Below, one piece after another: positions 1 to 64,000 of a stretch of DNA of 64,000 bases. The translations under genes and the position numbers were made by a program. Source of the DNA: Limisalsivibrio acetivorans (GTDB lineage: Bacteria > Chrysiogenota > Deferribacteres > Deferribacterales > Geovibrionaceae); contig NZ_ATWF01000001.1 of the NCBI RefSeq assembly GCF_000421105.1, forward strand, positions 1,026,930 to 1,090,929, written 5' to 3'. Under the pieces are notes generated by a model. The model was given only the letters and a program-made list of their open reading frames with translations. It did not search any database and was not told the DNA's origin. Each line of letters starts with the position of its first letter. Within the stretch, counting starts at the first letter, position 1.

Positions 1-582
1 GAATACAGCCTCGGAACCGTCAAGGGATCTCTGGAGGTCCTTTGCCCATAGAGACGGAAGGCTCTTCCTGAGCTGTTCCGGTGATTTTTCAAGCATAGCG
101 TTGAAGAGCTCTCCACCGCCGCTTTTCCACCAGTTCTCTACATCCTTCCGGTTGTTCTCAACGGCGGAATATACCTTGGCAACGAACTCGCTTCCGCTGG
201 TTCCGGGCATGCCGAGGATCTGGGTGAGCACACGACTGGTGGAGCAGAGCCTTAGGTTCCGGTCCAACTTCTTCTTTGAATTGGTTCTAACTAGATAGAG
301 GGCGTAGCCTATATCGAAGGATGGAAAGCCGAGCTTGAATCTTTTGATAAGCTCACCCCTCAGGGCGAGCAGAGCCATCTCCTGATCGGTGGCGGAGGGT
401 ACCGCAAAATCGAGATACACATTGGGCGTACCTGCGCGCTCATCTGCGAGACGTTCCCGCAGATGGTTAAGAAGGGTGCTTTTTCCGCTCCCCTCTTCAC
501 CTTTAACGGCAAGGACTCCCCCTTCGGGGAGCATCTCGAAGAATTTCTGTGCATAAAGCTTGAAAAATGCCGGCGATTCCAT
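1..582 (-). CDS. STAND-like P-loop ATPase, cut by the left window edge
   Basis: The first 194 codons are visible and the reading frame is open to the edge. An N-terminal helix leads into a Walker A motif (GEEGSGKST, about residues 28-36), a short beta strand ending YLDF, and a segment reading FPSFDIGYALYL near residue 86. That layout resembles the NTPase domain of STAND/AAA-type signalling ATPases, which often carry C-terminal repeat sensors; here the C-terminus is outside the window. The start is ATG with AAGGA about ten bases upstream. It lies 16 bases after the M16 peptidase gene on the same strand, so co-transcription is likely. The nucleotide-binding role is well supported; the STAND assignment and any signalling or defence role are inference. 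Confidence 0.6.
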   Translation of the reverse strand, partial: MESPAFFKLYAQKFFEMLPEGGVLAVKGEEGSGKSTLLNHLRERLADERAGTPNVYLDFAVPSATDQEMALLALRGELIKRFKLGFPSFDIGYALYLVRTNSKKKLDRNLRLCSTSRVLTQILGMPGTSGSEFVAKVYSAVENNRKDVENWWKSGGGELFNAMLEKSPEQLRKSLPSLWAKDLQRSLDGSEAVF

Positions 583-598
583 CGGTAGTCTATCCTTA

Positions 599-1885
599 TT
601 AACCCCCGGGGAGGGTTCTTACATCGATATACTTACCTGAGAATACCTTATTTGCCGCCTTTAGTATATCCCCACTCTCCACAGAACTGATTTTTTCCAG
701 AAAATCATGGTAGTAGGCGGGGATTCCGAGGGTGTAGGAATATCCGATATCCCTTGCCTCGCTGGAGCTTCGCTCCCTCTGGAAGGCTGTCTGGCTCTTC
801 AGCCTGTTCTTAGCTCTCTCTATGCTTTTCTCGCCTATATATTCCCCGAGTTCCGGAATAAAGGAATCCAGATACCTAACAACCTCGTCACTCTTCCCTT
901 CACTGCAGGTATAGGTGAATATGAATGAACCCCCATGCTTAAGGCCCAGATAGCCTGCATTAATGGAGTTCACGATGCCCAGCTCGTGCTTGAGCTTTGA
1001 ATTAAGCACAGAGAATTCACCACCAGCGATAATCTCGGAGAGCACCTCAAAGGAATAGAGCATATCCGTTTCAACATCGGGTGCGGGGTATGCCACAACA
1101 CCATACTCCTGGCTAACACCACGCTCGAAGGTTTTTACGATATTACCCTGCAGTCCCCTGTTCGCCTCGCCGGAGTAGCGACTGCCGGCCCCCTCCTTAT
1201 CATCCCTTTCAAAGTATTTAACGGCGAGCTTGAGGGCCTCTTTCTTATCCATATCACCCGCAATAACGAGTGTCATGTTCTCCGGATGGTAGTAGTGATT
1301 GTAGTAATCAAGGAGCTGTTCCCTTGTGAAGGAGAGCACGTTCTCCTCGGTTCCGATAACCTCACGCTCGTAGGGGGAGGACTTGAAAAGCTCCCTGTAA
1401 AGATAGACCCACATGTCATAGGTGGGCCTGTCAAACTTGCGCTTTATTTCCTGAACAACAACGGGCTTCTCCTTCTCGATCTCCTCTGGAAGGAACTTCG
1501 CATCGAACAGCATCTCGCTGAGGACATTAAAGGCTGTCTCGGCGTTCTTTGATGGCATAGTGATATAGTAGAAGGTGTAGTCCTTGCTGGTGGCGGCGTT
1601 CATGCTTCCGCCGGAGCTCTCAACCGTTCTGTCTATATCACCGGGTTCGAAGGATTTCGTTCCCTTGAAAACCATGTGCTCAAGGAAATGGGAGATCCCG
1701 TTGTTCTTATCGTTCTCATTCACCGCACCTGTTTTCATCCATACCTGAACAGAAGCCACCTTCATATCCGGCATATTGCGGTAAACAACATCAATTCCGT
1801 TTTTCAGTTCAAATCTTTCCACTGACGCGTTCAATACAGACCCCGTTAAAATTATGAGCCAGAACGTCAGGAGGATTACTCTCAT
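599..1885 (-). CDS. M16 family (pitrilysin-type) zinc peptidase, secreted
   Basis: A 428-residue protein with an N-terminal hydrophobic signal segment (about residues 1-20), so probably exported to the periplasm. The inverted zinc motif HxxEH is present as HFLEH (H66, E69, H70), and E146, 76 residues after H70, fits the third zinc ligand. The length fits the single-chain M16B class with an N-terminal active half and a C-terminal inactive half. These enzymes cleave small peptides or misfolded fragments. The ATG overlaps the end of the glutamate dehydrogenase gene by four bases, implying translational coupling. The natural substrate cannot be read from sequence. Confidence 0.9.
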   Translation of the reverse strand: MRVILLTFWLIILTGSVLNASVERFELKNGIDVVYRNMPDMKVASVQVWMKTGAVNENDKNNGISHFLEHMVFKGTKSFEPGDIDRTVESSGGSMNAATSKDYTFYYITMPSKNAETAFNVLSEMLFDAKFLPEEIEKEKPVVVQEIKRKFDRPTYDMWVYLYRELFKSSPYEREVIGTEENVLSFTREQLLDYYNHYYHPENMTLVIAGDMDKKEALKLAVKYFERDDKEGAGSRYSGEANRGLQGNIVKTFERGVSQEYGVVAYPAPDVETDMLYSFEVLSEIIAGGEFSVLNSKLKHELGIVNSINAGYLGLKHGGSFIFTYTCSEGKSDEVVRYLDSFIPELGEYIGEKSIERAKNRLKSQTAFQRERSSSEARDIGYSYTLGIPAYYHDFLEKISSVESGDILKAANKVFSGKYIDVRTLPGG

Positions 1886-4800
1886 CCCTTTACCTCGTAT
1901 CTGTCCGCCACTGTGGCAAACATCTCTATTATTACGTTGAAGGGAACCAGAGAATCAATCTCTTCGTTTCTGGCGGATTCCATGAACCTGTCGTAGTTTT
2001 CGATAAAACCGCTTTCCGTGTCAAGGAGATTATGAAGCCAGTTTCTGTCACGCATGCAGAAGCTGGTGGAGAGAACCATCTGGATGCGCTTCAGTTTTAT
2101 CAGCATCGTCTCCTTATTCACCCTCTCCCACTCGTTCTTGATCTTAATTCCCTTCATCTTCTGGGTAAGGGTATTGATCTCGAAACGGCGGCCTATCTCA
2201 TAGTAGCGCTTGAGAACATCCCTAACGGGCATTCCGGTCCGGCATACTATGCGGAAGACATCAAAGGCTGGCTTGTTGTAGCGTATCCTGCAAACCTTCG
2301 TCGCTAGGGTTTTGGGGATACCGCAGTCCGTAAGCTCCTTGATGAGATAGTTGTACTTATCCTTCATGTCATCGGTCATATATCTAGGCAGGAGCTTGAA
2401 GACCTCCTGAAGCTGGTCCTCCTTACCCTTGAGCAATTCACGGTTTTCATCGAGTATAAGCCATTCCACAGAAACCTTAATCGTTTTCTCCAGTTCCATA
2501 AGTGCCAGATACTGGGCCTTTGCCTGTGCTCTGTTATCGAGCCTCCTTATATCGGCCCTTATCTCTCTGCACCCAAAGAGCTCCTCGCCAAGGAGATAGT
2601 TCTCCACAAGCTCCTCAAAGGGGCGGTTTGTGCTCTTAGATAATTCATAGAAAAATGTAGAGCCCGTCTGGTTCATTATTCTATTCACAATGGCCGTTGC
2701 GGTTATCTCGCTCATCAGCTTGTGACCATCCAGCTTTTTACCGTATCTCTCCACTACGCTCTTCGGATAGTAGTCGTTATATTCTCTATATACCAGAGGG
2801 TTGTCAAGGTTAAGCATCCCCTCCACATGATTGTAGAGGTGTATCTTTGCATAGGACAACAGAATCGCAAGCTCAGGAGCCGTGGCGGTTCTTTCTGCAT
2901 CGGTGAAGCGTATATGCTCTATGCGGAAATCGAGAAGCCCTTCATCACGCAGAAACCTAGCCGTTTCACGGTAGGTTACGGGATTCTCGGAATAGCGCAT
3001 AAGATCGCTGCTCACTGTCATCGACTGGCTGTAGTTTCCGTTAAGCACAAGATCAGTAACCTCGGGGGTTATCTTCCGTATATAGCTGTTGCGCTCCTTC
3101 ATATCCTTCATCAGGTTCTGCTCGACGAAGTGGTTGAAGATAATCTTCAGGTTTACCTCATGGTCGGACATATCAACGCCGCCGGAGTTGTCCAGAGCAT
3201 CTGTATAAACATGGCCGCCAAGCTCGGCAAACTGCATCCTTGCAAGCTGGGTGAATCCTAGGTTTCCGCCTTCGCCTATCACTTTCACACGGATAGCATC
3301 CGCATCCACTCGCACATCATCGTTGGAGGGGTCTCCAACCTGCCTGTCCGTCTCGAAAGAGGCCTTGACGTATGTTCCGATGCCGCCGTTCCAGAGGAGC
3401 TCCGCTTCCATGCGCAGGATGCACTGGATAAGCTCTCCGCCGGTAAGGGTATCCTCGGATGTGGCGAGCATCTCCTTTATCTCAGGGGTAAGGTTTATAC
3501 GTTTAGCCGCCCTGTCGAATATGCCTCCACCCTTTGAGATCAGCTTGATGTCGTAATCCTTCCAGTTCATCTGGGGATTGCGGAAAAGCCGCTGACGCTC
3601 CTTGTAACTCGTTTCTGCATCGGGGTTGGGGTCGAGGAATATGTGCATATGGTTAAAGGCCGCCTTAAGCCTTATCTTTCTGGAAAGGAGCATACCGTTT
3701 CCGAAGACGTCACCGGACATATCGCCGATGCCGATCACGGTGAACTCCTCGTTCTGGATATCCTTGCCACGCTCACGGAAGTGTCGCTTAACGCTCTCCC
3801 ATGCACCCTTGGCTGTGATACCCACCTTCTTATGGTCGTACCCCGTACTGCCGCCGGAGGCGAAGGCATCGCCGAGCCAGAAGCCGTAGTTAACGGAGAT
3901 GGAGTTTGCTATATCACTGAATGTCGCCGTACCCTTGTCCGCCGCCACAACGAGGTAGGGATCATTCTCGTCATAGATGCGTACACGTTTGGGATGGACA
4001 ACCTTCGTACCTTTGTAGTTGTCGGTGATGTCAAGGAGGCCGCTGATAAAGTTCTTGTACTGGTTGACGATGTTCTCCCTGTCCTCGCTCCTCTCTGCAA
4101 AACGCTGCTTCACGATGAAGCCCCCCTTGGAGCCCACGGGGACGATCACTGCGTTCTTCACCATCTGGGTTTTCACAAGGCCGAGGATCTCCGTACGGAA
4201 GTCGTCGTTACGATCGCTGAAGCGGATTCCGCCCCTGGCAACCTTCCCCCCTCTGAGATGAACACCCTCCATGGAGGCGCTGTGTACGTATATCTCAAAC
4301 ATAGGTCTAGGTTCACTTATAATAGGCATATCCTTCGATTTGATCTTGAAGGATATGTACTCACGCTGGGGCTCCATGTAGTAGTTCGTCCTGACGATCC
4401 CCTGTATAACCTTGAGAAAATAGCGCAGAGCCTTATCCTCACTGGCGGATTCAACACTCTCGATCATGCTGCGGATATCCTTCTCTATATCCGTGGTGTC
4501 CTTCTTCTTGCCGGAGGGGTTAAACTTAAGCTCAAAGTACTGAACAAGCTTGGCGGCGATCTCGTTGTTATCGATGAGCGCCATGCTCAGAGTTTTCACA
4601 TAGAAACTTGAATCGATCTGTTTTATGAAATAGCGAAGACCGCGCAGGATATCTATCTGACGCCAAGTGAGTTTTTCGGAAACGGCCAGTGCGTTAACAC
4701 GGTCGTTCTCCACCTTTCCGCTCAGTATCGCCGTAACGAGTTCGGGGATGTTCTTTTGGTATGTTGCAGCAAAGACCTCCGGATCCGCAATATCTGCGAA

Positions 4801-6588
4801 GTACACAACGTTGATATACTGGCTTCTATTCTCAAGCTCGATCTCATAAATATCCTGCTCGAAAACCTTTAGGCCGAGGTTGTCGAGGATAGGCATCAGC
4901 TCTGTGAGGAGGAGGCGCTTCTCCGAATAGATGCGCAGTATGGCCATATCCCCTTCGCTGTGGAGGACAGAGCTTATACCCTTAAGCTTCATAAGGCGGA
5001 TTATATCGAGATAACCCTCCGCAGGGGTGTTTTTACTCTTATACGCCTCGTTGAAGTGAGGTGAATACTGCTTAAATACCTGATCGCATTCGCCACCGCC
5101 AAGCCTCTCTCTGAGCATATCGTAAAGATATGTATCCCAGTCCTTAAGCATGGACATTATGCCGGCCTTTATCTCCGCCTCATCGATATTATCAAGGATG
5201 GAGGCATCCTTAACTATAAGATGGAAATGGAGAAAACTTCTCTTATGCTGGTCGTCCCTTATGGATATATCCAGAGTGGTGGCGTTGAAGAAAAGTTCGA
5301 GGAAGGAGCGGATCTCCTCCACAAGCTCGGTGGAGAAACGTGCAAGGGGCATCGCAATAAAGAAGAAGATATTCTTCAACGGCCTGAAGTCCCTGTAGCA
5401 TATCCTGAGCTGGTTCGCACCCTGCATGGAAAGGATAAGCTCGAGTATCTCCGCAATCGCCTCCTTCTCGAAATTGAATATCTCCGTCTTCGGGAAGTGA
5501 TCGAGAATATCACGTATCCACTTATAGTCGTGGGAGCCGGGAACGAAGTTGAAGTAGTCAAGGGTATCTCTAACCTTCTCCTTAACGATGGAGATCTCGT
5601 GGGGAGCAGCCTTATGGGCCACACTTGAGAAGAGGCCCAGAAGATACACAAGCCTTGTTTTCGGACCCTCATTATCTATAAAGATGATCCTGTCGAAATG
5701 GGAACGCTCCTTTACAAGGCTCTTTTTCAATGATTTATCAACCACAACGGGGTAGCCGTTTACCGTATTGAACTTCCCTTCCTTCACCGATTCCAGAAGC
5801 ATGCTGTAGTTCGGTTCCAGGGTATACAGGTTAAATACGCCGAGATCGGAAAAATGTCTCTCACCGCTCTGTTCATCTATCTCCACAACCCTAGTTCCCT
5901 GGAATATGAAGTTTTCATCCATAAGCCAGTGGATAAACTTGCTAACATCGCTGTCCTTCTCACGGAACTCCATGGCGAGGTTGTGCATTACCTCATTCAT
6001 AGACTGGAAATCGTCCACAGCCGCCATAACGTTGCTGTAGATCTCTGAGATGTCACTCTTTATGGTCTTAACCTCAGACTTCTGGATGTCCTCCATGAAG
6101 ATAACAACGAAGCTTTCGTTTCCGCCCCCCACATGGCTGTCGCCGATCTCGGTTATCTTTCCGGTTCTGTCACGTTTAATGCCGAAAATAGGGTGGACAA
6201 CAAAAAGCTTATGGTCATCAAGGGAGCCGAAATACTCCCAGAGTGAATCGTATATAAAGGGGCGGTCATCGGTGACTATGGAGGCGATGCAGAAATTACC
6301 AACAAAGAAAGGGAGCTCCTCCATTGTATCGATATCAACGGAAAGTTTCTTCTTCTTCCTCTTCTCAACCTTGTCAAAAAGGTACTTATAAAGCTCCACC
6401 ATATCCTCATCGGAGAGGAAGTTGACGAGGTTAACTGGAAGATGCCGCATCATTATGCGTGCAAAGTTGTAAAGCGGCTTTTCTTCGTAATTCTTGAAGA
6501 TCTCCTTATGGCGATCATCAAGGCTTGTTCCTTTAAACCTGTTGAAATCCGTCCTGGTAAGGCAGGAAATACAGGAGAGATTGAGCAT
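1882..6588 (-). CDS. Large NAD-specific glutamate dehydrogenase (Bac_GDH family)
   Basis: This 1568-residue protein has the length and sequence of the 180-kDa class of NAD-dependent glutamate dehydrogenases, which oxidise glutamate to 2-oxoglutarate and ammonia. The catalytic core includes the conserved stretch KNAVIVPVGSKGGFIVK near residue 820, followed by the nucleotide-binding region containing GIGDMSGDVFGNGMLLS. The N-terminal ~700 residues are the regulatory (ACT-like) part of the family and the C-terminal ~400 residues the family-specific tail. The ATG has GGGAGG five bases upstream. It is first in a three-gene unit with the M16 peptidase and a P-loop ATPase. It would feed amino-acid carbon into the TCA cycle alongside the sdh and pck genes in this window. 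Confidence 0.95.
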   Translation of the reverse strand: MLNLSCISCLTRTDFNRFKGTSLDDRHKEIFKNYEEKPLYNFARIMMRHLPVNLVNFLSDEDMVELYKYLFDKVEKRKKKKLSVDIDTMEELPFFVGNFCIASIVTDDRPFIYDSLWEYFGSLDDHKLFVVHPIFGIKRDRTGKITEIGDSHVGGGNESFVVIFMEDIQKSEVKTIKSDISEIYSNVMAAVDDFQSMNEVMHNLAMEFREKDSDVSKFIHWLMDENFIFQGTRVVEIDEQSGERHFSDLGVFNLYTLEPNYSMLLESVKEGKFNTVNGYPVVVDKSLKKSLVKERSHFDRIIFIDNEGPKTRLVYLLGLFSSVAHKAAPHEISIVKEKVRDTLDYFNFVPGSHDYKWIRDILDHFPKTEIFNFEKEAIAEILELILSMQGANQLRICYRDFRPLKNIFFFIAMPLARFSTELVEEIRSFLELFFNATTLDISIRDDQHKRSFLHFHLIVKDASILDNIDEAEIKAGIMSMLKDWDTYLYDMLRERLGGGECDQVFKQYSPHFNEAYKSKNTPAEGYLDIIRLMKLKGISSVLHSEGDMAILRIYSEKRLLLTELMPILDNLGLKVFEQDIYEIELENRSQYINVVYFADIADPEVFAATYQKNIPELVTAILSGKVENDRVNALAVSEKLTWRQIDILRGLRYFIKQIDSSFYVKTLSMALIDNNEIAAKLVQYFELKFNPSGKKKDTTDIEKDIRSMIESVESASEDKALRYFLKVIQGIVRTNYYMEPQREYISFKIKSKDMPIISEPRPMFEIYVHSASMEGVHLRGGKVARGGIRFSDRNDDFRTEILGLVKTQMVKNAVIVPVGSKGGFIVKQRFAERSEDRENIVNQYKNFISGLLDITDNYKGTKVVHPKRVRIYDENDPYLVVAADKGTATFSDIANSISVNYGFWLGDAFASGGSTGYDHKKVGITAKGAWESVKRHFRERGKDIQNEEFTVIGIGDMSGDVFGNGMLLSRKIRLKAAFNHMHIFLDPNPDAETSYKERQRLFRNPQMNWKDYDIKLISKGGGIFDRAAKRINLTPEIKEMLATSEDTLTGGELIQCILRMEAELLWNGGIGTYVKASFETDRQVGDPSNDDVRVDADAIRVKVIGEGGNLGFTQLARMQFAELGGHVYTDALDNSGGVDMSDHEVNLKIIFNHFVEQNLMKDMKERNSYIRKITPEVTDLVLNGNYSQSMTVSSDLMRYSENPVTYRETARFLRDEGLLDFRIEHIRFTDAERTATAPELAILLSYAKIHLYNHVEGMLNLDNPLVYREYNDYYPKSVVERYGKKLDGHKLMSEITATAIVNRIMNQTGSTFFYELSKSTNRPFEELVENYLLGEELFGCREIRADIRRLDNRAQAKAQYLALMELEKTIKVSVEWLILDENRELLKGKEDQLQEVFKLLPRYMTDDMKDKYNYLIKELTDCGIPKTLATKVCRIRYNKPAFDVFRIVCRTGMPVRDVLKRYYEIGRRFEINTLTQKMKGIKIKNEWERVNKETMLIKLKRIQMVLSTSFCMRDRNWLHNLLDTESGFIENYDRFMESARNEEIDSLVPFNVIIEMFATVADRYEVKG

Positions 6589-6883
6589 TAGAGCCTCCCT
6601 ATTATATTACTGAAATTATCTGGATTTATACGGATACCGCAAACAGATAGAATGCGGGTAAAAAACGGTTCGGAATGTGTGCACTTCTTGAAATAATTAA
6701 TTAACAAAGTTCAACCAGCCTTAAACATTCGGAGATTGACTTATGAAGAATAACACAAAAAAAACTGTTTTGAAACAAAAGGTTAAATGAAGACGCAGAT
6801 AGAGGGTTGTTAAGGTAAAGGGTTTAACTCTGGATCATTCTCAAAGGAAACAGCCTTCTATTTCCTTAGACTAAAAGGCTAAA
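6589..6883. other. AT-rich intergenic region between glutamate dehydrogenase and cheX
   Basis: The 295 bases upstream of the dehydrogenase must hold its promoter and the end of the cheX transcript. A weak inverted repeat (AAGGAAA ... TTTCCTT, about 6843-6866) lies just beyond the cheX stop and could end that transcript, but it has no clean T-run. No convincing gene was found. Confidence 0.4.
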
Positions 6884-7351
6884 CTACTTTTTTTCCTTCA
6901 TGGCAACCTCAACAACAAAGATCTTATCGTTGAGATGGAATTTGACACCGATGCAGATTATGTTCGCAGGGCGCTGTATGGTATGCCCTTTGCCCACAAC
7001 AACATTGGGAACGGATATGTTGAATTTCTTGCCTTTGTCGGAGAAATGCTTCTTTGCACTGCCAGTGACCATGTTGATAATCTCACCCACAGCATCGCCG
7101 AGCTCGTTATTAAGCTCTGTGATCTCCTCGCCGAGGAACTGGCTGCCTACCTCAAGGGCGAGATCTTCGGGAAAGCTAATGGAAACATAGCCCACAAAGT
7201 CGCCCACAAGGCCGATGGCACCGGAAACATCATAGAAAAGCTTTTCATCGGATTTGATATAGAGATCCCCTTTTACGGGATCCATGCCTATCATTGTTTT
7301 GAAAACGGAAAGGGTGGAAGAGATAAAGGGATTAACAAATTCAGCTTTCAT
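6884..7351 (-). CDS. cheX: CheX-family chemotaxis phosphatase
   Basis: A 155-residue protein of the CheC/CheX/FliY group, which dephosphorylates CheY-P to reset flagellar signalling in the cytoplasm. The catalytic ExxN motif is visible at E90-N93 in GEIINMVTG, within the expected helix. A longer frame opens nine codons upstream, but the ATG at 7351 is preceded by GGAGGA at ideal spacing, so I use it. It is the last gene of an HNH-alaS-nudix-cheX run, 47 bases after the Nudix gene. No other chemotaxis gene is nearby. Orphan CheX proteins can also act on non-flagellar response regulators. Confidence 0.85.
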   Translation of the reverse strand: MKAEFVNPFISSTLSVFKTMIGMDPVKGDLYIKSDEKLFYDVSGAIGLVGDFVGYVSISFPEDLALEVGSQFLGEEITELNNELGDAVGEIINMVTGSAKKHFSDKGKKFNISVPNVVVGKGHTIQRPANIICIGVKFHLNDKIFVVEVAMKEKK

Positions 7352-7398
7352 ATTAAGAGTCCTCCAGTGCTCATACACTGAGATTAACTAAATAATAC

Positions 7399-7959
7399 CT
7401 AGTTGTCCAACATTTTTAGAGTGACAAGAAATTTATAAAGTATGCGGGCTGTGAGCCCCCAGATTATATCATGGTTATGGCGGAAGAAATAGACCGTAAC
7501 CTTCTCGCCACGCCTGACCCAGTTCTCTGTCCAGCGAAGTTCAGGATCCGCCAACGTCTCCAGCGGTATACGGTATACTGCGCTCACCTCATCGGGGGAG
7601 AGGACCAGATTCAGCGGTTCGCTGAGAAGACCCACATACGGGGTAACACGGAAACCAGCCTTGGAGATCTCATCATCGAGGGTACCCACAACTTCGATAC
7701 GTGAAGCTGGCACACCGATCTCCTCATAAACCTCACGGTGGGCGCCGTCAAGGGTACTCTCACCCTCATCCACAACACCCCCCGGAAATGAAACCTCTCC
7801 ACCGTGGCTGTTGAGGCTTTCGGGTCTCTTTGTAAAGAGGACCTCTGCACCAGATTCCCCCGTAACAACGGGGAGGAATACCGAGGCGCAGGTTTCTGTG
7901 CGGGGGAGCTCAACCCTTCGGTAGCCCCCCACAGCACGCCTTATGCTGTCCCTATCCAA
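7399..7959 (-). CDS. Nudix hydrolase, probable coenzyme A diphosphatase (NudL-like)
   Basis: The Nudix box Gx5Ex7REVxEExG is complete at residues 61-82 (G61, E67, R75, E76, E79, E80). The stretch before it, SLNSHGGEVSFPGG, matches the extra signature of the CoA pyrophosphatase branch, which splits CoA into phosphopantetheine and adenosine 3',5'-bisphosphate. The substrate is therefore inferred from subfamily signature only. The start is TTG with GGAAGG five bases upstream, and it overlaps the alaS stop by eight bases, so translation is probably coupled. The length (186 residues) is normal for the family. Confidence 0.85.
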   Translation of the reverse strand: MDRDSIRRAVGGYRRVELPRTETCASVFLPVVTGESGAEVLFTKRPESLNSHGGEVSFPGGVVDEGESTLDGAHREVYEEIGVPASRIEVVGTLDDEISKAGFRVTPYVGLLSEPLNLVLSPDEVSAVYRIPLETLADPELRWTENWVRRGEKVTVYFFRHNHDIIWGLTARILYKFLVTLKMLDN

Positions 7960-10582
7960 GCATACCTTCCACTATTGCAGGTGCCGCCCCAAGAGCCTCA
8001 TCGGTTTTTTCGGGCTTCTTACCACCCGCCTGGGCCATATCGGGGCGTCCGCCACCGCCGCCGCCGGCAATGGAGGCAACCTCTTTGATAACGGAACCAG
8101 CTTTTATCTTATCGGTCAGATCCTTTGTAACTCCGCAGATAAAGGTAACCTTATTCTCATCGGCGGATGCCGCCAGAGCAACGCCGGACTTCATCTTATC
8201 CCTCGCCGTATCTATGAAGTTGCGAAGCGCATCGGTGTCCGCTCCGTCCATCCTCGCAGTCAGGAGCTTAACACCCTTAACCTCAATAACATTCTTGAGC
8301 AGGTCATCCGCCTTGGAGGAGTTGAGCCTGTCGTTAAGCTTCCTTATCTCACGCTCCTGTTTCCTGATGGTTTCGTTAAGCTCGTCCACCCTGTTCTCAA
8401 CGCTGTCCACAGAGCTTTTGAGTGATAGGGAGAGCTGCTTAAGGACACGGTCGTTCTTCATGACATAATCCACAGCCGATTTGCCTGTGAGTGCTTCTAT
8501 ACGCCTGATACCAGAGGCAACGGAGGTTTCGGAGATTATCTTGAAAAGACCGATGTCACCCGTTCTGTCGACGTGGCATCCTCCGCAGAGCTCAAGGCTG
8601 AAACCGGGAACCTCCACCACACGCACAGTATCGCCGTACTTCTCACCGAAGAGCGCCATAGCACCCTTCTCCATGGCGGATTCGATGCTCTCCTCCGTGG
8701 CAGCAACGCCGCTGTTTACCATAACACGCTCATTCACAAGTGCCTCAATACGCTCGATCTCTTCGGGGGTTACCTGAGCGAAATGGGTGAAATCAAACCG
8801 GAGCCTGTCCGGTGAAACAAGGGAGCCCGCCTGACGAACATGATCGCCGAGGACTGTCTGCAAAGCCTTATGGAGAAGGTGGGTCGCCGTATGGTTGCGC
8901 TCGGTGGCGGCTCTCGCCTCCTCGTCCACACTGGCTGTTACCTCTTCACCCACGGCAATGCTTCCAAGCTCTATTTTACCCGTATGAACGATGAGCCCGT
9001 CACCGTATCTCTTTGTATCCTTAACCCTAAAAAGGGCGTTTTCTGTCTTTATGGTTCCGATATCTCCGGCCTGTCCTCCACCTTCTGCGTAGAAGGGAGT
9101 AGATTCCAGGACTAGCTCAGCCTCACCATCGGCCCTTTCGCTCCTCTCACCGTTTACGATGATAGATTTCACCACCGTTTGACGTTCAAGGTCGCTGTAC
9201 CCGATAAACGGGGTTTGCTTAAGCTCGGAGGCGATATCGCTGTACACACCGGAAACAGATTCGTAGGCAGCGGAGCTCCATGACTTCTTCGCACGCTCCT
9301 GCTGTTCCGCCATCTCCTTGTTGAAACCTGTCATATCAAGGGCAAAGCCTGAGTCCTCCGCCATATCCTCAAGGAGGTCCACGGGGAAGCCGTAGGTATC
9401 ATAAAGGCGGAAGATCTCATTACCGGGGATCTCCTTCTTCTCGCCGTACTTCTCGAAAAGCTCGGCGATGAGCTTCATACCGATGGAGAGGGTCTTCCCG
9501 AACTGCTCCTCCTCGCTGGTAACAACCTTTTCGATGTAGCTTCTCTTGTCCGCAAGCTCGATGTAGTGACCCTTCATGAAGTCGATAACGAAACTGCACA
9601 CCTTATGGAAGAAGGTTCCTTCGAAACCGAGCATCTTGCCGTGGCGCATCGCCCTTCTCATAATACGGCGGAGGACGTAGCCCCTTCCTTCGTTGGAGGG
9701 CATTACGCCGTCGGCGATGAGGAAGGTTGCAGCCCTTGAATGGTCCGCTATAACACGCAGGGAGACGTCGTTGTCAGTATCTGCGCCGTACTTTATGCCG
9801 GCGAGTTCCGCCGTAAACTCGATAATAGGCTTTATGAGGTCCGTGTCGTAGTTGCTTGTGACCCCCTGAACAACGGAGGCTATACGCTCAAGCCCCATCC
9901 CTGTATCAATACTCGGCTTGGGCAGGGGTGTCATCTCACCGCTCTCATCACGGTTGAACTGCATGAAAACGAGGTTCCAAAGCTCGAGATGGCGATCGCA
10001 TTCGCAGTCACGGTCGCATTCGGGGCGTCTGCATCCAGTATGCTCGCCCTGGTCAATATGGATCTCCGAACAGGGGCCGCAGGGGCCTGTATCACCCATG
10101 GACCAGAAGTTGTCCTTCTCCCCCCGTCTTTCGATGTTCTCCTCGGCCACGCCGATAACATCACGCCATATCTCAAAGGCCTCTTCATCGTCTTTATATA
10201 TGGAAACGAACATCTTATCCGCAGGAAGCCCCACAACGTTCACAAGGAAATCCCAGCCGAACTTAATGGCGTCCTCCTTGAAGTAGTCGCCGAAGGAGAA
10301 GTTGCCGAGCATCTCAAAGAAGGTGTGATGCCTGGAGGTTCTGCCCACGTTCTCAAGGTCGTTATGCTTCCCGCCGGCTCTCACAACCTTCTGGCATGTG
10401 GTGGCCCTTGAGTATTCCCTCTTCTCACTTCCGAGAAAGGTATCCTTGAACTGGTTCATCCCTGCGTTTGCGAAAAGCAGTGTGGGGTCATTTTTAGGTA
10501 CAAGGGGGGAGGAGGGAACAATCTCATGCCCCTTGCTCTGAAAATATTCTAAAAACTTCTGTCTTATATCGCTTCCTGTCAT
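7952..10582 (-). CDS. alaS: Alanyl-tRNA synthetase
   Basis: A full-length 876-residue enzyme that charges tRNA-Ala. The class II aminoacylation core is at the N-terminus (GRTSRHHTFFEMLGNFSFGDY near residue 82-102). The editing domain carries HTATHLLH near residue 567 and the zinc-binding CGGCH near residue 665. A coiled-coil segment (about residues 720-760) leads to the C-terminal DHHA1-type domain with a glycine-rich GGGGGGRPDMAQAGG stretch. The ATG overlaps the upstream HNH gene by four bases. No T-box or other leader was found, and the promoter appears to lie before the HNH gene. Confidence 0.98.
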   Translation of the reverse strand: MTGSDIRQKFLEYFQSKGHEIVPSSPLVPKNDPTLLFANAGMNQFKDTFLGSEKREYSRATTCQKVVRAGGKHNDLENVGRTSRHHTFFEMLGNFSFGDYFKEDAIKFGWDFLVNVVGLPADKMFVSIYKDDEEAFEIWRDVIGVAEENIERRGEKDNFWSMGDTGPCGPCSEIHIDQGEHTGCRRPECDRDCECDRHLELWNLVFMQFNRDESGEMTPLPKPSIDTGMGLERIASVVQGVTSNYDTDLIKPIIEFTAELAGIKYGADTDNDVSLRVIADHSRAATFLIADGVMPSNEGRGYVLRRIMRRAMRHGKMLGFEGTFFHKVCSFVIDFMKGHYIELADKRSYIEKVVTSEEEQFGKTLSIGMKLIAELFEKYGEKKEIPGNEIFRLYDTYGFPVDLLEDMAEDSGFALDMTGFNKEMAEQQERAKKSWSSAAYESVSGVYSDIASELKQTPFIGYSDLERQTVVKSIIVNGERSERADGEAELVLESTPFYAEGGGQAGDIGTIKTENALFRVKDTKRYGDGLIVHTGKIELGSIAVGEEVTASVDEEARAATERNHTATHLLHKALQTVLGDHVRQAGSLVSPDRLRFDFTHFAQVTPEEIERIEALVNERVMVNSGVAATEESIESAMEKGAMALFGEKYGDTVRVVEVPGFSLELCGGCHVDRTGDIGLFKIISETSVASGIRRIEALTGKSAVDYVMKNDRVLKQLSLSLKSSVDSVENRVDELNETIRKQEREIRKLNDRLNSSKADDLLKNVIEVKGVKLLTARMDGADTDALRNFIDTARDKMKSGVALAASADENKVTFICGVTKDLTDKIKAGSVIKEVASIAGGGGGGRPDMAQAGGKKPEKTDEALGAAPAIVEGMLG

Positions 10583-10890
10583 TCTTCCTTCTCCTCATTT
10601 CCAAGGGCGTTAAGGTACTCCTCCCACTCAGTGGGGAGCATATATTTCTTTTTTGAATTGCATTCCTTACAGGAGGGTACAACATTCCCCTTTGTGCTTG
10701 TTCCGCCTCTGGCGAGGGGTACGACATGGTCCATCGTAAGCTCATCTGGTCTGAAACTGCATCCGCAGTAATGGCACACACCAGCATCGACCTTCTGTTT
10801 CCACCATTGTTTACGGCGCAGAAGCCTGGCCTTTTCCTTCTCTTTTTTTATGTGTTTATCGTCCGCAGCATCAAAGAATATTGAATCCAT
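10579..10890 (-). CDS. Small HNH endonuclease-domain protein
   Basis: A 103-residue protein made of a basic N-terminal helix (KKEKEKARLLRRKQWWKQK) and one HNH domain: CxxC zinc knuckle (CHYC), the DH pair in TMDHVVP, the Asn in KGNVVPSC, then CKECN. All metal-binding positions appear present, so nuclease activity is plausible. It is the first gene of the operon with alaS, overlapping it by four bases. Small stand-alone HNH proteins of this type are widespread and mostly uncharacterised; a role in DNA or RNA repair, or as a homing remnant, cannot be told from sequence. Confidence 0.8.
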   Translation of the reverse strand: MDSIFFDAADDKHIKKEKEKARLLRRKQWWKQKVDAGVCHYCGCSFRPDELTMDHVVPLARGGTSTKGNVVPSCKECNSKKKYMLPTEWEEYLNALGNEEKEE

Positions 10891-11066
10891 AACCTATTCC
10901 GGTGACCGTAGAGTATAGGATACAGAATATTCAATATCAATACAATAATGCAAAAGAATTACATATTTTCTACACATTTTTTGTCATTTTTTATGGAATA
11001 TCGTTCTAAATTCATTTAGTATTCATTTGCTTAAAAGCACAGCAACAAGCAATTTCTGGAGGGTAT

Positions 11067-12656
11067 ATGAAAACTGAGCGCACAGGGCTTGAGGAGTACG
11101 GGTTCACGAACCTTTCCCGTATCCACTGGAACCTGCCCACACCTGCACTTTATGAGCAGATCATAAATCGTAATGAAGGAATGCTCGCTCATCTCGGACC
11201 CGTGGTTGTCCGCACAGGACACCACACAGGACGCTCCCCCAACGATAAGTTCGTTGTGGACGAGCCGGAAACAACTAACGATGTGTACTGGTCCAAGGAG
11301 AACAAAAAGTTCACCGAGGAACAGTTCGACAAGCTTCTCGGCAAGATGGCCTCATACCTGCAGACAAAAGAGGTCTTCGTTCAGGAATGCTACGCAGGAG
11401 CAGACGAGGACACAAGGCTTAAGGTCAGGGTTGTAACAGAAAACGCATGGCACAGCATGTTTGCCAGAAACATGTTCATCCGTGAGAAGGACGTAAACAA
11501 GCTTGACGAGTTCCAGCCCGATTTCACCGTTGTTGACTGCCCCAGATTCCACGCCGACCCCGAAACCGACGGCACCAACTCCGAAACTTTCATCATAATC
11601 AACTTCAAGCGCAGAATGGTTATAATCGGCGGAACAAGCTATGCGGGGGAGATCAAAAAATCTATCTTCACCGTTATGAACTACCTTCTCCCCAAGAACG
11701 ATGTAATGAGCATGCACTGCTCCGCAAACATCGGCGAAGAGGGCGACACAGCCATCTTCTTCGGCCTTTCCGGAACAGGAAAAACAACCCTCTCCACCGA
11801 CCCCGAGCGATATCTCATCGGGGATGATGAACACGGCTGGAATGAATCCGGCGTTTTCAACATCGAAGGTGGATGCTATGCGAAGGTTATCAAACTCTCC
11901 GCAGAAGCAGAGCCCGATATATATGAATGTACAAGGAAATTCGGCACAGTCCTTGAGAATGTCATGGTAGATTCCAGAGGCAGAAGCATCGACCTTGATG
12001 ATGACTCCCTCACAGAAAACACCAGAGCCTCCTACCCCATCACCCATCTCCCCAAGATTGTGGAGAGCGGCAAGGGTGGACACCCCGACAACATCATTTT
12101 CCTTACCTATGATGCCTTCGGCGTTCTCCCCCCTGTTTCCAAACTGAGCATCGAGCAGGCGATGTATCACTTCATATCAGGCTACACAGCCAAGGTTGCC
12201 GGTACTGAGAAGGGAGTTACCGAACCCAAGGCTGTTTTCTCCGCATGCTTCGGAGCACCTTTTATGGTTTGGCACCCCTCTGTTTATGCAAAGCTCCTCG
12301 GCGAGAAGGTGAGAGCGAAGGGGGCCCAGTGCTGGCTGGTTAATACAGGCCTCACAGGCGGCCCCTACGGCGTTGGAAAACGTTTTGCCATCAAGTATAC
12401 CAGAGCTATCATCAAGGCTATCCTCAGCGGCGAACTCGCAAGCGGAAAGTTCACCACAGACCCCGAGTTCGGGTTCGGCATACCCGAGCATATCTCAGGC
12501 GTTCCCGAGGAAGCACTCGACCCCAGTAACGGATGGTCTAGCAGAGCGGACTACGATGCTAAGCTCAAGGAACTTGCCGGCAAGTTCGCAGAGAATATCA
12601 AACGATTCGAAGAGGGAATGGACCCCGAGATCCTCAAAGGCGGACCCACCCTTTAA
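11067..12656 (+). CDS. pckA: Phosphoenolpyruvate carboxykinase (ATP)
   Basis: A 529-residue enzyme of the ATP-dependent class, converting oxaloacetate to phosphoenolpyruvate and CO2. The kinase-1a (P-loop) motif GLSGTGKTTLS lies near residue 233-243, followed by the metal-binding LIGDDEHGW region. RTGHHTGRSPNDKF near the N-terminus is the substrate-binding signature. The ATG has GGAGG eight bases upstream. It is a monocistronic unit running away from the HNH-alaS operon and followed by a palindrome-rich non-coding patch. With pyruvate carboxylase elsewhere in the window it forms the anaplerotic/gluconeogenic node. Confidence 0.97.
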   Translation: MKTERTGLEEYGFTNLSRIHWNLPTPALYEQIINRNEGMLAHLGPVVVRTGHHTGRSPNDKFVVDEPETTNDVYWSKENKKFTEEQFDKLLGKMASYLQTKEVFVQECYAGADEDTRLKVRVVTENAWHSMFARNMFIREKDVNKLDEFQPDFTVVDCPRFHADPETDGTNSETFIIINFKRRMVIIGGTSYAGEIKKSIFTVMNYLLPKNDVMSMHCSANIGEEGDTAIFFGLSGTGKTTLSTDPERYLIGDDEHGWNESGVFNIEGGCYAKVIKLSAEAEPDIYECTRKFGTVLENVMVDSRGRSIDLDDDSLTENTRASYPITHLPKIVESGKGGHPDNIIFLTYDAFGVLPPVSKLSIEQAMYHFISGYTAKVAGTEKGVTEPKAVFSACFGAPFMVWHPSVYAKLLGEKVRAKGAQCWLVNTGLTGGPYGVGKRFAIKYTRAIIKAILSGELASGKFTTDPEFGFGIPEHISGVPEEALDPSNGWSSRADYDAKLKELAGKFAENIKRFEEGMDPEILKGGPTL

Positions 12657-12710
12657 TGGCTATAATATTTGAACTATTTGAATAATTTCCCATCCATGGA
12701 AATTATTCTG

Positions 12711-12751
12711 TTGTTCGAGCAAGGAAACCTTGCTCTCTCGCACTTCCGGCT
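12711..12751 (+). repeat. Left copy of a 41-bp inverted repeat
   Basis: This block (starting TTGTTCGAGC and ending ACTTCCGGCT) recurs in reverse orientation at 13435-13475 with 35 of 41 positions identical; the differences are concentrated in the central hairpin loop region. The left copy itself folds into a perfect 8-bp stem, GAGCAAGG-AAA-CCTTGCTC. Confidence 0.8.
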
Positions 12752-12784
12752 ATGTGAATTGAGCAAAGCCCAATTCAGCTTCGC

Positions 12785-12814
12785 CTTCAGGGCTCCCATC
12801 CGTGGGAGCCTATT
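12785..12814 (+). repeat. 30-bp direct repeat, copy 1
   Basis: An exact 30-base block beginning CTTCAGGGCTCCCATCC. It contains the perfect 8-bp hairpin GGCTCCCA-TCCG-TGGGAGCC. The identical second copy begins 140 bases downstream. Confidence 0.9.
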
Positions 12815-12817
12815 TTT

Positions 12818-12849
12818 ATCTGGGAAATTCATCATCCTGAGAATTTCCC
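12818..12849 (+). repeat. 32-bp direct repeat, copy 1
   Basis: An exact 32-base block beginning ATCTGGGAAATTCATC, containing the 9-bp inverted repeat GGGAAATTC ... GAATTTCCC around a 10-base loop. The second copy is at 13392-13423. Confidence 0.9.
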
Positions 12850-12924
12850 TGCCGCTACGCTTGGCAAAGCCTTCGCTTCGCTTACTTCCGTTACAGAATA
12901 TGAAGCTTAGCTCCATATTCTTCA

Positions 12925-12954
12925 CTTCAGGGCTCCCATCCGTGGGAGCCTATT
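12925..12954 (+). repeat. 30-bp direct repeat, copy 2
   Basis: Identical to 12785-12814, including the GGCTCCCA-TCCG-TGGGAGCC hairpin. The flanks of the two copies differ, so the repeat is a discrete unit rather than part of a longer duplication. Confidence 0.9.
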
Positions 12955-13391
12955 AGGTAGCAACCTTCATCGTCAGGATTGAATCGAGCTGGCTATAATG
13001 TTTACACTCAAGAGAAAACAACGTGAAACGTGAAAAGGTGTATCGACTAGATGGCTACTAGTAGCCCACAACCAGTTTTGTCACAAATGCTCTTAATCTT
13101 CCCCGAATGTTTTACAGCCGAATGAACTCTTTTGGAACCGCCCGGAAGTTTTGGCCGCACGTGACAGATGAGTTAATATTAAATGCTGAACACTTTAATG
13201 TGTGAAGTGCGGTTACACTCCTCAGCATCAGCAAAACTTCAGGTGGAAAAAGAGTGAAATGAGGGCACCGCCATCACTTACGAATTTATGAATATAAATG
13301 AGTAACAATGGGAGCTGTAAAACCCTGAGGGAAAGGTTTTGCATACTTTTGCGCCAAAAGTATGGCGTGCTTTAGCACGAAATCTAAATGA

Positions 13392-13423
13392 ATCTGGGAA
13401 ATTCATCATCCTGAGAATTTCCC
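13392..13423 (+). repeat. 32-bp direct repeat, copy 2
   Basis: Identical to 12818-12849 and in the same orientation. Here the hairpin extends to 11 bp because CT precedes and AG follows the core. Confidence 0.9.
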
Positions 13424-13434
13424 AGATATATCGC

Positions 13435-13475
13435 AGCCGGAAGTACGAGAGAGCAGGCTTCCCCCGCTCGAACAA
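13435..13475 (-). repeat. Right copy of a 41-bp inverted repeat
   Basis: Reverse-complement partner of 12711-12751 (35/41 identical). Its central stem is degraded relative to the left copy. It ends 17 bases before the stop codon of the GGDEF gene. Confidence 0.8.
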
Positions 13476-13492
13476 CAATGGAATGAATATAA

Positions 13493-14773
13493 TCACACAA
13501 CCCTGTTCCGCCCCTCTTTCTTCGCCTGATAAAGACGGTCATCTGCGAGAGTGACAAGCTTCTCGTAGTCGTCCACCTCGTTCCTTGAAGCCACGCCGAA
13601 GCTGCTGGTAAGGCATCTGTCGAGACAACGGAAGTTGTGGTTTTCTTTGGTGAGTCTGAGTTTTTCAGCAAGGGTCTGGGCCCCTTCAATACCGGTATCC
13701 GGGAGCAGTATAACGAATTCTTCGCCACCATACCTTGCGAGGGTATCCGCACTGCGAACGGATGATTTTGCGAGTTCTGATATACCCTTAAGAACATCAT
13801 CGCCGCATTTATGACCGTAGTCATCGTTTATCGATTTAAAATGGTCCACATCGAACATAATCACAGCATACTCCGTACCGTTCCTCTTGAACCTCCCTTC
13901 TTCCTTGCTGATCGCCTCGTAGAAGTAACGGCGGTTAAAGAGGCCGGTCAGACCGTCTGTTATGGCCTGTGCCTTGAGGAGCCGGTTTTTCTCCTCCATG
14001 GAGTCGATGAGCTTTTTGTTGAGCAGATGCGCCCTAGTGCGCAGGAAAAACTCCTCTACATCAAAAGGTTTACGGAAGAAATCGTTAACACCCATGTAGA
14101 AAAGGCGGTTGCGAACCTCCCTGTCATCGGCCACAGTGAGGGCTATTATCGGAGAGGATTCCAGACCTCTGGTACTGCGTATCTCCTCCACAAGGTCTGC
14201 ACTTGTTGCACCCTTGCCCATGAAGTAGTCTATAAAGAAGATGTCTGGCCTTCGCTTACCTTCACGCATGCAGGTCATTGCATCTTCGATGGATCCGTAG
14301 CCCACTGTATCAAGCCCTATGCGCCTCAGCAGGCCTATAATAAAATTGCGCTGCAGCTTGCTGTCCTCTATAACACAGGCCTTCATCCCTGCAAATTCAG
14401 AAGATTTGGCAAAGTTTGTTATATTTTTAAGGAAGGTTCCAAGCCCTTCCTTAACAGTGTTTTTATGGAAAAAACCGAAGGCCCCCGCCTGGAAGCATTT
14501 GGAGCGGACCTCCTCATTATTGTCGGAAGTGATTATCATTACTATAGTTTTTTCGAATGCTGGATTCTCCTTAATCTCACGGCAAAGGTCAAGACCAAGG
14601 CCGTCCGGCAGGTGCATATCAAGGGTTATAACATCCGGAACAAGCTCTGATAGTGATTCACGGGCAGTTTCAATATCCTCCGCCTCGGTAACTGTATATC
14701 CAAGACTTTCAAGCTCGTTTCTGATGTTTTTACGTACCAGTCTGCTGTCGTCAATGATCAGAGCGTATTCCAT
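13493..14773 (-). CDS. REC-REC-GGDEF response regulator, diguanylate cyclase
   Basis: A 426-residue PleD-like protein. The first receiver domain (about 1-120) has the acidic pair in IIDDS and the phospho-acceptor Asp in VITLDMHLPDG. The second (about 129-250) keeps the acceptor Asp in FFIDYFMG. The C-terminal GGDEF domain (about 265-426) carries an intact active site, RYGGEEF, and the inhibitory I-site RxxD in RSADTLARYGGEEF, so it should make cyclic di-GMP with product inhibition. The activating histidine kinase is not adjacent. It is the last gene on the dprA-topA-xer strand, 63 bases beyond the recombinase, and may have its own promoter. Confidence 0.95.
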   Translation of the reverse strand: MEYALIIDDSRLVRKNIRNELESLGYTVTEAEDIETARESLSELVPDVITLDMHLPDGLGLDLCREIKENPAFEKTIVMIITSDNNEEVRSKCFQAGAFGFFHKNTVKEGLGTFLKNITNFAKSSEFAGMKACVIEDSKLQRNFIIGLLRRIGLDTVGYGSIEDAMTCMREGKRRPDIFFIDYFMGKGATSADLVEEIRSTRGLESSPIIALTVADDREVRNRLFYMGVNDFFRKPFDVEEFFLRTRAHLLNKKLIDSMEEKNRLLKAQAITDGLTGLFNRRYFYEAISKEEGRFKRNGTEYAVIMFDVDHFKSINDDYGHKCGDDVLKGISELAKSSVRSADTLARYGGEEFVILLPDTGIEGAQTLAEKLRLTKENHNFRCLDRCLTSSFGVASRNEVDDYEKLVTLADDRLYQAKKEGRNRVV

Positions 14774-14836
14774 CTAATAAAGCCTCTTGTGTGTGGTTTT
14801 TAAGAATAATACCTAAAGAGTAATTTTTAGACAAGT

Positions 14837-15742
14837 CTAACGCTTGGCCTTTGGATGTGTTTCATCGTAGATTTTTAATAAATCAGACAAATTAAGATGG
14901 GTATACTTTTGGGTAGTGGAGAGTGATTCATGCCCAAGCAGCTGTTGTATGGTTCTGAGATCCGCTCCACCCTCCAGAAGATGCGTTGCAAAGGAATGCC
15001 GGAAGCTGTGGGGGGAGAAATCGAGGGGAAGGCCTGCCTGTTTGAGGTATTTATCCACCATACGCCTGATGGAACGGTCGGTGAGCCTTGATCCTAAACG
15101 ATTGATAAACAGTGCATCATCAAGGGGATACCGACCTTCTGCCGCCACATCGGGTCGCACAGAAATGTATTCCTTAATCATATCCACATGAAGGTCGGCC
15201 AGCGGAACTATCCGCTCCTTCTTACCCTTTCCCCGCACACGAATCCGCTTCCCTCCGGGATCGCAGTCGGATATATCCATTCCCGCCAGCTCAGAGACTC
15301 TAACCCCTGTACCGTACATAAGCTCCAGCATGAGAGCATCTCTAAGCCCTGAGGGTTCGCTCTGATCGGGAAGATCAAGCAAGGCCACAACATCGTCTAT
15401 ATTAAATACCTGGAACAGTTTTTTGTCTTTTCTGGGGAATTTAAGCATACGGGCGGGATTCTCTTCCAGAATACCTTTCTTTGACAGGAAGGTACAGAAG
15501 GACTTCACAGAGGAGAGCTTGCGCTCAATGGTGGATTTTGACAGTCCCCTGTCGTAGAGTTCGGCCATGAATCCCCGCAGCGTGAAGTAGTCCATATTCT
15601 TGGTGTCATTTATCTTTTCATCATCGAGGTAATTAAGAAGTTCGGCCAGGTCGCCGGAATATGCCTTTATGGTGTGCTCAGAGGAGCCCTTCTCGTTTCT
15701 GAGAAAGTTAAGGAAATCCGCAACCCCTCTCTCCGTATCCAA
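14837..15742 (-). CDS. xerC: XerC/XerD-type tyrosine recombinase
   Basis: A 301-residue integrase-family recombinase with the SAM-like N-terminal DNA-binding domain and a complete catalytic set: R148 (TGVRVSEL), a Lys in the GKGKKERIVPL hairpin, HSFRHSF (H245, R248), H271 and the nucleophile Y280 (TTQKYTHL). Length and lack of phage neighbours fit chromosome-dimer resolution at dif rather than a phage integrase. The start is TTG with GGAGG upstream, two bases after trmFO. The order dprA-topA-trmFO-xerC matches the well-known Bacillus cluster, which supports xerC over xerD. Confidence 0.9.
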   Translation of the reverse strand: MDTERGVADFLNFLRNEKGSSEHTIKAYSGDLAELLNYLDDEKINDTKNMDYFTLRGFMAELYDRGLSKSTIERKLSSVKSFCTFLSKKGILEENPARMLKFPRKDKKLFQVFNIDDVVALLDLPDQSEPSGLRDALMLELMYGTGVRVSELAGMDISDCDPGGKRIRVRGKGKKERIVPLADLHVDMIKEYISVRPDVAAEGRYPLDDALFINRLGSRLTDRSIRRMVDKYLKQAGLPLDFSPHSFRHSFATHLLEGGADLRTIQQLLGHESLSTTQKYTHLNLSDLLKIYDETHPKAKR

Positions 15743-15744
15743 GT

Positions 15745-17049
15745 CTATCCTCCGATGAAACTGCTCAGGCTCTCTATGGCCCGCTCCGCTGCTTTGCGTT
15801 TTTTAAGCTTCTTATCCTTTATTCTTTCGGGCAGGGGTGGGAGCATGCCAAAATGGAAGTTGCTGGGCACATATTTCTTACGCTTCTGCGCATACCTGTC
15901 CGTAACGAACCTGCCGAGGGAACCGAGCGCAGTATCCTCCGGAAAGGAAAGGGAATCCTTGCCTTCCAAGCGGTTTGCCAGATCGAATGCGGCTATAATC
16001 CCCGATGCGGCGGATTCGAGATATCCTTCCACGCCGGTCATCTGCCCTGCGAAGTAGAAGCCCTCTTCGTACCTGAACCTATCGTCCAGATTTCCAGGTG
16101 CATGAATGTACGTATTGCGGTGGATAGAGCCGTAGCGGAGGAACTCTGCATTCTCAAGACCGGGAATCATCCTGAACACACGCCTCTGCTCGCCGATCTT
16201 CATCTTGGTCTGAAAGCCCACAAGGTTATAGGCTGTGCCCTCGTCATTCTCCTTACGCAGCTGCAATACTGCATAGTAACGCTTATCTGTCTCCGGATGC
16301 TCAAGCCCCACGGGCTTCATCGGTCCGAAAACAAGGGTCTTCCGCCCACGGGAGGCCATCTCCTCCACGGGCATGCACCCTTCGAAGACGTTCATCTTCT
16401 CAAAGTCACGGAACTCAACCTTCTCCGCTTCCATAAGGGCATCGTAGAAGGCGTTGTATTCATCCTCAGTGAGGGGGCAGTTTAGAAAATCAGGATCCCC
16501 TTTACCATAACGGCTCTTGAAGAAGCATTTATTCAGGTCAACGGATTCGAAATCCACAATGGGTGCAATGGCATCGAAGAAATACAGGCCGCCGCCGAAG
16601 AGCCCTTTGACCTTCTCTGCCAGGGTATCGGATGTCAGCGGACCGCTTGCCATAATAAGAGGACGGTCGGAGGGGATATCGGTAACCTCTTCTCGTATAA
16701 CCTCAATATTGGCACACCCTTCGATCTCATTTGTGACATACTCCCCAAAGGCATCCCTGTTAACTGCGAGGGAGCCTCCTGCAGGCACACGACAGGCCTT
16801 CCCCGCACGGACAACGAGGCTGTCCATCATCTCCATCTCCGCCTTGAGAAGCCCCGCTCCCGTGTCCAGGCCTTCGGCCTTAAGGGAGTTTGAGCATACC
16901 AGCTCACCGAACATCGCCGATTCATGGGCGGGAGTGTTCACATGGGGACGCATCTCGTACAAACGAACGGAATGCCCCCTGCGGGCTAAATGAAGAGCGG
17001 CCTCACATCCAGCAAGGCCGCCCCCGATTATCGTTATAAAGTTATTCAT
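15745..17049 (-). CDS. trmFO: tRNA (uracil-5)-methyltransferase TrmFO, folate/FAD dependent
   Basis: A 434-residue flavoprotein that makes 5-methyluridine-54 in the tRNA T-loop using methylene-tetrahydrofolate. The N-terminal FAD motif GGGLAGCEAA is followed by the family signature ARRGHSVRLYEMRP. The downstream TPAHES, the cysteine-bearing ELVCSNSLKAE block and the C-terminal GQMTGVEGYLESAASGI block are all typical of TrmFO and separate it from GidA/MnmG, which is about 200 residues longer. It overlaps topA by four bases and is followed by xerC. Confidence 0.96.
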   Translation of the reverse strand: MNNFITIIGGGLAGCEAALHLARRGHSVRLYEMRPHVNTPAHESAMFGELVCSNSLKAEGLDTGAGLLKAEMEMMDSLVVRAGKACRVPAGGSLAVNRDAFGEYVTNEIEGCANIEVIREEVTDIPSDRPLIMASGPLTSDTLAEKVKGLFGGGLYFFDAIAPIVDFESVDLNKCFFKSRYGKGDPDFLNCPLTEDEYNAFYDALMEAEKVEFRDFEKMNVFEGCMPVEEMASRGRKTLVFGPMKPVGLEHPETDKRYYAVLQLRKENDEGTAYNLVGFQTKMKIGEQRRVFRMIPGLENAEFLRYGSIHRNTYIHAPGNLDDRFRYEEGFYFAGQMTGVEGYLESAASGIIAAFDLANRLEGKDSLSFPEDTALGSLGRFVTDRYAQKRKKYVPSNFHFGMLPPLPERIKDKKLKKRKAAERAIESLSSFIGG

Positions 17050-19397
17050 TTTGAAGTGATTGTTCCGTCTTCCAGAGTTTTGATGGGTTTGGTGCTTTTA
17101 CATTTGGGATAGGCTGTGCATGCGAAGAACTGCCCCCTGGGGCCTCTTTTGAGAGCCATTTTGGAGCCGCACTTGTCGCATTCCACCTTATCATCGACCT
17201 TTATGATCTCGGGAACGATGTCCCCGTTTTCGTCTGATTTCATGTTCGCAGTAAAGTCGCAGTCCGGATAGCCGGAGCATGCGATGAACATCCCCCTTCT
17301 GCCGGACTTGACCACCAGCCCCTTTTCGCATTTAGGGCATGGTGTTTTGAGCTGTTCGTCCTTGCCGATCACCTTAACGTTCCCGTCGGGCAGGCGTACG
17401 AAGTTCTTTATATTCTTGCATTCGGGATAGCCGGGGCATGCCAGCATCTCACCGAAGCGGGTTTTCTTGATTACTAGTTCTTTACCGCACTTGTCGCATT
17501 CGATACCCGTGGGCTGATCCTTGGGCTTGTCCACAAGCTTAACGGTTCCGTCCTCCTGCCTCTCGTAATCGGAGGAGAAGTCGCAGTCGGGATACTTGGA
17601 GCATGCGGCAAAGGAGCCGTTACGGCCATATTTGATAACAAGTTCGCCGCCGCACTTGGGGCATTCGGAATCGAGTTTAAGGTCGACGCTGAATTTCTCT
17701 CCCGCCTTGTCAAGCTCGGGTTTAAAGCTTCCGAAGAACTGCTCAAGGACCTGGTTCCATTCCGCCTCACCTTCGGCGATCTTATCAAGATCCTGCTCAA
17801 GGCCTGCGGTGAATTTTATCTCGAAGATGTGGGGAAAGTTGCTCACGAGGAGCCTGTTCACGATTCGCCCAAGCTCGGTGGGGCGGAAACGCTTCTCGCT
17901 GAGTTCCACATACTCCCTGTCCTGAATGGTGGATATGATGGAGGCGTAGGTGGAGGGTCTTCCGATCCCTTCCGCCTCAAGGGTTTTAACGATGGTCGCC
18001 TCGGTATACCTTGGCGGGGGCTGGGTGAAGTTCTGCTTGGGATCAAACTTAGCCGCCTTGGCAGGTGTTTTCTCTGCAACATCGAAGAGGATAGCATCGG
18101 GATCCTTCTGCTTCTCCTCGTCACCCTCTATGTAGAGCTGACGGAAACCTGCGAACACAAGCACCTTTGCCTGGGTCTTGAACTCGTATGTTCCGTCACT
18201 GATGAGTATCGTTGTCTGATCGTATTCCGCATCCGCCATCTGGCTTGCAACAAAGCGTTCCCAGATGAGCTTGTAAAGCCTGAACTGCTCGTTGGAGAGG
18301 TACTGCTTAACCTTCGCCGGAGAGTTGGCAACGGACGTGGGGCGGATAGCCTCGTGGGCGTCCTGGACATTCCCTTTGGACTTGCCCTTCTTGTTACCCT
18401 TACCGAGGAACTTGTCGCCGTATTCACCTGAGATATAGCCTCTGGCATCGTCAACGGCATCCTCGGAAACACGGGTGCTGTCCGTTCTCATGTATGTGAT
18501 AAGACCCACAGGACCCTGCTTGCCTAGTTCCAAACCTTCATAGAGCCTCTGGGCGGTCATCATAGTCTTCTTTGCGGAGTAACCGAGCTTACGGCTCGCC
18601 TCCTGCTGGAGCATGGAGGTGGTGAAGGGAACGGGTGCGGACTGCTTTACACGCCTCTTCTTAACGGAGGAAACCTCGAAATCCGCTTTTTTAAGGGCAT
18701 CGAGTACGCCTGTGGCCTCTTCCTCGTTGCCTATCTTAAACTTCTTACCGTCCTTCTTCTCTAACCTGGCCTTAAGCTCCTCTTCGGCGTTGCCGTTCAT
18801 GTGGAAGAAGCCGTCAATGGTCCAGTATTCCTCTGGCTTGAACTTCTCGATCTCCTCCTCACGCTCACAGATGAGCCTGAGGGCAACCGACTGAACACGT
18901 CCGGCAGAAAGACCGTACTTTAGCGGCTTCCAGAGGAGTGGGCTTACAAGGTAGCCCACCAGTCTGTCCAGAATACGCCTGGACTGCTGGGCCATTACCC
19001 TTTCGTTATCTATCTCTGTGGGTTTGGATATACCATCCTTAATGCCCCGCTCTGTGATCTCGTTGAAGCAGACACGCCTTATCTTCGCCTGGTTCTTTTT
19101 GCCAAGCTCCGAGGCAATATGCCATGCGATCGCCTCCCCTTCACGGTCGGGGTCGGGTGCGAGGTATACCTGCTCCGCACTGTTTGCCTCTTTCTTGAGC
19201 TCGTCCAGAACCTTCTTCTTCCCCCGTATGGTTATGTATTCCGGCTGAAAGCCGTTCTCCACATCCACACCGATCTTGTTCTTGGGAAGATCCTTAACAT
19301 GCCCAACACTGGCCAGAACCTTATAGTTCCTACCCAGATACTTTTCGATTGTTCTTGCCTTTGCGGGTGACTCTACAATAACCAGATTCTTAGCCAT
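17046..19397 (-). CDS. topA: DNA topoisomerase I
   Basis: A 783-residue type IA topoisomerase that relaxes negative supercoils. The TOPRIM domain is at the N-terminus (VESPAKARTIEKYLG and PDPDREGEAIAWHIASELG). The catalytic tyrosine is in GLITYMRTDSTRVS near residue 302. The C-terminal part carries four C4 zinc-ribbon repeats, each opening with CPKC or CDKC and closing with CxxYPxC, from about residue 575 to the end. It lies downstream of smg and dprA and overlaps trmFO by four bases, so it belongs to one long operon. Confidence 0.98.
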   Translation of the reverse strand: MAKNLVIVESPAKARTIEKYLGRNYKVLASVGHVKDLPKNKIGVDVENGFQPEYITIRGKKKVLDELKKEANSAEQVYLAPDPDREGEAIAWHIASELGKKNQAKIRRVCFNEITERGIKDGISKPTEIDNERVMAQQSRRILDRLVGYLVSPLLWKPLKYGLSAGRVQSVALRLICEREEEIEKFKPEEYWTIDGFFHMNGNAEEELKARLEKKDGKKFKIGNEEEATGVLDALKKADFEVSSVKKRRVKQSAPVPFTTSMLQQEASRKLGYSAKKTMMTAQRLYEGLELGKQGPVGLITYMRTDSTRVSEDAVDDARGYISGEYGDKFLGKGNKKGKSKGNVQDAHEAIRPTSVANSPAKVKQYLSNEQFRLYKLIWERFVASQMADAEYDQTTILISDGTYEFKTQAKVLVFAGFRQLYIEGDEEKQKDPDAILFDVAEKTPAKAAKFDPKQNFTQPPPRYTEATIVKTLEAEGIGRPSTYASIISTIQDREYVELSEKRFRPTELGRIVNRLLVSNFPHIFEIKFTAGLEQDLDKIAEGEAEWNQVLEQFFGSFKPELDKAGEKFSVDLKLDSECPKCGGELVIKYGRNGSFAACSKYPDCDFSSDYERQEDGTVKLVDKPKDQPTGIECDKCGKELVIKKTRFGEMLACPGYPECKNIKNFVRLPDGNVKVIGKDEQLKTPCPKCEKGLVVKSGRRGMFIACSGYPDCDFTANMKSDENGDIVPEIIKVDDKVECDKCGSKMALKRGPRGQFFACTAYPKCKSTKPIKTLEDGTITSK

Positions 19398-19416
19398 ATC
19401 TAATCAGAATTGTCCT

Positions 19417-19833
19417 TTAATTAACATATTCATCCCGTGGTTCGTCCTCTTCCGAGAATAATGAGTTGCGCTCCATAAGTGCATAGAGAACATGGTTTTT
19501 AACCTGCTCTATGTCAACCCTATAACCGCCGTCCTCTTCGGAAGCAGCCTCTATAACCGTTTCGAGAGAGATCATATCAAGTATCCCGGATATGTTCATC
19601 TTCTGTATATAGTTCATCGCCTCTTCGGTGAACACCTTCTTCTCTTTCTTGGTGAAAACACGAAAGGCTCCGCTGTCGAAACCGTTTATATCTAGAACTG
19701 TCAGGATCTGCCTGACATCGTTGTCATCGAATCCGGTTTTAAGGAGATAGTCTGAGATATCCTTCTCGCTTATCTGCTTTGAGGTGTCGATGTAGTCGAT
19801 GACGAGGTTTAAGGCCATTACAATTTTATCCAC
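19417..19833 (-). CDS. smg: Smg/DUF494 family protein
   Basis: A 138-residue, mostly helical, acidic protein of the Smg (DUF494) family. The N-terminal block with ALNLVIDYI and the middle GFDDNDVRQILTVLD resemble the family. Its biochemical function is unknown. The assignment is reinforced by position: smg sits between dprA (smf) and topA in Escherichia coli, and does so here. The start is GTG at 19833 with GGAGG five bases upstream, overlapping the dprA stop by eight bases; an internal ATG five codons later is the alternative. Confidence 0.85.
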   Translation of the reverse strand: MDKIVMALNLVIDYIDTSKQISEKDISDYLLKTGFDDNDVRQILTVLDINGFDSGAFRVFTKKEKKVFTEEAMNYIQKMNISGILDMISLETVIEAASEEDGGYRVDIEQVKNHVLYALMERNSLFSEEDEPRDEYVN

Positions 19834-20935
19834 CTATACCTCCGTTGACTCTGTATTTGCCGTCAAGGTCATTCACAATATAGCCCTCCAGCTCCATTTC
19901 CGCCAGAAGCACCATCATATCCTCCACAGAAAGGCCGGTATTAATACAAAGCTCGTCCCGGCTGAGAGGACCCTGACCTAAGTTATCGAAAATGTTTTGC
20001 CTTTTCGGACAGTCAAAGACTATAGCCCCCGCTTTACGTTTGTCAATGAATTTTCCTCCGGGGAGCAGGCGGGAGAACTCCTCAACGATGTCATAATAGC
20101 TCTCCACAAGCTTTGCACCGTTTTTAATTAATTCATTCGTGGCACGGTGGGCAAACTCGGGGGCGGCGGGTACGGCGAAAACCTCCCTCCCCTGCTCGTT
20201 GGCAAGCCTCGCCGTAATGAGTGAGCCGCTTTTGTTCGAGGCCTCCACCACAACTATACCGTGGCACATACCGCTTATTATCCTGTTGCGTATGGGGAAG
20301 TTCTTGGCAATCGGAGGCTCCTCAAGGGGGAATTCGCTCAGGAAACAGCCCGATCCGAGGATGTCGTCCATATATTTAATGTGGCTGTCTGGATAGACAT
20401 GCCTGAGCCCGTTCCCAAGCACAGCAGTGGTAAAACCTGCCGAGACAGCACCCAGATGTGCGTTTATGTCAACTCCGAGGGCGTATCCGCTAACAATATT
20501 AAAGCCCAGTTCTGCCAGGTCTGCGGCTATCTCTCGGGTGTAGTTCATGCTCACCCTGCTCGCCTTGCGTGAGCCCACGATACCAATGGAGGGCATCCGC
20601 AGCGGTTCCTCCCTCCCCCTGAAATACAGGAGTGCGGGGGGTGCATAAATCTCCCTGAGCATGGCGGGGTATCCCCCCTCCTCGAGGGTTATGATGTTTA
20701 TTCCGTTATTCCTTGCGTAGCGAATCTCATCCTCAACGAAGCCCCTGTCCAGATTGCGGCTTATTATGGAAGAGGCCTGTTTCTCATTGAAGCCCGACTC
20801 CATCAGGGCGGTTTTGTTCAGGTCAAAAACACCGTCCAGCGTGCCGAGCTTTCCAAGGGCCCTGGATATGGTTTCATCGCTGATCCCTGCGATATTCTTC
20901 AGGGCGAGGTAGGTGTATGCAAGGCGGATTTTCAA
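19826..20935 (-). CDS. dprA: DNA-processing protein DprA (Smf)
   Basis: A 369-residue protein that loads RecA onto incoming single-stranded DNA during transformation. The N-terminal helical (SAM/HhH-like) domain is followed by the Rossmann-like DprA core with GIVGSRKAS, SGYALGVDINAH and the ssDNA-binding KSGSLITARLA block. A C-terminal winged helix (about residues 310-365) is present. The start is TTG with GGGGTGA upstream. The M20 gene ends four bases before it. DprA is widespread in bacteria not known to be competent, so competence is not implied. Confidence 0.95.
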   Translation of the reverse strand: MKIRLAYTYLALKNIAGISDETISRALGKLGTLDGVFDLNKTALMESGFNEKQASSIISRNLDRGFVEDEIRYARNNGINIITLEEGGYPAMLREIYAPPALLYFRGREEPLRMPSIGIVGSRKASRVSMNYTREIAADLAELGFNIVSGYALGVDINAHLGAVSAGFTTAVLGNGLRHVYPDSHIKYMDDILGSGCFLSEFPLEEPPIAKNFPIRNRIISGMCHGIVVVEASNKSGSLITARLANEQGREVFAVPAAPEFAHRATNELIKNGAKLVESYYDIVEEFSRLLPGGKFIDKRKAGAIVFDCPKRQNIFDNLGQGPLSRDELCINTGLSVEDMMVLLAEMELEGYIVNDLDGKYRVNGGIGG

Positions 20936-20939
20936 GGCT

Positions 20940-22055
20940 TCACCCCTTCATATAGCCGTCGAGTACACAGCGCATGATGCGCATGGAGGTTACTACCGTT
21001 TCATCGGGAACATAGAAATCCGGCGAGTGCAACGGGGGGTGGCTCCCCGATTCGTTGGCACCGCTCCAGATGAAAACTCCCGGAACATGCTCAAGATAAA
21101 AGGCGAAATCCTCACCCCCCATGGAGGGCTTGTCAAAGCTGAAGCGGAGATCCGCATCAAGACGCTCGATAATCCCCTCTGCCAGCTCACGGTCGTTCAC
21201 CACAGGGGGCGTTCCATCTTTGATAGTAAGATGAGCCTCTACGCCGAAGAGTTCCTTAACACTGGCGCACAGCCTCTGCATACCGTCAACGAGGGCCTCT
21301 TTTATCTCCAGATGGAAATGCCGGAAGGTTCCCATAACCCTTACGCTGTCAGGCAGAATGTTTGCCGCACTCCCTCCGTTTATGCTCCCGAAGGAGATAA
21401 GGGCGGGCATGGTCGGGTTGCAGAGCCTTCCAACGATAGTCTGGGCGTTGTTTATGTAATACGCCGCCGCTGAAACCGTGTCCGTACCCTTATGGGGTAA
21501 TGCGGCGTGGGTGGCACTCCCTTTGAAAACTATATCGAAATGGTTGGAGCCAGCCATGCAGGGCCCCCTTACAACACCCGCCCTGCCCACGGGTATCTCA
21601 TTCTCGGCGTGCATGGCGTATATGCAGGAAACGCCCTCAAGGCAACCACGCTCTATCATTGTGGATGCACCGCTCACCATCTCCTCGGCTGGCTGGAAGA
21701 TGTAGCGAATATTTACATTCAGGCTGTCTCGGTTCTCCATAATCCACTTGAGGGCCATCAGAACGGCTGTCATATTATGGTTGTGGCCGCAGAGGTGGCG
21801 ATACTCCGTCTTATCCTCATTGAAGGGGAGAGCATCTATATCCGAACGGAGGGCAACGGTCTTATCAGAGCCGTTATCCACAGTGCCCCAGATCCCCGTT
21901 TCGTAAACGTTGTCGGGGGTTATACCTATGGATTCGAGGAACTCCTTTATATATGCCGTGGTCTTGAATTCTTTGAACGAGGGCTCGGCGAGTTCGGCCA
22001 ATTCAGCCATCACTTTGAGCGCTGTTTCCCTCTCAGAGGGGGTTATACTCTTCAC
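20940..22055 (-). CDS. M20D-family amidohydrolase
   Basis: A 371-residue metal-dependent amidohydrolase of the peptidase M20 (IAA-amino acid hydrolase / N-acyl-amino acid amidohydrolase) group. Metal-binding features are visible: LRSDIDALP, the LCGHNHNM cysteine/histidine cluster, QPAEE, and the HAEN and HPPLHS histidines. The dimerisation (lid) domain occupies roughly residues 170-280. The substrate is unknown; N-acetyl or other acyl amino acids are plausible. The start is GTG with GGAGGAG five bases upstream. It heads the dprA-smg-topA run and is divergent from selA, sharing only 73 bases of upstream sequence. Confidence 0.88.
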   Translation of the reverse strand: MKSITPSERETALKVMAELAELAEPSFKEFKTTAYIKEFLESIGITPDNVYETGIWGTVDNGSDKTVALRSDIDALPFNEDKTEYRHLCGHNHNMTAVLMALKWIMENRDSLNVNIRYIFQPAEEMVSGASTMIERGCLEGVSCIYAMHAENEIPVGRAGVVRGPCMAGSNHFDIVFKGSATHAALPHKGTDTVSAAAYYINNAQTIVGRLCNPTMPALISFGSINGGSAANILPDSVRVMGTFRHFHLEIKEALVDGMQRLCASVKELFGVEAHLTIKDGTPPVVNDRELAEGIIERLDADLRFSFDKPSMGGEDFAFYLEHVPGVFIWSGANESGSHPPLHSPDFYVPDETVVTSMRIMRCVLDGYMKG

Positions 22056-22128
22056 ATACTCCTCCCGGTTTATTGCAAATGCATCCTGTATATGTTACTT
22101 TCTCAAAAAAGAAGGGGCAAGGGGAAAA

Positions 22129-23478
22129 GTGGACAGACAAAACGAACTGCTAAGGCAGATTCCTAAAGTTGACAAACTGCAAAAACACCCGCTTATCACA
22201 GCCAAAGGCCCTGGTATAGTTCTTAAAGGGATACGTGACGAGCTTGAGGAGATGCGCAAAAGGATCATAGAAGGCTCTGATACAGATACGGATATCGATG
22301 CCATTGCCTCCCGAATCATCAAACGGATCGAGGAATTCGAAGATGGGAGTCTCCGCCCCGTAATCAACGCCTGCGGGGTTGTAATCCACACCAACCTCGG
22401 CAGAAGCCCCCTCCCCGATGCTGTCTTTGATGAGATCCGCAGAGCTGCATCGGGATACTCCAACCTCGAATACGACCTTGCCACAGGCAAACGAGGGGAT
22501 CGCTACCATCATCTCAGGGGCTATATAAGGCATCTGACCGGAGCCGAGGATGCCCTCGTTGTAAACAATAACGCCGCCGCAGTCTTTATAATACTGAACA
22601 CCTTCGCACCCGGCAGAGAGGTTATCGTCTCAAGGGGGGAGCTGGTGGAGATTGGTGGAAGCTTCCGTATACCAGATGTTATGCAGAGGAGCGGAGCTAT
22701 CCTGAACGAGGCTGGAACAACCAACCGAACACGCATAGAGGACTACAGGGACGCATGCTCGGATAAAACCGCCATGATGATGAAGGTACACAAAAGCAAC
22801 TACTCCATCGTCGGTTTCTCCGAGGAGTGCGGAGTAAGCGATATTGCCCGGGCAGCCCGGGAGAAGGGTGTTATCTCCTATTACGATGCGGGTAGCGGTA
22901 TAATTAAACTCCCTTTTGAGAAAAGGATCTGCGGTGATGAGACAGTGTCGGAGCTGGTTTGCTCGGGTGTTGATCTTATCAGCTTCAGCGGCGACAAGCT
23001 CCTTGGCGGAGTTCAGGCGGGCATCATAGCCGGACGTAAAAGCCTGATAGATAAGATTAAAAAAAATCAGCTACTCCGCATGCTCAGGGTGGATAAGCTC
23101 ACCCTCGCATCCCTTCAGGCTGTTCTAAGGCTCTATATTAATGGTGAGTACGAAAAGATTCCCGTTTACCGGATGCTGAGCGAGCCCGCTGAGCATATCA
23201 AAAACAGAGCAGAAAGATTGGTAAGCATGCTCAGCATACCTGCCAAAACTGTGGAAGATAGATCCGAGATAGGGGGCGGAAGCTGCCCCGGGGCTGAACT
23301 CCCCTCATGGAGCGTTGCATTAGAGACACCATCACCCAACGAGCTGGAAAAAAAGCTAAGGAACTCCGATACACCGATCATTGCGAAGATCCGTGATAAC
23401 ATGATCCTCTTCGATATGCGCACGGTGGACGAAGGGGAGATTCCGGCAATTGCAGAGGTTTTGAACAAAACAGTATGA
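22129..23478 (+). CDS. selA: L-seryl-tRNA(Sec) selenium transferase
   Basis: A 449-residue PLP enzyme that converts Ser-tRNA(Sec) to Sec-tRNA(Sec) with selenophosphate. Family blocks include VINACGVVIHTNLGRSPL, the YSNLEYDLATGKRGDRY stretch, and SFSGDKLLGGVQAGII with the PLP-binding lysine. I place the start at the GTG at 22129, preceded by purine-rich AAGGGG, because the upstream extension of the frame does not look like SelA and runs back into the divergent M20 gene. It overlaps selB by four bases. The organism therefore makes selenoproteins; selC and selD are not in this window. Confidence 0.95.
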   Translation: MDRQNELLRQIPKVDKLQKHPLITAKGPGIVLKGIRDELEEMRKRIIEGSDTDTDIDAIASRIIKRIEEFEDGSLRPVINACGVVIHTNLGRSPLPDAVFDEIRRAASGYSNLEYDLATGKRGDRYHHLRGYIRHLTGAEDALVVNNNAAAVFIILNTFAPGREVIVSRGELVEIGGSFRIPDVMQRSGAILNEAGTTNRTRIEDYRDACSDKTAMMMKVHKSNYSIVGFSEECGVSDIARAAREKGVISYYDAGSGIIKLPFEKRICGDETVSELVCSGVDLISFSGDKLLGGVQAGIIAGRKSLIDKIKKNQLLRMLRVDKLTLASLQAVLRLYINGEYEKIPVYRMLSEPAEHIKNRAERLVSMLSIPAKTVEDRSEIGGGSCPGAELPSWSVALETPSPNELEKKLRNSDTPIIAKIRDNMILFDMRTVDEGEIPAIAEVLNKTV

Positions 23479-25301
23479 AGAGAAGCGTAGTTTTCGGTAC
23501 AGCAGGACATATAGACCACGGCAAATCAACAATAGTAAGGAACCTTACCGGCAAGGATCCAGACCGCCTGCGTGAAGAACAGGAGCGGGGGATAACCGTT
23601 GATCTCGGCTTTGCGGGGCTCGAGCATAACGGCATGCTTATATCCTTTGTGGATGTTCCCGGGCATGAGAGGCTCGTTAAGAATATGATAGCGGGTGCGA
23701 CCGGAATCGATGGCGCACTCTTCGCCGTTGACGCATGCGAAGGCATAAAGCCTCAGACAGAAGAACACCTTAATATAATAGAGACCCTCGGTATTACACA
23801 CGCAGTTGTCGCAGTGACAAAAACCGACCTGATTAACGAAAGCGAGCTCTGCTCCTCCATGGAGAACATTCAGCTTTTCTTTGGTGACAGCCTCCTGGAG
23901 GATATAAGTTATGTGAAGGTTCAGAGAGATCTCCCCGAGACCTACGCATCCCTTCTAGATGAACTCGCCGCAACTGCCCAAAGGCTCCCAGGAAACAGGC
24001 TGGAGGGCAGGTTCATGCTTAGAGTGGACAGAGCCTTTGCGGTAAAAGGATTCGGAAATGTCGTTACCGGAACGGCCGTCTCGGGGGTTCTGAACAGGGG
24101 TGATGAGCTTATTCACTATCCCGCTGGCAAGCGGGTCCGGGTGAAAAATATTCAGGTACATGATAATGACAGCCAAAGGGCCGAGGCACACCAGCGGGTT
24201 GCGCTGAATGTTCCCGATGCCAGTGAGCCTTCCAGGGGTGATATCCTCTCGGATGAGGCAGAGCTCTCCAGCGAAGAGGGTTTCTATGCCAGTCTGAAGG
24301 TATTCGACCGACTACCCTCACCCGCCGATATCAAGCATAACAGAACGTACCCAGTATATATTGGAACAGAAGCCCTCGAGGGGAAGATAATTATCCCCGG
24401 CGGCGGAAGGATACGAAGCGGGGAGGAGCTCTTTGTTTTCGTCCGGCTCAACAGGAGATACACACCAGTTTTTGCAGAACGTTTTCTTATAAGAGGTTTG
24501 AGTCCACAGATAACCATAGCGGGGGGAAAGGTTCTCGCCATGGGGAGCCTTATCCCTGAGAGAAAGGTGGCTGGAGAGATCCTCGAGCTCATCCATAATG
24601 GTTCATTCAAAGAAGCGCTAAGCCTCATATCGGAAAAGCGTCCCGAAGGTTTCAGGCTGCCTCCGCCCATACAGCTCTTCGGTGACGAAACAGACATCTC
24701 CGTTTCCGGCATTCTTACATACGGGAAACTGTGCGTATCAGACACACTGGTATCGGGTATCATAAGCTCGCTAACTGATAAACTGAGAACCTCAAGTGAG
24801 CTCAGCGAAAGCGAAATAAATGATGAACTGTCCATACTTCACAGCTCCTTAAAAAAACCCGTTAAGGAGGAGTTCCTCAGAAAGGTGGAGGCTGACGGAT
24901 ACGTCTTCAAAAACGGAAGGCTTAAGCGGGAGAAGCTGGAGCCCTTTGAAGAGGAGGCCCTTAGAGCCCTTGATATAATGAGGAGTGATCCACTCCTCTC
25001 AAACAGGTCACTGCTGGCTGAAAGGCTTGGAACCGATGAGAAAACGGCGGAGAAGTACCTTGTTTATCTAACAAACAGGGAGCTGGTTATACGCCTGGCA
25101 GACAAGGTGTACGTCACGGCCGAACTACTTAACTCCTTCGTATCAAAGGGGGTGCAGGAGGCCGAATCTAAGGGATCCATCGAGCTTAAGGATATGCGGG
25201 AGCACTTCGATCTCCCCCGCAAGCTCCTCGTTCCACTCATGGATCAGCTTGATAAAACCGGGATGTTCATAACACGGGATAAAAAACGCTTTCTTAAATA
25301 G
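23475..25301 (+). CDS. selB: Selenocysteine-specific elongation factor SelB
   Basis: A 608-residue translation factor that delivers Sec-tRNA to UGA codons followed by a SECIS hairpin. The N-terminal GTPase domain shows G1 in GTAGHIDHGKST, G3 in DVPGHE and G4 in VTKTDLI, followed by EF-Tu-like beta barrels. The C-terminal ~200 residues form the winged-helix repeats that bind SECIS RNA. It overlaps selA by four bases and converges with lolA, leaving only six bases between the two stop codons, so no separate terminator fits there. Confidence 0.97.
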   Translation: MKRSVVFGTAGHIDHGKSTIVRNLTGKDPDRLREEQERGITVDLGFAGLEHNGMLISFVDVPGHERLVKNMIAGATGIDGALFAVDACEGIKPQTEEHLNIIETLGITHAVVAVTKTDLINESELCSSMENIQLFFGDSLLEDISYVKVQRDLPETYASLLDELAATAQRLPGNRLEGRFMLRVDRAFAVKGFGNVVTGTAVSGVLNRGDELIHYPAGKRVRVKNIQVHDNDSQRAEAHQRVALNVPDASEPSRGDILSDEAELSSEEGFYASLKVFDRLPSPADIKHNRTYPVYIGTEALEGKIIIPGGGRIRSGEELFVFVRLNRRYTPVFAERFLIRGLSPQITIAGGKVLAMGSLIPERKVAGEILELIHNGSFKEALSLISEKRPEGFRLPPPIQLFGDETDISVSGILTYGKLCVSDTLVSGIISSLTDKLRTSSELSESEINDELSILHSSLKKPVKEEFLRKVEADGYVFKNGRLKREKLEPFEEEALRALDIMRSDPLLSNRSLLAERLGTDEKTAEKYLVYLTNRELVIRLADKVYVTAELLNSFVSKGVQEAESKGSIELKDMREHFDLPRKLLVPLMDQLDKTGMFITRDKKRFLK

Positions 25302-25307
25302 CCTCTT

Positions 25308-25901
25308 TCAATACTCAAATATCTCAGTACCTTCGGGTATCTCAGGGGTGAATACGCCTTCGGGGAGGGGCTTGTTTGTCTTGATGTTCTTAAAGCTTAC
25401 GCTGGTCTTGTTCCCTGCATTGTCTTCGCTGACTATACCGAGAACCTCGTTCCCCTCGAAAAGAACATCGATATACTTAACGCCGATATCCTGCTTCGGG
25501 TTAAGGCGCATGCTCTTCTCTCCGGTCATCTCAACATCGAAGCTTTTCCTGATGTTGCCGATATCTATCATAAGCATGGTTATGGCGTTCTGGTTACCTT
25601 CCATGGAGCGTTGGCGTACGAGCTGTTTAAGGTCGCCGTCGTAGTAGTCGACACCATCTTTAGTGAATAGATAGAACTGCTTGTAGGGGTAATCGTAATC
25701 CCAGAGCGCCTTCTCACCGTTTCTTATAAAAAAGCTGCCGGAGTATTCATCACTCCCGAAGCCCTCTATTTCGGTGGTCTGTGTGAAATCTGCGCTGTAT
25801 GTTTCAAGGCTTTTAAAGGATGTCAAAACCTCATCGATTGTTGCTCCGTAGACAGTAAATGCCGGAACAATAAGCATTATTAGAATCAGAAAGCGTTTCA
25901 T
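25308..25901 (-). CDS. lolA: LolA-like outer-membrane lipoprotein carrier protein
   Basis: A 197-residue periplasmic protein with a clear signal peptide (cleavage likely after VYGA, residue 20). The mature part follows the LolA fold: YSADFTQTTEIEGFGSDEYSGSFFIRNG, then the KALWDYDYPYKQFYLFTKDGVDYYDGDL block typical of LolA. It shuttles lipoproteins from LolCDE to the outer membrane, so it is evidence for a diderm cell. It stands alone on the minus strand between selB and pyc; a TTGACA box at 25949-25954 on the minus strand could be its -35. Confidence 0.88.
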   Translation of the reverse strand: MKRFLILIMLIVPAFTVYGATIDEVLTSFKSLETYSADFTQTTEIEGFGSDEYSGSFFIRNGEKALWDYDYPYKQFYLFTKDGVDYYDGDLKQLVRQRSMEGNQNAITMLMIDIGNIRKSFDVEMTGEKSMRLNPKQDIGVKYIDVLFEGNEVLGIVSEDNAGNKTSVSFKNIKTNKPLPEGVFTPEIPEGTEIFEY

Positions 25902-26280
25902 AACCTAACCTCCGTGTGTGAACCAATATCATGTATGACAGGTGGAGCTGTCAAAGGTTTTGTATAATACACATAAGCGTCCACACAGCGCACATGATTG
26001 TTATTACTAATTATATGACTATTTATGAGATATTTATACATAATAACATGCTAGTCTTTATTTTGTTATTATATTTTTCTATCCATTTTAAGGTTTAGTT
26101 TAATATATTAACTATTCATACAACATAACATTGTTTTTATACGTTTTCATAATTCATACGCCGTTACAATATCTTACATGATGCAAAAATACGCATAAAC
26201 TACTGTAAAACAGCGATTGACAGCCATATAATATTATTCTATTATCTTATACAAGATAAAGAAAGATAGAGAGGGAGAGT
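25902..26280. other. Intergenic region between divergent lolA and pyc
   Basis: 379 bases, strongly AT-rich compared with the genes. It holds the promoters of both flanking genes (the pyc promoter is listed separately). No gene, hairpin terminator or repeat could be supported. Confidence 0.6.
26217..26245 (+). promoter_or_regulatory. Probable sigma-70 promoter of pyruvate carboxylase
   Basis: TTGACA at 26217-26222, a 17-base spacer and TATTAT at 26240-26245. This is a near-consensus vegetative promoter, and transcription would begin about 30 bases before the pyc start codon. Confidence 0.7.
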
Positions 26281-29200
26281 ATGAGAATTAAAAAACTGAT
26301 GTCTGTCAACAGAGGTGAAATTGCGATCCGCACCTTCCGTGCCTGTACTGAGCTCGGCATACGAACAGTTGCCGTTTATTCCACCGAAGACCAGTACTCC
26401 CTCCACAGGTACAAGGCGGATGAGGCTTACCATATAGGCGCAGGGCTTGACCCCGTTGCGGCATACCTGAATATTGAAGAAATAATCGACCTCGCACTCA
26501 ATAAGAATATAGACGCAATCCACCCCGGATACGGCTTTCTTGCAGAGAACAGCAAGTTTGCAAAGGCATGTGAAGAGGCTGGCATCATATTCATCGGCCC
26601 CTCCGCCGATACCATAGAGATTTTCGGGGACAAGAAACACTCAAAGGAACTCGCCGAATCATGCGGTGTTCCGATCATCAGAGGTTCCGAAGGTGTTGTG
26701 AACGATGTGGAAACGGCTCTTAAAACCGCAGAGGAGATAGGCTACCCAGTCCTGCTTAAGGCAGTGGCCGGCGGCGGGGGAAGAGGCATACGTGTTTCCA
26801 GAAGCGACAAGGACCTAAAGGACGATTTCGATTCAGCCCGCAGTGAGGCGCTCAAAGCCTTCGGCAACGGCGATGTCATAATCGAAAAATATATCGAAAA
26901 GCCCAAGCATGTGGAAGTTCAGCTCCTTGCAGACAAGTACGGCAATATCGTCCACATGTTCGAGCGGGACTGTTCCGTCCAGAGACGCCACCAGAAGCTC
27001 ATCGAGATCGCACCCTCGCTGAACATCCCGGAGGATACCCTGCAGGCGATGTACGACTCCTCCATAGCCATCGGCAAGGCAAGCAAACTCCGCAACGCCG
27101 CCACTGTGGAATTCCTCGTTGATAAAAACAACGATTACTACTTCCTAGAGGTTAATCCGAGGATACAGGTTGAGCACACCGTAACAGAACTGCTCACAGG
27201 TATAGATATTGTACAGAGCCAGATATTTATAGCCTCCGGCGAAGAACTCGCCGGCGAACATATACGTATAGGCTCCCAGGAAGAGGTTCAAAAAAGCGGC
27301 TATGCCATCCAGTGCAGGGTGACAACTGAAGACCCGGAAAGCAACTTCATGCCCGACACCGGAGAGATTGAGGCATACCGTATAGCTGCCGGATTCGGCG
27401 TCCGTCTGGACGCCGGAAACGGCTTTGTAAATGCGAAGATATCACCACATTACGACTCCCTTCTCGTGAAGGTTTCAACCCATGCCCTGAGCTTTGATCA
27501 GGCGGCAAGGAAGATGCACAGGGCACTCAGCGAGTTCAGGATCCGTGGGGTAAAAACAAATATCCCCTTCCTTGAGAAGGTTATAACCCATAAGCAATTT
27601 CTTGATGGCGAGATATGCACCGAGTTTGTGGATACCACTCCCGAACTCTTCGATTTTAAGCATAGACGTGACAGAGCCACAAAAGCGATGATGTTTCTGG
27701 CAAACAACATCGTCAACAACCCCTCGGGGGTTAAGCTCACCGATGACATTATACTCCCCACGATCGAGGCCCCCGAAAGCCCCTTCGGCGAAAAGATACC
27801 CACCGGCACAAAGGATATCCTCATGCGCAACGGGGTGCAGGGTGTAATGGATCATCTGCGCAACTCAAAGGAGGTGCTCTTCACCGACACCACCTTCAGG
27901 GATGCCCACCAGTCTCTCCTCGCCACACGGGTTCGGACTATAGATATGCTCAACATATCCGATGCCTATGCAAAGCACCTCAGCCAGCTGTTCTCCCTCG
28001 AGATGTGGGGTGGAGCGACCTTCGATGTTGCCTACCGCTTCCTCAAGGAATCGCCATGGGACAGGCTCAGGCTTCTGCGTGAGAAAGTTCCCAACATCCT
28101 TTTCCAGATGCTCCTCAGAGCCTCCAATGCCGTAGGTTACACCAACTACCCCGATAACGTTGTGCGCAAATTCATCCAGCACGCATCTGAAAGTGGAATG
28201 GATGTTTTCCGGATCTTCGACTGCTTCAACTGGACGGATCAGATGATTCCCGCCATTGAAGAGGTCAAAAAGAACGATAAAATCGCCGAGGCGGCAATCT
28301 GCTACACCGGCGATATCGAAGATATTAGACGAACAAAATACTCACTCAAGTATTACACAGGTCTCGCCAAAGAGCTCGCCGAGGCGGGTACGGACATCAT
28401 CGGCATCAAGGATATGGCAGGCCTGCTGAAACCCTATGCGGCAAAGATCCTCGTCAAAGCTATCAAGGAGGAAACAGGACTCCCCGTACATTTCCACACC
28501 CACGACACCAGCGGAAACGGTGAGGCAAGCGTACTTATGGCCGTGGAGGGGGGTGCGGATATCGTGGATTCCGCCATTGCTTCCATGAGCGGTCTCACAA
28601 GCCAGCCGAACCTGAACTCCATTATGGCGGCACTCCGCTTCACTCCCAAGGCCTCAAGCCTCGACAAGGACTGGGCACAGAAGGTTTCCGACTACTTCGA
28701 GCGTGTACGCAGATACTACTTCCCCTTCGAGAGCGGCCTGAAATCCGCCACAGCTGAGGTTTATGACCATGAGATCCCCGGCGGGCAGTACTCCAACCTT
28801 ATCGTACAGGTGGAGGCTATGGGCCTCATAGACCGCTGGGAAGAGGTTCGTCACATGTACGCCAAGGTAAACGACGAACTCGGCGATATCATCAAGGTTA
28901 CGCCTTCCTCCAAGGTCGTTGGTGATCTTGCGCTTTTCCTTGTCCGCAACAACCTTACCATTGACGACCTCTACGAGAAGAGCGAAACCCTCTCCTTCCC
29001 CGATTCGGTGGTATCATTCTTCAAGGGTATGCTCGGCCAGCCCTACGGCGGCTTTCCCGCACAACTCCAACGTGCAGTACTAAAGGATGATAAACCCATA
29101 ACAGAACGCCCCGGCGAATCCCTCCCGCCCTACGATTTCGAAGGTGCCAAGGTGGAGCTGAAAAAGCAGTTCGGTATGGATTTCGAAGATGAGCATGCAA

Positions 29201-29724
29201 TCAGCTATGCCCTTTACCCGCAGGTGTTTACAGACTATATCAAGTTCACTGCAGACTACGGCGACCCCTCCGTTTTCGACACACGCTCCTTCTTCTACCC
29301 CATGAACAAGGAGGAGGAGATACAGGTGGACATCGAAGAGGGTAAAACACTCATCATACGCTACCTGAGCGAAAGCAAGCCCGATGAAAAAGGCTACCGC
29401 AAGATATACTTCGAGCTTAACGGACAACCGAGAACAGTCCGCATAAAGGATGAGACGCTCTCATCCATTATCAAATCCAACGAGAAAGGGGACATCGGCA
29501 ATCCGGAACATATCTGCGCAACAATGCCCGGAACGATCCTCAAGGTGAATACCAAGAAAGACGAGAAGGTTAAAAAGGGTGACATCCTCGTAGTCACCGA
29601 AGCTATGAAGATAGAGACTAAGATCGCAGCAAGCATCGACGGTGTCGTCAAAGAGATGCTCCTCCACGAGGGGGACAAGATAGAATCCGGCGATCTTATC
29701 ATGAGATTGGAGCAGGAGAGCTAG
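26281..29724 (+). CDS. pyc: Pyruvate carboxylase, single-chain
   Basis: A 1147-residue biotin enzyme that carboxylates pyruvate to oxaloacetate. Domain order is biotin carboxylase (about 1-450, with the ATP-grasp loop KAVAGGGGRGIRV and the EVNPRIQVEHTVTE block), carboxyltransferase (about 530-1000, with TDTTFRDAHQSLLATRVRT and HFHTHDTSG), then the biotinyl domain with the acceptor lysine in TEAMKIETK near residue 1107. The length equals typical alpha4-type pyruvate carboxylases, so this is not the split two-subunit form. GGGAGAG precedes the ATG. It works opposite pckA. Confidence 0.98.
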   Translation: MRIKKLMSVNRGEIAIRTFRACTELGIRTVAVYSTEDQYSLHRYKADEAYHIGAGLDPVAAYLNIEEIIDLALNKNIDAIHPGYGFLAENSKFAKACEEAGIIFIGPSADTIEIFGDKKHSKELAESCGVPIIRGSEGVVNDVETALKTAEEIGYPVLLKAVAGGGGRGIRVSRSDKDLKDDFDSARSEALKAFGNGDVIIEKYIEKPKHVEVQLLADKYGNIVHMFERDCSVQRRHQKLIEIAPSLNIPEDTLQAMYDSSIAIGKASKLRNAATVEFLVDKNNDYYFLEVNPRIQVEHTVTELLTGIDIVQSQIFIASGEELAGEHIRIGSQEEVQKSGYAIQCRVTTEDPESNFMPDTGEIEAYRIAAGFGVRLDAGNGFVNAKISPHYDSLLVKVSTHALSFDQAARKMHRALSEFRIRGVKTNIPFLEKVITHKQFLDGEICTEFVDTTPELFDFKHRRDRATKAMMFLANNIVNNPSGVKLTDDIILPTIEAPESPFGEKIPTGTKDILMRNGVQGVMDHLRNSKEVLFTDTTFRDAHQSLLATRVRTIDMLNISDAYAKHLSQLFSLEMWGGATFDVAYRFLKESPWDRLRLLREKVPNILFQMLLRASNAVGYTNYPDNVVRKFIQHASESGMDVFRIFDCFNWTDQMIPAIEEVKKNDKIAEAAICYTGDIEDIRRTKYSLKYYTGLAKELAEAGTDIIGIKDMAGLLKPYAAKILVKAIKEETGLPVHFHTHDTSGNGEASVLMAVEGGADIVDSAIASMSGLTSQPNLNSIMAALRFTPKASSLDKDWAQKVSDYFERVRRYYFPFESGLKSATAEVYDHEIPGGQYSNLIVQVEAMGLIDRWEEVRHMYAKVNDELGDIIKVTPSSKVVGDLALFLVRNNLTIDDLYEKSETLSFPDSVVSFFKGMLGQPYGGFPAQLQRAVLKDDKPITERPGESLPPYDFEGAKVELKKQFGMDFEDEHAISYALYPQVFTDYIKFTADYGDPSVFDTRSFFYPMNKEEEIQVDIEEGKTLIIRYLSESKPDEKGYRKIYFELNGQPRTVRIKDETLSSIIKSNEKGDIGNPEHICATMPGTILKVNTKKDEKVKKGDILVVTEAMKIETKIAASIDGVVKEMLLHEGDKIESGDLIMRLEQES

Positions 29725-30070
29725 AACCGCTAAAGTCCCCCTTCAACTTTCGGTTCGAGAATGGCGGCTCTTCTGTTTCAAGGGTCAACTTCCAAGAGTT
29801 AGGCTCAGTTCCTTCCAGCAAAGGGGGCGGTTTTCCGCCCCCGCTGAAGGGTTATGGAAACGCCGAAAATAACATCGGCACTGACACCTGCCGCAGGCTC
29901 AAGTTAGAATAACTCTCGCATATCATAATAAAAATGATTATCTATACTGCTGAAATGTGCATAATCTCTAATCAATAGGAAGATCCTTAATCAACGGTCA
30001 AATTGCTCTCTACGGTTCCATTGTAGCTTTTATTATCTTGCACCATATTTAATTAGCTTGCTAACTTTAT
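29725..30070. other. Intergenic region between convergent pyc and uvrC, with hairpins
   Basis: 346 bases between the 3' ends of two convergent genes. Right at the pyc stop, GAACCG ... CGGTTC (29724-29756) can pair, with an inner AAAG/CTTT helix. The stronger hairpin at 29824-29843 is listed separately. TTAGC-TT-GCTAA (30053-30064) lies next to the uvrC stop. None has the T-run of a textbook terminator. No gene was supported. Confidence 0.55.
29824..29843. terminator. GC-rich hairpin, possible transcription end of pyc
   Basis: A perfect 8-bp stem, GGGGGCGG-TTTT-CCGCCCCC, extended outward by a bulged CAGC/GCTG pair and CCTTC/AAGG. No T-run follows on either strand, so it may stabilise an mRNA end or act with Rho rather than as an intrinsic terminator. 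Confidence 0.4.
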
Positions 30071-31870
30071 TCATTTTCTGGCGAGGAATGAGAGAACGTT
30101 TTCACAGGTTTTAACGGGTATCCCAGTTGCCTCCGCAATACCCTCCGCCGTGAGATCCTTCCTGTAATAGATATCCGGAAACGTCTCCAAAAGCTTCTTG
30201 CAGCGTTTCTCACCCAGCCCCTCAACCTCAAGCAGGGGGGACTTGGTGAAGTTCTTCAGGGCGAGCTTTCTGGAGAAGCTAATGGCAAAGCGGTGCGCCT
30301 CATCCCGCATCTTCTGCACAAAGATAAGCAGAGGATCATTCTTAATCAAAATTACAGGGTTCTTTCGCCCCGGAAGGTGTATCGATTCGATGGATTCCTC
30401 ACCCTGGTTCTTCATAAACTTGATACTCCGCCCTTTGGATATGGATATAAAAAGCGCATCGGAGCCATATTCATCAGCCGCTCTGGTGGCGGCATTCAGC
30501 TGTCCTATACCCCCATCTATTATATAAAGATCCGCCGCAGGCTCCTCCCCCTCCGCCACATTCTCCAGCTTCCGGGTGAAAAGTTCGTATATCGATGAGA
30601 AGTCGTCATTTTCAACGGATTTAATCCTGTATTTACGGTAGGTGGATTTGTCAAAGCTTCCATCCTCAGCCGCAACGGAAACCCCCACAGTGAAATTACC
30701 CGATATGTGGGAGATATCTATGCACTCTATGCGTTTGATATCCCTTTCCGTCTTGATCATGCGCCTAAGACGTTCACCAACATCCTTCCGCCGCACGAGC
30801 TGGCGGATATACATATCCGTTTGTATCTCCGCATTCTCTAGCGCCATCTTCTTCAGCTTTCCGTAGCCCCTCGTTCGCACGGTAACCTTTTTACCCGCCA
30901 TCTTCGTAAGCGCCTCGGCGAGCTTCTCAGTATCCTCCGTTCCGAAAACAGCCACAAGCTGGGGGAACTGACGGGTAGTGGTGTAGAACTGCATGATGTA
31001 GGTTTCGATGATATTCCCGGTGTCCTCACCCTCAAAGAAAAGGGTCTCGCTCCCGATAAGCCTTCCGTTGCGGACGAACATCTTGGTTATGCCGGGGAGG
31101 TTCTGGAAGGTGTGCGGAACAAAGACATCCAGAGATCGCCGCTCCTCATCGAGCACAACGGACTGACGGTAGAAAAGCCTGTCCATAGAGCGCAGACGGT
31201 CACGTAGAACCGCCGCCTTCTCAAAGGCCATCTCCTCGGAATACCTCTGCATATCCTCCTGCAGACGCTCCTTCACCTCGTCCATCTCGCCCTTAAAGAA
31301 GTTCTTGATCTGCTCCACGAGGGCAGCGTAATCCTCATAGCTTATCAACCCCTCGCAAGGCCCAAGGCACTTGCCTATCTGATACTTAAGGCAGAGCTTG
31401 CCCTCCTTGAACTTCCTTTCTGTGCATGACCTCAGCGGGAATACACGCAGTATTTCATTAACCACGCTCCTGAGATCATTAACGTTAACGAAGGGGCCGA
31501 AGTAGGTGTGTTTCTCCGCCTTGGTATCCCTCGTAATGTGCATGCGGGGGTAATCCTCGTTCGTTATGCGGATGTAGGGGTAGCTTTTGGAATCCTTAAG
31601 CCGGACGTTATACTTGGGCTTTTCGGTCTTTATAAGGTTTGCCTCAAGGAGAAGCGCCTCCGCTTCATTAGATGTGACCACAAAGCGCAGATTCTCCGCC
31701 GCCGCAACCATATTGCGTATCTTTACCGGCTTGTCCGTGTCGACAAAATAGGATGACACCCTCGATCGCAGGCTCTTCGCCTTGCCCACATAAAGGATCT
31801 CCTCCTTCTTTCCGATAAAGAGATAAACACCCGGATTCTCGGGGATTTCGTGCAGAGGGTACTTTTCCAT
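30071..31870 (-). CDS. uvrC: Excinuclease ABC subunit C
   Basis: A 599-residue nucleotide-excision repair nuclease. The N-terminal GIY-YIG domain makes the 3' incision (GVYLFIGKKEEILYVGKAKS). A UVR motif lies near residue 205-235, the RNase H-like UvrC domain making the 5' incision lies in the middle (IECIDISHISG, near residue 385), and the C-terminal helix-hairpin-helix pair includes LLEVEGLGEKRCKKLLETF. It follows the trp operon terminator with its own upstream space, so it is likely a separate unit. Length is normal. Confidence 0.97.
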   Translation of the reverse strand: MEKYPLHEIPENPGVYLFIGKKEEILYVGKAKSLRSRVSSYFVDTDKPVKIRNMVAAAENLRFVVTSNEAEALLLEANLIKTEKPKYNVRLKDSKSYPYIRITNEDYPRMHITRDTKAEKHTYFGPFVNVNDLRSVVNEILRVFPLRSCTERKFKEGKLCLKYQIGKCLGPCEGLISYEDYAALVEQIKNFFKGEMDEVKERLQEDMQRYSEEMAFEKAAVLRDRLRSMDRLFYRQSVVLDEERRSLDVFVPHTFQNLPGITKMFVRNGRLIGSETLFFEGEDTGNIIETYIMQFYTTTRQFPQLVAVFGTEDTEKLAEALTKMAGKKVTVRTRGYGKLKKMALENAEIQTDMYIRQLVRRKDVGERLRRMIKTERDIKRIECIDISHISGNFTVGVSVAAEDGSFDKSTYRKYRIKSVENDDFSSIYELFTRKLENVAEGEEPAADLYIIDGGIGQLNAATRAADEYGSDALFISISKGRSIKFMKNQGEESIESIHLPGRKNPVILIKNDPLLIFVQKMRDEAHRFAISFSRKLALKNFTKSPLLEVEGLGEKRCKKLLETFPDIYYRKDLTAEGIAEATGIPVKTCENVLSFLARK

Positions 31871-31914
31871 CAGGCTATTATAATAAAAAGATAAAATTTT
31901 GGCAGGGGTAAATA

Positions 31915-31942
31915 AATGGAGCCCTCAATAAAGGGCTCCATT
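31915..31942 (-). terminator. Intrinsic terminator of the trp operon
   Basis: An 11-bp stem AATGGAGCCCT/AGGGCTCCATT with a 6-base loop, directly after the trpA stop and followed on the minus strand by TATTTACC. It separates trpA from uvrC. The AT-rich base of the stem makes it near-symmetric. Confidence 0.75.
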
Positions 31943-31945
31943 GTT

Positions 31946-32638
31946 CTATATAAGTGACTTTACATACTCAGCATATCCGTGCGGATCTTCCTGCTTCTCT
32001 ACAGCCGCAGTACCTACAACAAATCCCCCTGCCGCCTTATACGCCTTCTTCGCATCCTCAGGCGTTTTGATTCCGAAACCGAGGACAACGGGTTTATCGG
32101 TGAATCTTCTCAGGTCGCTAACCATGCCCGATATATCGCCACCGCCACCCTGTCCGGTAATGCCGCGAATGCCGATCATGTAGATGAAGTCCGCATCGGT
32201 CTCCTTTATGTGCTCAAGATCCTCATCCCTTGATTCGGGAGTAACGAATGGTATCACAGGTATCTCAAGACCCTGCCCCTTCGCCCAGCTGTGGAGACGG
32301 TTGGGGAGGTCAGGAATAATAAGCCCGCTAACAAGCCCTTTGTAATCATCACTAAAGGCCTTTGCTCCGTAGCCGTATATTATGTTCGAATAGGTCATAA
32401 CGTATACCTTCATATTACCCGGCTCAAGATCAGCGATGGTTTTCAACACATCATTTGCAGTAATGCCGGAATCGAGTGCTTTCTGAATAGCTCCAGCAAT
32501 AACAGGCCCGTCCGCCACGGGTTCGCTGAAGGGGACGCCTATCTCAACGAAGTCAAAACCCGCATCACGAACCGCATTGAAACACTTGATAAAAGTTTCC
32601 TTGTCGGGGTAGTTTCCGACTATATATATCCCTCTCAT
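31946..32638 (-). CDS. trpA: Tryptophan synthase alpha subunit, short form
   Basis: A 230-residue TIM barrel that cleaves indole-glycerol phosphate to indole. Catalytic residues are conserved: E32 in [11 protein letters not shown] and D43 in VADGP, matching Glu49 and Asp60 of the E. coli enzyme; GIRGITG and GFGI loops are present. The offset shows that about 17 N-terminal residues, the amphipathic helix alpha-0, are missing, and the chain is also shorter elsewhere. An upstream in-frame TGA eight codons away excludes a longer start. Overlaps trpB by four bases, with GGGAG upstream. It is the last gene of the trp operon. Confidence 0.93.
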
Positions 32639-33786
32639 ATCTCCCTCTCTGAATCCTTGTCACCCCTGCCGGAGAGATTTACAAGCACCTTTTTCCCCTT
32701 GAGCTCATCCCTGTTCTTTATAACGTAGGCGAGCGCATGGCTTGATTCAAGGGCGGGTACGATACCTTCCTTCCTCGCAAGCATCGTGTAGGCCGCAACA
32801 GCCTCATCATCCCTGACAAAGGAATAGGTAGCCCTGCTCTCTTCCGCAAGATATGCATGTTCAGGCCCAATTCCGGGATAATCCAGCCCTGCGGCTATGG
32901 AGTGCACCGGCGCAACCTGATTGCCGTCATCCTGCATAAGCATTGTGAGGCATCCGTGGAGTATTCCATCCCTGCCTGCACCTATGGCCATGGCGTTCTC
33001 TCCCGTTTCATCGGACAATCCCCCAGCTTCCACACCGATGAGGGGTATCCCTGAATCCAGGAATCCTTTGAATATCCCGAGGGCGTTGCTCCCCCCGCCG
33101 ACACATGCGACAACACAGTCCGGCGCAAAACCGAGCTCCTCACACTGCTCGCTCGCCTCCTCGCCTATCACACTCTGGAAGTAGCCCACCATCTCCGGGA
33201 AGGGGTAAGGCCCTATAACGGAACCAATGATATAATGTGTGTCCTCCACTGTGCGCACCCAGTCACGCAGGGCGGCGTTCGTGGCATCCTTCAGGGTTCT
33301 GGTTCCCTCATCCACAACAGAAAGCTCCGCACCGAGAAGCTTCATCCTGTCAACGTTCGGCCTCTGCCTCTCGGCATCCACAGCTCCCATATAAACGGTA
33401 CACTCAAGTCCAAGAAGTGCGGCAGCTGTGGCAGTGGCGACACCGTGCTGTCCAGCCCCAGTCTCTGCCACAATGCGCTTTTTGCCCATCCGGACAGCAA
33501 GCAGAGACTGCCCGATGGTGTTGTTTATCTTGTGGGAACCGGTATGGTTAAGGTCCTCACGCTTAAGATAAAGCTCAAGCCCAAGCTCCTTGCTCATGTT
33601 TTTCGCATGGTAAAGAGGTGAAGGCCTGCCTACATATCTTCTGAGATAGTCTGCAAACTCATCTTGAAATAGCTTTTCCTCTTTGGCTGTAAAAAAACAC
33701 CTCTCCAGCTCATCAAGCGCCGGGATAAGTGTTTCCGGCACGAACTGTCCTCCGTATTTTCCGAAGAATCCTTTAAAATTCATCAT
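32635..33786 (-). CDS. trpB: Tryptophan synthase beta subunit (TrpB1)
   Basis: A 383-residue PLP enzyme that condenses indole with serine. The PLP lysine sits in [10 protein letters not shown], the AETGAGQHG loop follows, and the phosphate-binding CVGGGSNA is near residue 229. This is the canonical TrpB1 class that partners TrpA. Two adjacent ATG codons are possible; the second (33783) is better spaced from GAGGG. It overlaps trpF by 14 bases and trpA by four. A second, distantly related trpB (type 2) lies at 46250-47599. Confidence 0.97.
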
Positions 33787-34315
33787 TATCCCTCACTGAT
33801 TCTATAAAATCTTTCATCATGTCATAATCCTTCTTGCCACCCTTCTCAACTCCGCTGGACACATCAACGCCGAAAGGTCTTAAATCATTGATAACCTTGG
33901 CAACATTAACGCTGTTAAGCCCTCCTGCAACTATAAGCCTCTCCCTGTATTCAGTAAGCCATGCGGGAAACTCGCCGAACTTTCCGCTCCCCCTGCTAGC
34001 ATCGTAAAGGAGATACTGAAATTTGCTCCCTTCAGGTTTTTCAGCCGTTGCGTACACAAGGTTCGGCACCGGAGCATTCTCAAAGACCTGAACATAATCG
34101 AAATACCCGGCAACCTTCATAACCTCTGTGTATAAGACACTAACAACAAAGGTAGATACCCTCCCCTTCGCATGTTCAGCTAATTTCACAGCCTCTGCAT
34201 CGGGGACGTACCTTTTGCTTGGCGGGTAAAGGACAACGCCAACGGCGTCATAACCCAGCTCAATAGCTTTGTCTATGGTTTCTTTGTCACTTACTCCGCA
34301 AACCTTTACGAACAT
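33773..34315 (-). CDS. trpF: Phosphoribosylanthranilate isomerase
   Basis: A 180-residue TIM barrel at the short end of the family (usually about 200 residues) catalysing the Amadori rearrangement to Cd[23 protein letters not shown] at the N-terminus carries the catalytic Cys in KVCG; the acid Asp is expected in FDYVQVF; phosphate-binding residues are in [11 protein letters not shown] and [15 protein letters not shown] near the C-terminus. The start overlaps trpC by ten bases and the end overlaps trpB by 14, so the three are tightly coupled. Confidence 0.94.
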
Positions 34316-35055
34316 GCCGCCTCCAGCATGGAGCCTAGGAGCTCCTCGGTATTCTCCGCAGCCATCAGACCGGAGCCGATGAGAAAGGCATCCGCACCTG
34401 CATCCTTCATGAATGCCACATCCACAGGGGTTTTCATACCGCTTTCCGCTACCTTTATGTAGTTCCCCTCAAGGGCCTTTAACACTCCGGCTCCCACGTT
34501 GAGATCGATCTCAAGGTTTTTAAGGTTTCTGCTGTTCACCCCGAGGAGTGCCGGCTCAACACCTGTAAGACGCTCCATCTCGGAGAGTGCATGAATCTCA
34601 AAGAGTATCTCAAGACCCCGCTCCCTCGCATATTTCGCCAAACGCTCAATCTCATCCCTATTCAGAACCGTAGCCATGAGAAGGATACAGTCCGCACCGC
34701 TCCTGTAGGCGTTCTCTATCTGAACCTCGGAGAGAATGAAATCCTTGCATAGAACCGGAATCTCCACACTTGCGGCGATGTCCGCCAGATACTGCATGTC
34801 GCCGCTGAAATACTTCTTATCCGTTAGCACGCTAACCATACCAGCCCCGCAGGACTCATAAAGCTTTGCCTGTGCCACCGGATCCGCACCGATATTTATG
34901 TTACCCAAAGATGGCGAGGCCTTCTTCACTTCGGCTATTATGGGCTTCTGCCGGAGTGATGCAACGGCATCTATAACAGGCTTCATCCGTTTCGAGTCGA
35001 TAAGGGTCATCCCCTTTATCTCCTCACGCTTGTGGGCCAATATCTCATCAAGCAT
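34306..35055 (-). CDS. trpC: Indole-3-glycerol phosphate synthase
   Basis: A 249-residue TIM barrel closing CdRP to indole-glycerol phosphate. IIAEVKKASPSLG with the catalytic lysines is at residues 39-51; VLTDKKYFSGD, LCKDFI and LGVNSRNLKNLEID are further signature blocks, and the phosphate site is in VAESGM. It is a stand-alone TrpC, not fused to TrpF as in enterobacteria. One base separates it from trpD. Confidence 0.96.
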   Translation of the reverse strand: MLDEILAHKREEIKGMTLIDSKRMKPVIDAVASLRQKPIIAEVKKASPSLGNINIGADPVAQAKLYESCGAGMVSVLTDKKYFSGDMQYLADIAASVEIPVLCKDFILSEVQIENAYRSGADCILLMATVLNRDEIERLAKYARERGLEILFEIHALSEMERLTGVEPALLGVNSRNLKNLEIDLNVGAGVLKALEGNYIKVAESGMKTPVDVAFMKDAGADAFLIGSGLMAAENTEELLGSMLEAACS

Positions 35056-35056
35056 T

Positions 35057-36043
35057 CTATTCCCCCTTCAGGCTGTTAAGTCTCTCAAGAACAGAGCCTT
35101 TCTTGATAGCATCCCTGGCCTTTTCGAACCCCTCACGCACATCCTGAACTTCTTTTGAGTTATAGAGGTTAAGACCTGCATTGATCGCCAGAAGGTTCGT
35201 GAGCTTCTCCTCACTCCCCGAAACCGCATCCACAAAGAGCTTAACAGCGTGGGCATCATCCTCAACCACGGGCATATCAAAGGTGTCGAAGTAATTCGCA
35301 GGGTCTATAGTGAAGCGTTTAAGTTCACCGCTCTCAATCATAATACAGTCCGTGGGTGCACTGCTTGAAACCTCGTCGTAACCGTCTCTGGAGGAATACA
35401 CGCAAACCCCCTCCCTTCCGAGAAGGTTGACAGCCTTTGCAATAAGCTCCATGCTCTCACTGCTCGGTATACCGATCGCCTGATATTCAGGATCCGCAGG
35501 GTTTGCCATGGGGCCCAGCATATTGAAAATAGTCGGTACTTTCAGAGTTTTGCGCACCTTCCCCGCATACTTCATCGCAGGATGAAAGAGGGGTGCGAAT
35601 AGAAAAACGTATCCGTGTTTCCTAAAGTACTCCTGCTCACCACCCTTTTCAAATTCCACGGGGATCCCCAGAAGCTTAAGTATATCCGCAGAGCCCACCT
35701 TTCCGCTCTGGGCGGAGTTTCCATGTTTAACGATATCCAGCCCGCAGGCGTTGAGCGCAAGGGATACAGCCGTTGAAACATTCAGGGTGGACTTGCCGTC
35801 ACCTCCAGTTCCGCAGGTGTCTGTGGCAGTTCTCTCACCCTTATCGAGCCTTACCTTTGCTCTGTTCATGGCGGCGGCCGCTCCCGCCACCTCTTCGGGG
35901 GTTTCACCCCTTATCCTCATAGCTATGAGAACGGCCGCAATCTCCGATTCCTCAAGCTTGCCCTGCATTATATCATCGAAGAGTGCTCCGGCCTCCTCCA
36001 TGGATAGTTTCTCGCCCATCGCCGTTTTTCTAACCAGACTCAT
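35057..36043 (-). CDS. trpD: Anthranilate phosphoribosyltransferase
   Basis: A 328-residue enzyme joining anthranilate to PRPP. The glycine-rich PRPP loop DTCGTGGDGKSTLNVST lies near residue 79-95, and KHGNSAQSGKVGSADILKLLG is the anthranilate/metal region. It is a stand-alone TrpD, not fused to TrpG. Length is normal. It is one base away from both trpG and trpC. Confidence 0.97.
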   Translation of the reverse strand: MSLVRKTAMGEKLSMEEAGALFDDIMQGKLEESEIAAVLIAMRIRGETPEEVAGAAAAMNRAKVRLDKGERTATDTCGTGGDGKSTLNVSTAVSLALNACGLDIVKHGNSAQSGKVGSADILKLLGIPVEFEKGGEQEYFRKHGYVFLFAPLFHPAMKYAGKVRKTLKVPTIFNMLGPMANPADPEYQAIGIPSSESMELIAKAVNLLGREGVCVYSSRDGYDEVSSSAPTDCIMIESGELKRFTIDPANYFDTFDMPVVEDDAHAVKLFVDAVSGSEEKLTNLLAINAGLNLYNSKEVQDVREGFEKARDAIKKGSVLERLNSLKGE

Positions 36044-36044
36044 A

Positions 36045-36593
36045 TCAAGCCCCCTTTGCTGCTTTCACAAAGTTAGTAACCATACTATCCCCTCTCTCGC
36101 TCTTGATCGACTCGGGATGGAACTGCACGCCGTATAGCTTCATTGAGTGGTCCTCTATGGCCATCACTTCGCCGTCGGAAACCGCCCTGGCTCTCATCCG
36201 ATCATCGCCGCATTTAACAGAGAGGGAGTGGTAGCGCACCGCCGTAAACTCGCCGTCACCAAGTATCAGGCTGTCCTGAGATGTTATGGTATCCGTCTTG
36301 CCATGCATAACGCTCTTCGCGTGGGAAACTTCGTAACCGAGATGATGTCCTATGCACTGCATACCGAGGCATACGCCGAAGATAGGCTTTTTGCCCGTGT
36401 AGTTTTCAAGGTATTTCATGCTCGTACCGGAGTTCAGGGGATTAGAGGGGCCGGGGGAGATGATTATCCCCTCGTACTTTTCCGCATCTATGTATTCATC
36501 GTTGCGGATTATCCTGACCTCTTGACCGTTAAGACGGAAAAGGGCGTAGAGGTTATATGTGAACGAATCGTAGTTATCAACCAGCAAAAACAT
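36045..36593 (-). CDS. trpG: Anthranilate synthase glutamine amidotransferase subunit
   Basis: A class I glutamine amidotransferase of 182 residues supplying ammonia to TrpE. The chain begins MFLLVDNYDSFTYNLY; the nucleophilic cysteine is in FGVCLGMQCIGHHLG and the His-Glu pair in VQFHPES. A longer open frame exists upstream, but the ATG at 36593 has GGAGGGG at proper spacing and gives the expected N-terminus. It overlaps the end of trpE by 17 bases. In many bacteria this subunit also serves folate synthesis (PabA); no pabB is nearby. Confidence 0.95.
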   Translation of the reverse strand: MFLLVDNYDSFTYNLYALFRLNGQEVRIIRNDEYIDAEKYEGIIISPGPSNPLNSGTSMKYLENYTGKKPIFGVCLGMQCIGHHLGYEVSHAKSVMHGKTDTITSQDSLILGDGEFTAVRYHSLSVKCGDDRMRARAVSDGEVMAIEDHSMKLYGVQFHPESIKSERGDSMVTNFVKAAKGA

Positions 36594-38061
36594 TTTTCCC
36601 CTCCAGATTTTTGAGCCTGTCGCAGGCAGTGAAAAGTGCGTTGAGTTTGTTTCGAACCTCGGCAAGCTCCCCCTCGGGGCTTGAATCGTATACGATCCCG
36701 CCGCCCGCTCTAAGTATGAGCTTATCCTTCTTTATCATTGCGCTTCTTATTGTTATACAGGTGTCGATGTTGCCGCTATAGCCGAAGTAGCCAACACAGC
36801 CCGCATAGAAGCCCCTGGGGGATTTCTCATACTCGTTAATAAGCTCCATCGCCCGAACCTTGGGCGCACCGCTGACTGTTCCAGCGGGGAAGGTCTTCAT
36901 AAACACATCAAGGGGCTCGTTCCCCTCCACAAGCTCACCCTCTACGGTGGACACTATATGCACCACATGGGAGTAAACCTCCGCCTGAAACTCCTGGGTA
37001 ACCTCAACGGATTCGGGGGTACAACCTGCGTAGAGGTCGTTGCGTGCAAGATCCAGAAGCATCAGATGCTCCGCCAGCTCCTTCGGGTCTTTGAGAAGAT
37101 CCTGACACGCCTTCTCCGGGTTGCCGTTTATGGGGTATGTGCCAGCGATGGGCTTGAGCGTTGCTTTTCTTTCGAGAATCTTAAGGTGAATCTCGGGGGA
37201 TGAACCGCATAGCACCTCATCGCCGAACTTGAGGAAGAACATGTAAGGTGAAGGGTTTACGTTGCGAAGCGCTCGATAGAAGTTGACCGGATTCACCTTT
37301 CCATGTACCTCGTGCTTGTTGGAGAAGACAACCTGAATTGCCTCGCCGTCGGTGATATCCCCCTTAAGCTTGTTTACATAGCCCATGTATTCATCCGGCG
37401 TGTACTCCGGCTCAGGGTCAGTGAGCTTCGACTCGTGCATATCGAAGTTCATCCCGTGCACCTCTCCCGCCATCTTTGCAGTGCGGTTAATACCCTTCTC
37501 GTAGGCTTCCTCGGGATTATCACCGGGGTTTACCGAGCATGCCGCATAGAGCCTGCCAAGATGATTGTCGAAGACGTAGAACTCCTCCGCCTCGAAGAAA
37601 CCTATAAGGTTCTCATCCTCCGGTTCCTTGAGCCTGCTCCTCAAAAATCCCATATAGTTAGCGGACTCATAACCGAAGAAGCCCACGAATCCTCCGGCGA
37701 AATCGCCGAAGTGGCCATCGTTGTACCCCTCGTTTCCGGCAAACTCCTTGCCGAGGTAGTCCATCGGGTTCATCATGATCTCTGTCTTCTTGCCGTTCTT
37801 CTCCTCGACTATCTTACCCTTACGGAAAAGAACCGTACGCTTCGGCTTGCGCCCGAAGAAGGAGTAACGTGAGAAGCTTTTGTCCAGATTTGCACTCTCC
37901 AGCAGGAAGATATGCTTTTCATTGGAGAAGTTGCGAAGCAGTGCAATAGGGGTAAATGTGTCACCAGCCACCTCACGGTAGATGGTTATACGCCCGTATC
38001 GCCTTCCGTCCTTCTCCCCGTTTGCTATCGCCTTGAATTCTTCAAGTTCGGGAAAGATCAT
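36577..38061 (-). CDS. trpE: Anthranilate synthase component I
   Basis: A 494-residue chorismate-using enzyme. The C-terminal chorismate-binding domain shows KPIAGTYPI, LDLARNDLYAG, TFPAGTVSGAPKVRAMELI and IRAGGGIVYDS-type blocks. The N-terminal part (LLESANLDKSFSRYSFFG) carries an L-E-S motif typical of tryptophan feedback binding. The ATG at 38061 has GGAGG nine bases upstream; an ATG 12 codons earlier lacks a site. It is the first structural gene after the attenuator, so its expression is probably set both by feedback and by transcription attenuation. Confidence 0.96.
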   Translation of the reverse strand: MIFPELEEFKAIANGEKDGRRYGRITIYREVAGDTFTPIALLRNFSNEKHIFLLESANLDKSFSRYSFFGRKPKRTVLFRKGKIVEEKNGKKTEIMMNPMDYLGKEFAGNEGYNDGHFGDFAGGFVGFFGYESANYMGFLRSRLKEPEDENLIGFFEAEEFYVFDNHLGRLYAACSVNPGDNPEEAYEKGINRTAKMAGEVHGMNFDMHESKLTDPEPEYTPDEYMGYVNKLKGDITDGEAIQVVFSNKHEVHGKVNPVNFYRALRNVNPSPYMFFLKFGDEVLCGSSPEIHLKILERKATLKPIAGTYPINGNPEKACQDLLKDPKELAEHLMLLDLARNDLYAGCTPESVEVTQEFQAEVYSHVVHIVSTVEGELVEGNEPLDVFMKTFPAGTVSGAPKVRAMELINEYEKSPRGFYAGCVGYFGYSGNIDTCITIRSAMIKKDKLILRAGGGIVYDSSPEGELAEVRNKLNALFTACDRLKNLEGKNVFAG

Positions 38062-38108
38062 TGTACAAAACCTCCGATTTATATTTATAAAATCCATTAA
38101 AACCGCAT

Positions 38109-38204
38109 AAAAAAAGGGCCGTCTTCTCTCGAAGCGGCCCTTTTGTACCGGGGTTCTCAGACCCCGTAACCAAAAAGAGCCGCGCGGCAGTACCGCGCGG
38201 CTCT
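38109..38204 (-). promoter_or_regulatory. trp operon attenuator: tandem terminator hairpins
   Basis: Reading the minus strand after the leader peptide, three hairpins follow. First, a very stable 12-bp stem AGAGCCGCGCGG/CCGCGCGGCTCT (38204-38176) running into TTTTT. Second, CGGGGT/ACCCCG (38166-38149). Third, a terminator AAAAGGGCCG ... CGGCCCTTTT (38144-38112) running into seven Ts. The right arm of the first (GCGGCTC) can pair with the left arm of the third (GGGCCGC), a candidate antiterminator. Upstream, GGTGGACT over the last Trp codons (38252-38245) can pair with AGTCTGCC (38228-38221). The architecture is that of Trp-codon attenuation; the exact switch needs folding. Confidence 0.8.
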
Positions 38205-38232
38205 ATTATTATCATTTACCGGCAGACTACCA

Positions 38233-38295
38233 CTAGCTAATAGGAGTCCACCACCACCAAAGATTTCTGTTTATAGATATACCTGTTCCGTTCAT
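38233..38295 (-). CDS. trpL: trp operon leader peptide with four consecutive Trp codons
   Basis: A 20-codon reading frame on the minus strand ending NLWWWWTPIS, too short for normal gene calling. Four adjacent TGG codons (38259-38248) sit 44 bases before a strong hairpin and about 190 bases before trpE. Low charged tRNA-Trp would stall the ribosome there. No ribosome-binding site precedes the ATG. The start codon lies at the position expected for the first transcribed base of the promoter listed below, so the mRNA is predicted to be leaderless. Leaderless trpL is known in Sinorhizobium meliloti. Confidence 0.85.
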   Translation of the reverse strand: MNGTGISINRNLWWWWTPIS

Positions 38296-38301
38296 ACGTT
38301 T

Positions 38302-38329
38302 ACTATAGATTATTTTTATCGGGAGTCAA
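38302..38329 (-). promoter_or_regulatory. Promoter of the trp operon
   Basis: On the minus strand TTGACT (38329-38324), a 16-base spacer and TATAGT (38307-38302). Seven bases past the -10 lies the A of the trpL ATG (38295). The -35 box is nine bases downstream of the MFS transporter stop codon, and no terminator separates the two. Confidence 0.7.
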
Positions 38330-38337
38330 GCAGAAAA

Positions 38338-39489
38338 TCATAGATCGTTGTAATACAGCCTTCCAAGGGTTATGCGTCCTATTACCACCGCCGATGCCAT
38401 CACCAAACCGATGCTGAGCAGAAATACCTTCCACCCAAAACCGGAATACACAAACCCGGGGAGGATAGAGCCAAGGGTTCCGCCAATATAATAAAAAGAT
38501 ACATAGAGACCGTTGGTTATCCCCTTCCTGTCCTCGGCAATCTTATTGAGGTAGCCCGATGCCACAGAATGGGCCAGAAACATACAGCAGCAGAAAAAGA
38601 ACATCCCCGCAAACATAACCGCTACGCTGTCGAAGGTGAAGAAGAAGAGTGTCAGGCAGTAGAAACTGAGTGCTGTGAAGACCGTTCGCATCTCACCGCC
38701 GAGAAAGCGGACTATCCTCAAGGAGTTAAGAGACATAACAATACCCATAATATAGCCCGTGTACATAACGCCGATAGTGAGGGAGGAGGAGGCCTCGTTC
38801 AGCTCACGCATCCGGAAAGGGAGGAAGTTCAAAAGTGCCGCAAACATAAAAAACGTAGCAAATATAAGCAGATAGACAGCACCGAACCGGCGTCTTTTTA
38901 TAACCTCAATGACCGCCGCCGGACTGAATTTCGACACCTTCAGCTCCGCCTCGTGCAGTGATGCTGTAAGGAAGAATGAGAGGAGGAGTGCTATGGAAAG
39001 GGACAGGAAGTTCATCCGCCAGCCGAGCGTTGCCGCAATGAGACCGGAGAAGAACCTGCCGGCAAACCCACCCATGATCGTGGAGGATATGTAGAATGCC
39101 ATAAGCCTCTGGACATTACCTTTTTCGGACATGTTGGAGATGTATGTCATCAAAGAAGTGAGCACAGCGGGGATTGCAAGGCCAACAAAGAAACGAAGTA
39201 TTATCAATACATTAAACGATGGACTCAGAAAAAAGAGAAACTGCAGGACCGCAAGGGCAAGCAGTGCGAACCGGAGCAGACGGCGGGAAGAAAAGGATTC
39301 CAGCATGTAGCCGTACACTATGGGAGCAAGACCGAGGGGGAGCATGGTTACAGTGGTAAGTAGTGCGCTTCTCTCCTGTGATACGCCGAACTCCTCCATC
39401 AAAAGGGGTTGGAGCGGCTGGGGAGCATAAAGGGCAGAGAATGTGAGAATGGTGGAAAAAACAATTACACCGATTTGATACGGTTTCAA
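38338..39489 (-). CDS. MFS transporter, YnfM/sugar-efflux-like
   Basis: A 383-residue membrane protein with about twelve hydrophobic segments. Loop 2-3 carries PIVYGYMLESFSSRRLLRF, the MFS A-motif region, though degenerate; a proline/glycine pattern ALYAPQPLQPLL in helix 1 resembles the YnfM/CmlA-like efflux branch. The substrate is unknown. The start is TTG with only a weak upstream site. It follows the DUF1461 gene by 23 bases and precedes the trp promoter directly, so read-through RNA from it would enter the trp leader. A link to amino-acid export is speculative. Confidence 0.85.
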   Translation of the reverse strand: MKPYQIGVIVFSTILTFSALYAPQPLQPLLMEEFGVSQERSALLTTVTMLPLGLAPIVYGYMLESFSSRRLLRFALLALAVLQFLFFLSPSFNVLIILRFFVGLAIPAVLTSLMTYISNMSEKGNVQRLMAFYISSTIMGGFAGRFFSGLIAATLGWRMNFLSLSIALLLSFFLTASLHEAELKVSKFSPAAVIEVIKRRRFGAVYLLIFATFFMFAALLNFLPFRMRELNEASSSLTIGVMYTGYIMGIVMSLNSLRIVRFLGGEMRTVFTALSFYCLTLFFFTFDSVAVMFAGMFFFCCCMFLAHSVASGYLNKIAEDRKGITNGLYVSFYYIGGTLGSILPGFVYSGFGWKVFLLSIGLVMASAVVIGRITLGRLYYNDL

Positions 39490-39512
39490 ATACCTATCTT
39501 CCCGGGAGTGAC

Positions 39513-40253
39513 CTACTGTAATCCCTTGTTAAGTTTGAAAAGTGCTCTGATAAAGGCCGCAATTCCAATATAGAAAAGTATCGTGAGAATGACAAGAAAA
39601 ACACTGATATATCCAAATATAACAGGAGCTTTCATCAAAATGGCCATAAGTGATTCCTCGTAGTAGAAGAACCATTGATGCTCGGTGAAAACAATCTTAT
39701 GCAGTGTGTAGAATATATCCCTCGGGCCAATGAGCATAACGATGCCCGTTAGAACCCCTATCAAAACTATGCTGACGGGGAACACGAGCTTCAGTGAATA
39801 CATCCTCACACGCTGGTTCGCCATGAAAATAATGGCAAACAGGCCTATTACCATAAACATATACGAACTGAACTCAAACACAAAAACCAATCCCGCAACA
39901 TCGAAGAGATGGAGTGTCTCATCGGTTGTAAGGAAACTAACGGTCTCTTTCCTACCCTGATCGTAGAAGGTTATCTTATCAAGCCCCATACCTGCATTGT
40001 TAACTGCTTCGTTAATCTCACGGAATATCTCAACATGCTGGTCCTTATCTGTGTTGTAGAAGCCACGTTTAGCTTTATCCTCATTACGAACGGAAAACTT
40101 CTTTATGGTTTCTTCGATATTTATCTGTTCATAAAGGAAGGAGTAACCGAAATTCAAGTTACTCAAAACTGCCCAGGAAAAGAACATGGACGAATAGAAT
40201 ATGCAGAAGAAGAGAATTACATTAAGAAGAGGACGCTTCCAGTTAAACTCCAT
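39513..40253 (-). CDS. DUF1461/Lit-like integral membrane protein
   Basis: A 246-residue protein with one N-terminal membrane segment (about 8-30), an extracytoplasmic domain of about 85 residues, and four C-terminal membrane segments. The motifs TLHLFDV (H115) and TLHKIVF (H185) plus EHQWFF resemble the HMxDV and FHxxFF motifs of the DUF1461 family. Lit, the lipoprotein intramolecular transacylase of Firmicutes that makes lyso-form lipoproteins, belongs to that family and uses two such histidines. Whether this protein is a transacylase is inference. It lies between a GAF-HD-GYP gene and an MFS transporter. Confidence 0.65.
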   Translation of the reverse strand: MEFNWKRPLLNVILFFCIFYSSMFFSWAVLSNLNFGYSFLYEQINIEETIKKFSVRNEDKAKRGFYNTDKDQHVEIFREINEAVNNAGMGLDKITFYDQGRKETVSFLTTDETLHLFDVAGLVFVFEFSSYMFMVIGLFAIIFMANQRVRMYSLKLVFPVSIVLIGVLTGIVMLIGPRDIFYTLHKIVFTEHQWFFYYEESLMAILMKAPVIFGYISVFLVILTILFYIGIAAFIRALFKLNKGLQ

Positions 40254-40285
40254 GTGCTATAAAAACTCCCTGATTGAATTTGATG

Positions 40286-41425
40286 TCAGCTCTCCTCAAA
40301 GTTATCGCGATATTTGTCTCGAATCTCGAGAATCTTATCCAGCTCTTCAAATAAAACATCGATGAGGCCGGGGTCAAAATGCTCCCCCTTCTCCTCCTTG
40401 AAAAGGCTCAGGATCCTGTCCAGATCCCATGCTTTCTTATACACCCTGTCGCTTCCGAGGGCATCGAAAACATCGGCAATGGCCGTTATCCGCCCGAAGA
40501 TGTGGATATCGTCACCCTTCAGACCCCGTGGATACCCTTTGCCGTTCCATTTCTCATGGTGCTCATAGGCGACAACCGCCGCCGTTTTGAGTATGGGTCT
40601 TTCCGAGTGGCTCAGCATCCTGTGCCCTATCTCGGTGTGGCTTTTCATTATAACCCATTCATCGGCATCAAGCTTCCCCGGCTTTAGCAAAACCGAATCG
40701 GGGATGGCGATCTTGCCGATGTCGTGCATCGGTGAGGCCATTCTCAACATTTCCGCCTCTTCCTCACTCAATCCATACCCAAGGGCGAGAAGCTTGGAAT
40801 ACTCCGCAACACGCTTAACATGGTTTCCCGTTTCCTTGGAGCGCATCTCGCCGGCCTCTGCCATGGTGAAGATGATCTCCTTCTGGGTTTTCTCTATCTC
40901 CTGCTGCATCATAACAGCGGAGAGTTCTTTGCCGGTATACGTGGCGGCGAGCATAAGGTGTTCCACATCCTCTTCGCTGAACTCGCCTGAGCGTGTCATC
41001 TTATTGATAGCCTGATACACACCGATAACCTTCCCCGCCGGATCGTAAAAGGGGATGGCGATAATATTCCTTGTGACGTAGCCGGTCTGTTTATCCACAG
41101 ATTTATCGAAGCGAGGGTCGGAGTATGCATCGTTTATGATGATAACCTCGTCATTCTCCGCCGCCGCACCGGCTATGCCGACACCAACGGGAATGGTTAT
41201 CCTGTCTACCCCGTGGGCAACCTTCGTCCAGAGGGTTCCCCATCTTTCATCGATAAGCCAGACGGTGCATCTGTCCGCCGCAACAAGATCCCTGCCCATA
41301 TCTGCGAGGATAACGAGCATCTTCTCAACATCGTGCTCATGGGCGATGAGCCCGATATACTTGAATATCGATTTAACAAGATCCTCTGCAGTTAGCTCAG
41401 GTCTGGGTTCAAACGATTGACTCAT
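40286..41425 (-). CDS. GAF-HD-GYP cyclic-di-GMP phosphodiesterase
   Basis: A 379-residue cytoplasmic protein. A GAF sensor (about 20-170, with VAADRCTVWLIDERWGTLWTK-type sequence) is joined by a helical linker to an HD-GYP domain (about 185-370). The catalytic set is complete: HDIGK, HTEIGH, YEHHEKWNGKGYPRGLKG and ITAIADVFDAL. It should linearise and hydrolyse cyclic di-GMP, opposing the GGDEF protein in this window. The GAF ligand is unknown. The ATG overlaps the stop of a 53-residue membrane protein. Confidence 0.95.
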   Translation of the reverse strand: MSQSFEPRPELTAEDLVKSIFKYIGLIAHEHDVEKMLVILADMGRDLVAADRCTVWLIDERWGTLWTKVAHGVDRITIPVGVGIAGAAAENDEVIIINDAYSDPRFDKSVDKQTGYVTRNIIAIPFYDPAGKVIGVYQAINKMTRSGEFSEEDVEHLMLAATYTGKELSAVMMQQEIEKTQKEIIFTMAEAGEMRSKETGNHVKRVAEYSKLLALGYGLSEEEAEMLRMASPMHDIGKIAIPDSVLLKPGKLDADEWVIMKSHTEIGHRMLSHSERPILKTAAVVAYEHHEKWNGKGYPRGLKGDDIHIFGRITAIADVFDALGSDRVYKKAWDLDRILSLFKEEKGEHFDPGLIDVLFEELDKILEIRDKYRDNFEES

Positions 41426-41583
41426 TTCATATTCCTTGAACGAATGTACAGGTAAACGATAAAACCGACAACAACGGCCCCCACAGCACCAATGAGCAGT
41501 GCTTTACCCATGGTCAGGCCTGAATTGGCGAAATGTCTGTGGGCGTTCTCCACCCTCTCAGGAAGAGCCGCAAAGGGGATCAA
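41422..41583 (-). CDS. 53-residue single-pass membrane protein
   Basis: A small frame fills the gap between the flavin reductase and HD-GYP genes. It starts at TTG (41583) with GGTGGA five bases upstream and ends in a TGA that overlaps the HD-GYP start codon. About 24 polar residues (LPERVENAHRHFANSG) are followed by one hydrophobic helix (GKALLIGAVGAVVVGFIVYLYI) with a basic tail, RSRNMK. It resembles no family I can name. Position and coupling suggest a partner or co-regulated membrane peptide of the HD-GYP enzyme, but that is inference. Confidence 0.55.
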   Translation of the reverse strand: MIPFAALPERVENAHRHFANSGLTMGKALLIGAVGAVVVGFIVYLYIRSRNMK

Positions 41584-41615
41584 TCTATCCACCCGGCATA
41601 CCTCTATAAGCTGAA

Positions 41616-42119
41616 TTACTTTCTGTATACGCCTATTATCTCGCCTACATAAGCTTTATGGTAGTCTTTTTTCGGGTAAAGCTCCTCTATCTTCTCATCC
41701 AGAAAGAGTTCAGGCTTTATATCTTCTGCATAAAGCTTACGACATATGATAACCTGCCTCGCCTCTGCAAAGGCAACGCCTCCATGTGCCTGAACGGGTG
41801 TAAGCCCGGTTTCAGCCGCCTTATCGTAGTCCCTGCCCGAGTGGCTTCCGCAGAACTTGAGGGCGTCCCTGTGCTCCTCTGTAAAGAATGACATGGTGAA
41901 TATTTCATTCTTTTCGGTGAACTCGAAGGTGTGTCTAGTGGGACGGATGTAAACGGTAGCAACGGGCTTGTGCCAGAGGATACCAAGGGTTCCCCAGCTT
42001 GCTGTGAGCGTGTTCCATGAATTAATGTCACCCGCAGTAACGAGCATCCAGTCCTTATTGATCAGTTTAAAGGGGTTGTCGGTTATGTCTTCAACACCGA
42101 ACTGCATAAAGTTTTCCAT
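41616..42119 (-). CDS. Flavin reductase-like (FMN-binding) domain protein
   Basis: A 167-residue protein of the flavin reductase-like family. The N-terminal DWMLVTAG ... NTLTASWGTLGILWHKP segment and the following YIRPTRHTFEF are typical of the FMN-binding split barrel, in the branch with a TASWG motif often found as small flavoproteins in anaerobes. It probably reduces FMN or a bound partner with NAD(P)H; the partner is unknown. It lies eight bases after a small cytochrome c gene, which hints at a redox pairing, though the cytochrome is exported and this protein has no signal peptide. Confidence 0.85.
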   Translation of the reverse strand: MENFMQFGVEDITDNPFKLINKDWMLVTAGDINSWNTLTASWGTLGILWHKPVATVYIRPTRHTFEFTEKNEIFTMSFFTEEHRDALKFCGSHSGRDYDKAAETGLTPVQAHGGVAFAEARQVIICRKLYAEDIKPELFLDEKIEELYPKKDYHKAYVGEIIGVYRK

Positions 42120-42127
42120 ATCAGTAT

Positions 42128-42364
42128 CTACCTCTCAGAAAGAAATTCTGCCACTGAATCGGTTTCCGAACGGCTTATGTCGAGCCCGTGCCCCTTCATC
42201 CTCTTGATAACGCTTTTCCAGCGACCCTTTGAATAGTCCTTGCTGAGAGAAAGGGATGTGCCGTGGCATGATGAACATTTTTTATAGAATGTCTCCTCGC
42301 CGTTTGAGGCGGCGAAGGCTGTAATAACGAATGCAAACATGAAGATAACCGCAAGAAGTCTCAT
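42128..42364 (-). CDS. Small monohaem c-type cytochrome, exported
   Basis: A 78-residue protein with a signal peptide (about 1-18, ending AFA) and one haem-binding CSSCH motif near residue 30-34. A distal methionine in KRMKGHG is a likely sixth ligand. The mature part is only about 60 residues, smaller than class I cytochrome c. It would work in the periplasm as an electron carrier or sensor. The ATG has GGAGGAA upstream and is the first gene of a run toward the HD-GYP gene. Confidence 0.85.
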   Translation of the reverse strand: MRLLAVIFMFAFVITAFAASNGEETFYKKCSSCHGTSLSLSKDYSKGRWKSVIKRMKGHGLDISRSETDSVAEFLSER

Positions 42365-42396
42365 ACATTCCTCCTGCTAGAAATATAACATCTTAT

Positions 42397-43086
42397 CTAT
42401 AATATACCAGCCAGATAATCATACAAAGGTATTATGAACAGGGCGGGGAGCATATTTGCACTTTTGAAACGCATTATACCAGTCATACTGATCCCGATGC
42501 CCACGATAAGAACACCCCCCACAACGGAGATGCCGTTCATATAAACAGGCTCATCGAGCAAAAACCGCAGATTAAAGGCTAACAGGCTCAGAAGCCCCTG
42601 ATATACAAAGATTATAACCGCCGAGAATATAACCCCTACACCGAGCATTGAGGCAAGGATCATGGAGGATACACCGTCCAGAAGGCTCTTTACATAAAGA
42701 ACGCTGGGATCATTCATCAAGCCGTCCTTTATACAGCCGATGATGGTAAGCGAACCGACACAGAAGAGTACGGATGCTGTTACAAACCCGAGCACAAAGG
42801 TACTTGAATCGCTCCCCATCCTCTTCTTTATCCGTTCGCCGACACCCTCCAGTTTACCCTCAATATCTGCCAGTTCGCCTATAAACGTTCCAATTACTAT
42901 GGAGACGATGACAGGAAAGAAGTCGTGCTCCTCAAAGGCCATCTTTATGCCGAGGACTATGACGGCAAGCCCCATCGCTTTGATGACGCCGTCCTTGTGC
43001 TCCTCCTTGACCCTTTTTCCCACCGTCAGCCCCAGAACCGTTCCTGCGACCACTGCGGCTGTATTCACCACCGTTCCTGTTATCAT
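42397..43086 (-). CDS. DUF554 family membrane protein
   Basis: A 229-residue protein with six or seven hydrophobic segments, rich in glycine. The start MITGTVVNTAAVVAGTVLG and the motif IIGCIKDGLMNDPSVLYVKSLLDG are characteristic of DUF554 (YdfK/YqgA-like). The function is unknown; a transport role has been suggested for the family. The ATG overlaps the end of the phospholipase D-like gene by four bases, so it is the tail of the trpB2-queH operon. Confidence 0.9.
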   Translation of the reverse strand: MITGTVVNTAAVVAGTVLGLTVGKRVKEEHKDGVIKAMGLAVIVLGIKMAFEEHDFFPVIVSIVIGTFIGELADIEGKLEGVGERIKKRMGSDSSTFVLGFVTASVLFCVGSLTIIGCIKDGLMNDPSVLYVKSLLDGVSSMILASMLGVGVIFSAVIIFVYQGLLSLLAFNLRFLLDEPVYMNGISVVGGVLIVGIGISMTGIMRFKSANMLPALFIIPLYDYLAGIL

Positions 43087-43658
43087 TCCATCATATCCTC
43101 AATATGTCTCGCCGCTTCTTCGGCAAAGCCTTGGGAAACAACCCTCGCAGTCACCTCATCGTTGAAGTTGAATGCACTGTAGGTATAGTTATGGCTCCCG
43201 GTGTAGGTCACCTTCCTGTCAATTACCATCATCTTGGTGTGGAGTCTTCGTTCCGGATCATCATAGTGAACATCCGCCCCGGCCTCGGCCAGCTCCTCCC
43301 CCGTATCTTTATTAAAGCGGTTTACGATGGAGCCGGACCTGTCCTCCACATCGAAGAGTATGCGCACACGAATGCCCCGTTCAACCGCCCTCTCAAGCTC
43401 ACGCCGGAGCAGGTTCGTATCCCCTCCCCTGCCGTCATCGGTTTTAAACATGTATATGGCGCAGAGGATCTCCTCCTCTGCGTTCCCAATATCACGCAGA
43501 ACCGGAGCCAGAAGCTCTTTCCCCGAGAGCAGGCTTATCTTTGCCTCGTACTCCTTCTCGCCGGAAACTGCGTTTGCATATATAAAAACGCCCGCAAGAA
43601 GGGATATAAAGAGGACTCTATGAAAGTGCGATCTCTTCAAGCGTCTGCCAGAGCGCAT
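43083..43658 (-). CDS. Exported phospholipase D-family protein with a single HKD motif
   Basis: The family motif HxKx4Dx6GSxN is complete as HTKMMVIDRKVTYTGSHN. Only one HKD copy is present in about 190 residues, the arrangement of Nuc-type nucleases that dimerise to build the active site. An N-terminal hydrophobic segment (LFISLLAGVFIYANAVSG) predicts export or membrane anchoring. The start is uncertain: ATG 43658 has AAGGG upstream and overlaps engB by 41 bases; the frame extends back to 43715, and a TTG at 43640 is also possible. Substrate (DNA or phospholipid) is unknown. Confidence 0.85.
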   Translation of the reverse strand: MRSGRRLKRSHFHRVLFISLLAGVFIYANAVSGEKEYEAKISLLSGKELLAPVLRDIGNAEEEILCAIYMFKTDDGRGGDTNLLRRELERAVERGIRVRILFDVEDRSGSIVNRFNKDTGEELAEAGADVHYDDPERRLHTKMMVIDRKVTYTGSHNYTYSAFNFNDEVTARVVSQGFAEEAARHIEDMME

Positions 43659-44193
43659 CCTTACCCTTACCCGTTTCGGCGGAGAACTCGAAAAGATCCT
43701 CCACCTCAAGCTCAAGCTCCTCGGCTATAATCGCCATCTGTTTCTTTCGCTGATTGCCGGAGAGCTTATCCGATTTTGTCACTGCGATAAGGGTGCTTAT
43801 GCCGAAATCGGCAAGCATCTGGAGCATGTCCAGATCCTCCTCGGAGGGCTTTCGCCGCATGTCGAGGATAAGCACGCACGCCTTAAGGATCCCCCTCTTC
43901 TCCAGATAAGCACCGATCGCCTTGTTCCACATCGCCCTGTCCTTCTTGGAAACACGGGCATATCCGTAACCGGGAAGATCCACAAGCATTATGTGGTCAT
44001 CTATACGGAAGAAGTTTATCGTCTTGGTTTTCCCCGGCGTTGCGCTCACCTTAACAAGCCCTTTACGGTTTATGAGCTTATTCATCATGGAGGATTTCCC
44101 CACGTTGCTCCGCCCCACAAAGGCTATCTCAGGAAGCCCCTCATCGGGATAGTCCACCGGATATACTGCAGATTTAACAAATTCAGCTTTCAT
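43618..44193 (-). CDS. engB: Ribosome-biogenesis GTPase EngB (YihA/YsxC)
   Basis: A 191-residue GTPase for assembly of the large ribosomal subunit. G1 is GRSNVGKSS, G2 region SATPGKTKTINFF, G3 DLPGYGYA and G4 TKSDK, in normal order. The ATG at 44193 overlaps the DHH gene by 11 bases; a TTG one codon earlier is also possible. Its neighbours are unrelated in function. Confidence 0.96.
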   Translation of the reverse strand: MKAEFVKSAVYPVDYPDEGLPEIAFVGRSNVGKSSMMNKLINRKGLVKVSATPGKTKTINFFRIDDHIMLVDLPGYGYARVSKKDRAMWNKAIGAYLEKRGILKACVLILDMRRKPSEEDLDMLQMLADFGISTLIAVTKSDKLSGNQRKKQMAIIAEELELEVEDLFEFSAETGKGKDALWQTLEEIALS

Positions 44194-45034
44194 CAATTAC
44201 GCCTATCTCACGCAGAAACTCACTGACACAGAAGTCGAAATCTGTGCTGAACCCTGCGGCGTTCTTATGCCCCCCTCCTCCGTTTGCCACGGCGAGGGAG
44301 CCTATGTCTATCCCTCTTCTGGAGCGGAGGGAAACCTTCTTCTTCTGTGCGTTCATCAGGATAACGTAATCTGTGTTGTATTCACCGGTGATATAGTTGC
44401 CCAGCTCGGAGTTATACTCTTCGCAGAAGACGAAGAACCCCTTGAGACCATCCTTGTCTGTGAACTGGAAACCGGATGCGGCGGCGTTTCGTATGTAGCG
44501 GTCACGCCTGTCCTCCTCCATGGAGATGATCATCTCCTCGGTATCGTCGAATCCCTGATAGGGCTTATCCATAAAACGTTTAGCGAAACGATCAATACCG
44601 AGTTTCATAAACAGTACGTTCATTCGCAGGCTGTCTTTCCTTTGCATATGCCACATATCGAAATCATTGACGCAGTCCACAAAGTTACGATAGGGCTCAA
44701 CATCGTACCCCTGCTCCCTGAGCCATTCGAATGTCAGCAGGGTTGCGCTTCGGGTGGTGTCGTGGATAACGCTGTGGTGCTCCTTCATCCATTCGGAGGA
44801 GGGGTGGTGGTCGATGGCGGTGATGTCCACCTCTCCCACAGCCTTCATGTACATCCTCTCAGAAGGGGCAAGGTCGGTGATGAGTACGCTGTTCACCTGA
44901 CCATAGGCCTCATCAAGCGTGGGATCCACATCGTTATAGTTGCAGTATGCGGTCTGGACATCGCCGAGGAACTTCTTAACAAGAATCCCGCAGCCTACCC
45001 CGTCCAGATCGTTATGGGTTATATGCAGAAGCAA
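44183..45034 (-). CDS. DHH-family phosphoesterase (NrnB-like)
   Basis: A 283-residue protein with the DHH catalytic motifs HNDLDGVGCG at the N-terminus, an Asp in LITDLAPS and IDHHPS near residue 97, followed by a C-terminal DHHA1 domain with NGGGGHKNAAGF. This is the fold of nano-RNases and c-di-AMP/pApA phosphodiesterases; the compact form without RecJ or sensory domains is closest to NrnB/oligoribonuclease types. The substrate is inferred. The start is TTG with GGAG six bases upstream, one base away from yjbQ. Confidence 0.88.
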   Translation of the reverse strand: MLLHITHNDLDGVGCGILVKKFLGDVQTAYCNYNDVDPTLDEAYGQVNSVLITDLAPSERMYMKAVGEVDITAIDHHPSSEWMKEHHSVIHDTTRSATLLTFEWLREQGYDVEPYRNFVDCVNDFDMWHMQRKDSLRMNVLFMKLGIDRFAKRFMDKPYQGFDDTEEMIISMEEDRRDRYIRNAAASGFQFTDKDGLKGFFVFCEEYNSELGNYITGEYNTDYVILMNAQKKKVSLRSRRGIDIGSLAVANGGGGHKNAAGFSTDFDFCVSEFLREIGVIDES

Positions 45035-45035
45035 A

Positions 45036-45455
45036 TCATTCTCCTATTATCTTCACAAGAACACGCTTGCGCCTTCTCCCGTCGAACTCTCCGTAGAAGA
45101 TACACTCCCACGGGCCGAAGTCGAGCTTTCCATCGGATATGGCCACAACAACCTCCCTTCCCATGATCTGCCGTTTATGGTGGGCGTCTCCGTTATCTTC
45201 GCCGGTGAGGTTATGGCGGTATCTTGTGAGCGGTTCATGGGGAGCAAGCTCCTCCAGCCACTCCTTATAATCCTGATGCAGGCCGTGTTCGTTGTCGTTT
45301 ATGAAAACAGAGGCGGTTATGTGCATTGCGTTAACGAGGCAGAGTCCCTCCCGAATCCTGCTCTCCCTGAGAGCATCCTCCACATCGGGGGTTATGTTGA
45401 CAAACTCCATGCGCTCCTTAGTGTTGAACCAGAGCTCCTTTCTGAATGACTTCAT
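45036..45455 (-). CDS. yjbQ: YjbQ/UPF0047 family protein
   Basis: A 139-residue protein with the family blocks [16 protein letters not shown] and the conserved [24 protein letters not shown] region. The histidine cluster ([14 protein letters not shown]) can bind metal. Members can rescue thiamine-phosphate synthase mutants weakly, but the true function is not settled. It is in the middle of the trpB2-queH operon. Confidence 0.92.
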
Positions 45456-45474
45456 ATCCGCCTCCCGTCTGATA

Positions 45475-45690
45475 TTATTTTCTGAAAAAGATATTAAGTA
45501 TAACAGTTACAACAATACTGATAATAATGGAGGTAACTACAGGAAAATGGAAAGAGAAGTTCTCCTTCTCTATGGAAATGTCGCCGGGGAGTCTGCCCAG
45601 ACCAAACTTGGATCCGAAAATGAAAACAAAGCCGACGAGGGCAATGACCGCCCCGAAGATGATAAGTAGTCTTCCCATATCCTCCATCAT
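45475..45690 (-). CDS. DUF2905 family small membrane protein
   Basis: A 71-residue protein with two membrane helices ([18 protein letters not shown] and a C-terminal [19 protein letters not shown]) joined by the short loop [19 protein letters not shown], which is the DUF2905 signature. Function unknown. The ATG overlaps the queH stop by four bases. Confidence 0.88.
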
Positions 45691-46253
45691 GCCTTCTCCA
45701 TGCGCTTATTGAATCTGCCCGAGAGCTGTTTGAGGTAGCGGTCCTCTTCGCTGTAGATACAGCCGCAGTATTGCTGGCGGTACATACCCTTTGCCTTGGA
45801 TACCTCTATACCCTCTTTCCATCCCTCACGGTAGTCCTCGTAATGGAACATGACGCCGTACTTCTTCGCCATCTCCTCGGCGAGGGAGACCATGAGATCG
45901 TGATCCTGATACCTGCTGTAGAGAAGGGTGGTTGTGAAGCAGTCGAACTTCCCCCGCTTCGCCGTCCTTGCCGCCTGCTCTATGCGGACGGCATAGCAGT
46001 ACAGGCATCTGCTCTTCTCTCTGTATGCGGCGTTTCGGACAAACTCCTCAAGGCCGTAGGTCTCATCAATAATTGAGCCTATCCCCTCCTCTTCGTTGAA
46101 ATCCGCCGCCTGCTCCAGACGTGCATAAAACTCCTGCACAGGGTGGATGTTCGGATTATAGAAGTATGCCGAAATGTCAAACCCCGCCTCCTTAAGCATC
46201 CTTACAGGATAAATCGAGCACGGGGCACAGCATTGGTGGAGGAGAATCCTCAT
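45687..46253 (-). CDS. queH: Epoxyqueuosine reductase QueH
   Basis: A 188-residue enzyme that reduces epoxyqueuosine to queuosine in tRNA, the non-orthologous replacement of QueG. Cysteine motifs bind the 4Fe-4S cluster and catalytic metal: HQCCAPC at the N-terminus, CLYCY near residue 91 and QQYCGC near residue 163. YFYNPNIHP is also typical. It overlaps trpB2 and the DUF2905 gene by four bases each. Confidence 0.95.
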
Positions 46254-47599
46254 TTAACCTCCGGCAGACGCTCCAGAGAGTCCTTAATGGCGGCTTCGGG
46301 ATACTCGTAGTCCTCGAGCTTGCCTTCCATGTATGATTCGTAGGATGTCATATCAAAATGTCCGTGTCCACTGAGACAGAAGAGTATAGTCTTCTCCTCG
46401 CCAGCTTCCTTGCACCTGAGAGCTTCATGGACCACAGCTGCCACTGCGTGGGCGGATTCGGGAGCGGGGATTATACCCTCTTCCTTGGCAAACATGGTTC
46501 CATACTTGAACACATCAAGCTGGGGAACGCTCTGGGCACCCACAAGGCCGTGCTTGTAAAGATGGCTTACAATGGGGGAATCGCCGTGGTAGCGCAGACC
46601 GCCGGAGTGGATGGCGGGGGGCTCGAAGTCGTGTCCGAGGGTGTACATCTTCATGATGGGGGTAAGCTTCGCCACATCGCCGTAATCGTAGGCGAACTGA
46701 CCCTTTGTCAGTGTAGGGCAGCTTGAGGGCTCAACGGCTATCGCCTCGATATCCTTACCGTTAATCTTGTCCTGAACGAAGGGGAAGGCGATGCCTGCGA
46801 AGTTTGAACCGCCGCCGCAGGAGGCGTACACTACATCGGGGTATTCATTAACCTTCTCGAGCTGCTTCTTCGCCTCAAGGCCGATAACAGTCTGGTGCAG
46901 ACAGACGTGGTTGAGAACCGAACCGAGTGCGTAGTTGGTATCCGCACGGCTGGCCGCCTCCTCCACAGCTTCACTGATGGCAAGACCGAGGCTTCCGTTG
47001 CTGTCGGGGTTCTTTGCGAGCATTGCACGTCCGGCGTTTGTAAGCTCGGAGGGGCTGGGGATAACCTCGGCACCGAACATCTTCATGAAGCTCTTCCTAT
47101 AGGGCTTCTGATGATAGCTTACCTTAACCATGAACACACGGCACTCCATCTCGAACTGGGCGCATGCGTAGCTGAGTGCACTACCCCACTGCCCTGCTCC
47201 GGTCTCGGTGGAGAGCTTCTTGATGCCGTGCTTTAGGTTATAGTATGCCTGGGGAACGGCTGTATTGGTTTTATGGCTTCCTGCGGGGGAAACGCCTTCG
47301 TATTTAAAATATATCTTTGCGGGAGTGCCGAGGAGCTTCTCCAGTCTGGTGGCTCTCATCAGGGGTGAGGGTCTCCAGATAGAAAGGATGTCCATCACCT
47401 CTTCGGGGATATCAAACCATCGCTGGGTACTCATCTCCTGCTCTATGAGTGCGGGGGGGAAGATAGCCTGCATCTCCTCAAAGGTTGCGGGCTGACCCGT
47501 TGCGGGGCTTATGGGGGGAACCATAGGCTCGGGGAGATCCGCCATTATATTGTACCACTGCTTGGGAATTTCGTTTTTATCCAGATAGATCCGTTCCAT
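46250..47599 (-). CDS. trpB2: Tryptophan synthase beta chain, type 2 (TrpB2)
   Basis: A 449-residue PLP enzyme of the TrpB2 class. The PLP lysine is in [17 protein letters not shown], followed by [13 protein letters not shown] and the phosphate-binding [10 protein letters not shown]. The long N-terminus with [19 protein letters not shown] is typical of TrpB2 and absent from TrpB1. TrpB2 proteins do not form the classical complex with TrpA and are thought to salvage indole or act as serine deaminases. It has its own promoter, far from the trp operon, and heads the queH-yjbQ-engB operon. Confidence 0.95.
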
Positions 47600-47643
47600 G
47601 TATCTGATACCTCCGATTAGTTGTGTGCGCTACACTTTTCGCC

Positions 47644-47672
47644 ATTGTAGGTTAACTTGATAATGTTTTCAA
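47644..47672 (-). promoter_or_regulatory. Promoter of the trpB2 operon
   Basis: On the minus strand TTGAAA (47672-47667), a 17-base spacer and TACAAT (47649-47644). On the plus strand the same stretch holds TTAACT (47652-47657) and TATTAT (47675-47680), also with a 17-base spacer, a weaker candidate for the divergent DJ-1 gene. The two promoters would overlap. Confidence 0.6.
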
Positions 47673-47704
47673 TATATTATACCCTTCTGAAAAAGGAGGC
47701 AGTC

Positions 47705-48253
47705 ATGGCGAAAGCAGTAATAATTCTGGCGGACGGCTTTGAGGAGATCGAGGCGTTGAGCGTGATCGATATCCTCAGAAGGGCCAAGATCGACATCAAA
47801 ACAGCCGCCATCCGTGACGGCTATGTGGAAAGCGCCCGCGGTGTCAGGGTAATAGCAGATGTTTCTATCGATGACGTCAAGCTAGAGGATTATGCGGCCA
47901 TAATCCTCCCCGGCGGCCAGCCCGGTGCGGACAACCTTAGTGCGGATCAGCGTGTGCGGGATCTTCTGCAGAGGTTTTATGATGCGGACCAGCTTGTCTG
48001 CGCGATCTGCGCCGCTCCATTCATTCTGGCGGATATGGGAATCCTCGACGGAAAGCGTGCCACATGCTACCCCGCCTATGCGGAGAGGCTCGTTAACGCA
48101 AAATATCTGGAGGATCCTGTGGTTGAGGACGGCAACGTCATCACCAGCAGAGGACCTGCCACAGCACCCGACTTCGGCTTCAAGATAGCCGAGAGGATGG
48201 TGGACAGAAGGATGAGCGATACCCTCAAAAAGGCAATGCTCTACGAATCCTGA
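47705..48253 (+). CDS. DJ-1/PfpI family protein
   Basis: A 182-residue protein of the DJ-1/YajL branch. The reactive cysteine C102 sits in the nucleophile elbow AICAAP, and the partner glutamate is in GFEEIEAL. Members act as chaperones, glyoxalases or protein deglycases under stress; which applies is not visible. The ATG at 47705 follows AAGGAGG at ideal spacing; the frame extends upstream but without signals. Its 3' end overlaps the converging transglutaminase gene by 13 bases. Confidence 0.92.
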   Translation: MAKAVIILADGFEEIEALSVIDILRRAKIDIKTAAIRDGYVESARGVRVIADVSIDDVKLEDYAAIILPGGQPGADNLSADQRVRDLLQRFYDADQLVCAICAAPFILADMGILDGKRATCYPAYAERLVNAKYLEDPVVEDGNVITSRGPATAPDFGFKIAERMVDRRMSDTLKKAMLYES

Positions 48254-50163
48254 TTAATATCTGCGGGGGAGAGGGATTTTATAAGCTCCCTTATCTCCCG
48301 CTCATCATCCTGGGTAAGCTTATCCTTTCCATATACCGAGGCGTTCAGCCTGTCAGCTATCATCAAGGCTCCTTCGGAGTCCAGCCTGAGAGCATACTCC
48401 CTTAAACCTTCACCTCTACCCCTGATATAACCCAGCTTAGCGCCCTTCGATGCGAAGGCATCAGCCAGATGTTTCTCCGCACTTTTGCGCCCCCTTCGGC
48501 GCCTGAGGGCGAAGAGCACCAACACAACCGCTCCCCCCGCTCCGGTGATAACTATAAGAAACCGTACAGCACCCCCCTTAAGGTTTATCTCAGGATCCTT
48601 GATGATGGAGGCGGCCTCACGAATGAGTGCCAGCTGCTTGCCGAAATCGTAGTTAATGATAAATGCGTTCCAGTAGTAGTTTATGCTGTCCATCATCAGC
48701 TTTATGCGCTGGAGGATGCTTCGGTCTATATTGGGTGTAAAGACCTCCGATGATGCGGGGGTGGGGTCTATCCTGAGCCACCCTTTGCCCTTAACATAAG
48801 CCTCTACCCAGACGTGGGCGTTCTTCTGGGGGACGATATAGTATCCGGCGGCCTCGTTGTATGTTCCACCCCGGTAACCCCCGACGAGCCTTGTGGGAAC
48901 GCCCGCATTGCGGAGGATGAGGCCCGCTGTGGAGGCGTAGAACTCACAGTTGCCCCTCTTTGCATCGAAGATGAAGGAGCTGAGCGCATTATAGCCGGAG
49001 GGGAGATCCCTTGTGGCATACTCGTAGCCATTCCTTATGAAATAGCTCTGCACGTGCTTTATAAGTTCCTCACCATTCCTGCCGCCGGCGGCCTTCCGGG
49101 CAAAGGTGCGTACATCCTCACTGAGGGTATCGGGGAGTGCGGTGTACCTCTCATTGTCAATATTTTCGTCTGGGAGGTACTTGTCCAGAGACGAAAAAAC
49201 GTCGTACTCGATCCGCCTCGTTATCTCACGCCTGTTTATGAAAGTAAGGTCGTGGGAGCGGTTACGGTGGGCGATCACCATCGTATAAGGTCTGTCGAGA
49301 CCGAAGAGGTAACGTTCCCCGTAGGGCTCTAGATAAACCTTCTGCTCAACTACCCTCTTCGGGCTTCGCAGGGTTATCCCCCCTCTGCCGCCGGAGGATT
49401 TCCAGTTGATGCCGTCATACTCATCAAGGACAACACCCCGCCAGTAAAGATCATTATTGGCTGTCTTATCCATCTTCACACGCATGATGATCCTTGAATC
49501 ATCCTGTATATCCGATACATCTCCAAGCCCCACACTGTCCGAGAAGCCTGTCATGCCGGCGCCTTTGTTGTTCAGGAAATTCATGAGCGGGTAGTTCGTT
49601 CTGGGGAGTACAACGAAGAGGAGCGCCGCTACGGGGATGGATATAAGGGGGATTGGAAGGGTTCTGAGGATAATCCGCATAACCTCCCCCTTTCTCAGAG
49701 CTATTCGCACATCCTCGGCCATATATGTGAGAAAAACCACGGCTGCGGAGACGAGGAAGAAAACCACAGCCAGATAGATAATGAACATGATAGAAAGGCT
49801 TACAAGGGCGGAACCGGCAAGCATGAATACTGCGATCATATATATCTGCATGTAGTCACGAAATTTCTTGTCCGTCTCTATGAACTTCACCGCCTGTATC
49901 AGTATGAGCGCCTCTAGCGATGGAAGCACCATGTTGTCCATATTGATCCGCAGCAGAGTGAAACCGATAACGATTACGGAGATTGTGTTAAGCAGATAGC
50001 GGGGTAGCACCGTTCTGCCGAGCTCCGTAAGCCATGCAGAGAGGCCGAGGCAGAAGAAGAATATCACCGTATAGACGGCGTTAACGTGTGGTATCAGCGG
50101 TATTACAGATACTGCGCCGATCATGTATGTAAGGAGGTAGACTATCCTTGAAGCCTCAATCAT
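48241..50163 (-). CDS. TgpA-like membrane transglutaminase-domain protein
   Basis: A 640-residue protein. The N-terminal ~190 residues hold several membrane helices (DUF3488-like). A periplasmic transglutaminase-like domain follows with the catalytic triad visible: Cys in GNCEFYASTAG near residue 400, His in QKNAHVWVEAYV, Asp in WLRIDPTPAS. One more helix near residue 545 and a cytoplasmic tail end the protein. It is third in a moxR-DUF58-transglutaminase operon, a common triad of unknown function. It overlaps DUF58 by eight bases. Confidence 0.92.
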   Translation of the reverse strand: MIEASRIVYLLTYMIGAVSVIPLIPHVNAVYTVIFFFCLGLSAWLTELGRTVLPRYLLNTISVIVIGFTLLRINMDNMVLPSLEALILIQAVKFIETDKKFRDYMQIYMIAVFMLAGSALVSLSIMFIIYLAVVFFLVSAAVVFLTYMAEDVRIALRKGEVMRIILRTLPIPLISIPVAALLFVVLPRTNYPLMNFLNNKGAGMTGFSDSVGLGDVSDIQDDSRIIMRVKMDKTANNDLYWRGVVLDEYDGINWKSSGGRGGITLRSPKRVVEQKVYLEPYGERYLFGLDRPYTMVIAHRNRSHDLTFINRREITRRIEYDVFSSLDKYLPDENIDNERYTALPDTLSEDVRTFARKAAGGRNGEELIKHVQSYFIRNGYEYATRDLPSGYNALSSFIFDAKRGNCEFYASTAGLILRNAGVPTRLVGGYRGGTYNEAAGYYIVPQKNAHVWVEAYVKGKGWLRIDPTPASSEVFTPNIDRSILQRIKLMMDSINYYWNAFIINYDFGKQLALIREAASIIKDPEINLKGGAVRFLIVITGAGGAVVLVLFALRRRRGRKSAEKHLADAFASKGAKLGYIRGRGEGLREYALRLDSEGALMIADRLNASVYGKDKLTQDDEREIRELIKSLSPADINQDS

Positions 50164-51061
50164 AGAGTGCCAGCTCCTTGAGCATGCTCAGCCTGTGGGT
50201 TCTCCCTGAAACGGGGGGAAAGGTTTTCGAAGGCATCCTGAGCCCCACAGGTGTACCCTTTGCGCTCAGTCCGTTTATAATCCATACGGCGCAGGAGAGT
50301 TTGTGCTCCAGATCCCCCATAATCGAGGAGAAATCAATGATTACAGGGGGAACCGTGAGGGCTGAAAGCTCCTTCACCTTAACAACCCCTGTTCTGGCGG
50401 TCGCCTTCCAGTGGATATAACGTAGGGGATCGCCGGAGATGTAATCCCTTATGGACAGCAGTTCGGAGTCAAACCCCCTTGTCTCTGAATCTGTCTCACC
50501 CTTCTCCTCCCTCTTCCAGCGGGCATCCGCCGGAACCGGACAGCTTACGGGAGCGGGGAACACCAGAGCGGAGGGCTTTGAGTCATCATCGAAATTCTTA
50601 AACCTTATAAAGAAGTTAAAAGGAAAAACCGAAGATATCCAGACATCATGGAGCTTCACCTCCCCCCTTCTTTCGAAGTTAAGCTCCATAAACCGGGAAT
50701 CGGATGCACCCGTTTCCACAAAGGGGAAGAGGACATTCTGATCGTTCACATGGATGCGTATGAGAAAAACCGGGAGGAACTTCCGGTTGTTTTTGAGACG
50801 AACCTCCACGGGTGTGCTTCTTCCTGCATAGACCTCATCGGGGAAGATAAGCTCTATCTCCAGCTCCTTAAGGTTGTTCACCCCGAAGAAACCGGAAACA
50901 CCCATAAAGCCGAGCATTATGGCAACTATTATATAAACAAGGTTGTTGGCGGTGTTAACAGCTCCGAAGCCCATTATGATGGTGAGGGTAATATATATCC
51001 ACCCTGCCTTCTTTATCCGTATAACACCGGGGGCTCCGGGCTTCTTCACCCTTTTCTTCAT
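50156..51061 (-). CDS. DUF58 domain protein
   Basis: A 301-residue protein with two N-terminal membrane helices (about 18-60) and a DUF58 domain in the C-terminal half with the signature RDYISGDPLRYIHWKATART near residue 206. DUF58 proteins resemble von Willebrand A domains and act with MoxR ATPases. The ATG overlaps the moxR stop by four bases. Function unknown; a role in envelope stress or complex assembly is inferred from relatives. Confidence 0.93.
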   Translation of the reverse strand: MKKRVKKPGAPGVIRIKKAGWIYITLTIIMGFGAVNTANNLVYIIVAIMLGFMGVSGFFGVNNLKELEIELIFPDEVYAGRSTPVEVRLKNNRKFLPVFLIRIHVNDQNVLFPFVETGASDSRFMELNFERRGEVKLHDVWISSVFPFNFFIRFKNFDDDSKPSALVFPAPVSCPVPADARWKREEKGETDSETRGFDSELLSIRDYISGDPLRYIHWKATARTGVVKVKELSALTVPPVIIDFSSIMGDLEHKLSCAVWIINGLSAKGTPVGLRMPSKTFPPVSGRTHRLSMLKELALYD

Positions 51062-51990
51062 ACGGGTATTTCCACCTCGTCCACCAGCGCTTTTATGAAA
51101 TTCTCACGGCTCTGACCGGTGAACTCATCGCTGAACAGAACCCTGTGGGTTATGATATTGGTGCAAAGCTCCTTGATATCCTCGGGGATAACGTAATCAC
51201 GCCCCTGAAACCATGCATTTGCCCTTGCCAGACGTGTCATAAACAGCGTCGCCCTTGTGGAAAGCCCCGCACGGAGGAACTTGCTCCCCCTTGTGGCATC
51301 GGCGATATCGAGGATGTAGTCCATCATCGTATCCGAAAGATCCACATCTGTCTCTATCTCTTTCTGGGTCTCCAGAATCTCTTCAAGGGCTGTCATCGGC
51401 TCTATCCCGTAAAGATCACTCCGCCTGCTCCCCCCTTTGAGGATTATCCGCTCCGCCTCCCTGCCGGGGTAGCCGAGGCTTATCTTCATCATAAAACGAT
51501 CTAGCTGTGATTCCGGCAGCGGGAAGGTTCCGAACTGATCAAGGGGGTTCTGGGTGGCGATAACGAAGAAAGGGCTGGGGAGCTTGTGGGTTATACCCTC
51601 CACTGTAACCTGCTTCTCACCCATCGCCTCAAGGAGAGCACTCTGGGTTTTGGGGGTGGCTCTGTTTATCTCGTCCACAAGGACAATGTTGTGGAATATG
51701 GGTCCGGGCTGGAACTCGAACCTGCTGGTATCTTTATTGAATACGGAAAGTCCCGTAACATCTGTGGGGAGAAGGTCGTTGGTGCACTGGATACGCCCGA
51801 AGCTCAGCCCCAGCGACTTGGCGATGCCGATGGCCAGAGTCGTCTTCCCCAGACCGGGCAAATCCTCAATGAGAAGGTGTCCTCTGGTGAAGAAGGTGAG
51901 CAGGGAAAGGCGCAACCCTTCGTCCTTCCCGTGTAGATACTGGCCGAGGAACTGCATTATGGAGTTTATCTTCTGATTATGTATGCTCAT
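51058..51990 (-). CDS. MoxR-family AAA+ ATPase
   Basis: A 310-residue ATPase. Walker A is DLPGLGKTTLA, Walker B VLVDEINRA, followed by ALLEAMGEKQV and FVIATQNPLDQFGTFPLPESQLDRF, all typical of MoxR. The C-terminal lid contains the LSTRATLFMTRLARANAW block. I use the ATG at 51990, preceded by AAGGGGG, rather than one 14 codons upstream. It heads the operon with DUF58 and the transglutaminase protein; MoxR ATPases act as chaperones for such partners. Confidence 0.95.
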   Translation of the reverse strand: MSIHNQKINSIMQFLGQYLHGKDEGLRLSLLTFFTRGHLLIEDLPGLGKTTLAIGIAKSLGLSFGRIQCTNDLLPTDVTGLSVFNKDTSRFEFQPGPIFHNIVLVDEINRATPKTQSALLEAMGEKQVTVEGITHKLPSPFFVIATQNPLDQFGTFPLPESQLDRFMMKISLGYPGREAERIILKGGSRRSDLYGIEPMTALEEILETQKEIETDVDLSDTMMDYILDIADATRGSKFLRAGLSTRATLFMTRLARANAWFQGRDYVIPEDIKELCTNIITHRVLFSDEFTGQSRENFIKALVDEVEIPV

Positions 51991-52074
51991 TGGCGGATTC
52001 CCCCTTTCGATAATTCTAACATGTATAAACACAAATTTAAGACAAATGAAAATGAGTTAAAGGGGGAATAGAAA

Positions 52075-52098
52075 AGCCCTCTTCCTAGAAAGAGGGCT
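52075..52098 (-). terminator. Intrinsic terminator after glyQ
   Basis: The inverted repeat AGCCCTCTT/AAGAGGGCT with a short loop, followed on the minus strand by TTTTCTATT. It lies 20 bases past the glyQ stop and separates glyQ from moxR, so glyS is not co-transcribed. Confidence 0.8.
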
Positions 52099-52117
52099 CC
52101 GGGATATTTTTGTTCGC

Positions 52118-52987
<870 letters not shown>

Positions 52988-53005
52988 ATCTGCTCCTTAT
53001 TTAAA

Positions 53006-53030
53006 GAAAAAGGGGAGATAGTCCTCCCCT
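53006..53030 (-). terminator. Terminator hairpin between argG and glyQ
   Basis: AGGGGAG-GACTAT-CTCCCCT followed by TTTTTCTTT on the minus strand, directly after the argG stop. It should end most argDFG transcripts. Because glyQ begins 18 bases later, glyQ must depend on read-through or on a promoter upstream of this hairpin. Confidence 0.75.
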
Positions 53031-53036
53031 AGCTGT

Positions 53037-54248
53037 TTATTTTTTTGCCCTGAGGGCGTGGGTTCTCAGGGGTAGTGCATGGAGTTTGATGAAACCGTTC
53101 GCATCGGTCTGGTCGTATGCGCCCTTATCATCATCCATGGAAACCACCATCATGTCGTAGAGGGAACGCTCGCTCTCTCTTCCTGTGCAGGTGATGTTCC
53201 CCTTGTAAAGCTCGAGCTTCACCTTTCCTGTTACGAACTTCTGGGATTCGTTGAGGAACGCCATGAGGCAGTCCATCTCACTGCAGTACCAGTATCCGTT
53301 GTAAACGAGCTGGGCGAATCTGGGCATAAGGGTGTCCTTGAGGTTGATGAGGCTTCCCTCAACGGTGAGCCCTTCGAGATCCCTGTGGGCGGCCATGAGG
53401 ATGGTTCCGCCGGGGGTTTCATAAACGCCTCTGGACTTCATGCCCACGTATCTGCTCTCAACGATGTCAACCCTGCCCACACCGTGCTTGCCGCCAATGC
53501 GGTTAAGCTCTGTGAGCATATCTGCGGGGGAGAGAGCCTTGCCGTTAAGCTTAACGGCCTCACCCTTATCGAACTCAAGCTCGATAACCTCAGCCTCATC
53601 GGGGGCCTTCTTGGGGTCCGTTGTATACTCGAACATCTCCTCGGGGGGGCATTTTGCGGGGTCCTCAAGGACGCCTGCCTCGAAGCTGATGTGCATGAGG
53701 TTGTCGTCACTGCTCCAGGGCTGTTCGGCTGTGGCTTTAACGGGGATACCGTGCTCCTCCGCGAACTCCATAGCCTCTTTACGACCCTTGATCTTATTGA
53801 AGAATTCGGGGATACGCCACGGAACTATGCACTCAAGCTCAGGATCGAGTGCAGCCATGGAAAGCTCGAAGCGAACCTGGTCGTTACCCTTGCCCGTTGC
53901 ACCGTGGGAGAGGTACTTGGCGCCCGTCTTGTGGGCGACATCCACCATACCCTTGGCGATGATAGGCCTTGCGAGGGATGTACCCAGAAGGTAGCGACCC
54001 TCGTAGAGTGCGTTGAATTTGATGGAAGGATAAACGAAATCCTTCACGAACTCCTCTTTAAGATCGAGGCAGTGGAAATCCACTGCTCCGGAGCTCATTG
54101 CCTTCTCCCTGATTGGTTCGGGATCATCTATCTGACCGAGGTCTGCCACATAGGCCACAACGTCATAACCTTTGAGCTGAAGCCACTTGAGAATTACAGA
54201 TGTGTCAAGGCCGCCAGAATAGGCGAGAACAACCTTTTCCCTGCTCAT
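53037..54248 (-). CDS. argG: Argininosuccinate synthase
   Basis: A 403-residue enzyme joining citrulline and aspartate with ATP. The ATP pyrophosphatase loop AYSGGLDTSV is at residues 9-18, followed by YVADLGQ and the GATGKGNDQVRFE block. I use the ATG at 54248, preceded by GGAGG, because the 42-codon upstream extension is not family-like and overlaps argF. It is third in argD-argF-argG. argH is not in the window. Confidence 0.97.
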   Translation of the reverse strand: MSREKVVLAYSGGLDTSVILKWLQLKGYDVVAYVADLGQIDDPEPIREKAMSSGAVDFHCLDLKEEFVKDFVYPSIKFNALYEGRYLLGTSLARPIIAKGMVDVAHKTGAKYLSHGATGKGNDQVRFELSMAALDPELECIVPWRIPEFFNKIKGRKEAMEFAEEHGIPVKATAEQPWSSDDNLMHISFEAGVLEDPAKCPPEEMFEYTTDPKKAPDEAEVIELEFDKGEAVKLNGKALSPADMLTELNRIGGKHGVGRVDIVESRYVGMKSRGVYETPGGTILMAAHRDLEGLTVEGSLINLKDTLMPRFAQLVYNGYWYCSEMDCLMAFLNESQKFVTGKVKLELYKGNITCTGRESERSLYDMMVVSMDDDKGAYDQTDANGFIKLHALPLRTHALRAKK

Positions 54249-54276
54249 AACTTTATTTCCTCCAAAGTTGAGTATA

Positions 54277-55212
54277 TCACTTACTGCGCTGAGCCATAAG
54301 CTCAACCATGATAGCTTTCTGTGCGTGGAGCCTGTTTTCCGCCTCATCAAAGACAATCGACTGCTCAGACTCAAAAACCTCTTCGCTCACCTCTTCGCCG
54401 AGATGTGCGGGGAGGCAGTGCATAAAAACGGTTTTCTTCTTCCCTGTGGCTTCCATGAGCTTTTTGTCCACGGTGAAGCCGGAGAATGCCTTGACCCTTT
54501 CAGTCGCCTCATCCTCCTGACCCATGCTCGCCCAGACATCGGTGTAGATAACATCCGCATCCTTAACCGCCTCAAGGGGGTCGTTGGTGGTCATTATCAC
54601 GGAGCCGTTCTTTTCCGCTTCCTTCCTCGCCTCTTCCACAACACCAGCGGGGCACTCGTACCCCTTGGGGGTTGCCACTGCGAAATCGATGCCGAACTTT
54701 GCCGCACCGAAGAGCCATGAGTTCGCCATATTGTTTCCATCGCCCAGGTAGGCGACCTTAACGTCGTAAGTGCCGAAGCGTTCGTATATAGTCTGAACAT
54801 CCGCCATAACCTGGCAGGGGTGGAAATCATCGCTTAGACCGTTTATCACAGGCACGCTGGCATGCCTTGCAAGCTCCTCCAGCTTGGAGTGCTCGAAGGT
54901 ACGTATCATAATCCCGTCCACATAACGGGAGAGTGTGCGGGCTGTGTCTGCAACAGTCTCTCCCCGCCCCAGCTGTATATCGTTCTTGCTGAGGAAAAGG
55001 GGATATCCCCCAAGCTCATAGAATCCCACTTCAAAGGAGACCCTTGTTCTTGTGGATGATTTCTCGAATATCAGCGCAAGCTTCTGCCCCTCGAGGTGGT
55101 GATGCTTAACGCCCTCGTTTCTCTCTTTCTTAAGGCGCACAGCATCATCGATGAGCTTCTTAAGCTCCTCCTTGCTCCAGTCCTTAAGGGTTAAAAAATC
55201 TCTTTTACTCAA
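54277..55212 (-). CDS. argF: Ornithine carbamoyltransferase
   Basis: A 311-residue enzyme forming citrulline. Carbamoyl-phosphate binding is in KSSTRTRVSFEVG, the ornithine loop in LSDDFHPCQ-type sequence, and the catalytic HCLPAH near residue 261. The start is TTG within GGAGGAGAGTTTTGA, overlapping the argD stop by four bases. An upstream position beside argD supports a biosynthetic rather than a catabolic (arcB) role. Confidence 0.96.
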   Translation of the reverse strand: MSKRDFLTLKDWSKEELKKLIDDAVRLKKERNEGVKHHHLEGQKLALIFEKSSTRTRVSFEVGFYELGGYPLFLSKNDIQLGRGETVADTARTLSRYVDGIMIRTFEHSKLEELARHASVPVINGLSDDFHPCQVMADVQTIYERFGTYDVKVAYLGDGNNMANSWLFGAAKFGIDFAVATPKGYECPAGVVEEARKEAEKNGSVIMTTNDPLEAVKDADVIYTDVWASMGQEDEATERVKAFSGFTVDKKLMEATGKKKTVFMHCLPAHLGEEVSEEVFESEQSIVFDEAENRLHAQKAIMVELMAQRSK

Positions 55213-56369
55213 AACTCTCCTCCGGCAAGGACCTTCTCCATACGGGCAAGACCCTCATCAAGATCCCTGCGGTCTATATTAAGAGGCGGATAGACCCTCA
55301 TAGTCTCATGCCCTGCGGGGAGAACCAAGAGCTTCTCCTCCATGCAGGCCTTGACGAAGTCCGCCATTCTTTCCTCAAACTGAACACCCAGAAGCATCCC
55401 TTCCCCACGAACGGTGAATTTCGGTGAGGGGAAAATCTCCTTTAGCCTGTCCTTCATGTATCTGCCCGTTTCACGAACACCTTTAAGAAAATCCTCATCC
55501 ATAGCATCCAGAACAGCAATACCCGCCGCACAGGCGAGATAATTCCCGCCAAAGGTTGTGCCGTGGGTTCCGGGGATAAAATACTCCGCAACATCACCCC
55601 TAGCAACAGCCGCACCGATGGGCACACCATTGCCGAGTGCCTTCGCCACGGTCATTATATCCGGCTCAACACCGAAATGCTCATAACCGAACATCCTTCC
55701 GGTTCTTCCTATGCCGGTCTGTATCTCATCAAAGATGAGGAGTATATCCTTCTTGGTACAGTATGCCCGAAGCCTCTCAAGGAAGCCCCTCTCTATGGGG
55801 ATAACGCCCCCTTCACCCTGCCACAGCTCCACCATAATGGCGGCTACATCTCCGCTGTCCGCAATGCGGCGCACGGATTCGAAATCGTTCATCGGCACAT
55901 GGGTGAAGAAGTCCGCAATGGGACGGAAGCCTTCGTGTATCTTCTCCTGACCGGTGGCGGAAAGTGTCGCATAGGTTCTGCCGTGGAAGGAGTTCTTCAT
56001 GGTGATTACACGGTGTCGCAGGCCTTCGTATCTGCGGTTTCCGTAAATGCGGGCCAGCTTTATCGCCGCCTCGTTCGCCTCCGCTCCGGAGTTGCAGAAG
56101 AAAACACGTCCGCCGGTGGATAGCTCTGACAGACGTCTGCCGAGCTCCTCCTGAAGCGGGTTCCCGTATAGATTGGAGGTGTGGATGAGCGTTCCCGCCT
56201 GCTCCGCAACGGCCTTTGAAACCGCCGGATGGGAATGCCCAAGATTCACGACACTGATACCGCAGCCGAAGTCGAGATACTCGCTCCCCTGCTCATCATA
56301 AAGCCTGCACCCCTCGCCTTTTACGAAGGATACGCCGTATCTGCCGTAATTGCCTATAAGTTGAGACAT
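55209..56369 (-). CDS. argD: Acetylornithine aminotransferase
   Basis: A 386-residue class III aminotransferase. FCNSGAEANEAAIKLAR binds the cofactor phosphate, FDEIQTGIGRTG and the PLP lysine in TVAKALGNGVPIGA follow. It may also serve as succinyl-diaminopimelate aminotransferase, as in E. coli. It is the first gene of the arg operon; the 86 bases upstream contain the presumed promoter. No ARG-box operator was recognised. Confidence 0.93.
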   Translation of the reverse strand: MSQLIGNYGRYGVSFVKGEGCRLYDEQGSEYLDFGCGISVVNLGHSHPAVSKAVAEQAGTLIHTSNLYGNPLQEELGRRLSELSTGGRVFFCNSGAEANEAAIKLARIYGNRRYEGLRHRVITMKNSFHGRTYATLSATGQEKIHEGFRPIADFFTHVPMNDFESVRRIADSGDVAAIMVELWQGEGGVIPIERGFLERLRAYCTKKDILLIFDEIQTGIGRTGRMFGYEHFGVEPDIMTVAKALGNGVPIGAAVARGDVAEYFIPGTHGTTFGGNYLACAAGIAVLDAMDEDFLKGVRETGRYMKDRLKEIFPSPKFTVRGEGMLLGVQFEERMADFVKACMEEKLLVLPAGHETMRVYPPLNIDRRDLDEGLARMEKVLAGGEF

Positions 56370-56455
56370 ATATATTACCCCCGGGCAAAAGAGTATAAAA
56401 GCATATTACAAAGATTTCTTCAAGAGGTTATTGGATGCCCTCTGCGCAGGCTGTT

Positions 56456-57007
56456 TCAGTCGTTTTCGCCGAAAACCACAGCCTCGAATCGGAAGAGCTC
56501 GATCGTCTCATTCCTCCATGTGTCGGGTGACAGCCCCGCCTTGACGCATGTCTGGGAGAGGAAGGTTTCTGCATCCCACCCCTGCTCAATAGCAACCTGG
56601 GGGAGCAGAACGCCTCTGCTATGACCCTTTACCACATAAAGGCCGTCACGCCCCACGTGGATATCCTCAACAGAGTTTAAGGGCATCATAGGGCTGAGTA
56701 CAGAGATCTCGAAATCTATGAATGGAAGTGCATCCGCCTCCAAAGAGGGGAAGCGGGGATCGGAGAAGGCAGCCTGATACGCCATCTCCTTTACATTCTG
56801 GTCTATCTTAATATCGTCCCGGAAGTTGCCTATGCATCCCCTGAGACGGCCGTCCCTGTGGAGGGTTACGAAACAGCCGCTGTTGAAGCCCAGCTCTTCG
56901 GGAACCTCCGGATATTCCGGCTTTCTGTCCTCCAGCTCTGCGGAAACAGCCTCTCGGGCTGTTTTTAGAAGTACCTTTCTGCTTTCATCCGAAAGTGTAA
57001 ATTTCAT
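56456..57007 (-). CDS. AMMECR1 domain protein
   Basis: A 183-residue protein of the AMMECR1 family. The invariant LRGCIGNF is at residues 54-61, followed by QAAFSDPRFP and FEISVLSP-type blocks. In many bacteria AMMECR1 is found with a Memo-like and a radical-SAM protein; neither is next to it here. Function is unknown. It begins 11 bases after the pseudokinase-FapA gene, so the two are probably co-transcribed. Confidence 0.92.
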   Translation of the reverse strand: MKFTLSDESRKVLLKTAREAVSAELEDRKPEYPEVPEELGFNSGCFVTLHRDGRLRGCIGNFRDDIKIDQNVKEMAYQAAFSDPRFPSLEADALPFIDFEISVLSPMMPLNSVEDIHVGRDGLYVVKGHSRGVLLPQVAIEQGWDAETFLSQTCVKAGLSPDTWRNETIELFRFEAVVFGEND

Positions 57008-57018
57008 TGAACAGCCTC

Positions 57019-59436
57019 CTATATACCTTTGATAACAACCTTTCCGCCATCGGAGAAGAACTCCATCTTCCCTTCGTACTCCTCCTTTGAAACGAAAACA
57101 CTGTTACCTATTCTAACAGACACATCGCCGTAGAGAAACCTGCGTACTTTTACAGTCTCACGAAAATCATCATCCCGTTCGTCGTAGTCCGCCGTAACAT
57201 TCTCAAGGCGAACCTCTGTTTCGGCTATATACTCCTCAAGGTGCTTCATCTTATCGGTCAACAGCCTGTATTCCCTGTCATCGGCGGCGTTATCCTCGGA
57301 ACCGCACCGTATCACGATCTGCTTCATCTGCCGCTTAACAGATGCCAGAGCCGCCTCCGTCTCTTCATTACGGTGCTGGAGCTCCTCCATTCTCTGCTTA
57401 AGCTCCAATGCAGTCCTTACCAACACGGTTATGGATGTTCTTACGTAGGGATTAGTCCCGGCTATATTCACCTCAACTGAAGTTCCCGCCTGTATGGTCG
57501 AGCCCACAACGCTCCCGTTTCCGGTTTTGCATTTCAGGTGGCGCCCGCATTTCACATCGGAATTTCGTATATAGTTGAATGCGGTGATGTTTCTCCCCGC
57601 CTCGGCGGTTACGTCCTGCAGGAAATCCGCCTTTATATCCCTGAGGGCGTGGATCTCCCCCTTCTCCTTACCAAACACGCCGGACTTCACGAATACAGAG
57701 CCTCTCAAGGACTCCACATATGCTCCTTCCACAACTCCATGGACCTTTATATCCCCCCCGGCGGATACCATGAAATCGGGGAGGACGTTGCCTCGTATGA
57801 TGATATCACCACGGTAGCGGACATTGCCTGTGCTGTAGTCCACATCGCCGTTTATTATTATAAGCTCTTTGATATGGACCTTGCCGTGCTCCATCATAAT
57901 CTGCCCGTCTATGGAGGCGAGAAGCTTAAGGCCATCCTGGGAAACGTAGGTTTTTGCGCCGATGGGGAGCTTTTTGTCACGCCCTTTCTTCGCCTCAATG
58001 GGTGTGTTGAAAACGGTTTTGCCAGGTGCACCTTCTGTGGCTGGTATCTTAAGGCAGAGCACATCACCCGCCGCACTCTCCTGAATGGAGTGGATCTCCT
58101 TGAAATCCACGTCCCCATCCTCAAGAACCTTGGGGCGGAGGAGGTTCTCCTTCTCGAAGAAGTAGTGTATCCATGCGTCCTCGCCGTCCACGGGCTTAAC
58201 ACCTCTGGCAACAGGTATATCCTGCCTGCCTGTATCGAGAACCTGTCTAACGGCCTGCCGGTCTATCCCGAAACGTACACCGTTCTTTTTGAGATGGAAT
58301 ACAGCCTCGTCAACGCTCACGGCAGGGAGTATGGAAAACTTAAGGTACGCTTCCATGGAATCCGCCGTTACCTCGATATCTATATCGCTGAGTGAAACCG
58401 GATCGCATTTCTTAAAGGCCAGCCCCACGGGGTGCGCCTTGCCGTCCGCATGGCGTATACAATCGGCGATGCGCTCCAGGTCGTAGTTGAAGATGTTTTC
58501 CTCGAGGAAGCGTTTCTCTATCTCCTCAATATTTGCCTTGGAGGCCATGATGGGGCTGATGGTCATGTACGCCTCATCATCCCGCATCTCGAACTTATAG
58601 GGGGCTCTGTGACTGACCCTCTGTCTCCCTCCGGAGTCCGCAAGGCGGAAGTCGTCTATCACTTCATCAAAGGATGCGTACCTGTCTTCCGGTGCTATGC
58701 TGAGACACTTTTCAAGGATATGGGAGTATTTGCCCGCCTCGGGGGAGATATAATCGGGCTTAACGAGCTCTCCGCTGAGGATGTTGCGGATAGTCTTCTC
58801 CACCTTTTTCCCCTTGAAGGGTACTGTCCCTGTAAGAATCATATAGGCGCAGCAACCGAACTGAAAGATATCCCCCTTCTTCGCATCGGGCCTTCCACGC
58901 AGTTCTTCGGGTGTTATAAAAAGGGGCGCCTCACTGGAGAAACCGAACTCGCTGAGCAGGGCCTCCTTGACGAAGTATCTGCGCAGATCGAAGAAGTCGA
59001 GCTTAACACGGCCGTCATCGAGGATATAAACGGAATCGGTGTAAAGGTTTCTGTGCTGAATCCCTGCGGAATGGGCATAGGAAAGGATATCGAGCATACT
59101 GCGGACTATCCCCGTTTTCTCCTCCGGTTCGAGATCCTCCACAGCCGAAAGGGAGAGGACGCTGTCAGGGGTATCGATATATTCATGGACGCTGAAGGCA
59201 TCATCGCCGTCGGTGCCGTAATCCAGAACCGAGAGAATCCCCGGATGCCCAAGTCGTCCGGCACTTTTCATGAAGCGGACAAAGCGGGAGTTGAGGTCGC
59301 CGGAGGCTCCGTTTTCGACGATCCGGATTATTGTTTTTCTGTCAAATTTTGAGTCGAAACCTTCGTAAGCTCCACCGCCCGGAGTTCTTGCAATGTAGCC
59401 TCCGAGGAGGTACCTGTCCTTAAGCCTTCTTGCCAT
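57019..59436 (-). CDS. Pseudokinase fused to a FapA (DUF342) domain
   Basis: An 805-residue protein. Residues about 8-265 form a Ser/Thr-kinase-like fold, but the catalytic marks are lost: the beta-3 lysine is R38 (TIIRIV), HRD is HRN (128-130), and DFG is DFF (147-149). The rest (about 290-805) is a FapA/DUF342 region with repeated beta-helix-like strands (DIIIRGNV, GDIKVHGVVEGAYVES), a coiled coil near 690-740 and a C-terminal strand-rich end. FapA-like proteins are linked to envelope or surface functions in Gram-negatives. The kinase part likely acts as a binding or scaffold module. I know of no named family with this fusion. Confidence 0.8.
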   Translation of the reverse strand: MARRLKDRYLLGGYIARTPGGGAYEGFDSKFDRKTIIRIVENGASGDLNSRFVRFMKSAGRLGHPGILSVLDYGTDGDDAFSVHEYIDTPDSVLSLSAVEDLEPEEKTGIVRSMLDILSYAHSAGIQHRNLYTDSVYILDDGRVKLDFFDLRRYFVKEALLSEFGFSSEAPLFITPEELRGRPDAKKGDIFQFGCCAYMILTGTVPFKGKKVEKTIRNILSGELVKPDYISPEAGKYSHILEKCLSIAPEDRYASFDEVIDDFRLADSGGRQRVSHRAPYKFEMRDDEAYMTISPIMASKANIEEIEKRFLEENIFNYDLERIADCIRHADGKAHPVGLAFKKCDPVSLSDIDIEVTADSMEAYLKFSILPAVSVDEAVFHLKKNGVRFGIDRQAVRQVLDTGRQDIPVARGVKPVDGEDAWIHYFFEKENLLRPKVLEDGDVDFKEIHSIQESAAGDVLCLKIPATEGAPGKTVFNTPIEAKKGRDKKLPIGAKTYVSQDGLKLLASIDGQIMMEHGKVHIKELIIINGDVDYSTGNVRYRGDIIIRGNVLPDFMVSAGGDIKVHGVVEGAYVESLRGSVFVKSGVFGKEKGEIHALRDIKADFLQDVTAEAGRNITAFNYIRNSDVKCGRHLKCKTGNGSVVGSTIQAGTSVEVNIAGTNPYVRTSITVLVRTALELKQRMEELQHRNEETEAALASVKRQMKQIVIRCGSEDNAADDREYRLLTDKMKHLEEYIAETEVRLENVTADYDERDDDFRETVKVRRFLYGDVSVRIGNSVFVSKEEYEGKMEFFSDGGKVVIKGI

Positions 59437-59615
59437 AATTATAGATTAATCCATTTTTCTTTTTTATCAGCATAAACTAAAGCTATAATGTATGGCAACA
59501 GGACAATAATAACACGGCGTCTAAAATCGCAATATAACAGGGTTTTCATTTTTGAGCTGAACTTCGGCTTAGAAAAAATCGCATTTTCTTCCAGAACATT
59601 ATGATTTGCCAATGT

Positions 59616-59631
59616 ATATTGTATACAATAT
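59616..59631. promoter_or_regulatory. 16-bp perfect palindrome upstream of the sdh promoter
   Basis: ATATTGTATACAATAT, perfectly self-complementary, ends two bases before the sdh -35 box. The position suits a transcription-factor operator. It does not match the FNR box (TTGAT-N4-ATCAA), and I do not recognise the regulator. Confidence 0.5.
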
Positions 59632-59633
59632 GT

Positions 59634-59664
59634 TTGACATGGAATGGTAATTGTGATAGATAAT
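59634..59664 (+). promoter_or_regulatory. Probable sdhCDAB promoter
   Basis: TTGACA at 59634-59639 and GATAAT at 59659-59664, separated by 19 bases, a slightly long spacer. An alternative -10, TAGATA (59657-59662), gives 17 bases but a weaker match. The mRNA would start about 45 bases before sdhC. Confidence 0.5.
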
Positions 59665-59716
59665 TTTTGGAATAATTTAACAATGTTTGTTTTAAAAAAA
59701 CACACAGGAGTGTCAA

Positions 59717-60073
59717 ATGCCAAGGAAAGACCTTGTAACCTACCCGAAGAAAACCGGGTACCGCAAGCACACCGGGATGGTCGCATGGCTGCTGCACCGA
59801 ATAACTGGCGTTATAATCGGTGCTTATCTCATTATGCACGTTCTCGGCGTTTCCGGTACGTTTTCACCCCTCCTTGCCGTAACAGGGAGTGCTGTGATTC
59901 AGGCTCTGTTCCTCGTAAGCTTCGCTTACCACGCTTTTAACGGCGTTAGGATCGTTCTTATGGAGTTCGGCGCAGGCGCAGAGAGGGAGAACTTCTCGAA
60001 GTACTATATGGCGGTTGTTTTCATAACAGTCGTTATCGCAGTAATCGGCGCAATTCCGATCTTCTCATCCTAA
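59717..60073 (+). CDS. sdhC: Succinate dehydrogenase cytochrome b subunit SdhC
   Basis: A 118-residue membrane anchor with three hydrophobic helices. The first helix contains WLLHRITGVIIGAYLIMHVLG, and the second AFLVSFAYHAFNGVRIV-like sequence with the candidate haem-ligand histidine. AGGAG precedes the ATG. It is first in sdhC-sdhD-sdhA-sdhB, the E. coli order. Confidence 0.92.
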   Translation: MPRKDLVTYPKKTGYRKHTGMVAWLLHRITGVIIGAYLIMHVLGVSGTFSPLLAVTGSAVIQALFLVSFAYHAFNGVRIVLMEFGAGAERENFSKYYMAVVFITVVIAVIGAIPIFSS

Positions 60074-60085
60074 GGAGGCACGAAG

Positions 60086-60394
60086 ATGAATAACTACAAA
60101 TTTATGGGCGCAAGCAATACCGGAACCCTCTCATGGCTCATGCAGAGAATATCCGGCATCGTTCTCATCGTTGCCGTCTTCATCCATTTCTTCTCTATGC
60201 TGAAGGGTGGAGCTCTTGGAATGATGCAGCTCGTTCTCGCTCCGGTAATCGCCTTCGGATTCTTCCATACTTTTAATGGTTTCAAGATGATAACCGACGA
60301 CTACGTCTCTAGCTCCGGCTGGAGAGGAATTCTCCTTGGCGTATACTGGGTTGCAGGTGTAACTCTCGCACTGCTCGCCCTCAAGGTAATCTGA
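60086..60394 (+). CDS. sdhD: Succinate dehydrogenase membrane anchor SdhD
   Basis: A 102-residue protein with three hydrophobic helices. The WLMQRISGIVLIVAVFIHFF segment and GFFHTFNGFKMITDDYV give the histidine and aspartate/tyrosine positions expected near the haem and quinone site. It pairs with SdhC to hold the SdhAB head on the inner membrane. AAGGAGG lies eight bases before the ATG. Confidence 0.88.
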   Translation: MNNYKFMGASNTGTLSWLMQRISGIVLIVAVFIHFFSMLKGGALGMMQLVLAPVIAFGFFHTFNGFKMITDDYVSSSGWRGILLGVYWVAGVTLALLALKVI

Positions 60395-60419
60395 GAAAAA
60401 AGAACAAGAGGTTAAACCT

Positions 60420-62189
60420 ATGTCTGTTAATGTAGAATATCATAAGTTCGACGTGGTTGTTGTGGGAGCTGGCGGTGCTGGCCTCAACGCAGCGCAGGTA
60501 GCGTCTCAGCACGTTAAAACCGCTGTCGTTTCCGAAGTTTACCCCACAAGAAGCCACACTATTTCCGCTCAGGGCGGTATCTCCGCCTCACTCGGAAACC
60601 TTGAAGAAGACCACTGGCACTGGCACATGTTCGATACCGTCAAGGGAAGCGACTACCTCGCCGACCAGGACGCATGTGAATACATGACCAGAAGGGCGCC
60701 TGAGATGATCATCGCCCTTGAGCACATCGGTCTCCCCTTCAGCCGTACTCCCGAGGGCAAGATCGCCCAGCGTCCCTTCGGCGGACACACAGCGGAGTTC
60801 GGTAAAAGAGCCGTAAAAAGAGCATGCTACGCAGCCGACAGAACCGGCCACGCTATGCTTCAAAACCTTTATGAGAAGTCCGTTGAGCAGGGTACTCACT
60901 TCTACAGCGAGTTCTATGCCCTTGAGCTTCTTGAAAACGACGGACACGTAAACGGCGTTATCTGTTACGACATCCAGAACGGCGGTCTTCACGTCTTCCA
61001 TGCGAAGTCCATCATCTTCGCCACAGGCGGTAACTGCCGTATCTACCAGACCAACTCAAACGCACACATCAACACCGGTGACGGCCTTGCCCTCGCTATG
61101 AGAAAGGGCATGAGCTGGAGTGACGCAGAGTTCTTCCAGTTCCACCCCACCGGCATATACGGTGCAGGAAACCTTATCACAGAGGGTGTCCGCGGTGAGG
61201 GGGGTATCCTCCTTAACAAAGACGGCGAGCGCTTCATGGAGCGTTACGCACCCACTATTAAGGACCTCGCACCCAGAGATATCGTTTCACGCTCCATGAT
61301 GAAGGAGATCCTCGAGGGAAGAGGTGTAGGCCCCAACGCTGATCACATCCTCCTCAAGATCGACCACATCGGTGCGGACGCTATCCTTGAGAAACTCCCC
61401 GGTATCCACGAGCTTGCACTCGTTTTCGCAGGCGTTGACTGTACTAAGGAGCCCATCCCCGTTGTTCCCACCGCCCACTACCAGAACGGCGGTATCCCCA
61501 CAAACCACCTTACTCAGGTTATCAAAGGGGATATGGACGGCGAGGCTCTCGTTCCCGGTTTCTTCGCCGCAGGCGAGTGCGCATCAGCTTCAGTACACGG
61601 TGCTAACCGTCTCGGAACAAACTCCCTTCTCGACCTCGTTGTTTTCGGACGTACAGCCGGCGAAGAGGCCGCTAAATACGCCAAAGAGAACAACTTCGTT
61701 GAGCTTGAAGAGGATGCGGGCAAGGAAGGCAAGGCGCTTCTCGAGAAGTTCGCCAACGCTAACGGAACCCACACCTTCGGTACTGTATGGAACGAGCTCA
61801 CAAACATCATGCAGAAAAACGTGGGCGTGTTCAGAACCGAGGAGCTCATGACAGAGGCGATTGAAAAGCTTGATGAAATCGAAGCTAAGATGGACGACTT
61901 CAAAGTTGTGGACAAGTCCACCGTTTACAACCTCGACCTCATCGAAGCACTTGAGCTTAACAACATGATTCTCGTTGCCAAGGCCGCCACAAAGGCTGCT
62001 CTGGAAAGAAAGGAATCACGCGGTGGTCACTACAGGGACGACTATCCTGAAAGGGATGACGAGAAATACCTGAAGCACACCGAGGTTTACCTTGAAGAAG
62101 ACGGAAAGAACCCCAGAGTTACTCACAGACCTGTGCGTATGAAGCCGCTCACTGTGGAAACTTTCCCGCCTAAACCCAGAGTATATTAA
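60420..62189 (+). CDS. sdhA: Succinate dehydrogenase flavoprotein subunit SdhA
   Basis: A 589-residue FAD protein oxidising succinate to fumarate. The Rossmann motif VVVGAGGAGLNAA is near residue 14, the covalent FAD histidine in RSHTISAQGG near residue 45, and the active-site blocks FHPTGIYGAG, RGEGGILLN, HYQNGGIPTN and ANRLGTNSLLDLVVFGR are complete. Sequence type and gene order favour succinate dehydrogenase over fumarate reductase, though the enzyme can be reversible in anaerobes. Confidence 0.97.
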   Translation: MSVNVEYHKFDVVVVGAGGAGLNAAQVASQHVKTAVVSEVYPTRSHTISAQGGISASLGNLEEDHWHWHMFDTVKGSDYLADQDACEYMTRRAPEMIIALEHIGLPFSRTPEGKIAQRPFGGHTAEFGKRAVKRACYAADRTGHAMLQNLYEKSVEQGTHFYSEFYALELLENDGHVNGVICYDIQNGGLHVFHAKSIIFATGGNCRIYQTNSNAHINTGDGLALAMRKGMSWSDAEFFQFHPTGIYGAGNLITEGVRGEGGILLNKDGERFMERYAPTIKDLAPRDIVSRSMMKEILEGRGVGPNADHILLKIDHIGADAILEKLPGIHELALVFAGVDCTKEPIPVVPTAHYQNGGIPTNHLTQVIKGDMDGEALVPGFFAAGECASASVHGANRLGTNSLLDLVVFGRTAGEEAAKYAKENNFVELEEDAGKEGKALLEKFANANGTHTFGTVWNELTNIMQKNVGVFRTEELMTEAIEKLDEIEAKMDDFKVVDKSTVYNLDLIEALELNNMILVAKAATKAALERKESRGGHYRDDYPERDDEKYLKHTEVYLEEDGKNPRVTHRPVRMKPLTVETFPPKPRVY

Positions 62190-62205
62190 CGGGAGGACAC
62201 GACAG

Positions 62206-62913
62206 ATGAAGAAGGTAACATTCGAAATATTCAGGTACGACCCCGACAAAGATAACGAGGCGTACTATCAGACATACGAGGTTGAGATACGCAGAGCAGG
62301 TTACCTTATGCTCGATGCCCTCAACCAGATCAAATGGGAGCAGGACCCCACCCTTACCTACCGCCGTTCCTGCCGCGAAGGTGTTTGCGGCTCAGACGGT
62401 CTTAACGTAAACGGTGTTAACATGCTCTCCTGCATGACAAAGGTAGAGGATCTTAACAGCGACCACATCATCGTTCAGCCCCTCCCCGGAATGAACGTTA
62501 TGAGAGACCTCGTTACAGACGTTGATGACTTCTTCAACAAGTTCATCACCGTTAAGCCCTACCTTATAAGGAAGTCTCCCACTCCCGACAAGGAATTCTA
62601 TCAGTCCCCCGAGGACAGAAAGCTCCTTGACGGCCTCTATGAGTGTATCGCATGCGGCTGCTGTTCTTCCTCCTGCCCCTCCTACTGGGCGGATGCGAAG
62701 TACCTCGGCCCCAACGCTTTCCTCAGAGCATGGAGATACCTTGCAGACTCCAGAGACGAAGGTGCAGAAGAGCGTCTTCCCATCCTCAACGACCAGCACG
62801 GTGTTTGGAGATGCCACACAATCTACAACTGTGTAGAGGCATGCCCCAAGGAACTCAACCCCACCGATGCCATCGTGAAGATAAGAAAGATGCTTCTGGA
62901 CACCCAGTTCTAA
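62206..62913 (+). CDS. sdhB: Succinate dehydrogenase iron-sulfur subunit SdhB
   Basis: A 235-residue protein that passes electrons from SdhA to the quinone. The 2Fe-2S cluster ligands are in CREGVCGSDGLNVNG and the following Cys; the 4Fe-4S site is CIACGCCSSSCP near residue 148, and the 3Fe-4S site CHTIYNCVEACP near residue 204. Length matches the family. It ends the operon, with a terminator 29 bases past its stop. Confidence 0.97.
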   Translation: MKKVTFEIFRYDPDKDNEAYYQTYEVEIRRAGYLMLDALNQIKWEQDPTLTYRRSCREGVCGSDGLNVNGVNMLSCMTKVEDLNSDHIIVQPLPGMNVMRDLVTDVDDFFNKFITVKPYLIRKSPTPDKEFYQSPEDRKLLDGLYECIACGCCSSSCPSYWADAKYLGPNAFLRAWRYLADSRDEGAEERLPILNDQHGVWRCHTIYNCVEACPKELNPTDAIVKIRKMLLDTQF

Positions 62914-62941
62914 GAAATCCTTGGAATGACCTTATAAAGAG

Positions 62942-62969
62942 AAAGCCGCCCTTTTGGGCGGCTTTTTTT
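62942..62969 (+). terminator. Intrinsic terminator of sdhCDAB
   Basis: AAAGCCGCCC-TTTT-GGGCGGCTTT followed by further Ts, about 29 bases after the sdhB stop. A textbook rho-independent terminator. Confidence 0.93.
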
Positions 62970-63097
62970 ATTGATTAAGCTGTATCTCTGATATCAGGCA
63001 GTGCGGTTAATCACATCGATTTAAAACAAACTGATCTCAAACCCAAAAAAGAGGAAGATTGCCCGCAAGTACTATATCTCACTGGAAAACTTCAGGA

Positions 63098-63538
63098 CTA
63101 GCTCCCCGTTGCGAGGCTCTTTTTCATGAGTACGCATCCGTCCTTAGCCTCTTGGGCCGGAACAAACCCATGCTTCTCGAAGAAGCCCTTAGAGTTCTCC
63201 GTTGCAACAATGGCAAGTTCCTCCCCTTCGGACTCCTCTTCAATCTTATTGAGAAGAGCACTCCCAACACCTTCACCCTTTCTGGCTGAGTATATTAGAC
63301 TGATATGTGACGGTTTTTTCAGCTCCGCCGCTCCAACAATATCATCGCCGTCCACTGCAACGAACATACGACTATCCTCTTCAAGCCTCGAAAGTATCTC
63401 GTGGCTGGGGCTCTGGCTAAGAAATTCTCCCCATCTCTCCTCTGGAAAAAGGGGGGCAACCTCTTCCTTAAAAACCTTCTGGATCAGCTCCGAAACATTC
63501 TCCGCTTCACACGGACCCATCTCATCTACGGTTATCAT
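63098..63538 (-). CDS. GNAT-family N-acetyltransferase
   Basis: A 146-residue acetyltransferase. The acetyl-CoA loop is in GEGVGSALLNKIEEES and the C-terminal block is ENSKGFFEKHGFVPAQE, both typical of the GNAT fold. The substrate is unknown. I use the ATG at 63538, eight bases after AGGTGG; a GTG four codons earlier is the alternative. It stands alone, convergent with sdhB. Confidence 0.9.
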   Translation of the reverse strand: MITVDEMGPCEAENVSELIQKVFKEEVAPLFPEERWGEFLSQSPSHEILSRLEEDSRMFVAVDGDDIVGAAELKKPSHISLIYSARKGEGVGSALLNKIEEESEGEELAIVATENSKGFFEKHGFVPAQEAKDGCVLMKKSLATGS

Positions 63539-63602
63539 CTTATATTCCACCTTGTGCTGATATATGGATCATATCATATTCAATCGGCTGAGCTACTGAA
63601 AT

Positions 63603-63629
63603 AAAAAAAGGCCCCCAAAAGGGGGCCTT
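63603..63629 (-). terminator. Intrinsic terminator downstream of the LamG-domain gene
   Basis: AAGGCCCCC-TTTT-GGGGGCCTT on the minus strand, followed by TTTTTAT. It ends the transcript of the gene entering from the right edge. Confidence 0.88.
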
Positions 63630-63651
63630 GAAATATTAGGTTTTTATCGGC

Positions 63652-64000
63652 TTATTTGTCAAGCGTTGTGTAGTTGTATATTGCTTGGATACCCGCCGCA
63701 TCAACGGCTGTATAGTACATCATGAGCGAATCAAGGGAGCCGCCCATAAAGCTTGACGTACCCATATATGAGCCAAGGGTGGTATCACCATCCGTTACGG
63801 AGGCAAGCCCTGTGAGGGTAACGGTCTTTGTATTGTCAAGCGCTCCGTTTATGTAAACCTCCATCGTACCGGGCGTATACACAACAGCAACATGAGCCCA
63901 CACCCCAGGGGTAAGCTTGGAGGTGGAGAACATGTAGTCGTGGTTTGTTCCGTCATCGATGAAGAAGTAGATAGAGTTGTCGGGCTCAAGGAAGGCCTCG
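63652..64000 (-). CDS. LamG/concanavalin-like domain protein, C-terminus only
   Basis: The frame is open to the right edge, so only the last 115 residues are seen. TPGVWAHVAVVYTPGTMEVYINGAL followed by GSYMGTSSFMGGSLDSLMMY is the LamG (concanavalin-A-like lectin/glucanase) fold, with the closing helix AAGIQAIYNY. Such domains usually sit in large secreted or surface proteins that bind sugars or proteins. The N-terminal architecture and localisation cannot be seen. A strong terminator follows. Confidence 0.8.
   Translation of the reverse strand, partial: EAFLEPDNSIYFFIDDGTNHDYMFSTSKLTPGVWAHVAVVYTPGTMEVYINGALDNTKTVTLTGLASVTDGDTTLGSYMGTSSFMGGSLDSLMMYYTAVDAAGIQAIYNYTTLDK

Follow-up and report, generated by a model that had tools for sequence, protein, structure and literature searches.

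A gene in the window (the whole stretch of DNA that was analysed, 64,000 nucleotides) encodes an uncharacterised protein of 805 aa in which a Hanks-type kinase-like domain, very probably dead as a protein kinase to judge from its sequence, is followed within one open frame by a complete FapA/DUF342 protein (residues 275–805; Table 1); the product is probably a protein-docking scaffold or regulator. An earlier note on this DNA had given the limits of the gene exactly, leaving out the strand, which is the minus strand (ATG at 59436, stop codon at 57019–57021), and had described a dead kinase fused to a full FapA, a description borne out at the level of a whole family by Pfam, by profile comparisons and by ten genomes.

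Table 1. Positions of the fusion gene, its domains and diagnostic residues, and of neighbouring genes (window coordinates, unless a locus is named).
Feature	Position	Strand	Basis or remark
Pseudokinase-FapA fusion gene, 805 aa	57019..59436	-	only full-length copy in genome
Hanks-type pseudokinase domain, ~residues 5-268	58633..59424	-	Pfam Pkinase; ten-member profile vs PDB
Arg38 at beta-3 Lys position	59323..59325	-	ortholog alignment
H128-R129-N130 replacing HRD	59047..59055	-	Asn130 invariant 10/10
D147 then F148-F149-D150 replacing DFG	58987..58998	-	ungapped profile alignment
Linker and extra N-terminal FapA-type module, residues 275-350	58387..58614	-	common to FapA proteins outside phylum
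FapA_N domain, residues 352-516	57889..58383	-	Pfam E 4e-41
FapA beta-solenoid domain, residues 526-798	57043..57861	-	Pfam E 3e-56
AMMECR1-family gene	56456..57007	-	11 bp downstream of fusion; neighbour, outside system
MoaE-family genes	L058:9861-10256, L060:11239-11634, L061:10776-11171, L065:7042-7440, L066:7452-7850		

At the sequence level, both halves give domain matches far beyond chance. Pfam Pkinase covers residues 23–254 of the window protein (E 2e-16, over the curated cut-off), the matches of the family members ranging from E 2e-16 to 4e-28; NCBIfam PknB_PASTA_kin matches in part (E 2e-30), and a profile of the ten kinase-like halves, compared with the kinases of the PDB, retrieves S. 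aureus PknB (4eqm) at E 2e-35 over 258 residues and M. tuberculosis PknB at E 2e-28; by sequence comparison, kinase homology spans the whole two-lobed domain. On the FapA side, FapA_N scores 140.9 bits against a cut-off of 27 and the FapA domain 191.3 bits against 31, while the extra module ahead of them is recognised from the matches of the fusion profile to several non-fusion FapAs, which start at about residues 265–290. A weak resemblance of the FapA half to superoxide dismutase (E 9e-5) was judged to be noise and is gone with the ten-member profile. A coiled-coil insertion within the beta-solenoid domain (about residues 665–740) is probable, if weakly indicated, from low-scoring coiled-coil families in Pfam and from a helix in a low-confidence AlphaFold2 model; the single-sequence AlphaFold2 prediction is uninformative, with a mean pLDDT of 33.5 for the N-terminal half and 32.6 for the whole protein. 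No transmembrane-grade hydrophobic stretch is present in any member (maximum Kyte-Doolittle mean over 19 residues, 1.16–1.58), and the envelope location once suggested for the protein is thus unsupported; FapA proteins elsewhere are cytosolic or polar.

The state of the catalytic residues was surveyed in HMM alignments of ten family members (the window protein and nine orthologues), on which the conclusions rest; the M. tuberculosis PknB row of the residue alignment is a visual guide only. Both HRD and DFG are intact in the canonical kinases that were aligned alongside as controls. The HRD Asp, whose loss had already been noted, is Asn in all ten members, the motif reading HxN throughout; the HRDxK Lys is replaced in all of them by Tyr, Leu or Phe and the catalytic-loop Asn by Ser135, the alpha-C Glu is missing from every member, and the glycine-rich loop is degenerate and mostly lost. 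The DFG triplet reads FFD, HCG, HFD, NFD, NFN or NFG, with no gap, the register being fixed by the member that reads NFG; it is therefore the metal-binding Asp that is lost in ten out of ten (Phe, His or Asn instead) and not the glycine, as the earlier note had it, the position of the latter being variable (Asp, Gly or Asn). That reading probably came from taking D147-F148-F149 as the motif; D147, invariant in the ten members, lies one residue N-terminal of the DFG-equivalent triplet. The claimed loss of the beta-3 Lys holds for the window protein (Arg38) but not family-wide, Lys being found in eight members and Arg in two; because of this retention, nucleotide binding is possible. The domain thus has kinase homology with one or more of the three catalytic residues missing, which is the published definition of a bacterial Ser/Thr pseudokinase (PMC12599244), and the beta-3 Lys, HRD Asp and DFG Asp that an active Hanks-type kinase should combine are not found together.

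The same alignments show a fold that has been kept. Its landmarks are invariant (APE Glu177, alpha-F Asp189, Gly194 and alpha-I Arg252), the activation segment is of normal length and has no large insertion, and a set of polar pocket residues is identical in the ten members (H128, N130, D134, S135, K145, D147 and R153); altogether 34 residues of the domain are invariant over 30–95% identity, including the lineage-specific HxN...DS and KxD. In two close pairs dN/dS is 0.038 and 0.056 for the kinase-like half, similar to the 0.025–0.058 of the FapA half. Since the landmarks are kept and dN/dS is 0.04–0.06, the kinase-like half is to be regarded as a maintained pseudokinase and not as a decaying one; purifying selection without catalytic residues argues that the domain is maintained for something other than standard catalysis.

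The search for the same fusion that the earlier note had proposed yielded nine further genomes, each with a full-length orthologue of identical architecture, 35–40% identical to the window protein, from three other families of its order (f2, f7 and f8). Full-length matches are restricted to these ten genomes (fusion profile, 385 genomes, two candidates scored per genome), that is to 10 of the 51 genomes of the phylum, with no frame damage in any carrier; among the sampled genomes, the fusion thus appears restricted to one order. The same search, over 385 genomes with two candidates scored per genome, gave no kinase-FapA fusion in other phyla; no kinase was read in the N-terminal parts at 20 regions around long FapA open frames, nor does a kinase gene lie beside the nearest outside-phylum FapAs in 14 loci. 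The order would be Deferribacterales, with which the eight families seen in it agree (PMC13186404), and f7 and f8 would correspond to Deferrivibrionaceae and Deferribacteraceae, respectively.

Within the family of the window genome the fusion occurs in this genome only, the other sampled genera being devoid of it; three sister genomes, from two genera, have sdhC immediately after the AMMECR1 gene, with spacers of 380–440 bp that hold no trace of a remnant of the fusion gene. In the FapA tree, all ten halves group together in one clade (bootstrap/SH-aLRT 100/100), in which the window protein branches first (96/95) and which stands apart from the other FapA lineages of the phylum, its nearest kin being outside it. 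These sequence relationships fit one old fusion, preceding the separation of the families of the order and followed by losses; transfer between lineages is a possible alternative. A recent horizontal gain is unsupported, as the GC content (0.52–0.53) and GC3 (0.62) of the fusion gene match those of the neighbouring genes.

The gene neighbourhood differs from one carrier family to another, and no neighbour is conserved across them. In the window, the AMMECR1 gene, 11 bp away, is probably co-transcribed with the fusion; argD-argF-argG come after it and the sdh genes lie on the other side of the fusion, and in other genera of the family the AMMECR1-argD or AMMECR1-sdhC adjacency is kept without the fusion. 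The fusion gene is divergent from flgB-flgC-fliE-fliF-fliG in f7 and lies beside type II secretion or glycosyltransferase genes in f8. A MoaE-family gene (Pfam E 1e-16; Table 1) immediately follows the fusion gene in f7 and f8; it was considered as a conserved operon partner and rejected, since it occurs in fusion-free genomes and is unlinked in f2. Its product does not have at the C-terminus the PIWKxE-type sequence in which molybdopterin synthase is expected to end. As for non-coding signals, Rfam gives no match around the gene; 3 terminator-like sites were counted where chance predicts 3.7, and 10 promoter-like sites where it predicts 4.0, a modest excess, and neither count is taken as evidence here. 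At 59590–59640 of the window, upstream of sdhCDAB, the palindrome ATTGTATACAAT stands beside a TTGACA-like hexamer; the spacers between AMMECR1 and sdhC in sister genera (L119, L121 and L122) have kept it, and it is likely an operator for an sdh regulator.

No further Hanks-type kinase exceeds the Pkinase cut-off in the window genome, of which the fusion is the sole Hanks-type domain, or in the nine other carriers, and this makes it unlikely that the pseudokinase activates a partner Hanks kinase. The FapA complement is more varied. The window genome (2.97 Mb) has three other FapA proteins of about 480–515 aa, one of which adjoins fliR-flhB-flhA-flhF-flhG (names by sequence reading); a GAF-type histidine kinase gene (L055:9642-10781) overlaps the start of this flagellar-locus fapA, and its product may be a sensor for the canonical FapA operon. 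In four f2 genomes, all with FliG, neither of the two Pfam domains reveals a FapA besides the fusion. Two f3 genomes that have no FliG carry only a short divergent FapA beta-solenoid protein (G013:C3:138234-138998 and G020:C1:431074-431838), a 270-aa frame lacking FapA_N, which might be related to bactofilin or MinC or else be a FapA retained once flagella had been lost.

Whether the output is flagellar or polar is an even matter, the link to flagella being indirect and evidence being available on both sides. FapA genes have been described in the company of flagellar genes (PMC11607428), and the V. vulnificus protein is polar, is needed for flagella and is controlled by a signalling protein, dephospho-EIIAGlc, that binds it directly (PMC6877527); one of the f2 genomes having the fusion as only FapA (G012) matches Calditerrivibrio nitroreducens, which bears a single polar flagellum (PMC3072091); some of the FapA relatives outside the phylum adjoin genes for sigma-28 (FliA/WhiG; G196) or sigma-54 (G067), and a sigma-54-dependent two-component pair is also found beside one, to which the flagellar operon next to the fusion in f7 is to be added. 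Against a flagellar role, the window gene has no flagellar neighbours and shares its genome with three other FapAs, the neighbourhood varies between families, its FapA half does not derive from the flagellar-locus lineage of the phylum, and many flagellated relatives, including the other sampled genera of its own family, are without the fusion.

The explanation that we propose is that the fusion protein is a cytosolic, non-catalytic scaffold, whose pseudokinase head would transfer no phosphate and would instead offer a surface for docking or sensing, the partner being something other than another Hanks kinase; the head would thereby control where or whether the FapA half, a beta-solenoid with a probable coiled coil, assembles, the output, by analogy with V. 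vulnificus FapA, being most likely the control of flagellar or polar assembly. The scaffold role, suggested before together with a putative gating by a ligand, is the most likely reading and fits the conservation of the domain without its catalytic residues; the entire chain, from a dead-kinase head regulating a FapA effector to flagellar or polar organisation, is a sequence-based proposal advanced tentatively, its chance being slightly under even. A bolder form, which we deem unlikely, would have a new pseudokinase family (HxN...DS, KxD[FHN]) bind a nucleotide or metabolite without catalysis and so switch the oligomerisation or polar placement of the fused FapA; flagellar assembly would then be under a metabolic checkpoint made of a single protein, in hosts otherwise without Hanks kinases.

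Other readings of the same facts differ from this scaffold in the part that they change. The output may be non-flagellar, the protein being a cytosolic scaffold of a divergent FapA lineage that organises some other polar, cell-division or metabolic assembly; the separateness of this lineage from the flagellar-locus FapA of the phylum, the AMMECR1 and arginine genes near the window copy (the former only 11 bp away) and the type II secretion or glycosyltransferase genes adjoining it in f8 point that way, but flagellated f2 genomes have no FapA besides the fusion, a flagellar operon adjoins it in f7 and sigma-28 or sigma-54 genes are close to some of the relatives outside the phylum; this reading is held to be somewhat unlikely. 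The head, on the other hand, may be an atypical enzyme, either an unusual phosphotransferase or a transferase of the AMPylating (SelO) or glutamylating (SidJ) kind, which would use the invariant D147, N130 and D134-S135 together with the usually retained beta-3 Lys. Pseudokinases such as SelO and SidJ offer precedents (PMC12599244), and the polar residues of the pocket, invariant in ten members, with Lys in eight of them, would suit such a chemistry; with the HRD Asp, DFG Asp, HRDxK Lys, catalytic-loop Asn and alpha-C Glu missing in all, Phe, His or Asn at the DFG Asp position and a degenerate glycine-rich loop, it is nonetheless quite improbable.

At the opposite extreme, the kinase half might be a functionless decaying remnant carried by a working FapA, as the loss of all the catalytic motifs, the beta-3 Lys already turned into Arg in two members and the absence of the gene from the syntenic site in sister genera could suggest; a dN/dS equal to that of the FapA half, the 34 invariant residues and a frame intact in ten genomes contradict this idea, which is extremely improbable. 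The fusion is of interest in that a pseudokinase has remained attached here to a partner whose phenotype (flagella, polarity) lends itself to experiment, in hosts that can be cultivated and have no other Hanks kinase, and since in a species with a single polar flagellum it is fused to the sole FapA, the role of the pseudokinase and the regulation of FapA are testable in one gene.

Bacterial pseudokinases are largely uncharacterised; seven families have been described, in addition to EssB/YukC, SidJ and SelO, in a survey that makes no mention of FapA or DUF342 (PMC12599244). The earlier remark that no described system has this architecture agrees with the literature searched, in which none was found, although UniProt or InterPro may list it undiscussed; the architecture is new, both kinds of module being already known. 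With ActPs2 the family shares the Asn in place of the HRD Asp (ten out of ten); the beta-3 Arg of ActPs2 is present in the window protein and one orthologue, the other eight members having Lys. It differs in a DFG that is substituted and not deleted, and in the absence of both the insertions of about 32 and 250 aa, there being no large activation-loop insertion in the fusion, and the C-terminal transmembrane region of ActPs2 (PMC12599244), which is moreover actinobacterial, unlike the fusion with its FapA partner. The pseudokinase domain of MviN (ActPs3) and EssB/YukC likewise have all or nearly all catalytic motifs degraded and are docking or scaffold domains of larger assemblies, but these are membrane proteins (of peptidoglycan synthesis and type VII secretion, respectively) with shortened activation loops, whereas the fusion is cytosolic, has FapA as its partner and still contains the APE Glu. 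PknB-type Hanks kinases, its closest solved homologues by profile, differ in that the fusion has neither the catalytic residues nor a PASTA or transmembrane part.

Compared with FapA/DUF342 proteins such as V. vulnificus FapA and B. burgdorferi BB0267, the fusion has the same complete FapA_N and FapA, a core of about 500 aa and a probable coiled-coil insert, and its carriers possess the flagellar gene fliG; it is set apart by the pseudokinase head of about 270 residues, by its separate FapA lineage and by its location, in the window genome, outside any flagellar locus. Other extended FapAs also carry an extra domain ahead of the core, among them a protein of another phylum (L052:1821-3779) in which the added domain is Jag_N and not a kinase fold; Jag_N-FapA and kinase-FapA together indicate that FapA cores accept several different N-terminal heads.
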